Below, in pieces: positions 1 to 64,000 of a DNA stretch of 64,000 nt. A program made the position numbers and the translations under genes. A model generated the notes under the pieces. The model worked only from the letters and a program-made list of their open reading frames with translations, made no database searches and was not told the origin of the DNA. Each line of letters starts with the position of its first letter. The stretch's first letter is position 1. Origin of the DNA: Sycon ciliatum (Eukaryota > Porifera > Calcarea > Leucosolenida > Sycettidae); contig NC_088646.1 in NCBI RefSeq assembly GCF_964019385.1, positions 19,094,407 to 19,158,406 of the forward strand, written 5' to 3'.

Positions 1-52
1 AATCCCTCCCGCTACGCTGGCTCTGTCCCTGGCTGTGTGGTTCTTCAAGATG
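1..52 (+). CDS. possible 3' part of an exon, cut by window edge
   Basis: The window opens with an open frame coding a hydrophobic stretch (ending AVWFFKM) that runs into a good splice donor, ATG|GTGAGT, at 52/53. The residues look like a membrane segment. No continuing exon was recognised downstream, so the gene cannot be named. It could be chance. Confidence 0.25.
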
Positions 53-166
53 GTGAGTGGTACTAGCAAGAGTTCATATTCTGGGGGTTATGAACTCTTG
101 GTGGTAGACTACAGCTACACAGTACAGTACAGTCTATATGCAACATCGTCTGGTCTACATGGTCTA

Positions 167-400
167 CAGTGCATTTCAAAACTATAGGCGCGTAGGGTTT
201 TTGAAATATTTCAAATTTGGCTGGACCTTTTTGAGAATAGTTTTCGGAATATTGCTCAGGATCGCTCTCCACTCTCATACGCCCAATTATTTGGAAAAAT
301 TTATGCACAAAGACAGTGATCACAGATTTTATGTGGTATAGATGCTGGCATAACGGTTTTTGCCTAGGTACGCGACTGAGTATAGTTTTGAAATGGACTG
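167..400. mobile_element. Tc1/mariner-type MITE, copy 1 (TA target site)
   Basis: A 234-bp non-coding element with inverted ends (left CAGTGCATTTCAAAACTATA, right the near complement ending GGACTG). It is flanked by TA on both sides (165-166 and 401-402). A second copy lies at 19264-19521 with the same internal sequence, which confirms that it is a dispersed repeat. Confidence 0.8.
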
Positions 401-424
401 TAGAGTCACTACAACAGTCTGTGG

Positions 425-462
425 CAGGGAGTCGTAAAATACTGGTATTTTACGACTCCCTG
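425..462. mobile_element. 38-bp palindromic hAT-type micro-element
   Basis: A perfect palindrome: CAGGGAGTCGTAAAATAC, then TG, then the exact reverse complement. It is flanked by the 8-bp direct repeat GTCTGTGG (417-424 and 463-470). CAGGG ends with an 8-bp target duplication are hallmarks of hAT elements. The same arms occur at 35732-35812. There is no room for internal sequence. Confidence 0.85.
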
Positions 463-496
463 GTCTGTGGAACAGGTTGCGCGCCAAGTCATGAGC

Positions 497-1212
497 TGAG
501 GTATATTATGGCACCGCAGGCCGCGCACCTGAGGGCCTTTCTGGAAGCCTTACTCGATCGGATAGAGCGAAACTGAGCACACTGGGATGCGAGCAGTTTT
601 TAGTACTCCCGGGTCCGAAATCTCACCACCAGGCCGGGCTGATCAAAACGTCTGCCGGGTCTGCAGCCTTGTACAAACGTGGATCTGCCGACACTGTGCT
701 GTCGACGACATGTCCGGCAAGGCACCTTGCGTGAAAGCAAGGAACGCTTTTAGAAAGGAAGCTTCTTCTCCAAAATTTTAAAAAAATTGAAAATTATTCC
801 TTCTGAAAATATCATCGCGCTCTTGACCTCGAAGCTGACTGCTGAATGCGATTAAGAAAGAAGATTCCTGAAGATGCACCAGACTGATTCTGGCAAGCCG
901 TCTGTCGTCTGGATATGCACTGTTGTTCGTCATGGTCAGCAATATTCTTCGTTCGTCCTTTCGTTTTCCTGACCACGATGACAAGCAGCTCTCATGCTCA
1001 GGTTAGTGCTACTTGTATGTCTGGGCACACAACACATCTGAGATGCACCCACTGACGTTATCGTACTGAAGAATGCAGCAAGGGTTCCTCGGATTCTCTT
1101 GATTTCGGAACAAATTTCCTTCACTTTCACCCTCTCCGTATCTTCCCCGTGCCCTCCATGCATGCACAATGGAGCTTGCATTTCAAATGTTGTTTTTATA
1201 CTTTGGCAGTGC
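497..1212 (+). repeat. left arm of ~700-bp inverted repeat
   Basis: This arm is nearly identical in reverse complement to 7932-8616, with only scattered substitutions and small indels. Short open frames in both arms simply mirror each other. Confidence 0.85.
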
Positions 1213-1959
1213 CTCTGCTACACTTTCATAGAGAGTGAGGTCCTGTAAATAGGATCCAACATTGTTGGTGGTGTGTGTGTGTGGGGGGGGGGGGGGGGGG
1301 GGGAGGGGGAGGTAGGTTTGCAGCCAGGATGTAGGAATGACACTTCTGCGCAGCAGGTGGCAATAGTCAGAACTGGTCACTCTACAAATCCCATACCTGC
1401 CAACCTTTGCAAACCTGAGATCGAATGACATACCTAGGCATGAAAATGTATACAAATGTAGCTCGCGGTGAGGCATGGAACTAATGCACTTTTGGGTGCC
1501 TATTACCGCCCGCGATGTCGGGACGATCCCGGCCAAATCGGGATGGTTGTCAGGTATGAAATCGCAACCGAGAAAACCATTAAATTAAAAGATAAACTCG
1601 GCTGGAACGCCGCTTTTCTGGGAATAGAAAATGTGTAATGCCACTTTCGGCTAGTCCTTTTGCAAAAGTGATTCAGTGCCTCCCCAATGCTGTATGAGGG
1701 CCAGGACATAGCAACTTTCTGTATGCCGGGGGGGGGGGGGGGTCATCGTCCGCAACATTGGTAGAGTTACGGTTACATTGTATATGTAGATGCATGTGCA
1801 TCAGGGATTCATAGCACCTGGGGAGACGACATGAGACCAAAGTACCCAACGCGTTGTGAGTTTTGACCCCATATTGGGTAGTTCTACGTGATCTGTGTTC
1901 TGTGCAGCTCTTAATCACAGGCTTGCTCTGTTTAACCCAAACGTCTAGATCAACAATTC

Positions 1960-2209
1960 TATAGACCTTATTCGATAACATGATTTTTGGACTCGCCTCC
2001 AGGGATTTGTCGTAAGCTGGGGCACGCGTACGTGAAACAAGTGGCAAGAAAGGCCCAGTTCGTACAAGGGAGTAGTAATATACCGGTATTTTTCTACTCC
2101 TATGTTCCCACACCAAGTCCTCTGTGCACTGAGTGCAGGTCTCTTGCCGCTCCCTGGTTCCTGGGACCCCGGTTCACGTGATTGTGACGTTTATCGAATA
2201 AGGTCTATA
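1960..2209. mobile_element. TA-flanked MITE with 19-bp ends
   Basis: The left end TATAGACCTTATTCGATAA (1960-1978) is exactly inverted at 2191-2209. The ends are consistent with a TA target site. A degenerate CAGGGAGTAG-type palindrome (about 2065-2104) is nested within it. No coding capacity. Confidence 0.75.
2065..2104. mobile_element. degenerate copy of the palindromic hAT micro-element
   Basis: Two arms resembling CAGGGAGTAGTAAAATACC meet at an ACCGGT centre but carry several mismatches. No 8-bp duplication is visible, so this is an old or imperfect copy. Confidence 0.45.
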
Positions 2210-4175
2210 TGCAGACATGCATAAATAAACCCTTCCACAAGGACGGCTCAAACAGGCAGCCAAGGAGTGAAAATTTCACTCCTGTGGCTAGGGGTGAAAC
2301 GAAGGCCTCAATTTGCCAAATGAACTTTCTCCATCGAAACGAACGAAGGTGTCGAATGATTCTTTTACCAGTTCACAGTTCCTGTTCACGCGCACTCCCG
2401 GAGGGGGGCTACTATGCACTTGTAGTGACACTTACCGTAAGCCAAGTTGCACCTATGGAAGCCAAGTGGAACATGACTAGTTGACTGTACAGACTACAGT
2501 ACAGTATACATGCACATGTATACAGTGAAGATCAGTGCATGCATGCCTGCCGTAATCGTATGTTGACCTTCGTTCGAATTGAAAAGAGAGGGTCGTTTCG
2601 AAAAAGAAAAAAATAGCTCAATGTAAGTATGATGCTGCTGACAATTCAAGACTCACTGAAATCGCCTTTCTGGAATGAATCATGCACTCTAGGTTCATCC
2701 AATTGGATATGGACTCAAATCATTGTTACACCATTCTTGTTTGGTTAGTTATTCTTCATCCCATAGCATGTACAATCCACCTTGTGAATAATGTACCTCG
2801 GGTTTACAAAACAACTCGCAAATAACGACACAATCTTCAGATCTAGTGACCATTTGATTGCATACTTCCAACCTCACGAGTAACAACAATACACCAATAG
2901 CGGCACTTTTCTCATTCACAATCGAGGGTCAGTATTCCCCAGGTTGACTGCAATTGCCAATCAAACAGGAGGGGCGAAAGTCGACCACGGCTGAAAAGGC
3001 GTAAAGAAAATGTATGTCATGAGCTATATGGCAGAAGGAGGAAGTAGGTTTTCTGAGAAAGCAAGAAACAGAGGTGAATGAAGCACCATGTCTGTCCATG
3101 CAGTGGATAGAATTATTGTATTGAAAGACAGGCTCTTTATGTCAGCTTGCTACTATTATACCTACATTTGCTTTCTGCCTTTTTCATGCAGGATTCTGAA
3201 AGCTGGAGCAGCTCTGCTTACCTCGACCACTGAACTTACAACTAACTTCCACCCAAGTTCAAGGCAGTATTATGATGAATCAAGCACGCTTGCCATCATT
3301 TCGTCATTGCAAAGTACATCGACAATATAGATTTGGTGCTAACTATGTATGATGTAGAGTGTGCTCTATGTATCTATACTACTGATTGGCCTACATTGTA
3401 CTTATGTGGGCTGAGAGTAATCGATTGTGCTGTATGGCAGTTTACTTGCATGCCATAGATGTTCACATTGCACACAGCTACTGAATTGCTTTCTGTTGCA
3501 CTGGCCTACTGCGGCCCACTGCAAATAGATTGTAGTGGCATGGGCCATGCCATAATTATAGTAGTATACCGGTACTACACCAACAGTTTCACTGGTGCAC
3601 TGTACTTACTGGTACGAGTAGATCTACATCATGCACAGCCGTGTCACTGCTTTTCGCTCTTTTTATTAATTTACTGTACTGTACACATTTTGGCACAGCT
3701 CTTCCACAAAGAGTTCCTAGTATTTTCTTCTGCATACCTACTGTATACAGTGACGTGACTGGTAACATCTATGGCTGTGAAATCACAAATGCCTGGGTTG
3801 ACAGCCTCGAACCTATACGATTTGTTTCTAAGAACGTGCTATAAGAAGTATTCTATTAAAGTATTCTACTGTAGCTCGCAGGACATGGAGTGCAATTACG
3901 TAAAGTTTGGAACACTACTCTTCTGTGATTTGGATGTCAAATTATGAAATTCAGTGTGTGAGGTAAACCCATTCACTGCTATAGTATGACTCGGGGTAAA
4001 GTGTTCCAATGCATACTCATTATAGTGAATAAGTGTGTGTCAGTTAATCGGTGCCCAACGTTGTTGCTGCTGGATAACATATTCCGAGATAACTGAAGCT
4101 GCACAGCCATCTAATGTTCAAACATGCATCGAAGGGGCCGTAACGAGATCTGCAAGGCATGATTCTATACCTGTA

Positions 4176-4639
4176 CTGTAAGACATGTATATATAACGAG
4201 AAAGTAAATCGAACGCTTTAAGTTAACGGATGACATTTCTTCGTTATAATAAGATCCGTTGAGGCCGTACTGCTTCATATACAGTAGAGTCGCGCGCTGA
4301 AGAACGCGGAGCCCAAGAACGTCCAGCCTGAAATTCTAAGAACACCACAGCCTAAAGCTAAGAACGGCGATGTTGGTTTTCTGGCAGCTTGTGGAATACA
4401 TATGATCCAGTACGGATTGTTTCTAAGAACGTGCTATAAGAACGCAGCCAGATTGCAGAAAAAATAAGAACGTCCCAGGCTAACCCCTTGGAAACAACGT
4501 TCTTGGGCGCGCGACTCTACTGTATGTTGTGTGTGGATAGGCCGGAATACTGCAAGGTCGTTTAACATATCTTCTCGTTAACTTATGAATTTTGGACAAT
4601 CGTTAAATTTGCGACTCGTTATAATAACATGTCTTACAG
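4176..4639. mobile_element. TA-flanked MITE (CTGTAAGACATG family) interrupted by another
   Basis: The ends CTGTAAGACATG and CATGTCTTACAG lie between TA dinucleotides (4174-4175 and 4640-4641). An uninterrupted copy of the same family is at 15144-15358. Comparing the two shows that 4282-4522 is a later insertion. Confidence 0.85.
4282..4522. mobile_element. TA-flanked MITE nested in 4176-4639
   Basis: The ends CAGTAGAGTCGCGCGC and GCGCGCGACTCTACTG are exact inverted repeats flanked by TA (4280-4281, 4523-4524). The copy at 15144-15358 provides the empty site near 15242. Fragments of the same family occur near 3818-3850 and 4840-4923. Confidence 0.85.
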
Positions 4640-4839
4640 TATTCGATGTTCCCTAGCAGGACATTCATCTGCCTCATTTTCTCTGTGCTGCAATGATGAG
4701 CGAAACAGCATATTGTCGTCAGATTGAGTATTGTGCATGACAGACGTGTATGTAGTGGTAAAGCTCAAATACATGTGTGTACAACATAACAATCAATAAC
4801 AATCCCCGTGTTTTACAACAGCACAAACCCAGCACCGCA

Positions 4840-4923
4840 ATTCTTAATTTTGGGCTGTGGTGTTCTTAGTATTCCAGGCTGGATGTTCTAGGCTTCCACG
4901 CTCTTGGGCGCACAACTTTACTG
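4840..4923 (-). repeat. fragment of the CAGTAGAGTCGCG MITE
   Basis: This is a diverged reverse-complement match to the left half of 4282-4522 (shared pieces around TTCTTAG, CCAGGCTGG and CTTGGGCGC). It is truncated. Confidence 0.5.
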
Positions 4924-5471
4924 TGCCGAAGAATATTTTCAGCCAATGAACCCAGTGCTTGGTGGCAGATGAGTGTCATGGAACAGCATTTTGCATGTGG
5001 CCTTCACTACATGCACATGTACAACGTTCAATTGATTCGGACTTTTGCAGTTATGAGCAAGGTCCCCACGAATGGTCATGTCACTTCACAGAATACATGA
5101 ACTGATAGAGTAGACCTCAGTCCCCTCAGAGAACGCTTGGGGAAGTCGGTTTCAACTGAGGACATGTCCAAAACCATGCAAAGTACTTGAGCTACTCATG
5201 AACCCCACAATTATCAGGCCCGCCGGAACCAGTCTGGTTGGTCAGGTTATCACCGGACCAACTTGTTGGCCACCAACAAATGTTTCCTGCTGTGGTGGAC
5301 GTGTGTACCTGCCATATCACACACAAAGTATAAAAGGCCATGAAACTACCGGACCAATCAAAAACTGCTTCCGGCGGTACTGATTATAGTACAGGTTTAA
5401 AAAGCGGCTCCATTTTTGTCATACATCAAACCAACTCTGTCATTGCTATGCTCTCAAAAAGAGTAGTGATT

Positions 5472-5477
5472 TTTATT
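5472..5477 (-). terminator. possible polyadenylation signal
   Basis: AATAAA on the minus strand, about 170 bp downstream of the candidate terminal exon at 5649-5869. It is suggestive only because of that pairing. Confidence 0.25.
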
Positions 5478-5648
5478 CACAAATGAATCACAATGCTATA
5501 AGAGAAATTCGATATTCTCCAATTTTAGGGGCGCTGCAGTACTATGCAAAAATTAATGTTGCTTGGTCATTGTTATGAAGCAGTCACCTCAGTACAGCAA
5601 TTAAACAGGCTGATTATGTGAACGAGATTCACGGCAAATCTTCTTCCA

Positions 5649-5869
5649 TCAGTGCTGTTTAGTCTTGAGTGGTCCACTGAGGCAGGAAAACAATCTGTTC
5701 GGTTCTTCCATGCGAGAAACAGAAATTGAACATGTTCCAGGGTGGAGGTGGCGAGTATCGGCAATGTAATGCACCTTTAGGCCAACACGACCATCATTCC
5801 GACATGGATTCTCAAACACCTTCGCTCGTGAGAGTGCCTCAGAGTGGTATTCATCAACAGATGGCAATC
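5649..5869 (-). CDS. candidate terminal exon, unidentified
   Basis: Read on the minus strand, an acceptor (TTTTACAG, just above 5869) opens a 73-codon frame ending in TGA at 5649-5651. The peptide begins LPSVDEYHSEAL, is mixed polar in character and is free of low complexity. AATAAA follows about 170 bp downstream. I do not recognise the family, and no preceding exon was found. Because it lies inside the putative long-TIR element, it could be a captured gene fragment, a host exon, or chance. Confidence 0.3.
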
Positions 5870-6269
5870 CTGTAAAACACATGAAAAGACATAGCAGCAA
5901 CACAAAGAAACCTAATGTTATAAAAACGAATTCGAAAAACAAAGTCTACTGAACCAAGGTACAACCACACTCCAGGAGGCAAGCAAAAGTGCATATAATC
6001 CGAAGGTTGCGATGCCTGTATGTATTGTATTTATGTATTAAATGGATTCTCCACAGGCCTTAGCCTAAATCGAGGGAGTCCCTGTCATGCCACACTGGAT
6101 ACAACACGCTACCAGAATCACTTTCCCCAGTATTGATGATCTTTTCTTAGGGTGTTATATAAAACACATCTGTAGCCACTTCATCTTGCTCACGAAATCA
6201 TACACCACCACATAAACGGGCCCTTCGGCTATTTTACTTTGGGTGGTGATGTATGATAATTATTGATAA

Positions 6270-6697
6270 TAGGGCTGAAACGATTATATCGGTTATCCGT
6301 CTAATCGATCATTACAAGGAAAAGATTTCGATTACGCTGTCTGTTTCGATTACGCGATTCTAAAAAAAAGAAAACATCTGCAAGAATCAAAAGATGTCAT
6401 GTACAGCACTACTAGATACTATACTTTGTCCTTTTCCTCGTTTCTTTTTGTTGTCCATATGTTTTCCAGTAGGGCTGTGAAAAAAACTTAAAAAAACTGA
6501 CTGTCTGCACCTGCACGTGATGTGCCACTGCATTGTGTAGAGTACGGGGTTTATCTGCATGTGTGTCAACACGGCATGCTTTGTGCTGGTCTGGCGCGAC
6601 AATTTCTAGGACACAGTAATCGATATCATAATCGATAATCGAATCGATGCAAGGGTAGGTTAACCGATAGTTGAAAAGTGTAATCGGTTCACCCCTA
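6270..6697. mobile_element. hAT-type MITE with 8-bp duplication
   Basis: The left end TAGGGCTGAAACGATTA is inverted, with changes, at the right end (TAATCGGTTCACCCCTA). It is flanked by ATTGATAA (6262-6269) and ATTGATAC (6698-6705), a 7/8 match. The interior is rich in ATCGATTA-like motifs. A relative with TAGTGCTGAAACG ends is at 56179-56485. Confidence 0.75.
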
Positions 6698-7931
6698 ATT
6701 GATACCATATCCAAGTCTGACTCGCACCGTGAGATCCTGGCAACAATATTACCTGGTACATGATATATTCAGACACTGACATAAGCATCTTTTTGGAACA
6801 ACATGTGTGCCTATCTGCTAGAGTAATGTGACACACATGCAGAATCAGTCATAGCTAATTTTACCCCCTCACTGTTGTATGCGCAGACTCCACTTCGCGG
6901 TGTCAAGTACTCTTCTTTCGGTGGGCTACTCCACTCAGGCGCTTGTCTTAAAGGACTCACATTCATCCTGCAAACCTACGCGACTAGCATAGTTTTCACT
7001 GTCGGCCGAAGTGCGTGCATTGCATACATTGAGATTCACTCCCTCCGTACAGGCCAGTACAGAGCTGCCCACCAATTGAGTCTGTTTTGCGTACTCAGAC
7101 TCAGTCTGATTTTCCGTATCTTGCAGTGTGTTGCGTACTGCCGTGTACATTGCATGCATACTTGCACTACAAAGGTTTTTGACACGCACATGCATGTCAG
7201 TGGCTGCATTTGGTAGTGTAAAACATGTGTGACTTGCACTCACGACATTATTTGTTGTGCTACATGTACATGTTGTCGTGGTACGGCATGCACTCGCTTT
7301 GGTACAAGACCATTCATCGCTCAGCTTACACTTGCAATGCTTCTACACAGCTGATTGATCCTCTTCGATTTTCTATACCATTTGCTCAAATTCTGTAGTG
7401 CGGACAAGGAGTGATTTTCCGTACAAATACAGAAAAATATGGAGGGCTGGTACTTGGTAGCACTGCTAGTATGGTAGTGCCAGGCTAAGCTGGCTGGAAG
7501 ATCAAATACTTTTTTGGTTCTTTCAGTCATTTTCACGACTATATTTTCTTTATCATGATCCCCGGGGTGTGACGTTCTTACGAGTGCAGAAACTCAGTCT
7601 TTCTAACCGAGTCTCACGTCCACTGTGAATTTGTTCTTCTTTTATTCACACTGCCATGTATCGATTCATCGCTTCTTCCCACCCGAGATCCTGTGCAACA
7701 GCGATTTAAAGATTGGCTTTATCAAATAGTGATCAGAGAGAGAGAGAGGATCAGTTGTCGCTGCTGTGACAGCTGCATAGAGTGTAGATTGGTGCAAACA
7801 TCATTGCCCAGCAGAACCGTATTCATAGGGACCTGCGTTTAGCATTTGGAAGCTATTTTTTAGAATTTGTACAGGCCCAATAAGCCTGAAGAGAAGAACA
7901 CCTAACTTAGACTATCCTAACGTTATCGAAC

Positions 7932-8616
7932 GCACTGCCAAAGTAAAAACAACATTTGAAATGCAGACTCGATCGTGCATGCATGGAGGGCATGGGGAAG
8001 AGACGGAGAGGGTGAAAGCGAAGGAAATTTGTTCCGAAATCAAGAGAATCCGAGGAACCCTTGCTGCATTCTTCAGTACGATAACGTCAGTGGGTGCATC
8101 TCAGATGTGTTGTGCGCCCAGACATACAAGTAGCACTAACCTGAGCATGAGAGCTGCTTGTCATCATCGTGGTCAGGAAAACGAAAGGACGAACGTAGAA
8201 GATTGCTGACCATGACGAACAACAGTGCATATCCAGACGACAGACGGCTTGCCAGAATCAGTCTGGTGCATCTTCAGGAATCGTCTTTCCTAATCGCATT
8301 CAGCAGTCAGCTTCGAGGTCAAGAACGCGATGATATTTTCAGAAGGAATAATTTTCTAAAAAAAAAAGCGTCCCTTGCTTTCACGCAAGGACCCCTTGCC
8401 GGACATGTCGTCGACAGCACAGTGTCGGCAGATCCACGTTTGTAGGCTGCAGACCCGGCAGACGTTTTGATCAGCCCGGCCTGGTGGTGAGATTTTGGAC
8501 CCGGGAGTACTAAAAACTGCTCGCATCCCAGGGTGCTCAGTTTCGCTCTATCCGATCGAGTAAGGCTTCCAGAAAGGCCCTCAGGTGCGCGGCCTGCGGT
8601 GCCATAATATACCTCA
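7932..8616 (-). repeat. right arm of ~700-bp inverted repeat
   Basis: Inverted partner of 497-1212. Its outer end abuts the AGTCATGA direct repeat at 8617-8624. Confidence 0.85.
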
Positions 8617-8624
8617 AGTCATGA

Positions 8625-9188
8625 CGAAAGCTCTTGCGTCTCGGTTGCACGTGTGTCAGCCGGGACGCCAATGAGGCTTCGTTCGCGTTTCTGACTCGCG
8701 TGCTGTGTATGTGCCAGTTCAAAATCCGAAATCTTGTGTCCGTGATCGACCGGTCGAGTGCGATTGAAAACTCACTGAAACAGCCTGCATCCAGTGAGGA
8801 AATGAGTGCGAAATATTTCTTGTCGAATGGAAGGAGACATGGGAGGACCTCACTACTTCGACCACAACTTACTTGGACGGCTCTTCGATGGGTTGCATCT
8901 TATTCTAGAACGAGAGTTGTGGATAAACGACGATGTTGGCTAGCCTGAATTATACAATAATGTCCCTCGTGTCATTTGGCCAGCTCACTTCTATTTCCGT
9001 GTCATAGTAAGAGTGGAGATTTCTTCGGAAAGTGAATGGCAGGCATTACGGATAAAATGCGGAAAGCCCAGAGGCCCATGACATTGGACTGCTACTGGTA
9101 CCTAGGCCTATGATGATGGTTCTTCAGTTCAGGGCAAGTGCCTGGTTGGTAGTGTCCGCGAACACAAGCAAAACGAGATTCGAAGAAT
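8625..9188. other. upstream region of the homeobox gene, nothing specific seen
   Basis: No exon, transposon end or recognisable core promoter was identified here. It should hold the 5' UTR and promoter of the downstream gene, possibly with a non-coding first exon. Confidence 0.4.
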
Positions 9189-10089
9189 GTGACTGGACGC
9201 CTAGCTGCGATGACGGATTCTGTTTGTCAGGATGAGGTGCATCCCAGGGCCAGAGAAGCAACAGCCATCGACTCTGAACCGAATCAGCGATTTGAAAGCG
9301 AAGAGTGTAACAACCAGCTTCTTCTGGATACGTTGTCGCCGTTTGGAGAACCTACTGTATTTGATCTTCAAACTGGATCACTGGCAAGGTCATCCATTCA
9401 AGCACCTGCCAGCGTGTCCGCCGCTGGGGGACACCGGCTCAGAAGCAGTTCTGACAGCAGTGCAGTTGAGCGTCTTGTGAAGGCCACTGGAGGGGCTTGC
9501 CTGTCCTCCGCGTCCACTCCGGACACTGAGGAACAGCAGCAACTACGGATGCCTTGGCCAGCAGCCAAACTGGCTGCATCCCGGGGCAGAGGCAACCTTG
9601 GCACCGATGCTACATGTATGAGCAGCTCGACCTCTTCCGATGGAGAAGGAACCGATTCGACACAGCATGCTGGAGTCAGCACTACCAACCATACGATTTC
9701 CACCGCGGCTAGTATGCTTAGACAAACACAGCAATTCCAGCAGGCGGCTATGGATGTTGCGAGCAGACCACCGTTACCAGTGCCGAACCATGCAGCAGGG
9801 TCAGTGATGCGTGAAAAGAAGACAAAGAAGACGGAAAGCCAGAAAGCCATGTTGCTCAAATACTACGGACAGGACATCAAGCCCCCGAAGTAAGTTTTGT
9901 GCCTTGATGGGTTGTTGGTTTGCACGTTGTTTTCCGTACTGTTGTTTGTATGCGACGTGGTCAGGACAAGGTGTTATGATAATCATGGTCAAGGGGTAAA
10001 AGGAACTTGGTTCGATGAGATTTCGGATCTAGGCATCGCTGTGCGCACAGGCGCTAGGATCTTCTCTGCTCTTGGACTGCTTTGCCGAC

Positions 10090-10146
<57 letters not shown>

Positions 10147-13100
10147 ATCTGTGTGAGTGAGGGAGCAACAGAACTAAACGAAAGAAAGACCGACAGGTGC
10201 ATACCAGCTGTGCATGTCCACAACACATGCATGTCCTTGCAGGCCCGACAGCATGCAGGGCCGGGGGGGGGGGGGGGGGGGGGGTTGCAGCACAGCATGT
10301 GAACCCCGCGGAATGCCTGTCAGCGACTACAAAAAAACATGCAGTACAGCTGTTGCAAGTGAAGTCCAGACCAGTGTACACATTTAGCGCGGTAGACCCG
10401 ATTCTAATGACCTCCTAGATGTGTGCGAAGCCAAGTGGCTTTATGTGCTGCAAGTGCAGTACAATCAGTGCGGATTTTGCTGGTCACAGCAGTATTTGGT
10501 AGATGTGGTGAACTCTACGCTTCGGGCAGCTGCAGCTCTGGCTACACGCTTCTTGTCGGGTACCATGGCTTGCTGTCCATACTATACAAGTGCATCTCTC
10601 ACTGATGATGGACATAGTGGCTTGGGGCATTGGTAGTGATTCCAGCAGGACGGTTAACTTGCTGTGTGTGGTATTGAGTTGAATATTCCTTCTTTTACTG
10701 ACACATCTAAAAGTGCTTGAACGGGTTTGAAGGCATACTAGCTTGAAGTCCGTCGAGGGAGTGGAGCGATGATGATAGAGCTGAACTTCTTTAGGAGGGC
10801 AGGAATAATGTCGCTAGCGTTCCCAACACTGATACGGATATTCATTTCCCCCTCGCCCTAACAGCAATGGAGCGCCTGTATGTATGTGCACCTGTCACGC
10901 GGAGTACACACTTTCAGTGCATGGGGCACGTTCGGCCGTTTTGGCGGATCTCACTGGGCGGTTACTACCATGGGATTTCTTACCACAGCCCTGCACTTTT
11001 CATGTTACCAGTGAGCAAGAACTTCAATGGAATATCTCGTGGGATTCTCGATTACACGTGTTACATATCGACATGTACATGTCAGCGTGTGGCAGATTCA
11101 GTGCAGCAATGACATTGTACTTGTCAAGTTCTTGTGAACGTGCCAAGGTATTCTCGGCCCATCGTATCTGCTCTCTTGGCATTGGCCTCGAGCGTATGTT
11201 CCACTCCGCCGGTGTCCATTACCCGTGAATCAAGAGTGCTGCTTGGTCTGTTTGGAATTTCTCTCTCGCTGTTCTGACTTGCCATGTATGCGTGGAGCTG
11301 TGTGTGCTTTCATGTGTGTAAAGAAGTAAGGGTACGTGCTGTGAAATTCACTTGCTTAGTACGAACATTGTCCAGGTCACTGGTGTATTCCTCTATACTA
11401 AAGTATATTCGGATAAACAATACCTTGGATACTAAGTACATGTACACTTTCCTGTTCCCCATGGGGGGGGGGGGGGGTATGTTGTATCAGAGTTCCAATG
11501 TGTCCTTTCCTTGGGAGCGGCCAACTAGATTATTTCTGCCAGGTCGCTACATCTTAGTTCGTGTTCTGCCTTTTTCTGCAGAAATGTGATCGCTAAGGTC
11601 GCCGCAGAGACTAGCCTGACTGTCGACGAAGTCAACAACTGGTTTCGCAACCGCCGCAATCGCCATCCGGTGCGCAACATCAATGCCCAGCAAGACGGCC
11701 GTGGCGGTCACTTGACATCGCCGGTCAACCCCAGGGGCATGCAGCACGCCAGTTGGCCGGAACCTGCGGACCTCAGCCCAGCTCTCAGCCAGCATGCCCA
11801 GTGGGAGATCCAGCAGCTGCAGCTGCAGCAGCGTGGTTTCGGGCAGAGGCTCGAGCCGGAAAGCTTCCCGCCGCGGCATGTTGGACAAGAGCAAAGTCAT
11901 TTCCTCTGGAATCCGTAAGTGCTACTACTACGGTGTAGTACGAAGGAGTGCACATACAGTGAAATCTGTCTAAGACGACCGCTCAAGGGACCTTGAAAAC
12001 GTGGTCTCTGTAACCAGGTGGTCTCCTTACCCAGGGTCATTTGATTGGGAATAGCATCCCTTGGGCTTGGTTGTAATCAGGGATTAGTACAATACTCCCT
12101 GGTTGTAATGGTCTTCTTGGGCAGGTGGTCGCCTTATCCGAGTGGTCGCCTTGACAGGTTTTACTTTATTACATACTGCTTCGAAGTACATGATCATAAT
12201 GTGTAGATTATGCTGTAATTTGGGCCAGAAAATCTGATGTGCAGTAAAACCTGTCAAGGCGACCACTCTGATAAGGCGACTGCTTGTCCTAGTGGACCGC
12301 TACAACCAACACCAAGGCATGTCATTTCCAGTCAAATGATCCTGGATACGGTAACTACCTGTGCACGGAGCCGAGGCCACATTTGGAAGGTCCCTGGAGT
12401 GGTCGGCTTAGACGAGTTTCACTGTGTGATTAAGATTGTGGAAACAGTTTAGTCATCGATTGCTAGTAGTAAGCGCGACAGTGAGTAATCCCTGCTGTCA
12501 TCTTACTTCATGTACTCAGTTTATCACATGTACATTGTATGGTGGACAATCTTGGTAACTGTTATTAGTCTCATCATCTCCTAACCTGCCACTTGTTACA
12601 CGTTTGACTTGCCACTCCTCACCTGCTAGTAAATTGGTCATGCCATGTTACACGTTATGTCACCGGTGAATGCACTTTTCTGGAGCGACATCTGGCAGTG
12701 CCTTGATCCTTACCGTCAACCTTGCGAAGAACGACCCTCGATCACCTACTGTAAAAGCCATTATTCTAACGAGGCGCATATAATTATAACGATTTACCAA
12801 AATTGACTAGTTTACGTGTACCAAAGGTAACGATTCTCACTCATTCTCAACGCTCAATAGGACAGTATATGTATCGATTTCTGTATAACGATTTCTATTT
12901 TAACGACAGATTTCTCCTCGTTAATTCGTTAGAGTTAGCACTTCGTTATAATATATGGATTTTACAGTATCAGAAAAAAATGTTTTTATTCGCGAGTTAC
13001 CGTTATCCGTGAGATTGAAATTATGCACCAAATCGTCACTAGGTCTGGCGACTGTGCTGTTATCCGCGAATTGTTGCTACACTCGTTATTCTCAAGGTTG

Positions 13101-16100
13101 ACTGTGTTCCCCGTATGCGATAAAGACAGTCTGACTGACTCTTTGCCGAGTTGTGGATTTTTTAAGGGTTTACAGCCAGGTGTTCACTGCCGTTTGCCGT
13201 ACTGCTCGTTGCGCAATGGCTAAACAATTTTGTTGACCATTTCTTTCTTTTGTCCAAACTGGACAGGACTCCAGCCAGCTGTGCACATCCTGTGAACGGC
13301 AGCACTGCTTTGCCATCACCGTCGAATACATTGTGTGGACAACCAGCCAACCCCTTTTCTAAAGTAAGTACTACATGTACATGGAATCTGTATTGCAAGT
13401 GCAGTGCTGTGCAGGGATACATGTACTTGCCTTCTTTGCACCGAATGCACACTGGTCCGACTGTGAGTTAGTAATTTTTTTCTCTTGCATGTGTGGTTAG
13501 ACATCTGTGGGACTCTGCTTTGAAACTGTTGACGATATCCAATGTGTGTGCTTGTATGTGTCCGTATGTGTATGTGTCCGTGTGTGGATACCTGAGTTTT
13601 GCAAAAGAGTGTGCACCTTCATCAAAGTGGCTTGCAAAATCTCTTTTAAACCTTTGTTGTGGCCTTCTTTTTTCTTCTTCCTTCCGCGTGTTTAGCCCAG
13701 CGAGCTCTCCAGGTCATTCCCTCAAGCCTCACCCCGTGATGTGCTCAACAGAGCGTCTGAAATTGCTCAGGGAAATGGTATGCACGGAAGCGGAGTGGCT
13801 GCTCCCGGGTGCAGTTCGGGTGCAATGCTTTCTCACATCCCCCCACCATTACCGTCGCCGGCTGATGAGTGTTCACGGAGACATGGCCAGCTGGGCAGCA
13901 CACCGCCCACGCCGTTGTCTCACGTGAGTTGAGCGGCAGCTGGTTTGGACTGCAAGTACTTGTGTGTCTATGTGTGCATGGAAGTGATGGTGGTGGTGAC
14001 GGTGGTGGTGGTGGTAGTGATGGTGGTGGTGACGGTGGTGGTGGTGGTGGTGGTGGTGGTGGTGGTGGTGGTGGTGGTGGTGGTGGTGGTGGTGGTGGTG
14101 GTGGTGGTGGTGGTGGTGGTGGTGGTGGTGGTGGTGGTGGTGGTGGTGGTGGTGGTGAGGAGGAGGAGCCCATAAGGGGAGAGGAGGGGGGGGGGGGGAG
14201 TCATGTCATTTCAAAGTCTCCCTACCCCAGTTATCCTTCCTAAGGTCCTTCCGAGTCTTGTTTCTCTCTCCCGAGGAGACAATGTGACCTGGTTCTAGCA
14301 GTGAGCAAGGACACGTGTTTGCGTCCGTGTAATCTTGGATCTGTCTTCTTGACCATGCATAGGCAGGTGGAGATGGTGAAAGAATATTGATTCATTAATT
14401 AATGACTATGTGCTGTTCGGTGCATAACACTGTGCCATACCACATCTGTTGTGGTCCAATGGCATTACATGTACATGCACGTGGAATGGTGTCTTGAAAC
14501 TCTGTTCTGTGTGTGTGTGTGTGATGGTGATGGTGATGGTAATGGTCTTTCAGAACCCTCCCGCAAGCAATGGGCATTTCGGCAGCTATGTGTCGAACAC
14601 ATCCTTGGCTCCGGACTGTTTCGTGTCGGTGAGTTACCCTTCCTCTTCATAACTGGACCATTCCATTTCAGCTCACTGCTATGACGCCAGCTCTCCCGAA
14701 TCCTTGGTCTCCTTGATTGGATATTTTTTCTTTTTAAATGATAGGGCAGTCTTGTGTGTGACGTGACTTCGCCGTTGCGCTATGCCTAGTTCACTGACTT
14801 ATCGTTTTGATTACGCTGGCATGGTAGACTTAGACTCTGAGACTTTGGGCAAGTTAACAAAATTCTGAGTTTGAGAAATCAAGCTTTCATTGCTACCGGG
14901 CCTCATTTTTCTGTGATGTACTGATAAGTCCGCAAAGAATAAAACAACATTGTCTGCGGCCGATTGAGTAAAAAATCGTATTCATCTCGATAGGGAGAAG
15001 TGCAACAAGCTTTGAAATATGTCAGCGTTTCTACGGGTTGCATACCGTCACAGTGCACATGTTCATGTACATGTACATGGCTGTCTATGCGTGCACTCTG
15101 CACTTATGTTGCTTGTCCACTGAGTACTTTGCATATTGTCCTACTGTAAGACATGTATATATAACGAGGAAGCAAATCTAACGTTTTAACGGATGACATT
15201 TCTTCGTTATAATAAAATCCGTTGAGGCCGTACTGCTTCATATATGCTGTGTGTGGATATGGCAGAATACTGTAAGATCGTTAACATATCTTCTCGTTAA
15301 CCTATGAATTTTGGACAATCGTTAAATTTGCGACTCGTTATAATAACATGTCTTACAGTATGTGTTCTCGTCAATCTTGCTGTTTCTTTGTTTGGTTGTT
15401 TGGTTGATCTTTATTATTATTTTGAGTTGCAGGTATTTCAGAGGTTTGGTGCAAACTCCCCGGAAAGGCAGAGTGTGAGTATGATTTGAATGTGTGCAGT
15501 TTGTGGCGCATCATGCATAAGTTGCCCCCTCTGGTGCGATGCTTGCCTGTCGCCAACTCCAGTGCGGGTGTGTGGTTCACTGGGCTCTTTGTTATTGTCT
15601 CCAGGCCCAGTGTTTTGACCAGTGTCACAAGTGATCGCTGCATAATGATAACAGTGTGTGTGTGTGGGGGGGGGGGGGGGGGATAGAGCTGTAATAAAGT
15701 AGTTTGCAGTGCCAGCATATGTATTGCACTGCCCTCTACTTGCTGCGATGGCATATATGAGCACATTGTTGTGTGGTTCGTACAGGTCTATCTTTGTTAG
15801 TACGACATTGGTTACAAGACAAATCTCATTTTGAAACCCCTGGGATTGTCTACTCGCAAGGGTAGACCTGTACCGTGTGAAATCATTTCAGACATGTGTA
15901 GCTGCATCGCGCTCACTAGTGTTCTCTTGTCCGCTCTTCGACGCATTGTTCTAGATGCTGGCCCAACTGGCTCCTATTCTCTCCATGGAGGAACAGCAAC
16001 TTCTCCGCGGTGAGCTGCATAACAGTGCTGGCGGGTGAGTGGAACTACATGTACACGTACATATGTACCGGTACATGGCTATGTGTACAGGTGAACCTGT

Positions 16101-19100
16101 GCTGAGCAATCATGCCATAGTACAGCACCACATTGTGTGTCATCCAATAGCACACTATCACGTAGTGTAATGTATCATGATCCTATAGACAGTATTGTAT
16201 GTCATCCAATAGCACACTATCACATCGTGTATTATCCTATACTATAGACAGTTTGTATGTCATCCAGTTGCGGACCATCATGGCACGGTACACCATCACA
16301 ATAGTGTATCATCATCCCATTCATGTAGTGTGGCATCCAATAGCGCATCATCCACCATCTTGGCATAGTATACCATCACGCAGTGCGTCCTCCAATACTG
16401 TAATAGCTGATCATCAAATAGTGTACCAGCATCACACAGTGTGTCAACCCAAAGCACATCATGCAGTAACGTATCAACGGTATCATCCCCATAGCATATC
16501 ATTCCATGATGCACCGACAGCCAGTCTTTGCTATCAGGTGGCCTCTTCACACAGGTTAACTGTATGCAGAGACATGGTTGGGACTCAATGGCCGCTGTCT
16601 AATTACAGGCGGTCTCCACAGCTTTCAACACACGGTGCACAACAGAATTATTCTCTTGTCCTCGCTAGTCTTGATCTCGCATGGCGCGCCTAGGTCCTTA
16701 AAATGCGCAAGTGCATGTCTATTGTGCTGGTACGAAGCTTCATCTTCGTTGCCACGGTGTAGTGTTCGCTGCACAAAGCACAACATGGCTGAGAAGAGTC
16801 TGTTATTGGCGTTTCACAGGTTTGTCTTGGAGATGACATTCGTTTGTAGGCACCAGCTATATCATGTTATGAACTTTGTATTTACAATAGCAAGAACTAA
16901 CTAACTTCATGTACATATATGGACATGTATCAAGGCTCCATCGCTTCAAGGTGTTCCCACTAAATCCAACCACTGTAGCGCTTCTTACGATTATCAATGC
17001 ATCTTTGCCTGATCTATCCTTCTCCCTTTGTGCACTCTTTTCCTGTTGGATTTCCTTGTCTGTCCTACCTGGTCATGAATAGATATAACCTGGATCATCT
17101 ACCTCATTCTCTTCATGGCAAAGCCAGCCTAGCGTGGAACGAGATTAGTAAGATCTTCGCTGCGAACTCCAGCAATGTAAGTCATGCGAAACCAACAAAC
17201 AAGTGTGATGGAAATAACACCGAGAAATGTGCATACAATGAAACTCTGTGCAAAGTAGCCCAGTAAGAACATACTTTCTCTTTTCATCGGATACTACAGT
17301 GGTCCCTTTATAATCCGGCACCATTTGTGCTACGGAAATTCTGCTGGATTAGGGAGGGTGCTGGATTACAAAATCTGATTTTCTGCTGCAATGTACATGA
17401 AAAGGACATTTTGGTTACCGAAAGTTAAGCTGCTTTACAGAGGGTACTGGTTTATAAAGTGCCGGGAAAGAGGAACGACTGTAGTACAAAGTACTTTTTA
17501 GGACCCTGCATATATTTTTCGCAGTCATGTGGCGTCTGATATTCAGTACCTCAGCTATGATAAAGGACCGATACATATGCCTCCATACGGTACGTTATAC
17601 TGAAAATGCACTGTGCAATTTCTGGATATTTGTGGGAAGATGTGGTTCATATCTCTACTGGCATACTCATCTTACAGTAGTGTATGTTTGTGTTGTCGTC
17701 AATGTAGTCACATCGGAGGCTGACAAAGCGGTCATCATCAGCCAGTCAGGACAGCGGTTGTGTGCCTAGCGATACAGATTTGGACACGAGCAGTGGTGGT
17801 GGTGGTGGTGGTGGTGGTGGCGGGAGCAGCGGTACATCCTTGACGGGATCGCTTGGCAGTATGCAAGTGGATCAGGGTGTGAGTGGCGACTCGTCCCACC
17901 GCGAAGGTGGCCAGCCCGCGTCACTCCAGCAGCAACAACAGCAGCAGCAGGCACTGCAGATGTCGCCTTTGGCAACACTTGAGGTCGTCTGGCCAAGCAT
18001 TGTGGCTGGCCTTGCGCTAATGCTCAAGGTGAGAGGGGACGGTAGAGGCAGGCAGATTTCTGGTGCAGTACATGTACGTATGTTACACTGTGCTGGTGCC
18101 CTGTGTATATCTGTATAGGATCACTGCACGTACAGTAAAACCTGTGAAGGTGTCCACTCGGATAGGGCGACCACCTGTCCCGGGAGACCACTACAACCAG
18201 GACCAAGGGATGCTACCTCCAGTCAACTGACCCTGGATAAGAAGACCACCTGTACACAGCGACCACGTTTCGAAGGCACCTTGAGCGGTCGCCCTGGACA
18301 GGCTTCACTGTATAGCATTGTACCTGTGAGATGTCCCATATCCTGCTCAACGTATAGTGTATTGTACTTGTGAGATGTCCCATATCCTGCTCAACGTATA
18401 GTGTATTGTACTTGTGAGATGTCCCATATCCTGCTCAACGTATAGTGTATTGTACTTGTGAGATGTCCCATATCCTGCTCAACGTATAGTGTATTGTACT
18501 TGTGAGATGTCCCATATCCTGCTCAACGTATAGTGTATTGTACTTGTGAGATGTCTCATATCCTGCTCAACGTATAGTGTGGGCGTGAGCCCGTGAAGGA
18601 GCTCAATGTCTACATTGAAACCTGGCATTTTTTAAACTTGGTATATCCACTTGCCTTGCTTTTGTGTGCATGTGGATGTTTTGTCTGCAGCAACACTCTT
18701 CGTACGTCCGACCGGTGTTACAAGCGCTCAACTCCATGGGGGTTTCTACATCCGATACACTCCATATCGAAGGCGGTGAGTTGGTGCACAGATGCCATGC
18801 TTTTCCCATTGCAGTGTATTGAAGAATTGCAAGTGATAATTGCTAGCACATTGTATTGAGTGTCCTGTGATTTTGAGTAGCGGGATCAGCCTGGTTATGA
18901 TGCTGGTCACTAGGGCGCAGCCTGCCTTTTAATACCAATCTAGCACTAATACTTGGTAAATTAAAGCTGCGTTTGCGTTGACTGTGTATCGTCTCCCACA
19001 CGCAGCGGGCAGACCTTAGTACTTTACTGAGTCCAAATATTCGTGTGGCACGTATGCTGCTTACGATGCTGTTGCCTTGCAGCCGCCAGTGCAGGCTCCT

Positions 19101-20230
19101 ACAAGACTGAGGAGTTGGAGAGTCTGGTAGCACGATGGTCTAGTGCCCAGCCTTCAGTGCCACAGCCTAGCAACTTGCTTGGTCCAGCACGGTCTGTGAA
19201 CAACCTGCAGCATGAGCAAGTAAGCTGTGCTGCTGCTGGAGTTGACATGCACATGCTCTACTACAGTCCACTTCATAACTATAGACGCGTAGGGTTTTTG
19301 AAATATTTCAAATTTGGCTGGAGCTTTTTGAGAATAGTTTTCGGAACATTGCTCAGGTCCGCTCCACAATTACTCTCGTAATTATAGTTTCTAAACGATT
19401 GGATAACAGACGGCCAATTTGGAAAATTGTATGCACAAAGTGATCACAGATTTTATGTGGTATAGATGCTGGCATAACGGTTTTTTGCCCAGGTACGCGT
19501 CTATAGTTTTGAAATGGACTGTAGTGAGTAAGTTACTGTATAGCAGGAAATTTTCGGACAAAGCCGAACATCGACCTTTCGTATGGATTTTATATTCGTA
19601 CAGTGCTGCATGCTATATACGCGTGTTTGCATGCAGTACGCATGTATAGTGTACATAATTTCGCATGAGCGAACCTCTTCTGAACAAATCTTGGTATGGA
19701 ATTAAATTTAGTACAAAAGAGGCCGTGTACGAAATAGTACGAAAATATATTCCGTCCGAAAATTTCCTGCTATACAGTACTTCATGTTATGTGAATTGAA
19801 ATTACTGTACCTAATTAGCACACCAATGGAATGTGTGTGTGTGTGTACGCGCACACATGTGTGTGTGTGTACGCACACACGTGTGTGTTTGGGTATGTAC
19901 ATGTTTGTGTGTGTGTGTGTGTGTACGCACACACGTGTGTGTTTGGGTATGTACATGTTTGTGTGTGTGTGTGTGCGAGCGAGCGCATGCACATTACTTT
20001 CTATGGTGTACATAGCTGTAAATTGTCCGGGCTTGTTTTAATGTAGATTTGTTGTGTTTGTCTTGCAGGCGGTGGCAATGTTCGGCATGGCGCCATTGCC
20101 CATTGCCAACATGGGGCCAGAAGACATGCATACCATGGAGCCGCTGGCTAGCCTCCCGTCCGCTTCGCCTCACTTGCCGGAAGCATCTGCTCAGTGGACA
20201 GCCTCAATGCAGCCACGCCAGTCTAGTTGA
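9189..20230 (+). CDS. homeodomain transcription factor, 11 coding exons, 733 aa
   Basis: Exons: 9189-9889, 11582-11914, 13267-13363, 13696-13923, 14554-14628, 15433-15474, 15955-16009, 17742-18028, 18691-18775, 19083-19219, 20069-20230. Every junction is GT-AG and all phases match; the total is 2202 nt. The homeodomain (about residues 207-266) is canonical in length: Q12, L16, Y20, P26, L40, V45, then WFRNRRNR with W48, F49, N51, R53. Residue 50 is arginine, which is unusual and should change DNA preference. An intron splits codon 28 of the domain. The N-terminal 200 residues are Ser/Thr-rich; there are Gln-rich stretches after the domain and Gly and Gln runs in exon 8. It is not TALE (no three-residue insertion) and not clearly POU, SIX or CUT. 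It presumably acts in the nucleus as a sequence-specific regulator. The start ATG is the first in the open frame; a non-coding first exon is possible. Confidence 0.85.
10092..10144. repeat. (TG)n microsatellite
   Basis: A near-pure TG run in intron 1 of the homeobox gene. A run of about 22 G follows at 10263-10284. Confidence 0.95.
11957..12166. mobile_element. TA-type MITE (CAGTGAAACCTGTC family), copy a
   Basis: It begins CAGTGAAATCTGTCTAAG after TA (11955-11956) and ends in the inverted form GACAGGTTTTACT. It is related to copies at 12242-12424 and 18133-18310 and a fragment near 61175-61263. A 24-bp hAT-type insertion with an 8-bp duplication is nested at 12078-12101. Confidence 0.8.
12078..12101. 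mobile_element. 24-bp hAT-type micro-insertion
   Basis: It starts CAGGGATTAGTACAATAC and ends TCCCTG, between GTTGTAAT direct repeats (12070-12077, 12102-12109). The homologous stretch in the related MITE copy at 18133-18310 has a single GTTGTAGT-like site and no insert, so the empty site is visible within this window. Only the left 18 bp and right 6 bp of the family palindrome remain. Confidence 0.85.
12242..12424. mobile_element. TA-type MITE (CAGTGAAACCTGTC family), copy b
   Basis: Starts CAGTAAAACCTGTCAAGG and ends in the inverted form GTTTCACTG. The flanking dinucleotides are TG on both sides rather than TA. It lies close to copy a in the same intron. Confidence 0.75.
12749..12967. mobile_element. 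TA-flanked MITE (CTGTAAAA ends)
   Basis: The ends CTGTAAAAGCCATTATTC and ATATATGGATTTTACAG are inverted, with TA on both sides (12747-12748, 12968-12969). Subterminal TAACGA motifs resemble those of the 4176 and 15144 elements. Confidence 0.75.
13987..14158. repeat. (GGT)n microsatellite
   Basis: A long GGT/GAT trinucleotide run just after the donor of homeobox exon 4. It is intronic; the poly-Pro, poly-Gly and poly-Val frames across it are artefacts. Confidence 0.95.
15144..15358. mobile_element. TA-flanked MITE (CTGTAAGACATG family), intact copy
   Basis: The ends CTGTAAGACATG and CATGTCTTACAG are flanked by TA (15142-15143, 15359-15360). It is the uninterrupted homologue of 4176-4639. Confidence 0.85.
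16130..16510. repeat. degenerate tandem-like repeat region
   Basis: Repeated variants of CATCCAATAGCACACTATCAC with loose spacing, in homeobox intron 7. They look like a decayed minisatellite. Confidence 0.6.
17297..17481. mobile_element. TA-flanked MITE
   Basis: The left end CAGTGGTCCCTTTATAA and right end AAGAGGAACGACTG are partly inverted, with TA on both sides (17295-17296, 17482-17483). Confidence 0.6.
18133..18310. mobile_element. TA-type MITE (CAGTGAAACCTGTC family), copy c
   Basis: A 178-bp element from CAGTAAAACCTGTGAAGG to GGACAGGCTTCACTG, TA-flanked (18131-18132, 18311-18312). It serves as the empty-site reference for the micro-insertion at 12078-12101. Confidence 0.85.
18313..18581. 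repeat. 44-bp tandem repeat, about 6 copies
   Basis: Units containing TTGTGAGATGTCCCATATCC recur every 44 bp, starting near 18317, 18361, 18405, 18449, 18493 and 18537. They are almost identical, so expansion was recent. It is intronic and abuts the MITE at 18133-18310. Confidence 0.9.
19264..19521. mobile_element. Tc1/mariner-type MITE, copy 2
   Basis: Same family as 167-400. The ends CAGTCCACTTCATAACTATA and TATAGTTTTGAAATGGACTG are inverted, with TA at 19262-19263 and 19522-19523. It lies in the last intron of the homeobox gene. Confidence 0.85.
19536..19777. mobile_element. TA-flanked MITE
   Basis: The end CTGTATAGCAGGAAATTTTC is exactly inverted at the other end, with TA on both sides (19534-19535, 19778-19779). 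It lies 14 bp from the previous MITE. Confidence 0.8.
19830..19985. repeat. alternating GT/CA repeat with 56-bp duplication
   Basis: Runs of GTGTGT and CACACA alternate, and a unit including TTTGGGTATGTACATGTTTG is present twice. The region is purine-pyrimidine alternating and intronic. Confidence 0.8.
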
Positions 20231-20942
20231 TATGGCGTGCTGCCTCCCTGCAGGCCAGGATTATCATGCATGTACAGTAGAGCTACTGTGTCCTTTAAAC
20301 TAGCAAGTCACCATGCTACACTCCCCACTCTGTGTTGACTTATGAAATTGATTGTAAATATTTTGATAGTTGCCTCTGCAGCACTGCAAATAACACAATT
20401 TAGAGGAGCATTGTTTCGATATTGATAAAGGTGAGATTCTCATGACCGGCCTAGGGAAAGTTCAGCACTCCTGCCACATGCACACACGCATAAAACTAGT
20501 GGAGCACACGTCTCCCAAGGAATTGGTGATGAATTGGCGATGACCACGACTGGCAGAAGACACAGCTCTAGCTGATCATCACGGGGATTTGAAGTGCTGG
20601 CTTAGAATCTTTCCTCATCTGCCAAACCAATATAATGGAGCATCCCACAAATAATCTCCATATGCTTGCACAATACACAAAAAAAACTATTTGACTCATC
20701 ACATCCGTACGCTTTTTTCTTCTTTGAATTGACTCCAAAGTCCAATGTGATTATATTGTCCCTGGGATCATGCCATTCTCCGTTCTTTATGTCAGATTCC
20801 TCTCAGAGACATGTGTGTACCTGAACACAATGTAGATTTTAGCTGTGATTAGCTTGTCTGTGTGAATCCAGGTCCGTTGGGTGCCTGTTTTCGTAGCAGC
20901 ACTGTTGGTCTTCTCTGCCTTTCTGCGTCGCATGTGATTTCA

Positions 20943-20948
20943 AATAAA
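20943..20948 (+). terminator. candidate polyadenylation signal of the homeobox gene
   Basis: AATAAA about 710 bp after the stop codon, the first canonical hexamer noticed downstream on this strand. Confidence 0.4.
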
Positions 20949-21203
20949 TCTTTGACAACAACGGCCACCATGGATCACTTGCATGTCTGATGTCGTTGAG
21001 CGTGTGAAAATGTGCACACATGTGTCAGTGGTGTGTACTGGTGTGTTACTTGCGAGAATGTTGTGACATGGCAATGCATGTACTTAACAGCAAGAATAGA
21101 CGTCCGGTGATCAATAACATCGAGATTGCTACTGCAGTTCGCCAGATTCCTGGATAGAAAGGGGAGCTCCATTTCCTATATTCCGCCGTCGGTTGTTTAT
21201 ACA

Positions 21204-21226
21204 GCCAGGAATATTTTACTACTCCC
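21204..21226. mobile_element. probable 23-bp hAT-type micro-insertion
   Basis: It begins CAGGAATATTTTAC and ends TACTCCCTG, between TATACAGC and CTTACAGC (6/8 match). It resembles the 24- and 38-bp members but is imperfect. Confidence 0.45.
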
Positions 21227-22005
21227 TGCTTACAGCCAGGAATGCAGCATTAATTTAACACCAGGGTTCTAGCCAAAGAAGGGTAGAGCTGAGGCACAGC
21301 ACCCCCTACCCTACTCATTTGTCGTTTTTTTGTGTTTTTGTAGGCAATTAATTTCAACACAAATGCAGTCGATAGTCAGATAGTAACAGAGGCCGAGGGT
21401 TCATAAAGGCACAGTTGTCTGGGGTGAAGTCGGGGATCCGGTTCGCCCCCGTACGTTGCATTTTGTATGGCAAGACAATTTTGGAAAAGGGAAAAATGGG
21501 TTGAGGGGTAACTCTTTCCCCTGCCCCCCCCCCCCCCCCTACTATTTTGACATGGCTAGAACCCTGGACACTCAAATACAGTGGAGATTGGATATAACGA
21601 CCTTGGGTATAACGACAAATCAAGTTTAGCGACACAATTCTGTTGCCCAAGTCGTTTAGCAAGTCCTTTCTGTACATTATAGATCGGGTATAACGACAAT
21701 GAAATATATAACGACCTCGAAAATAACGACAGATCGGATTTACTGACACTTTTTTGGTGCCCGAAGACCTGAAAAACAGTGAAAATACATCGGATATAAC
21801 GACTTTCCTCTTTTATCAGGCAGACTGGCATGTCTGGAACATGGTATTATGGCTGTGCCACGTGCCCGGACCTCCGGGTCACTCATATCATGTGTGCTTT
21901 ACATTGCACGTTGTAGCCGCAGTGCAGCGGTGCGGGATGACTTTACCTTGAACAATGCATGCAAGACACATGACTGTACAATCAATTATTATTATTATTA
22001 TAATA

Positions 22006-24868
22006 TTATTGACTGGTTTGAGGGAAAGAGACTATAATATTATTTATTAAATTTTTAATAGGGCATTCCCACAGGCCTAAGGCCTTCTTACGGGGTACCC
22101 TATATGTTTTTGTATGGATGAGCAGAAGTCTGATAGCGTGGAGCGGACCGGTGATTGACGCTGTGTGTGTGGCATTGACTCTAGTCACAAAACAGTCTGC
22201 ACACCTTATGTAATGATCTGTAAATAAGTGTACAAACAATTTGAATCTCAAACGTAAGGAGATAGAAGCTAGGTGGTATCTGGCTAGAATAGTAGAAATG
22301 TCACAGAACCTTGGGTAACCCAAAACAGTTCGAACTGCACGGTTGCTGAGGCGAGTCAAGCGATCTTGTTGCCCAGCCTGCAGACTATGATAAAAACTAA
22401 GCATTGGAACCGTAGCTACTCTAGTTGAGCCTGTATGAACGAGCAGTAGAAGGTTCTCTTTGCATCAATTGTTAGACGGTCCCGGATTCTACGAAACACA
22501 GCTAGCTTGTCGCCTACCTTTTCGCTCAAGGGCACTGATGTGGTCAGCGAATGTCAGGTGCTGGTCAAAGGTCATACCAAGGTACTTGACGGTGGTCGCT
22601 GGTGCAATTAAGACAATCTCAATGGTTAGTCGGAGGGAGGAGCATACTTTTTTCGATCTGGAGTGGAACACAATGAACTGGGTCTTGCTGGCATTCAGGA
22701 TTAGTCCTCGTTCACTCAGGAAGTCCCAGATACGGCACACATCTCGGGCCAGTTCTTCGGTAGTTTGTTGTATGTTGCGGCCTGCTAGGTACAGGGCGAC
22801 ATCGTCAGCGTACTGGCGCACGATGCTGGAAGATGCTGCCGAGGGCAATTTGCGTACAGATACTGAGCACAGGTCCGAGGGTGAGGATCTCCCCTGTGAG
22901 CTTCGTACAGTTCACCTCTGGACGTGCGTGTTACCACTCGCTGTCGCCTGCCTCGTAGATCTACGATCGTAGGTAGCTCGCAAACCATTGCAGGGCGCTA
23001 TCTCCGACGCCGATCTCGAAAAGCTCCTGCAGTAGCATGTCGTGATTGACCGTGTCAAATGCTTTCGACATATCAAGAAACGCTGCCACCACAAATTTAC
23101 CGGCATCTACTGCCATCTAGACTTTGCTGCCAGTCATTCGCCACCAACTGACCAAGGCTAGCAAGTCATCGCAGGAGTGCTGTCTTCTGTATGCGAACTG
23201 TTCAAGCGGAAGTGCTTGGTTTGCTTGTGGAGCGTCGCGCACGAATTCCATTAGCTGGTCGAGAGCGCAGCGTTCTAACAGCTTTGACATTTGCGGAAGG
23301 AGCGATATTGCCATTATTGGTCTGTAATTAGTAATAGTAGGATCGCTGTGATCACCTCGCTAATGTGTATTGGCCGAACGTTAGCCTGTTTGTACGGAGT
23401 TGGGAAAGTTCCAGTGAGTCTGAAAATAGCGGAGCGAGAACAGGGGCAATCCCGTCAGCTGCATGCAGACTTGTAGATTGCTGCGGGTACGTAACGTCGT
23501 TGTCGGGGCCGCACGCTTTACGGCAGTCCTACCGCTTTAGCCTATTTTCTACGAGGCTTGTCGGGATGCGGTCGAAAGTGCAAAAGTTGTGTTCAGGCAT
23601 CGGACCTAGTGGCAGTGTAGTGTGCGTTGTAGCGGTTGGTGTATTTGGCGAACCCGGTGATACTGTTTCGGAGAATGACTATGTAGCTGTGATGGCTTTG
23701 ACCTCTGCACCTGGTTCACGGTGGATCTTGATTCGACCAAGCAGAGTGTTTAGAACATTCCATTGGCCTCTGGGGTTCTTCCTATTGTAAATAAATTCGT
23801 TCTGAAAGAATGTGGCTTGCTTGCGACGCGTGAGAAGTTTGCATTGCCGCCGCAGTGTCCGGAAGTTCTGGACTAGTTGCGGGTCAGCTGGGTTCTTTCT
23901 CATTTTCCTGTGCGAACGCTTCCTCCTGAACAACAATTTCCGGAGCTCGTCATCTACCCAAGGGGCAGGTTTGTATTTGCCACATAGTTTGACGGTTGTC
24001 ATTGGACAGTGCTTGTCCAGGACCTCAGATACGTTGTGTTGGAATAGTTGAATTCGTTGGCATGTAGTAGTTGTGGTGTCAGTGGATGTGTCGAGCAATG
24101 CGGATGCCAGTTGGTCTCTGAAGCTACTCATATCATATCAATCGATCTAATGGGCGGCTTTCTTGTTTGGACCCACTGCTCCTTTGGGAGGGAACGGAGG
24201 GTTACTGTCATGTCAACTAGGACAAGCTGGTGGTCCGATGCAGCACATGGCTCGACTGTGCAGCTGTTCACGGTGAAGTGTCTACCTTGTGTGGCCTGAG
24301 ATAGGTGGGTGTTGTCGAATGTCTTGGGTACTAGTACTAGGTCTAAGATGGATTCAGTAGGAAGTCTAGTCGGCGATGTCACTATTGAGTATTGTTATGG
24401 AGACTGGTTGTGTGGCAGAATGTCTGCAGGTGCTTGTGGTGAGGATGCTGAGTGTCTCGTATGTTCACATGAGTGAAGTCACCAAGAACAATGGTGTGGG
24501 ACGATTTTGGTGTCTGTGCTGCGATGTCATCAACAGTGTTGGTGAGTTGTTGCCAAAACGACACTGGTGTTGAGGGTGGTCGATATGTACAGATGATATT
24601 CAGCGGATTTCCATCCAATCGCAGGTGATTGCTGCAGTTTCAATGTCAAATATTGTTCTTAGTTGACGGTACTTAAACTTATTTCTGATGTACAAGCAAA
24701 CGCCGCCTCCTTTTTTGCTTGTCCTGTCAACTTGAATCTGTGGACGTCGTAGCCCGGTAGAAAGATGGCACTGTTTGTCGAGGTGGCTGTCAGCCATGTC
24801 TCCGTAACAGCAAGGATATCAACGTTGTGTTTGTGCAGAAGATAGTGAATGTCCCTAAGCTTATTCAA
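22006..24868 (-). pseudogene. LINE ORF2 (endonuclease-reverse transcriptase), frameshifted
   Basis: Apurinic-type endonuclease motifs and the YADD reverse transcriptase motif occur in order but in several frames, with stops between them. The product would nick target DNA and copy the element RNA; this copy cannot make it. It most resembles CR1/L2/Jockey-type elements, judged by motif order and not by alignment. Confidence 0.8.
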
Positions 24869-25027
24869 TAGGCTGCAGATATTAATATGTGCTATAGTAA
24901 GATTAAAGAGTAATAATGTATTGCATGCATTAGAATGAGTGATACTTATCTGTGGCGTAGAGGTAGAGACGCTCTGGGGAGTGCTCCATGCGTTGGTGAC
25001 AATAGTATTCTGTTGTGCGGGGACTCG

Positions 25028-25978
25028 TCATTGTGCAGGCTTGTCCTGAAGTAACCTCGCCAATTCAGCGTCATCCAGTGGTTTCCCTTGTACCAATATT
25101 TTGTCGTAGGGAAGGGAACAAGCACTGTGAGTGCCAAGCCCTCGCAATTGTTTAAATGTGGGGAGTACCTGTCTCCTTCGTGCCTGTTGAGAGGGAGTTA
25201 GATCGTGGCTAACGTAAACCGGTTGACCATTGTGGCGGAGCGTCATTTTATTCCTCAGGAGAGAGGCTTTTCCAGATTTGTTTGTTTTAATGAGGACTGG
25301 TCTGGGGCGTACGTTTGTGTCCTCTCTTGGCTTTCCAATACGTAGCACCTCTTGGATCAGAGTGTTTGACGGGACAAGGGCTCGTGTGAGGGAGGGGAGG
25401 TCCTCTCCCTGACATTCCGACACACCGTGCAATAGTACCGTTGTTTTCCCTTCCCTTCTGGTTCAGTAGTTCCTCGACCAGATCTAGAGTAGTGCCATTC
25501 ACGCTATCTCGGTTCAGGACCGGTTCGGTTTGGTTGTGAGGCTGTGGGTTCCGCATGTGTACCTCCAATCGGGACATCCTGTCGAGAATGGCTGGTTTAC
25601 CACCGTCTTGGCGCCACTCACTGACCTCTCTGCGTAGGCCAGTGTTCTCCCGTTCCAGGCTGTCCACTCTCTTCATGAGTATGTCTATGTCATGGCCCTG
25701 TTTTCGTAACAAATTTGTCATGTTTTGCATCGCTCATGGACTGGCGCCAGTCCGTCTGAGCTGATGAGGTCGGCACGCAGGTCCGACCTCAGGCCATTTA
25801 TTAGGCTCACCCGTGATGTCCACATTGAGTTCTCCAGTTGGTAGAGACGGGGCCGAAGGCGATGGTAGCGGTTGCCAGTTGTCTGGCGCTTGGGGGCCGG
25901 AGTGGCCGGAATAATCCGAATTTCGGTGGGGCTGTCGGACCGATCCTGCACCTTGGATTTTTCTCCGACTTTCCTCAC
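25028..25978 (-). pseudogene. LINE ORF1, frameshifted
   Basis: Three overlapping frames. The first is Ser/Pro/basic. The second is a coiled coil (heptads around LRKQGHDIDILMKRVDSLER). The third is a conserved basic domain with DLTPSQQARRR. This is the usual nucleic-acid-binding chaperone architecture of LINE ORF1 proteins. Confidence 0.7.
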
Positions 25979-26681
25979 TCAGTGTGTCGGTGGCACTATG
26001 TCAGGATCCTCTAAAAGCTCTGGAGTGTTCCCCTCCTCACGACCAGCCGCGTGGTGAGGAGGGGAGGTAACACGACTACTACAGTAAGTAAATTCCGAAC
26101 TACTCGCGACATCTTGGAATTTTTATGTGTTATCCACATGTACAATCAATCATGTACATGTATATCTACAATACATTTCTGTCATTTTGATATACATATT
26201 GCATACTAAATGTGAAGATCGGGTTTAGTGACAGATCGAATACAGTGTGTATAGCGACATTTTGCTTTCTCCCGAAAGAGTGTCGTTATATCCAATCTCC
26301 ACTGTAATTCAAAAACACTAGGTCAGAGCCAAAGTTAGTGTTTCTCCGGACTACATTGTACTGAAGGCTGGGCCATGCCCGGTTCTCTGCTTGTACCGGT
26401 ACATGTACTGGTGAGAAGTCTGCAAGAACACTCGACTCAGGACAGGTCAGGTGTCAGGTGTACATAACACGTCGTAGGTCTACTCTGAGTCCGTCTGAAA
26501 CAAAGACAGTGAAAGGGCGGCAAGGCAAGGCCAGCTGGGCGGACTGGGAAGTCTGGGACAGCCTGATACTGGATACAGTGTAGTGGGGAGCTCAACGCCG
26601 CAGAACGGATTGAGGATTTTGATTTTTGAGGTGATTCTTGAATCTTGAGACACGTGTTCTAGATCTGGTGACGTTTCGATA

Positions 26682-26689
26682 TGACGTGG
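26682..26689 (+). promoter_or_regulatory. UPRE/ATF6-type site TGACGTGG
   Basis: An exact match to the ATF6/XBP1 unfolded-protein-response element, 350 bp upstream of the BiP start codon. It forms part of a cluster with three further sites. Confidence 0.6.
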
Positions 26690-26744
26690 CAGTGAGAGAA
26701 ATTTCTAGATGAAATCCGAAACCTCTTCGAAGTTTCCATGAATC

Positions 26745-26752
26745 CGACGTCA
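26745..26752 (+). promoter_or_regulatory. CRE-like site CGACGTCA
   Basis: One mismatch from the palindromic TGACGTCA bound by ATF/CREB-type bZIP factors, in the BiP upstream cluster. Confidence 0.4.
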
Positions 26753-26814
26753 TGACAAATACTTGGACGGAAACCGCAGAAAACTTTACCCAACCCTACG
26801 TGTTTTAGTCTCGG

Positions 26815-26822
26815 TGACGTCA
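26815..26822 (+). promoter_or_regulatory. CRE site TGACGTCA
   Basis: A perfect 8-bp CRE palindrome 210 bp upstream of the BiP start codon. Mammalian HSPA5 promoters also carry an ATF/CRE element. Confidence 0.55.
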
Positions 26823-26838
26823 AGAAGGTAGTGCTGGA

Positions 26839-26857
26839 CCAATCAGCGTTCGCCATG
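26839..26857 (+). promoter_or_regulatory. ERSE-like element CCAAT-N9-CCATG
   Basis: The ER stress response element consensus is CCAAT-N9-CCACG. Here spacing is exact, with one mismatch in the second half-site. A second CCAAT follows at 26877-26881, with ACGTC nine bases later. Together with the UPRE and CRE sites this suggests conserved ATF6/NF-Y control of BiP. Confidence 0.6.
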
Positions 26858-27031
26858 TCCCATGAGACAGCTGCAGCCAATCAGCTTTCGACGTCTGTGT
26901 TGAGGTAGGTTCAAAGGGCATCGTGTAGGTTGAGGAAGGCCACTTTGGAGAGGTTGTTCCTTCTCAGCGCAGGGGAAATTGTTTCGAGTAGGTGTTGTCT
27001 TGAGACTGCCAGTTTTCAATTGAGTGTAGCT

Positions 27032-31022
<3,991 letters not shown>

Positions 31023-31442
31023 ATTTAGTACCAACTTACCTAGGCTCTTTTCTATTTTACCCAATCATATCGGAACCTTTTCATATTTCTACATAAAATC
31101 TTCACATTTGACCAAAACATTTTATGCTGTAGCGTGACCTTGAATATTCTTGGGTGCCTCCGGCAATAACCTCATGTGACATTATTGCAGTTTTTTTTGC
31201 TCTGCAACTACCTCTGAAAGACTGACCAAGAACAATAACACTGAAATGTTGGTGATCATGCTCGATGATAGCATCAGGAGTCCACTTTTGATAGCATGGT
31301 GTGTGTTCTCATTGTTGTAACAGCTTGACAATGAAAACGTCACTTCTCCAGAAAGTGCAGTAGTTAACATATTGGGGTCTGGAACATTCCTTCAGGAAGT
31401 TTAACCGCCAGTCTGAATATAATTCAACTGAAGTACTAGTAG

Positions 31443-33620
31443 TATAGAGGACTTTCCATTACATCACCTTTTTGGCGCCTTCCCGGTGTCCACCCAAAGA
31501 TCACCCATAAGACAAGTCCGTGTCCTACGGTAAAATGTGCTTGGGTGGCAAAAAGAGAATCAAATGTGTTGTTCGGTGTACGGTTGAAAATGATGTTGCA
31601 GGCCGTCGCAGTGGTGAAGCACTTTTGCTTTTCTTTGATGTGGTGAATAGTTTCGGTAAGTCGCGAGGATTACTAGCCGTAGTTACTCTACTGTTTATTC
31701 CAGCCTTGAAGAGGCGTTGCCGCGAGAAGATTGACAGAATCCGTGGGCCCAGTACATTGATCCATATTTACCTATGGACGAAGACCTTTCAGCCAATCCC
31801 CTGCGTTGGGTATCCAGGCCTCTCTAAATATTTAGTGAATGTCCCCAGCACATATGCAAAGGACTCTCTAAAGTCTTACAATAGCCCTGATGGATACAAA
31901 TGCATGTGTCTCATTGCTGGCTGGGTTGGCACATTATCGTGTCTTGCCCAATCGAAGGAAGAAACAACAACTGTCAACAAAATTCGTTTGCAAACGTGAG
32001 GCACTCGCGGAGTGTTTTTGCCGAACCTGTCCATCCTTGGGTAGCTGCTGAATTACCTGGAATTGTTCTTGGCACACACTGCACTTGCATGGTGGGCCTG
32101 GGAGAAGCATGTTCCCATGTTGCTGCAGTGCAGTGTTGTTTTGACTGAATTAATATTTACGTTGGAGACTGAAATGTGATGTGTGCTGAATGTCAACACC
32201 TACACCACTGGGTCACTCACCAGTGGCTGGCACGGTCAATGAACACTACACGAAAATAGTGTACATGGATTTTACTTCAGCTGGGCAGAAATTGGAGCAC
32301 CGTACCCATAACCTACAAGTAGTCTCACTTCTCTTTCGCTGCCCGACTCTCTCTCTGTCTCTCTTGCTTTGCATGCCTGTCAGTGTATCCATGTGTGTGT
32401 GTACGTGTGTACGGGTGCGTGCGTGTGTGGGTTTTTCTTCCTTATCAGTACGAGTATGACAATGTTGACATGTGGTGGCTGGTAGCACGAAAGCTGACAA
32501 AGTCAAACACGGCCATCATCATCATTGCTCCTATGTAGCCAAAAAAGCTGGTGTACTGAGTGGCGAACTTAGTTGTCCTGATTTTAAAAACACGCTGATG
32601 AATGCACATCCAATACAGCAATTGTTTTTCTTGGTCGTCCCTCGACCTGGCATTCTCCATAAGCAGTTGCTGATTACCGGTAGAGTGTCCTCCATTACTG
32701 CCTTTGCAAGAGTTACACAAGAAGTAAGATCAAGATGATCCTCACCACAAGAAGATCAAGAAGCTGAATACCGTGATGTACTTAACTGTCCAGAAAGACA
32801 GAAGATGAGGTATACTAGCATGTGCCGCAGCAGATGAAGAACTGCACAGCGCAGCAACCAAGTGGGAAGCAGAAGAAGATTGCGCAAGTAGGTCGATCAG
32901 AGTATTTATCCATGACAAAGGAAATACACATTGTGCTGAACATGAAGAATACACACTCGCATGGAAGAGATAATGCCGGAGTTGCACCCAGGGCCAGTAC
33001 TAAACTATAGCTAGCACCACCAGTCATGTAGAGGCACGTGCATAATAGAGCTGGGTACATTAGTCATTACCATCAGCATCAGCACTATCACTCATCAAAC
33101 TCCAGCTATACCTTGCACCCCAACAAACTAAGTAAGTTGATAGTGTTCGGAATCATCTTCGTGTTTCCGCCTTTACTGGTGCTGCCACAAATGAGCTGAA
33201 CAAGTTAGTTAGTTAATTCGATACGTACTGGGGTGACAGGGATGATCATGACTTTTCTCTTCGCCAACGAAGTGATGGAACAATATTCGTGTACTTCGAA
33301 GTATTTGCATAAGGAGCGAAGTTCTCGAGTCGTGTGTCCGTCATCCACTGGTTCCGTCGTTCTCCATCGTAGGGAAAACGATAACAACTCAAAGACGATC
33401 CAGGTGTGGGAACATCCGATCGCGAGCAGCCCTTTGGTATTCTCAAACTACAGTATGCAAAATGGAACTTCTTTCGAAAAACATTGTTTCTTTCCAGTGC
33501 AGTCTTCTTTTTTTGCCACCCAAGCTCCGTTTCAAGTCCGGTGATCGGTGGTGAACTCGATGATCTTTGGCCCGAATCCTCATAGGCCGCACGGTATGAC
33601 TCATTGGAAAGTCCTCTATA
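31443..33620. mobile_element. decayed 2.2 kb DNA transposon with SWIM-finger ORF
   Basis: The ends TATAGAGGACTTTCCA and TGGAAAGTCCTCTATA are inverted. GTAG lies directly outside on both sides (31439-31442, 33621-33624) and may be a target duplication. Inside is a broken plus-strand reading frame with a SWIM-type zinc finger. The superfamily is not assigned. Confidence 0.6.
31829..32148 (+). pseudogene. fragment of transposon-type SWIM zinc-finger protein
   Basis: Two overlapping frames give YAKDSLKSYNSPDGYKCM... then, after a shift near 31990, VRHSRSVFAEPVHPWVAAEL... and HCTCMVGLGEACSHVAAVQ. The last segment fits CxC...CxH of SWIM fingers, as found in transposon-linked proteins that often carry a YqaJ-like nuclease downstream. 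No nuclease part is visible and there is at least one frameshift, so this is a relic. Confidence 0.6.
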
Positions 33621-33669
33621 GTAGCAAGAGTACATGATACTCTTGATAGTAGTAGATGTTCATTGTTAA

Positions 33670-34530
33670 AGGGGAAGTATACCCTAAAATCAAATTTTCA
33701 CCAGTTGTAGTCTTCTGGGTGCTGAGTCGAATGGTCTTGGTCCGAGGAAGCTGCGACGCTCCCTTCCTACTTGAATCCCAATCGAACTCGCGCACTTCCA
33801 CCGAAACTGGGTGACTGCGCCCTACTAGATGGGGATTTGTATGCAAAATGTCACTAAAAGCGCCATTTCGTTCTTATAAAAGCACGGATGACCGCGATTG
33901 GCCCATATGTTGTAGTCTTTTGGACGCTGAGTCGACTGGTTTTGGTCCGAAAAGGCTGCGATGCAGCGTTCCTCCTTTATTCCCAATCGAACATGGTTGA
34001 ACAAGCGGTCACGTGCTCCTGCGTACATTAGTCAGCTGGTCACCGTGCCTGCAGGGTACAACTTACTAGCCTGTTTGACCTTTTTTGGGTGCAGTCCTGT
34101 CACTCGAGTTGAACTCGAGTTGAACCTTGGTGTGAAAGTTGTCACCTGCTGGCGCGGTGACCAGGTGATTTGGGCACCCAGGAGCACGTGACCGCTTGTT
34201 CAACCATGTTCGATTGGGAATAAAGGAGGAACGCTGCATCGCAGCCTTTTCGGACCAAAACCAGTCGACTCAGCGTCCAAAAGACTACAACATATGGGCC
34301 AATCGCGGTCATCCGTGCTTTTATAAGAACGAAATGGCGCTTTTAGTGACATTTTGCATACAAATCCCCATCTAGTAGGGCGCAGTCACCCAGTTTCGGT
34401 GGAAGTGCGCGAGTTCGATTGGGATTCAAGTAGGAAGGGAGCGTCGCAGCTTCCTCGGACCAAGACCATTCGACTCAGCACCCAGAAGACTACAACTGGT
34501 GAAAATTTGATTTTAGGGTATACTTCCCCT
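33670..34530. mobile_element. 861-bp foldback element A with TTAA target sites
   Basis: The ends AGGGGAAGTATACCC and GGGTATACTTCCCCT cap inverted arms of roughly 340-370 bp around a central spacer. It is flanked by TTAA (33666-33669, 34531-34534). TTAA duplication is used by piggyBac and Kolobok elements; purine-rich ends fit Kolobok better. No transposase. Confidence 0.85.
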
Positions 34531-34534
34531 TTAA

Positions 34535-35395
34535 AGGGGAAGTATACCCTAAAATCAAATTTTCACCAGTTGTAGTCTTCGGGGTGCTGAGTCGAATGGT
34601 CTTGGTCCGAGGAAGCTGAGACGCTCCCTTCCTACTTGAATCCCAATCGAACTCGCGCACTTCCACCGAAACTGGGTGACTGCGCCCTACTAGATGGGGA
34701 TTTGTATGCAAAATGTCACTAAAAGCGCCATTTCGTTCTTATAAAAGCACGGATGACCGCGATTGGCCCATATGTTGTAGTCTTTTGGACGCTGAGTCGA
34801 CTGGTTTTGGTCCGAAAAGGCTGCGATGCAGCGTTCCTCCTTTATTCCCAATCGAACATGGTTGAAGAAGCGGTCACGTGCTCCTGGGTGCCCAAATCAC
34901 CTGGTCACCGCGCCAGCAGGCGACAACTTTCACACCAAGGTTCAACTCGAGTTCAACTCGAGTGACAGGACTGCACCCAAAAAAGGTCAAACAGGCTAGT
35001 AAGTTGTACCCTGCAGGCACGGTGAACAGGCGACTGGTGTACGCACGAGCACGTGACCGCTTCTTCACCCATGTTCGATTGGGAATAAAGGAGGAACGCT
35101 GCATCGCAGCCTTTTCGGACCAAAACCAGTCGACTCAGCGTCCAAAAGACTACAACATATGGGCCAATCGCGGTCATCCGTGCTTTTATAAGAACGAAAT
35201 GGCGCTTTTAGTGACATTTTGCATACAAATCCCCATCTAGTAGGGCGCAGTCACCCAGTTTCGGTGGAAGTGCGCGAGTTCGATTGGGATTCAAGTAGGA
35301 AGGGAGCGTCTCAGCTTCCTCGGACCAAGACCATTCGACTCAGCACCCCGAAGACTACAACTGGTGAAAATTTGATTTTAGGGTATACTTCCCCT
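34535..35395. mobile_element. 861-bp foldback element B, inverted copy of A
   Basis: Nearly identical to element A, with its spacer inverted relative to A. It starts directly at the TTAA (34531-34534) that ends element A and finishes at TTAA 35396-35399. The pair makes a 1.7 kb quasi-palindrome. Confidence 0.85.
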
Positions 35396-35460
35396 TTAAC
35401 ATGTTGGGCATCAAGGTTACGTTTAGGTCGTATGTAGGGAGTTGTGTAAATGTCAGTTGC

Positions 35461-35745
35461 GTAAGGGCATGTTCGATTGGTAGGATCGGGATCCGGATCC
35501 ACTGGATTCGCACCCTTTCAATTGTTCGGATCCGGTCAACCCTCCTCGGGGAGCAGGGTTGACCGGATCCAAATGTGATCTTTGTGCGTATATGGCGGGT
35601 AAAAATCATTTTTGTACACATTGTGGTACGCACACGTGGATCGAGATAGAGCGCTAGCGCGCTTGTTGACTTTTTGTACGACGCACGGGATGAGTACGAC
35701 GTTCACCCTTTTGCCAGTTTTGGGTGCCTTGCAGGGAGTCGTAAA

Positions 35746-35795
<50 letters not shown>

Positions 35796-35942
35796 TATTT
35801 TACGACTCCCTGGTGCCTTGTGAGAACCATTTTCAATATGGCAACAGTCAAGGTCCAAAATAAAGTGTTCAGATGAATCTGAAGGATCCGAGGGATCTGA
35901 GATCTGGATCCCGATCCTTACCAATCGAACATGCCCTTACAC
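35461..35942. mobile_element. inverted-repeat element hosting a nested hAT MITE
   Basis: The left GTAAGGGCATGTTCGATTGG is inverted at the right end (CCAATCGAACATGCCCTTAC). GGATCC-rich arms follow inward, and an inner hairpin (about 35528-35571) has GGATCCGGTCAACCCT arms. The interior is interrupted by 35732-35812. Confidence 0.7.
35732..35812. mobile_element. 81-bp hAT-type micro-element with (AT)n core
   Basis: Its arms CAGGGAGTCGTAAAATAC and the exact complement are identical to those at 425-462, but here enclose an (AT)n run (35750-35793). An 8-bp duplication GTGCCTTG lies at 35724-35731 and 35813-35820. Confidence 0.88.
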
Positions 35943-36089
35943 AGTCCTGTCCTGGGCTGCACGCTTATAATTCTACACCAAATCCAATGTGAGTTTCTTG
36001 GTGCATGTTATACTCTTGACAATACTGGACATTCACACAAGGACCATCATACACCCAACGATAGCAAGAGTAAGGTTTAGGACACATCC

Positions 36090-36455
36090 TGTCCCCTGTG
36101 AATTCCGCGATTCCGCGGATTGCAGAAAATCCCGTGGAATATTGCAGAAAAGAGAGAAAAACGTTTTTTTCTGGAGACTTTCAATGTATTTTCACTGCCA
36201 AACCAACCTGCTTGTGACTTTCAAAAATCAACTTGCAGTATATTCTAGAGCTTTCAATTTTCTCGACCTGGATTTCGCATAATGTTGGTTCAGAATTTAT
36301 AGGCGCAACAAACTTCGGTAGGGCTGCGGAAATTCGATCTGTTTTTACGCTCATTTTCCTTGCAGAATTGCCGCAGAATAGAGAAGGATTTGCAGAAATA
36401 GCGCAGAATTCTGCACGGAATTTCTGATATTCTGCCGCGGAATTCACGGGGGACA
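36090..36455. mobile_element. 366-bp inverted-repeat element
   Basis: TGTCCCCTGTGAATTCCGCG is inverted at the right end (CGCGGAATTCACGGGGGACA). The flanks ACACATCC and GCACATCT match at 6 of 8 positions, in keeping with an old hAT-type duplication. Confidence 0.65.
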
Positions 36456-36954
36456 GCACATCTAGCACGGCTGGTAGGCAAGTCAGTATGGAAGGACTCT
36501 CTCTGGTACTCCACGCAGAACCAAGAGAGCTCTTGAAAACACATGCTTTGGCCGCTTGAGAGCAACTCAACTCCGTATTCGACAACTGCATGCAAAACAC
36601 CGTACGCTGTTTATGAGTCTAGATTTCATTATCGCATTCAAACGTTAGCGCAGTCATGTTGACCGCATGATGAAGGCAGGAAAAGAAAGAAAAAGGTGTA
36701 AAACCATAATCAAGACGGCATGCGTACGCATGGTGAATACACGGATCATGGACTAGGTGTGCACAAGGAGAAAAAATATATTGAGCACACCCCTAACCTA
36801 AATCAGCTGAGCACTATACACAGTTCACTTGCCCTATTATCGGCTTGTATAATAAAAATCATCATTTAGTACAAACTAGGCAGACAATGATACAGCTACA
36901 ATGTAACAGCAAAGGAAAAGAAAACAAGATGGTCGGCAGAAAGCAAACACACTA

Positions 36955-37122
36955 CAGTTGCGCTCGGTGAAATCCGACCCAGAGTGCAAAACCTGACGCC
37001 CTAGACCAGTTCCGATTACATCACGGTATTCGTACATGTACATCCAGCCACATGCGTACCACTTCCAGGGCGGTGAGGGCGCCAGATATGAACTTTGGGT
37101 CGGATTTCACCGAGCGCAGCTG
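36955..37122. mobile_element. TA-flanked MITE (CAGTTGCGCTCGGTG ends)
   Basis: CAGTTGCGCTCGGTGAAATC is inverted at the right end (GATTTCACCGAGCGCAGCTG), with TA on both sides (36953-36954, 37123-37124). The ends are related to those of 49194-49554. Confidence 0.8.
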
Positions 37123-37376
37123 TAGCACCAGATAACTGGATTTACCGTGGTTTAACGCAGGTGGCGCGAAGGGCAATGCAAGATTACAGCGTGATAATCA
37201 CTGCTGAAGTGCGTCATTGCTGAATCAGCCAGGTTAAATGGTAGGCTATGTACAGTCAGTTCTACAGGTTAAAAGTGCTGGCAATGTCCTAGTGGAGCAA
37301 TCAAGAGCACTCTGAATGCTACCAAAGCTGATGATTGGATCTTACAGTGGTCGTTCACAACAGGTGTGCTTGACAC

Positions 37377-38272
37377 CTAATCACTACAGTCTTCTTCATC
37401 ATCGTTTGCTTCGTCAGAGCTGGAGTCGAACAGGCGTTTTTCGACTTGTTTCGCTTTACTCTTGCAGCCTCTGCAGAGGAGAAGAGTGCAGTGACAAGAC
37501 GGCATGTATATAAAACTATTGCAAAGCCACGCAAGGCGAGGAGTAGCGACTTTGGCGGCCATGCCAGAAAGGATAGAGATGGGCACCCAAGAATTTTCGC
37601 CCTTGTGGCTGGTCCACAAGATCACAAGGCGGAGTAGGCACATAGTACACACATTAAAAAGTAGTCTAGCCATTGCAGTTGATAGCCGTGGCCATATCAC
37701 CAACAGTCCAGATAAAGCTGGACCAGTCAAACTGGATGCTACAGACTCGGGCAGTGCAGCACAATGTCATTCTACGTACAAGCCCAGGTTAGGTTCCAAG
37801 CTTGATTTCGGGGCGACTCCAAAGCAAGACAAGTGTATTGGAACTGCAGTACATTTTCAGGTATCATTCAGGCATCGTGTAGGATTTACTGACCTAGCAA
37901 GGCGGGGTCGAGCCTCAACCGGTGAGTTACCAATCGTCTCCTCATTAAGATCACCGTCGTCATCCTCATCACTGTACAAGACAGAGAAAAGAGAGGCGAG
38001 AGGAAAGACATAGACAGTAAGGCTCTTTATCTGACAAGGCAAAACATGACAAGAAGGGTTTGCACGAGGAGGAGCAATACCCACCTCTCTAGAATAACTG
38101 CTTGTGATTTCCTGGCGGACTTAGTTGCAGTGCGTGTGACAGTAGTTCTCCGTGTTGCAGCCGGTCTCATTCTCGATGACGGTGTTTTACCAGGTGCTGG
38201 CCTTCTCGCTGTCTTACCTATTCCAAAGAAACACACACACATGCACACACACATGCACACACGCACACATAT

Positions 38273-38337
<65 letters not shown>

Positions 38338-41300
38338 CACAAACACACACAGTCATGTGTTCAGATATAAACTCATGTTGTATGGAAACAGAAGGCAGCC
38401 CCCGATTGATACAAGAAAGCTTACATGCCCCGCCCACCAGCACCAACTTAAACTCACCGGAGCCAGAGATATTCGAACGGAATTTTGCTAGGTAGCGAAG
38501 TGCCATCTTGTCAGAGACCGCCTAAGCAAGTGTACAAGCAAGACATATAAGTTAGGATCAGGGGCCAGGGCACATGCCTCCTAGGCTACAGTACTTCTCT
38601 GATTACTCAATGCACCACACTGACAACATGAATGAAAGTAGATCAGATTCTGTCATCGGCCATTACTAACCAATAAAAAAAAAGTAAAAAACTGATGCCT
38701 TAGAAACTTGAACAGAATTTTGGCATATCAGAAATTCCAACAGGTAGCATCTGGCTGTCCGCACATACATGTACACGTATGGTCAACACAATCCAACTGC
38801 TGTCATACATGTTTTAACCCTTTGTGGACGGACTGTACGAGTTTCGATCTAATAAGATCGAAACTTCGTAACTTCGTAACTCCATCGTTTCTTGAGCAAA
38901 TTCCACAATCGAAGGGTCTACGTGGTAGCGGGAACTCCAAGCTGTCCAATGCAACAATCGCTGAAGAGTTACAATGTCGGATGCCAGAGATATCGCACGC
39001 CGTATTCTTACCTCGGCAAATTCAAATTTTTGATCGATCATTTCGCCATTTTGGGGGAAAATCCCTTTTCGTGTGCTCTTTGAGCGACTGAGCACATGAT
39101 AATGACGTAGCCGGCTGAAGTTTGAATCGTCTCAAACAGATTTGAGCGTTCTGCGATGAAGGAGAGTGGAATGGCGTTGATGGGACGAATTTGCTTGCAT
39201 ATCAGGCTTGGAGACGACTTTGCTGTGTTACCGCGCCTGATTTGTGGCGGCCGGATAAAGGAGATTGGTACCCTGACGTAGCTCTCGCCAAGAGCTTTCC
39301 AATGAGCCCTTGATTGTGAAAATCAAGTGAAGGACACCAAAGTTATGACATGGAAAAGTTGAAAATTGTACTGACATTTTGTAATTCTGGTGCATACTGT
39401 GCTAGTAATCCGTCCATAAAGGGTTAAGGTGGCGATCTACCTTCAGGGGTCAAAATTTTGTGAAATTTTCAACTTGCTCTAATTTCGTCCAATTCGGTGT
39501 CAAATTGCTCGTATAGATCCCAGACATCATCTCTGAAAATTTGAGTGAGATTGCTTTATCCATATGGCTGCTATGAGCTTGCAAAGACCGAATGTAACAT
39601 ATCTTTGACACGCACAATTGCAACTTTTTGGGGGAAAACGTAGAAATCAGTCTTTTCACGGTAAATCCTTGTGGATTTTGTTCAAATTTTCTGTGCTCGT
39701 CAGAAATACCACTGCTGACTCATGCCATACCAATACGCACATATTACGTCATCATGGACACAGTGCGCATGCGCAAATCAATAATTCGATAATTTGTGAA
39801 GAATTCAAACAATTGTGTTTGGAAAGTCTATTGGAGACGTCTCACGTCGTCGCCTGTCACCAAGATCGGGTGGAATGAGTACTGTCCGTCGTCTTGGATG
39901 CCCGAAGCAGCCTATATTACTGCCAGAAGCTCTCGATATCCATCTATCCGCTGAAAATATCCCTGACGTTGACGACGCTGTTCAAATTTATTGGCAAAAA
40001 AATTGCCAAGCGAAGACGTATTTCAACTTCATCTCCAACTCTGACTACTCTGACGATGACGATGTCAACAACAGTTCTAGCCATTGTGGTGATTAGTTTT
40101 TCTCTCTCTTTCGGCGTCAGGCAGTGAGTGCAAAATATAGCCTACTGGAGTTAGTCTGTGAAATATTGAGTGATTTCTGCTATTTCTGGTCAAATCAGTA
40201 TGCTGTCAGCTGTACCAGTCCACATCCCATCGTAGATCTACTAAGCGAGCAGGCAAACCCAGATATTTGCCTTGGGATTTCATTGACGATTGTGTGTGGT
40301 GAGAAGAGAAGTCATTCAGTTCTGAGAAATTCAATTTCAAATTGGAAGTCCACAGGCCTGCATTTAGTATGCGCCGAATTCATCACCGCCAGTGACGCTT
40401 TGCATAGTTTTCAATATTCTACTGCCCATATATACTAAGACCTGTGGCGGCAACGCGATCCTATTCAATCTGTGGTCATGTTCTCCGAGATGAGTTCAGA
40501 AGCAGACATGTGATCTGCTACGCTGGATCTGAGGCAATTTACCAAAGTGGCAGTGCTGCAACCGCATGCGATCGCCGTGATGTGTGACGGAAACGGCATG
40601 GCTGCACCCTGGATATGCCTCATTCATCAGCACCTATATTGCCATACGCATGGAGAGAGGCCACCAGTGAAGGCTGGGTTTCCGACTTGATTTTGCCTGC
40701 AATGATCCTGATTGAACAAGCCCTTAGAGAAGAAAAGAAGACTCTAGCTGAACACTGAAACCAGATAGCATCGCGTTTCTGCTCGGCACCGCACTAAGTA
40801 ACACCATTGTGATACAACCAGGAAGAGCTGGGAACTTGTGGGAAGTGACAAAGAAGTCAAGGAAGAAGTAAAGAAGACTGAAGAAGAGCATTACTAATCA
40901 TCAAGGAGACCAAAATGAGGTCACCTACGAGCCAGATGGCTTCTGATGTGAAGATTTGTAGGCAGGTAGGCTGGAATTGGATAGACCTTTTTTGTGTGTT
41001 TTTGGTAACTTTTTAGCCTATCCCGCATTTTTCTACCACGATTGCGGCAAAGTGGTAGGTGCTATACCCCTAAACCTATACATTTCTGAGCTCTGTGATG
41101 CATCAGCTAGTTCGTGAATGTCTTCGTTTAGCCATTTATCATTGCTTGTTCTCACATTGGTTGTGGACCCGATCATGACTTTTTTTGCGGATGCGCGCGT
41201 CAAAACGCTTTGTTGTGACATTGTGATCTAAAGGACTTTGCAACTGTTTCTTGATATTCAGTACCTAGAAATATATGTTAGGAACACTGTAGCAATTGGT

Positions 41301-44300
41301 TATTTTCTACTTGATGGATGCATATTTCAATTTTGCGGTTAAGAGGTGCGGGTGCGGCCAATTATCGCGATTCGGCGATAACAATGGACATGAGCGGAGT
41401 CTGTCCTCTATTTGTGCTGCTCCTTGTCCTTTGGTACATAATGAATGTCTCCAGAAAATTTGACCTAATTCCAAAGAGAATTGGCTGAGATGTTTGTATT
41501 TTACGGTGGACTATCCGCGAAGGTAGATCGCCACCTTAAGGACGCAGCACATTATATGTATGTATATGGCCCATACATAATAATTATTACATCACTGTAT
41601 TAGGCACAACACATAGCACAAATAATAATTATTATTAAAAATTCCAATGATTTAGACACCTGACCTCTAGAAGCTGATTGTCAAGCGCTTGCAGCTCCTC
41701 TGCTACTGGCTATCAACAACAAAGAAAAACATACAATGAACTGTACAGTTAGTAGTCCGCAGGCCAAAGCGGAAAAAAATGCTCCAAAAAAAATTTCGTT
41801 CCCGCTGATGGGGTACCAAGGTTTGTTGACTCTACGTGATAGAGTGTTCCTTTACGAGCACAATGATGTAGGTTTGGTGTCAGGGGACTTGTCCTTTCGC
41901 GTGGAATTGAGGGGGGGGTTCGACAGCTGTCAAATATGCACAGCTGTCGTGTATGGGGATTCTGAGCATGCACGGAAACTGCTCAAAACGGATCAAGTGA
42001 TGCACGCCACGCAGAATTTGGAAATTTTGAACTGAGTGATCAGGTGACGGCGAACACATTGTCAAATTTCTTATTGCACGTACAGCCATTTCCTGTTCTT
42101 CCTTTCCTTATGTCAAGCAATGATTGCGCGTTGTGTTAGGCCTTTGTCGTCCAGCTCATGGCGTCCTCGCCTGCTTCTTCAGAGTCCCTAAACAAGCGCA
42201 GTACTCGCCAGTCCGTTGAAGTTCCTCGTACCGAGCCAGGAAGGAAGAATTGCATATTTTGTGGATCCATCCAGAAAAGAATACCAGGTACCAACAAAAA
42301 GCAGAGTACTTCGCAGATTTTGACACTCGAAGCTGAGGAAAGGCTGAGAAAAGCTGCTGCCATACGGAAGGACGAGGGCATTTCGATTGCCATTTCAGCA
42401 GTCAGTAGCCTCATTGCAAGAGAGGCATACTATCACAAACAGTGTTACAACGATTTTACAAGAGAGTCATCCCTTGCACGAATCCGTGACAGCACACCAG
42501 CTACATCGACCCCAGCTACATCGACCCTAGTCACTAGCTCGTCTGCAGGTAGCGCTGAGCATGACCTGTCAACACCAAGACAAGAGGGAAACATCGAAGA
42601 CTTTTACCACCTAGTACACCAGTTGCTGTTTGTGGAACGCACTGCTGTTAGCATTTCACGTCTTACGGCAGACTACAACGCGACAGTACATGGAACTGCT
42701 AGGAATGACAGAACCAAAGCTGCTATCACAGAACGGTTTGGTGAATCTGTCACTTTTGTGCGCCGTCCGTCCCGGAACACGGCTGAGCTAGTTTTCGCTA
42801 ATGCCCATGCCAGTGAGATAATAGCCAGTTTGTATGCCGAGGTGGAAGAGGCGAGGGATTCGGATGGGGTTGATGATGATATTTGGGTGGAGGAGGACAA
42901 TGCAGCTAACACTTCAGGAGGTGAAGGTGTTGTAGCACAAGATCGCCTGCGTATTGTATATCACGCCGCACGTCTTTTACGGACTGCGTGCCAGGAGACA
43001 AAGGCCCAAGAGTCAAGCGGGGAGATCCCAACAGTTGCTGAAGCAAACGCATGCTTACCCAGCCTACTCCACAACTTTCTGGCTTGGGTAGTGACTGACC
43101 AGCATCATGATGACATCGGTCAGGACAAAGTTGATTTGGATGAGCAGCTGCAACGTCACGTCTCCTCCATTGGCCAGGATTTGCTGTATATTACATCAGG
43201 ACTGCCGTGCCCCAAACATGTTGTTCTGGGACTTACCCTACATCACCTCTACCGGAGCGAAAAGCTGCTGAAAATGCTTAACCGGTTTGGGCACACCATT
43301 GCCTACTCCCAGGTTTTGGAAAGGGAGACTGCTATGGCAGAGCGGCGAGTGCGAGACGGGCACATAGTGGATGCGTTACCGGGTGGCATTGACCCCCACC
43401 GGCCATTCTACCATGTAGCAGATAATAACGACTTAAACGAGGAGACTCTGGACGGGAAAGGGACCACACACTGCACCAACACCGTTGTTGTCCAGCCCCG
43501 TGCTTCATCTGTAAGCCGCCCTGACAGTGATGTTTCTCCTGCTGAGCCAGCACGAAAACGCAAGCGTACGCTGGCCCTCGAACCTGAGGTTCTTCCCGAA
43601 TTAGTGTGCCCGACAAAAGTCAACCCAGAGCGCCGTGAGGCAGTTGACGTGGAGACGCTGGACACCTCACTGCCTCACTGTTCTGACGCGGTGGCCATGG
43701 ATGACTTCATCTGGCAGCTTGCACGGGCTTCAAAGGACGGTGACATCGGCAACGTCATTTTGTCCCGCACTGATCAAGACCAGACAGTTCCAGCGTGGTC
43801 GGCATTTAATGCCCTGCTTCAACGCCAATGCATCCCACCACGGTCTGCCATAGGTTACTGCCCTGTGGTCAACTCGTCACCAACTGACATGTCAACAGTC
43901 TACGCCATCCTCAGAAAGTGCCTTGGTCGATGTGCCAATGCTGGCCTCCCATTTAGCATCATTGTAGTGGACCAAGCCATTTACGCAAAGGCATTGGACA
44001 TTATTAACCACCGGCCTGACGAGTTCTCACCCGTGGTGCTGAGATTGGGAGCGTTTCACGCAGCCTGCACGTTCCTCGCCATCATCGGGAAGCGTTTCCG
44101 TGATGCAGGTCTCCTTGATCTGTTCGTTGAGTCCGGGATAGCTGGACCATCTTCTGCCTCGTCTGCGTTAGACGGGACTCAATACAACCGAGCTGTGCGT
44201 TTGCACAAGGTTGTTGCAGAGGCTTTGCATCGGATGCGGTGGCAGCAGTTCGTGCAAGATGCGGATCCCACGATCATCAACCTAGCAGCCATCCGATCTT

Positions 44301-47300
44301 CACTAACGTCTTCATTCAAGGAGCTACAGTCTTGTGTCACCGATGACAACTCGGCGTGCATCACGGCATCACCGGAGGCTGTGGAGTTGCACAAGCAGTA
44401 TACGGAGTACTGCCGGAAGCGGGCCGCTTCATCAGAAATGTTCAACTTCTGGTCTTCCTACATTGCCATGGTGAGCCTTCTGCTCCGGTTCTTGCGTGCA
44501 AGTCGAATGGCAGATTGGAAGCTCCATCTGCAGTGCGTTTTGAAAATGCTCCCTTGGTGCTTTGCGTACGACAGGCAAAACTATGCCCGCTACATGTCCT
44601 ATTATTGGCTGCAAATGACCCAGTTGCCAACAACACATCCCGAAGCGGATCGGTTCCTGCAAGAAGGAGGTTTCTCCGTCCAGCGCTCCAACAACCCATT
44701 TGCTCAGGTCCCATCTGACCAGGCCATTGAACAGTCGATAAACCGGGCCACAAAGACCGTGGGAGGCATTATTGGGTTCAGCCGCCATCCAGCAACCGTG
44801 CAGAGATGGGTGTTGACTGCACATGACCGAGCCGCTGTGGCAGATGTCTGTTCGGAGCACTGTGGTATGGACAGTGGTACCGAGGAGCGAGATACCCTGC
44901 ACAAAGAGTGCCAGACGGGAAGAATGGCTCGTGATGAAAACGATGTCGTGAGTGTGGTCGAGACTGTCAGCAAGTTTCTCAACCCATTCGCATCTGACGG
45001 CGAGGAACCGCTGCCTTTGACACAGTTCGCATCTGGCATTGAGGCACCCCATGATGTAGCCCAGGATCTGCTCCATGCCGAATCTCGTGGACACAAGGCC
45101 TTCACGGCTTTTCTTAGCGAGAGACTGTTGTCTGGAGCATCCGAGAAACAATTCCACGATCCACTGAAGAAGCTGCAGCTGAAGACCTTCACTCTGAAGA
45201 AGCAGAAGAAGAAGACTCCAGGAAGTGGTCAAGCCGAAATTCTCCGGAGTGATCGGTCAACATTCTCCAGGATTGCCCTGATTGCTCAGACCAGGCAGAT
45301 GGATATGCGTCATGTCCTGTCATACCCACTTGGCCCCCTGCCCTGGGCTTTAGCAACAACGTCAGGATCTCTGGTGAAGACCAGCAAGTCTGCCCTGCTG
45401 CCGTTGCTCACGGACAAGGCGATTGTCGACGACAGTACACACCCACCTGATGGTGCACTAATAGTCGACGCCATGGCACTGTTGAGGTCAATGAAGACTT
45501 CCAGCTTGCCATCCACGTTTGCCGAATATGCTGAGTGCATCCTAGATCGCCTGTGTAAGTTCTTTGCACGGTATGCTCGAGTGGACTTTGTTGTTGATAC
45601 GTACCGGGATATGTCGATCAAGAATCTGGAACGTTCATCACGGGCCGCTAGTGGGACTCTACGGCAGCATATCACTGGCGCTGATCAACGGCTTCCCAGG
45701 CAGTTTGCCAAGTTCCTGGCAGTGGGTGACAACAAAGAGGAATTGATTGCATTCCTCGCCGTACAGTGGCAGCGTCCTGCCATGGTTGAGAAGGTGCCTG
45801 AGCAGAGGGAACTTGTCGTTACCAGTGGTAGCTCTTGTGTGATGATCAAACGTCAGGCAGGTGCTACAAGTGTCGTCCCTGTACCTGACTTGGAGTGCAG
45901 CCACGAGGAAGCGGATACCCGTCTCTTGTTGCATGCATCTCATGCTGGATCCGCAGGCTATCCCACCGTCACGGTCAAGTCCCCGGACACTGATGTAGCA
46001 GTTCTGGCTGCCTTCGCCCGCCATTGCATCTCTGGAAGATTGTACTTCCTCACTGGGACTGGGAACAAGGTTCGATGCATCGACATGGTAACTGTCAGCG
46101 ACGAGCTTGGCCCAGAACTCTGCCAAGCACTGCCAGGCTTCCACGCCTTTACTGGGTGTGATAGCACAAGTGCTTTTGCATACCGCGGGAAGAAGGCTGC
46201 ATTGAAGATTCTGCAAAGCACCGGTCCTGTTGGGTCTACATCTCGGCAAGCATTCACCTCCCTGGGGAAAGGCTTCGAACCACTGACAGCTGATGTGCTC
46301 ATCAACCTTGAGACATTTGTGTGCTCCTATTACAAAGTCTCGGGTTGTAGCAGCGTCAACGATGCAAGGTATGAGCTGTTCTGCACAAAGACCTTGCAGT
46401 CAAACCAGCTTCCACCATGCAAAGATGCCTTCCTGAAGCATGCCGCGAGAGCTAACTACCAAGCTGCCATTTGGCGCCAGTGCATTGTGGCCCAGCCTGC
46501 GATACCAGCACCACAAGATAATGGCCAAGGTGAGTGAGCTGACTGTAGCATATAATGCAGTTGTAGAGGAGGACTGCAGTATGAAAATGATGGATATTCT
46601 CTGAACAAGACATGTTCGTTGATGTTGCTACTTATACAATAGAGTGAATCAGCTGTGTTATCAACACAATCATGCATGAAGTAATTGACTGTTGTAGTGT
46701 AAGAAGCTTTTCTGATATATGGAGTAAATAATTTGCATTCCTCCATCTGTTTGTTCTCCCCATTACAGGTTGGTGTCTTGACCAGAACGGTAACGGTGAT
46801 CTAGCTGTGGACTGGCTTAGTATACCACCCGCTCCCCACTCTGTCCTCGAGTTTCTCAGCTGTGGCTGTAAGACTGGCTGTGGAGGAGGCAATTGCTCCT
46901 GCAGGCGTCACATGCTCGTGTGTACAGATGCTTGTAGCTGTCACCATCATGCTTCAGTTCCATGCAAGAACTGCCCGGTGGAATCTGCTCCTGGACATGA
47001 CGAAGTACAGGCCATCGATGAGGGAGATCTTCCGTCTGACACTGAGCAGCAGTGAGTCACCCATTTATGGACACACGGATAATGCACTTTCGTTTTATGT
47101 TACATGTAACTGTTCAACTCTAAACATTGGGTATACAGAACTGTGTTCACGTTGTGACATGCTTCCCTATTCTGATTCATGGGTGACTACAATGTAAGGT
47201 CATACTGTGAGTCAGTGAGTTCTATGATTCTATGGTCTGTCAATGCAGGTAATTGAATGAATGGCAAGTGCGGATCACGTCGGTTTACCCAGTATGTGCT

Positions 47301-50300
47301 CAAAACTAGTGGACCGATGCGGTTAAAAGTCAGGCACCTCTACTTGTTGCATACACGTGTATGTGCTGAGTGTTTTTGCTGGCTTCTGAAACAGCGTAGT
47401 GTATAGTGTATAGTGTATAACAATGTAGTATGAGTATGTGGTTGGTAATAATGCAAACCCAACATCTTTGTTACGTCAGATTTATGTGCATCTCTCGGCG
47501 TCCATATTTTGTTGGCCGCTTAGCAGCATATACTGTGCATAGCAGCATATACTGTGCATAGCAGCATATACTGTGCATGTTCAGTTCCCCGCTCAAGTCC
47601 ATTACTGAGTTGGCAGCGATTGCCGGATAGCCCTCCCACATTGTACATTGTCCAATGCCCATGTGATGGCATACTCTTCTTTTTGTCTTTTTTATATTTT
47701 CTACGCCTTCATTTTGATTTGATAACAGCCGAAGTTTGTTTCAGATGATGGCCCAGTCACATGGAGAAGCCCACCTACATGTGTATTTCATGTACATTAT
47801 AATACTTGTGATGAGTACTCTGTTCTTTGCTTCTGATGTACATCCGATCCCCAATGTGATTTGACTACAGCTCATTACGAAAGACGATCCATGTATTGGA
47901 CATAATCTTATCAGTGATTGTAATGCTATTGTATACCAAAGGGCATTCTGATTTGTATTGTGAAACAAGGCCCACCAAGTGATAAAGACTGTAAAATGTC
48001 CAGGTATATCACGAGGGGAGAGCCTCCCCTTCCACCCCATTCTGCATCCCTAATCGAGGGGCTGAGCACCCCCCTTCTACCCAACTACTGTACTTACAGT
48101 GCAATGGTATTGACCTTTTGTATGCACACAATTGTCGTACTGCGGGCGACCCGGCAGCATGGGTTCTAGTTGCACGATTATCATCAAACCTTGGATACCG
48201 GTGGTTCTTGGTCTTTCTTTGGCAATGCAAAAAACTGGAACTGCTTACAGCATAGGAAAGGTGGTAAAATTTGAATTTCGACTTCCGTTACCATGGCAAC
48301 ATCAAAATAATAGTATTCCTTTGATTTGGTCAACTTAGGACAAGAATCCCGGGACAAGAGATACATGATAAGAAAGCCCTAGCACCACTCTATCATTTCG
48401 TATAGTCAAACCTTGGTACCCTTCTGCTCGGAGCGAAAAGTACGAATTTTGCACCCTGGCCTGCGGACTATAGGAGGTGTTTTCCATTATTCACACAGAC
48501 ACACGCACGCACACGCGCGCACCCACACCCACACAGAGCACAAGAACATGGTCACCAGACACGCATGACTGCTTTGCCCTCCCGAGCCATGACTGTGAAC
48601 ACGCAAGAACACAACGACTAAACTAAAAGACCACTTCGGCACAGAGTACTGTTTCATACACATGACGATTTGACTGCTAGCCACTCGCAGCTTAGCTCCA
48701 ATGTCATACTTACTGAAGTGGGCAAGAGGTAGAGAAGGCTAAGTACTCGGCACAAGCTACGTTCATCAATGTCCTCCTCATCCGTCAACAGTTTGTTGGC
48801 CACTTTGACGGCAATGTCTTCATGAACTGTTCGTTCCTGTTGCGGCAGTAAAGAAAAAAAAGGTGTGTGCCACCATAAAACAACATGAATGCGTGCACAA
48901 GCCAACCAGTAAAAGGCTGATAAGGTAAATTGGCAAATTGCACATAGATTCACAGTTCTACAAAATTACGCTGAAAATGGCCTAAAAGAAGAAAAAAATC
49001 CTTCGAGCCGGATTCGAACCAGCGACCTAAAGATGACTGCACATCTGATCGTGTGCACACTACAGTCTTCCGCTCTACCAACTGAGCTATCGAAGGACAC
49101 ACAATAATATCCAGGAAATGACATGCAACAAATAAAACACCTGGTTGACACAATATATGTACAATGTAATGAGTTCACCATGGAGACCTTGTACAGTTGT
49201 GGCAAGTGAAATCCGTACTTGGCATAAGGGACTGCACCATGCAGTCTGCAGCCCCTGCAGCCCTGCATACGTACTGTACATGTGTTACATACAACTTTAT
49301 CTGTCTGATGACAAAACTCGTACTCATCACAGTCAAGGTTCAAAAGGTGCTGGCAAAAATGAATGGGGATTGGATACCAATACTCCTTATGTGTACCATA
49401 TTTGTGAACTGTGTGTATCTACGCTGTGACCTTTCGATCTGTTCGGCATGCATACGACTCTATAGTACAAATTAGGTGCAGTGCATTACATCATTGGTGT
49501 CCATTTGTGGCGCTGTCCCCTATGGCAAGTGTCGGATTTCACTCGCCACAACTGTACATGTACATTGTAGTCAGAAAATCGCGGTAGGAGTCTTTGTTTC
49601 TCAAGAATCAACTTATGGTCTTTCTCACCCTGCAGGGCCGGAGGCTGCTTCCGCGGAGCGGTCGAAGGGACATTTTTAAGGGGGGTCCGGGGGTCCTCCC
49701 GCAGAATTTTTTTGGAATTTAGACGGCAAATCCTGCACTCTGGGCGACTCCCTGTACAAAAATCATACATCTAAACTTTTTCTCCCCCGTTTTGGACGTT
49801 CCACGGCCACGTAGACCGACTTTTGGGGATTTTTTTGGTATGGCCATGGCCGTACCGGCCGTACCAGTGGCACCGGCCCTGCCCTGTGGGCAAGGAAGGG
49901 TATATAACCAAGAGTGTACACCTTAGTGATCCCTCGGCCCATGGCGGAATTATTTGAAAGATACGGCTGTTATTCAGTGCTTTGTGGGAAAGATGCACAC
50001 GGGAAAAGTCTCAAGAAATATCTTTAGTGGCTATTTCATTCACTGATGTCATCACATGTGGCGAGACTGTGAGCGATCAAAAGTGCAGAAAACTTGCAAA
50101 CAGCACTCACGGTGGTCTAAGCAGACCAACAGACGGTAGACCCATGCGTTCTCAACGTAATGTGGTACTGAACTGACACTGCATTTACTCAACAAGCATG
50201 CCAAGGCGCTAGGCCTATACAATTGATTATATTTCCGTCAAAAATGACGAAATAAAAATCGTGCCATGCAGGAATTCATAGCAGCACAGATCCCACCGTG

Positions 50301-51938
50301 TTGTTACCCTCCTCTTTTCTTGCTACCAAAAAAGCAAAAAAATCCTTCGAGCCGGATTCGAACCAGCGACCTAAAGATGACTGCACATCTGATCGTGTGC
50401 ACACTACAGTCTTCCGCTCTACCAACTGAGCTATCGAAGGACACATGGTGACCAGCAAATGAGTCCCAATAACAACTGTCAATTTGGTCATGTGATACCT
50501 TGCCACACATGTGAGTCACTGCCAGTCGCTGCAGCCAGTCGTCCACCACATTGTCCTTGTATTGTCCAAACTGGCCCGCCTCAGAGCATCACGATATCAT
50601 GCACAGATTTGAATTTTTCCCCATATACAGCATGCATAGCGGCAATGTCAGACTTCACCAGGTGTTGCAGCCACTCAACTGTCACCTACGATTCCTGGCA
50701 ACATCTGGCGGAGTTGGCAATGTGATAGAACCGTCGCTACACGGTACACGCCAGTCGCTCACCCAGGGCCATTTGGTCACGTAGATTAAACGAAAATCGG
50801 TGGCCCGCCGACATGTACTCCTCGATAAAGGCTGCTTGACCTTGGCTTTTTTTTTTGCCAGACAGATTGCGTTACTACGTCACGTCACACACCTTTCACA
50901 AAGCCCGGGAATAAGTTTGTATACTATAGGCAGGATAATACCTCTACACTAGATATCCCCGCGGCTTAGATGCACTAGTGCCCAGGAGAAACAAACGGAC
51001 CAGGGTTGATTGGCATGCATAACAGCTGCTATACTGTACACTATCTGCATACCTGCATATCGGCATCAGCTGCATGCTTGCCACGCAGATGCCGATGATC
51101 GGTGAACTCAATCAAGAACTGGGTCAAGTCGTTGACGTTGATGAGAGCGAGTGGAGAGGAGTCTGGTGCCTGCCACACTGTTGTCAGGGCAGGCAGTAGG
51201 ATACTGCCGAGTTGTTCTTGGTTGAATCTGGAGAAGGAGAAGAACATCAAGAGAATGTCATTTGGACACACAGGGAGAGAGAGAAAGAGAGAGAGAGAGT
51301 GATAGAAAGAGGAGAAGACTCTGTGTATGTATGCATGTGTATATGAGTGCATGCGTGGAAGGGTGCAGGGAACCCAGCGAAAAAGACAGTGAGCAGGAAT
51401 CCTGCGGGAGAAACGTCAGAGGTTACCCATCTACTATGCTAGTACATGCACAGGAGGTCCCAACAGACACTGCTGCAACCTTTAATTAAGGTCAATTATT
51501 AATATGCCATGTCCTACAGTGCAGATAGCGTGTCCCTGTCAAATTCACAAGAAGTCTGGAGATCACGGACATGTAGCATATCAACAGTATCTCACCTGGA
51601 GTTAGAGGCAAAGACCGGGAAGAAGGCTGCCAGAGTCTGGCGTAGGAACAAGTCGTCATCGCATGCTGGATTGAACCAGAGCAAGAAGAGGCGCAGTAGC
51701 ACCTTGGAGCTGACCAGGCGGCCGGCAAGGATCAACTTGGCAAAACCAAGCATGGCAGTGTGGCATAACTCCTCAACCTACGGTACATATACACAGACAC
51801 AGATAGAAAGCCAGACAGACATATGAAAGAAATGACTGGACCATTGCACAGACAGGACTGAGTTGACGTTTCGACTATACTGGTCTTCTTCAGAAAGAAG
51901 ACAGACAGACAGGCACGGGCACACACACACGCATACGC

Positions 51939-52028
<90 letters not shown>

Positions 52029-53080
52029 GAACAAGCGCAGTCACACGCTGCAACATCAATGGACAGCGGCAATGCCAAATGCACAAACTATTCAAAGCAC
52101 AGCCATATAAATAGCACCAAGTTCTAAGCTCCACCACCAACCTGACTATCAAGGTAACGAGAAACAACAGAGAGAATCCCAGTTGCCACATTGCTCTTGG
52201 CCTCCTCTGGCTGAACTTCTGCTTTCTGCATAACACAGAGAAAGAAAACAGAAGAGGACTGCTGGCATGATGGACAGTTCACAGTTGGTGTGCCTCACTA
52301 CCAATGCCACAGTAGCACTTTGCATGAGGCCTACATGCTAGTACATGTACAGCAGCAGCATTGATTGCACCCTCGACTTGAAAGTGAACGAGGCACGGTA
52401 CGAATATTGCACACGAATGGCACATGGAGTTCCAGTAAAGCGGACACAGCAAATTTGATTCGCTCACGTATCTACGATAAAGTCTTACACAGTTGCTTAT
52501 TCCCTCCATAAACACAGCTGTACACCCAGACCCCCCCCCCCCCCCTCCACAAACACAGAGTTCTCGCAGACGCTACGCTGTGGAATAACACTGCTATGGC
52601 AATGCTGCTAAAGCACGGCGTTCATATGCGCCACAGCACTGAATAATGACATCCTTCAAGAACCCCTTGCTTCACAGCACACCGGTCCACATACTGAGCG
52701 CTTTGCTGAACTGACCTCTTCTCCATTTTCATCATGCTCCGTCGACGTACTGTCCTTCGCAGACTTGATCTCGAAGGAGTTTAAGCCGTACGTGTGCAGA
52801 AGATCAAACACTACTTGCAAGGCAACCTTTTGCACTTCTTCAACATCCACTTCAAGCGCCTGGCAGGAGAAAAAAACGAGGAGACAGAATGTGAGAGGGC
52901 AATGTCTAATCCACTAAAACAGGTCACAGCTAACCTGGTAAAGCGACGGGGGGATAATGCCAGTGGAGCTATAGAAAAACGCAAGAAAAAAACCCCAACA
53001 CAGTGCCAGTGTACATCAGGCACTGCAGTACAGTGAAACTTAGGAATAAGATACACCGGACACAACAAACTATCAGTACA

Positions 53081-53133
<53 letters not shown>

Positions 53134-54670
53134 AGACACACACACAAGCATACACATACATACCCACATGCACATGCACACAGACACACACATGTTACGA
53201 AGTGTAGAAACGCGCTGTACGAACATTGGGTGCTGCTAGAACTTGATGTAACGCCGCAATTGCCCACACTGCATTCACCCTAACAAGCGAAGACGTGGTG
53301 CAGTACCTGTAGGAAGAGCAGCATGTGTTGCCTTGCAAAGTCCAAGCTCAACAGGCAGCACAGGCCGAGGCACTTGACAGCTGCTTCTCGGATAACCGGG
53401 TCGGGTGTCTGAATACACGGCAGAACCTGGCGAGAAAAGGACAGAAGTACAGGACAAACACTTGCTTATGAATTATGAAGTTAATGAACAAAGAGAATCC
53501 CAAACACGGCGTTCATGGCTGAAACATGTAGTCAGGACTGACGTAGGAGAGAGAGAGAGAGACCAGCAGCAAAAGGGCAATGTCACACCTCAAGAAACCT
53601 ACCAGAGAGTCGGTCAAGGCTCTCAACGATGGGCTCAGCGAGGGCCGAGTTACATCTAACAGCAGCTCTTGCAGTACGGACAGGCACTTCAGAAGTGCTT
53701 CCAGTGGAACCTGTTGAAGCACAGCCCCAAACAGACACATGCATGACGGTCAGGGCTGTTGAAACCCGAACAGAAGGTGCAAGAAGACTACACATCTCTT
53801 ATTAAAGAAAAACCTGCAATGACATGAACACCCTATTTTCGGCGATACTGGCCGAGGCGCTTAGTAGTTTGCGTGACCAAATATTTCACCTAATTCGAAA
53901 AAATCCCCACAAAATCCCTTAAATGACGTGGCGCTTATTTCAGACAGGCGGTAATAAAAGACCGGCCCCAATTCCAGAAAATACGGTACATGTACTTGGT
54001 TTGCAGTGCACCGTGTAGTTATGGTAAGGATACAAGCAACCATAGCTGGCACATAGTTCATGGTAAGGATACAAGCAACCATAGCTGGCACATAGTTCAT
54101 GGTAAGGATACAAGCAACCATAGCTGGCACATAGTTCTATAGATTCACAGAGCAACTTACATGCTCCACGCTAAGGCTCATGTTGGCCAGGGTCGATTGG
54201 AGTTGATCAGCATCTGAAGAGAGCAACCAAACACAACGGATGACATAGGATGCACAGCACAGCAACACCATCACCAAACACAATTTACTTTTCAATAAAC
54301 GACAAAACAGGTCTGCACTGAGTACATGTACTCCTTTACTGTACAGTGGAGCTTCAGTATAATGAACAAGCCAAACATCTCAAACGAAATAGTCACTCCG
54401 GTCACCTGTACAAGAGATCTGAGGAGAGCTAGGGATGGCCTGACTGCTGGCAAGAAAGTATCTGACAACCTGTATAGAGCTATCGGTGAAGTGCCCTGCT
54501 ATCAGTTACAAGCTGAACAGCAGCTCGCTCGCCCCTGCCATTGTGTAACATTGCAGCAATGTTCTTGGGTGTGATTGCAAAACAAAAAGAAAACCCAGAC
54601 CAAAGAGCACTCTAGCAAAGAACTCAGCACTGCAAGATAGAGCACACCCCCCCCCCCCCCTACACACACA

Positions 54671-54721
<51 letters not shown>

Positions 54722-54973
54722 AGTTCTCAGTCTCACCCATAATTTGTAAACACAGCACTGTACAAACAACACAATGCACGGATGCAACCAGCCCTCACCC
54801 ATGGTTTGCTCTGTCATCGGCATGTGGATGTCGGAGATGATTTCCAAGAGAATGTCCATGCGTGCGTCATGGCTGCTTTCCACGGCTCGAAGACAAGCTG
54901 CCAGCATGGGCACTAGAACATCGGGCACATTATCCATTGGGAGCAGCTTGCACACCAGATCACGTAGACGCCG

Positions 54974-55015
<42 letters not shown>

Positions 55016-57877
55016 AAGAAGAGCACAGCGCAACAGTTACAGGGAGAGGCCTCCAAGTAGCGTAGGCTCAGACCAAACACAAACGCAATGCAATGAAAGC
55101 ATGGTCAGATCTACTGCCTGCAGCATGCAATCATCAACACCATGGCAGAGCAACACTAGCCTACAGCAAGCATGGGTATTATTCCAAAGCAGCTGCGGTG
55201 TTTTGTTGCAGGCGATGGAACTTGCAGAAGTCAGTGTTGTCTTCTAACAGACGCCACGCCATGTTTTAGTACTGCTAGGAATGAAAGTATGTTGGCGCTA
55301 AGAAGTTTGTGCGCAGGAAAAGTCCATACCTGCCAACTTCGTCAGCAAAGTCCAGCAATGGCGCTGTCTTGAAGAGCTGTTGTAGAACAAAGACCCTGGT
55401 AGCAGTGTCATCGTTGTCTACCTTGGATGTGTCAGCATCACATATACACCTGGTAAGTGACAACAGATAGTCACATGACCATCATAATATCATGTTAATA
55501 TGGCAGTCTTACACACACTGTAGGCTCACTGACTACTATAGTACATGTACTAGTAACTGACATTGCTCAGCCCAAGCAGTCAGGTGATGTGAACGTGTAC
55601 ACAGCATCCAGTACATGTACCTAGGCACAGCACTGCACATGCTTGGGAACTAGACAGACAGAATCCAGAGCCACACTAGGGCCACTCACTACACAACACA
55701 ATGCCGTTCAAACACCTGTTAGAAATGGTAATACTTGTACCCAGGTAGTACTGTAGCCGTGCCAAAACTTCATGTACTCCGCCATGTCATGCAAATGACA
55801 AATGATGACTTACAGTAGAACCAGGGTTAAGGATCCACCTAACTCTGCGCGGACATAGCTGGACTCAGTTGTACAGGGATGGGCAAAAAGGTGTGCAAAA
55901 CGACTTCTTGTGAGTAGATGGACCTCGGAAAAAAAATTTGGAGCGAAAAAAGTTACGGCTTCCTCGGAAACCGACGAGGACCCCCCCCCCCCCCCTTGGG
56001 CCGGAAATTAAATCCCGGTATAAGGATCACCCTCACAATGTACATGCCAAGTGACCCCCCCCCCCCCCCCCGGGCTCTGAAGGATCACCCGTACAATTAT
56101 GTAAGGTGCCAAGTGACCCCCCCCCGGGCTCCGATCCCTAATCCGGTGGGACCCTTAACCCGGGTTCTACTCTACAGTTAGTGCTGAAACGATTATATCG
56201 ATTACTCGTTACTCACTCTATAAGAAATATATCGAACGGTTATTTCGATTTTATCGGCTAAACGAGTAGAATGGTACTTACGCTTGGTACGGGAATTCCC
56301 CCCTTTTTGGGGGTCGCACAAAGCGTGCATGCATCGAAAGTGTTGCGAGTACGACACAAATATGTACATACAGTGACATGTACTGATGTAGTTACAATAA
56401 TAAATTAATAATCGTTTAGCCGATAAGCCGATCGTTATGGTATCAGCTAAGCCACTAAGGAAAAAACGTAATCGTTTCAGCACTACTTACAGTAAAGTTG
56501 GGCATTGCAAATTCAGTATCTTGCACACAGGAAAGTAGTCAGTACTGGTCCAGCCACTGTACTGTCAGTTGCTTTTCAATTCAAGCATATACTGCAGTCC
56601 CTCCTTCTACGTTGGTAAAAACATGGCATTGCGCATCAGGTTGGTTGGCCAAAGATCCTGGCCACTGCCCTGTGATACACATATCATGCAGTCCAATAAG
56701 CGAGATAGCCATTGAGACCCCCCCCCCCCCCCCCCCCCAAAGAACAAGACTATTGACCTAACCTCATGAGAAACGGACAGAGACTGGCGCCCTCGGGAAG
56801 GATTTGATCCAGGTACTCCTCGGCACTGCTGCCCAAGCCTCGCAGGTGCTGGCACAGGCATCTCCAGTAGAACGAAACGTCCGGATCCAGCCCACTGGTG
56901 GTGCTATCAGCCTTCGGCGACCGTATATTCTCGACAAGCTCACGGCAGTCTGGCTGCGTCAGAAATCCATCGATGAGCTCGGCTGGTGATTTGGTCTTCA
57001 GCAGCTCCACAACAGACTTCTCCACCCACTCGTCGCCACTTTCCACGTCCAGCCGCTTCAAGTACTGCACGAAATTGCCATCGCACTGCTTCATCCAGGC
57101 AGGTAACAGCTGCAGCACACATGCCTGTTTGACTGTTTCTATGCGATCGGCCAAACCCTGCTTCAGCAGCTCACGACGCTGAGCAATGGTCAGTGATCGA
57201 ATGCTGACACGCTCGGCAAGCACGGCGAATGCCGTACGCCTGACGTTGTCCTTGACGTCGCGCGTTCGTCCGATCAGAATGTCAATCGTGTCCGCGCGTA
57301 CAAAGATGTGCGACAAGACTGTCTTGCGGACGTCCGGACTGGAGTCAAGCATGGCAAGCTTTTGGAAGGCTCCCTGCACCGGGCACTCCGTGTCGCCGGG
57401 GTCCTGCAGTCTGGCTAGGGCCAGCACAGCCTGACATCGCACGGCAGGGATTTTGTCATTCAGTCGAATCAGCATTATGTCGATCAGTCGATCGCACAGG
57501 TTTACGTCGATTTCGGCATCGTCCTCCATCTTATCCAGCAGCTTTCTCACCATTTCCACCGCTCGCATGCGCACACCTTTGTCACGACTACTGTGCAGTG
57601 CTAGCAGACTCTCCATCAGGAATGAAAATATATTCTTGTCGCCTGATTCGGTGGCAGTGGAGATGGAAAACTGAACAGCAAAGTCCAATACCCGTTCAAC
57701 AGCTGGCTCACGCTTGAACTCAACCAGGGCATGTTGGAGGCATTTGAAGAACTCTTCGTTGAAATGCTTGTAGTCCTTGCAGCCCACGTGGGCTTTCTTT
57801 AGCTTTCCAACAAGTTGGTTATGACGTTGAACACTTTTTTGGGATTGCTGAAAGGTTTCCAAAAGGACGGACTCCAT
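37377..57877 (-). CDS. NCAPG: condensin complex subunit 3 (CAP-G), 16 coding exons, 937 aa
   Basis: Exons in transcript order: 57877-56763, 55449-55330, 54974-54799, 54213-54161, 53710-53603, 53426-53307, 52859-52716, 52225-52142, 51777-51596, 51227-51053, 48836-48714, 41709-41665, 38521-38458, 38217-38085, 37971-37894, 37470-37377. All junctions are GT-AG and phases agree (2814 nt). CAP-G is the HEAT-repeat subunit of condensin I that, with CAP-D2, binds DNA and compacts mitotic chromosomes. Recognised blocks: KREPAVERVLDFA, IRLNDKIPAVRCQAVLALARLQDP, LEQILPE-like LDQILPE, DFARQHMLLFLQ, AKLILAGRLVSSKVLLRLFLLWFNP, FFPVFAS. The end is basic, then acidic (SSSDEANDDEEDCSD). About 35 residues found in human CAP-G after LDQILPE are not accounted for; a small exon of length divisible by three may be hidden between 55450 and 56762. 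The chosen ATG fits family length; an in-frame ATG also exists at 57985. Confidence 0.92.
38274..38334. repeat. (CA)n microsatellite near a splice acceptor
   Basis: A long CA run. In NCAPG sense it is (TG)n ending a few tens of bases before the acceptor of exon 14 (38217). Confidence 0.95.
38818..39423. mobile_element. 606-bp piggyBac-like element (TTAA target)
   Basis: CCCTTTGTGGACGGA and TCCGTCCATAAAGGG are near-perfect inverted ends between TTAA (38814-38817) and TTAA (39424-39427). CCC ends with TTAA fit piggyBac. No transposase. A stretch near 38900-38955 resembles 62905-62960. It lies in NCAPG intron 12. Confidence 0.8.
39428..41535. mobile_element. 2.1 kb TTAA-flanked element
   Basis: GGTGGCGATCTACCTTC and GAAGGTAGATCGCCACC are exact inverted ends. 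It is bounded by TTAA at 39424-39427, shared with the preceding element, and at 41536-41539. Short frames inside (for example 39815-40096, acidic) match nothing I recognise. GG ends with TTAA suggest a Kolobok-type element lacking transposase. Confidence 0.75.
42158..47055 (+). CDS. transposon-borne FEN/PIN-like nuclease protein, 2 exons, 1552 aa
   Basis: Exon 1 42158-46529, exon 2 46769-47055; donor CCAAG|GTGAGT and acceptor ATTACAG|GTTGG keep the frame (4659 nt). N-terminus: zinc-binding motif C32-x2-C35 ... H93-x2-C96. The middle (about 150-1050) is largely helical with no recognised domain; a basic patch KRKRT may be a nuclear signal. Residues about 1100-1345 carry five acidic positions in the order of FEN1/PIN nucleases: D1104 (IVDAM), D1147 (VVDTY), E1250/E1251/D1253 (HEEADTR), D1277/D1279 (SPDTDV), D1335 (FTGCDSTSAF). 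C-terminal exon: GW...W then a cysteine cluster (CGCKTGC, NCSC, CTDACSC, CKNC). No DDE or tyrosine recombinase signature was recognised. From memory, proteins of this shape are abundant and uncharacterised in cnidarian and sponge genomes. The frame is unbroken, so it is recent or under selection. Role in transposition is inferred from the flanking inverted repeats. Confidence 0.85.
47522..47578. repeat. 19-bp tandem repeat, 3 copies
   Basis: AGCAGCATATACTGTGCAT is repeated three times without change, in the non-coding part of the 6.7 kb element. Confidence 0.9.
48999..49096 (-). tRNA. tRNA-Tyr (GTA) with 25-nt intron, copy 1
   Basis: A cloverleaf on the minus strand: acceptor CCTTCGA/TCGAAGG, discriminator A, D arm GCTC...GAGC, anticodon loop CTGTAGA with GTA, T arm with TTCGAAT. 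A 25-nt intron (49035-49059) follows position 37, as in eukaryotic tRNA-Tyr. The A box TAGCTCAGTTGG and B box GGTTCGAATCC are intact. A T7 run immediately downstream is a Pol III terminator. It lies in NCAPG intron 10, same strand. Confidence 0.96.
49194..49554. mobile_element. TA-flanked MITE between the tRNA-Tyr genes
   Basis: CAGTTGTGGCAAGTGAAATC and the right end GATTTCACTCGCCACAACTG are inverted with one change. TA lies on both sides (49192-49193, 49555-49556). Related to 36955-37122. Confidence 0.8.
50343..50440 (-). tRNA. tRNA-Tyr (GTA) with 25-nt intron, copy 2
   Basis: Identical to copy 1 over all 98 nt, including the intron (50379-50403). Flanks differ apart from the T-run terminator, so the match reflects recent duplication or concerted evolution. 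Also in NCAPG intron 10. Confidence 0.96.
51942..52024. repeat. (CA)n microsatellite
   Basis: A CATA then pure CA run in NCAPG intron 8, just below exon 8. Confidence 0.95.
53073..53150. repeat. (CA)n microsatellite
   Basis: A CA run with GACA interruptions, in NCAPG intron 6. Confidence 0.95.
54021..54137. repeat. 39-bp tandem repeat, 3 copies
   Basis: Units with GGTAAGGATACAAGCAACCA recur three times without change, just below NCAPG exon 4 (its intron side). Confidence 0.9.
54663..54718. repeat. (CA)n microsatellite
   Basis: A C-run followed by CA repeats in NCAPG intron 3. Confidence 0.95.
54977..55013. repeat. (CA)n abutting the exon 3 splice acceptor
   Basis: In NCAPG sense the (TG)n run ends in TAG, which is itself the acceptor of exon 3 (first base 54974). 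The usual pyrimidine tract is replaced by the repeat. Confidence 0.9.
55813..56172. mobile_element. TA-type MITE with poly-C interior
   Basis: CAGTAGAACCAGGGTTAAGG after TA (55811-55812) is inverted at the right end (CCTTAACCCGGGTTCTACT). The interior has three C runs. The right boundary is approximate. Confidence 0.6.
56179..56485. mobile_element. hAT-type MITE
   Basis: TAGTGCTGAAACGATTA is inverted at the right end (TAATCGTTTCAGCACTA, with one change). The flanks TCTACAGT and CTTACAGT match at 6 of 8 positions. It resembles 6270-6697. It is in NCAPG intron 1. Confidence 0.7.
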
Positions 57878-57985
57878 TGTCTCAATTTGCGTCAAAACGG
57901 AGAAACCACTCTTCACATTTTTACACACGAAGGTTCCTCTATCATACGAGAGAGACTGCGAAGCCAGCCGACGTTCTGTGAACAA

Positions 57986-59668
57986 GCTTCTCTCCCTCTC
58001 TGCTCTCTGGCTTCTTGCCCATTCTCACAATCACAGCCTGTGCCCGTGTGGGCCAGTGTGGCTGGCTGCTTCATGTACAGTCTGTTTGAGATTTTGTACG
58101 AAGCGTCCTGTTCAAAATGCCCGCGCCGGTTGTCGCTGTCATGACAACTCGCGACTTTTTTCGGAAGATTTTCGAAATAATTAGATATCCGGCGCGGCTT
58201 GCCCAGTGCAGTCGTAAAACTAAAAGGTTTGATTGTAAAAACCCGGGGTGAACAGTGTGAAGTAGATCTACCTGTAAACCCAGACTGTATCAAGACGCGA
58301 TCAAGACTGACAAGAGCAAGTAACGCACTGGTAGTGAGTTTGACCCAAGACAGACAAGACAATCTGAACGGATATGATTTTATGAATGATATGAGGGTTA
58401 TGGTTGCACCAAAGCCAAGGCTATGGGAAAAACGAGGACGGTTTGTTTTGTTTGTATTCTTTTATTTAGAGTGGGAAGTCCAAAACAGGCCCTAGCCTAA
58501 TAACAATGGTCCCACTAGTGAGGGAATGCTGTATAACTGTGCATAAGGATCAGTGAGTGTAACAGCAACTAGTAGGGAAAGAAGAAGAGAGAAGAAAAAC
58601 AACTCAAAACAGGAGTTGCGACTTGCATAGGAAGAAAATAACGGAACGAGCAGTGCACACAATGTACTTCCAGCTCGGCAAACCGGTAACAAATCATGCA
58701 AGTGTCTGACCCAGTTGTACATAGCATAAGATATGATAGGCAAATGGAGTGTGCAATATCAACAGACTATAGCTTCACAACCAGTAGCACTGTTCTACAG
58801 ACAAACAGTGACACAAAACAAACATTGGTGATAAGGACCAAAACAAACAAACACGAAAAATTGCATTCACGCAAAAAAAATGGTTCATGTGGTGAAGCAC
58901 AGCGTTGGGATAAAGCGAAGCAATCGCAACGTGTGTGCTTCAAGTCAACAGGTAGCACAAAGAAACTGACACGACATTGGTTTGATCTACAGAGGCATTG
59001 GGAAGATGGCAATGCGAATTAACACGCACACACACGCACGCACAGCTACAGTGCAGGGGAAGAGGTACATGGAGTTCAGTCCACATCCGCCAGCGGTCTC
59101 TAATAAAAATAGATAGGAATACAGCGTAGCATGCCCTGCACAGCAGGGCAGGAGGAGGGAAACAAGGATAGAGCAGCGGCCAAGAATGAGATCAAGATTT
59201 TTTCATCGCTTCATGGGGTTGAATCCTACAGCAGTTAAAACTCAGCAGTTGGACAGATAGGTAAACTGTGATGCATGGTGACTGCCCGCGACACACAGCA
59301 GCCATTCGCACTACACACACACACACACCGGCTGCTGCCACACTCACAGGCAACTGAGAGGAGCTGGCACACCAGGCCTTGGAGATGGAAACACAACCAA
59401 TGATAACCAACCCTTTACACAAGATATCAGTCGACGATGACCAAAAGACAACAACTGGAGCAAGGCCACTCTATGTACAGTAGGGAAAATTTCAGCATGT
59501 TGGCTTATTCTAACGGAGCGATGGCGTGAAGTGCACATTCTTGTTGCTTTTGCCAAGTACACAAGCATAACTCAAGTCACACAAACGAGACAAAACATCA
59601 AAGACAACATAGACAACATCAACACGAGCGAGAGCATGCTGGCGTGGATATGCACACACACGCGCATG

Positions 59669-59706
<38 letters not shown>

Positions 59707-59723
59707 CACACACACAACGCAGA
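57986..59723. other. intergenic region between NCAPG and MRGBP
   Basis: It should hold the NCAPG promoter and 5' UTR at its left and the MRGBP 3' UTR at its right; both genes run leftwards. A minus-strand AATAAA lies at 58461-58466. A (CA)n run occupies about 59656-59716, just past the MRGBP stop. No further exon was seen. Confidence 0.5.
58461..58466 (-). terminator. candidate polyadenylation signal of MRGBP
   Basis: AATAAA on the minus strand about 1.26 kb past the stop codon, before the NCAPG start. Placement is plausible only. Confidence 0.3.
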
Positions 59724-63704
<3,981 letters not shown>

Positions 63705-64000
63705 GGCCGAGCAACAAGAAGGCTTCGTCAGGAATTCTAGACGATGTTGGTCAGACACACGATATGAGCAGCAGCAACTACTTCATACTCCACGAAGGCA
63801 ACATGAGGGTAACATGGGGTTATGAAGGCATCCCGTCGCTTGCAGTGAAAACGATATGACTGTATGAAAGCAAGGGAACAGGGCTAGGGAAGTAAGTAAG
63901 TTACGATTGACTTTGTAAAACAACAAAGAACAGATGATTTTCAAAACATTCAAAATGATCAAGATAATCATGCATGTCAACTTCAGTCAAGCAGAAAAAT
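63705..64000. other. upstream flank of MRGBP
   Basis: Presumed 5' UTR and promoter of MRGBP. No recognisable element or further exon seen. Confidence 0.4.

Follow-up and report, generated by a model that had tools for sequence, protein, structure and literature searches.

An intact, apparently recently mobile AcademX-like DNA transposon in the sponge Sycon ciliatum, with a predicted DDE-type core and an EXO1/FEN1-like nuclease domain

AcademX transposons end in terminal inverted repeats and carry a Cys8 zinc site and an XPG label. They form a lineage within the superfamily Academ (Kapitonov & Jurka 2010; Kojima 2020; both as cited in excerpts of PMC4455052 and PMC10045372), which is listed among the DDD/E transposase superfamilies in the available part of PMC9587614. 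The excerpted text of PMC10045372 gives target-site duplications of 3 or 4 bp for AcademX, with a length that 'seems related' to the nuclease, and describes AcademH as having a helicase and duplications of 9 or 10 bp. The AcademX nuclease is spoken of in that excerpt but not in those of PMC4455052, PMC9587614, PMC10799480, PMC4298943 or PMC5753468.

In a 64,000-nucleotide stretch of the Sycon ciliatum genome (the window), a first-pass annotation had described an inverted-repeat element at 41755..48468 with a TA flank on both sides. Comparison with other copies in the genome moves both limits outward, and the element and its borders are as follows.

41753..48470, plus strand: whole transposon, 6,718 bp, 5'-TAGTCCGCAGGCC ... 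GGCCTGCGGACTA-3', limits from the alignment of eight full-length copies
41750..41752, no strand: left target-site duplication TAG (3 bp), from flank comparison between copies
48471..48473, no strand: right target-site duplication TAG (3 bp), from flank comparison between copies
41753..41851, plus strand: left terminal inverted repeat, about 99 bp, imperfect, with the outer 13 bp perfect
48381..48470, minus strand: right terminal inverted repeat, about 90 bp

The outermost TA opens the terminal repeat and is not flanking DNA, which sets the element at 41753-48470. TA is thereby ruled out as the target duplication: it is part of the terminal repeat, and what recurs outside it is a 3-mer; the other copies likewise give a duplication of 3 bp. 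The imperfect inverted ends of about 90 bp in the earlier description are real: they can be aligned across roughly 100 and 90 bp with a score of 75, against a maximum of 33 when one end was shuffled (n=500). In the 3' portion of the element, beyond the gene, a 19-bp unit is repeated three times in tandem (47521-47578). Elsewhere in the window, an open frame at 30039-31022 matches the C-terminal part of HSP70 (E 1.7e-110), and a 435-aa open frame on the minus strand at 61366-62673 matches EAF7 above the cut-off (E 1.6e-5) and, weakly, DUF6451.

The element carries a single gene in two exons, with the following layout.

42158..46529, plus strand: exon 1 of the transposase-nuclease gene
46530..46768, plus strand: intron, GT...AG, from the sequence and in agreement with the predicted protein P0001 across the intron
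46769..47055, plus strand: exon 2, including the stop codon
42251..42445, plus strand: putative zinc site C32-x2-C35 ... H93-x2-C96 (residues 32-96), near-invariant in the homologs that cover it
43409..44743, plus strand: predicted DDE/RNase H-like transposase core with a helical insertion (residues ~418-862), with D422 or D425, D605 and E858, and GxxH at 631-634
45383..46516, plus strand: predicted EXO1/FEN1/XPG-like 5'-nuclease domain (residues ~1076-1453), from predicted structure and conservation
46861..46965, plus strand: CXC-like (TSO1/tesmin/LIN54) C-terminal cysteine cluster (residues 1489-1523)

Joined, 42158-46529 and 46769-47055 translate without a stop into 1552 aa, and P0001, a public predicted Sycon ciliatum protein, matches this translation at 99.3% across both exons. 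The unbroken two-exon gene described earlier is thus upheld, and each residue listed for it was found at its position in the translation.

A six-frame search of the 538-Mb genome returned at least 41 matches to the exon-1 protein, a lower bound in that 32 of 673 first-look candidates were scored. Eight of the matches, the window copy included, are full-length at 99-100% identity and have no stop in exon 1; the rest fall into relatives (37-63% identity) and fragments (97-99%). Compared as DNA over about 6.3 kb, the window copy shares 98.9-99.2% identity with each of the other seven full copies. The left end TAGTCCGCAGGCC is present in seven of the eight and the right end GGCCTGCGGACTA in all eight. 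Seven are flanked by a 3-bp duplication (TAG, GCA, CTA, CAT, TAT, TAG and CAC), a match that was seen in 2/56 cases when flanks were paired between different copies. The exception is the third copy (L003, L022), which has the altered left end TAGGATTGCAGG in place of TAGTCCGCAGG, no duplication and an open exon 1. Two rearranged copies also show duplications, AGA (L028 with L018) and CTG (L029 with L038), bringing the total to 9/10 copies in which both ends were located.

Searched with the left end, the genome gave 13 hits, all but one at ≥97% identity. The left end was located in L030 and L031, whose right ends lie outside the stretch compared; L032 has a left end that belongs to a diverged relative, and in L015 a right end was located. 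In a family 46% identical to ours (L016, L017), the ends are TAGACTGTGAGCC and both copies have duplications (TCG and GCT). One copy of a 61% family (L010, with the left end taken from L035) starts with TAGTCCACAAGCC, ends in GGACTA and has no duplication (0/1). L010 lies in a cluster of several 61-62% relatives and one 46% relative on contig C10 (~14061480-14090579). A further relative, the EukProt protein P0004, is 60% identical; its scpid name presumably denotes a Sycon transcriptome.

The fifth copy (L005, L024; contig C14 near 2953164) is inserted in a tRNA-Ala(TGC) gene, at the start of the T-arm. With the element and a single CAT taken out, a 75-base tRNA remains, its variable loop counted as five bases, the usual number, a count that changes under other assumed lengths. 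Because ARAGORN accepted all five joins that were tried, this rejoining lends support to insertion with a 3-bp duplication but is not proof of it. A tRNA-Asp gene adjoins the interrupted tRNA-Ala(TGC) gene.

Across 1457 exon-1 codons of the eight copies, variable columns comprised 16 replacement and 26 silent changes, giving a pN/pS of 0.195. The binomial p for these counts against 3319:1052 sites is 2e-7, where each variable codon column was counted once and the copies, being related by descent, are not independent trials. The low ratio is compatible with amplification from functional copies. To judge from its sequence, the sponge element is apparently an intact and recently mobile DNA transposon.

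We also considered that the gene might belong to a domesticated host gene family lying between chance repeats. Such a reading would suit the distribution of the protein, which has at least 222 homologs at E ≤ 1e-3 in a protein database search that scored the 7992 candidates sharing most words. Among the matches listed (120 of the 222), the named ones come from sponge, sea cucumber, starfish, sea urchin, crinoid, acorn worm, amphioxus, hagfish, teleost, coral and sea anemone, and those named members are annotated as uncharacterized proteins. Against it, near-identical copies with the same ends occupy eight unrelated sites, and seven of these copies each have a 3-bp duplication of their own. These shared ends and separate duplications refute the host-gene reading for the window copy, and we regard it as extremely improbable overall.

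To describe conservation we aligned 118 of the 120 listed homologs, each >900 aa, with two dropped; counts below are out of those homologs with a letter at the position. In the N-terminal site C32 is kept in 62/66, C35 in 65/66, H93 in 73/74 and C96 in 71/71, and eight C-terminal cysteines between 1489 and 1523, in a CXC-like arrangement, are near-invariant. Conservation thus bears out both the N-terminal Cys/His motif and the C-terminal Cys cluster named in the first-pass annotation. Sequence searches placed little else. The family profile matched only LIN54 in the PDB, weakly (E 0.014) and through the C-terminal cysteines (CXC domain), and the exon-1 protein itself gave no PDB match at E ≤ 5. 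Among six homologs searched against Pfam, the CXC (TCR) cut-off was passed by P0050 only and that of DUF6589 by P0013 only; the exon-1 protein had a weak DUF6589 match alone, below the cut-off (E 0.00097). A literature search on DUF6589 found no paper. Pfam XPG was not matched at E ≤ 1 by the six homologs or at E ≤ 5 by exon 1 of the window copy. Since these searches yielded only a weak DUF6589 match and LIN54, the nuclease and DDE assignments that follow are structural.

The predicted structure of residues ~1076-1453 has the EXO1/FEN1/XPG fold, at 11-18% identity in the aligned rows, and carries its conserved acids, in agreement with the FEN-type nuclease proposed earlier. D1104 is kept in 116/117 homologs, D1147 in 117/118, K1155 and R1162 in 117/117, E1250 in 116/117, E1251 and D1253 in 117/117, D1277 in 115/117, D1279 in 116/117 and D1335 in 116/117. 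All five acidic positions first singled out were therefore located and are near-invariant, but the pair given as E1250/E1251 is better read as E1251/D1253, which we prefer because of the family conservation and the FEN1/EXO1 motifs; the mapping of the catalytic acids follows those motifs. In this model the seven catalytic acids and the fold of FEN1/EXO1/XPG nucleases appear to be present.

A standard transposase catalytic core had not been recognised, and a DDE fold elsewhere in the protein had been named beforehand as an observation that would refute the nuclease as mover. Such a DDE-type core is predicted, following the N-terminal zinc site and preceding the nuclease, with strands, helices and acids in the right order. 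The best 15 VIA-align rows for the transposase model are all DDE transposases. In contrast, Foldseek alone gave no match for this model at E ≤ 0.001 and ranked unrelated proteins first, a result that counts against the DDE-core reading. D422 and D425 are kept in 93/93 homologs, D605 in 118/118 and E858 in 117/118; other acids are equally conserved (for example E658, 117/118), and the triad was therefore chosen by fold, as conservation alone does not single it out. On the structural model, the element is predicted to encode a DDD/E transposase.

These results bear on whether the element represents a new transposon class moved by its FEN-like nuclease without DDE chemistry. The well-conserved nuclease fold and acids would suit such an enzyme, as would the Foldseek search with its lack of a significant DDE match. 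FEN-type nucleases hydrolyse DNA, however, and we know of none that joins ends; the correctly ordered DDE-type core and the VIA-align rows argue in the same direction. We rule out a FEN-only transposase on the predicted DDE-type core and consider a new class of this kind very unlikely. Nor is the claim of a new class supported by comparison, as the features are those published for AcademX, a lineage already described if little studied. Taken together, the element is very probably an autonomous transposon of the AcademX lineage that is moved by its DDE core and was, it appears, active recently.

In the mechanism we propose for this AcademX-type element, the DDE core would cut the 3' ends of the transposon and join them to target DNA 3 bp apart, while the N-terminal and C-terminal zinc sites may bind DNA or hold the complex together. 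The nuclease could trim or cut either the non-transferred (5') strand or a flap adjacent to the ends, much as in Tn7, where TnsA processes the 5' strand beside TnsB. By this analogy we tentatively favour 5'-strand processing. A near-equal rival, itself possible but doubtful, differs in the role of the nuclease alone: the enzyme would be an accessory that repairs or trims flanks after integration, or binds DNA, and would be dispensable for excision and joining. EXO1 and FEN1 are indeed repair enzymes. KolobokP also pairs a second nuclease with a DDE transposase, according to an excerpt of PMC9587614. Against an accessory role, the K/R pair and all seven catalytic positions are near-invariant in the 118-homolog alignment, which agrees with an enzymatic step being required, without specifying which. 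Returning to 5'-strand processing, it is conceivable, if rather uncertain, that movement uses two nucleases, the DDE core making and joining 3' ends and the EXO1/FEN1-type domain cutting the 5' strand at the structure left by the first nick. If so, the protein would be a eukaryotic single-chain counterpart of TnsA plus TnsB, and loss of the nuclease would convert cut-and-paste into copying. The sponge element offers intact, near-identical copies with exact ends, and the role of the nuclease is therefore directly testable; in models of this one protein a repair-type nuclease sits next to a DDE-type core.

With EXO1, FEN1 and XPG the sponge nuclease shares the predicted fold, the order of catalytic acids and, following the second of these, a K-x6-R pair; unlike those enzymes, it is fused behind a transposase. 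P element, hAT (Hermes) and RAG1-Transib transposases likewise have an RNase H-like DDE core that is interrupted between catalytic residues 2 and 3 by a helical insertion, and to our knowledge lack a FEN/EXO1 domain. P and hAT duplicate 8 bp and Transib 5 bp, and the P element and hAT superfamilies are ruled out by the 3-bp duplication against 8 bp. The Cys8 zinc site, which we take to be Academ-defining, is fitted by the cysteines at 1489-1523. A further likeness to the P element, hAT and RAG1-Transib transposases is the GxxH at 631-634, which is similar to the C/DxxH motif given in the excerpt of PMC10045372. KolobokP resembles our element in that an extra nuclease accompanies a DDE transposase inside a transposon; there, however, the nuclease is a homing endonuclease of the His-Me finger type (PMC9587614, in excerpt). 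AcademH is of the same superfamily but has a helicase and 9-10 bp duplications where the sponge element has a nuclease and 3 bp; with this duplication, and with no helicase matched when the exon-1 protein was searched against Pfam to E 5, the AcademH lineage is ruled out. Membership in AcademX is by features, the lineage having been compared through its description: the two are alike in the 3 bp duplication, the predicted DDD/E transposase, the nuclease and the Cys8 site, and no tested feature differs.
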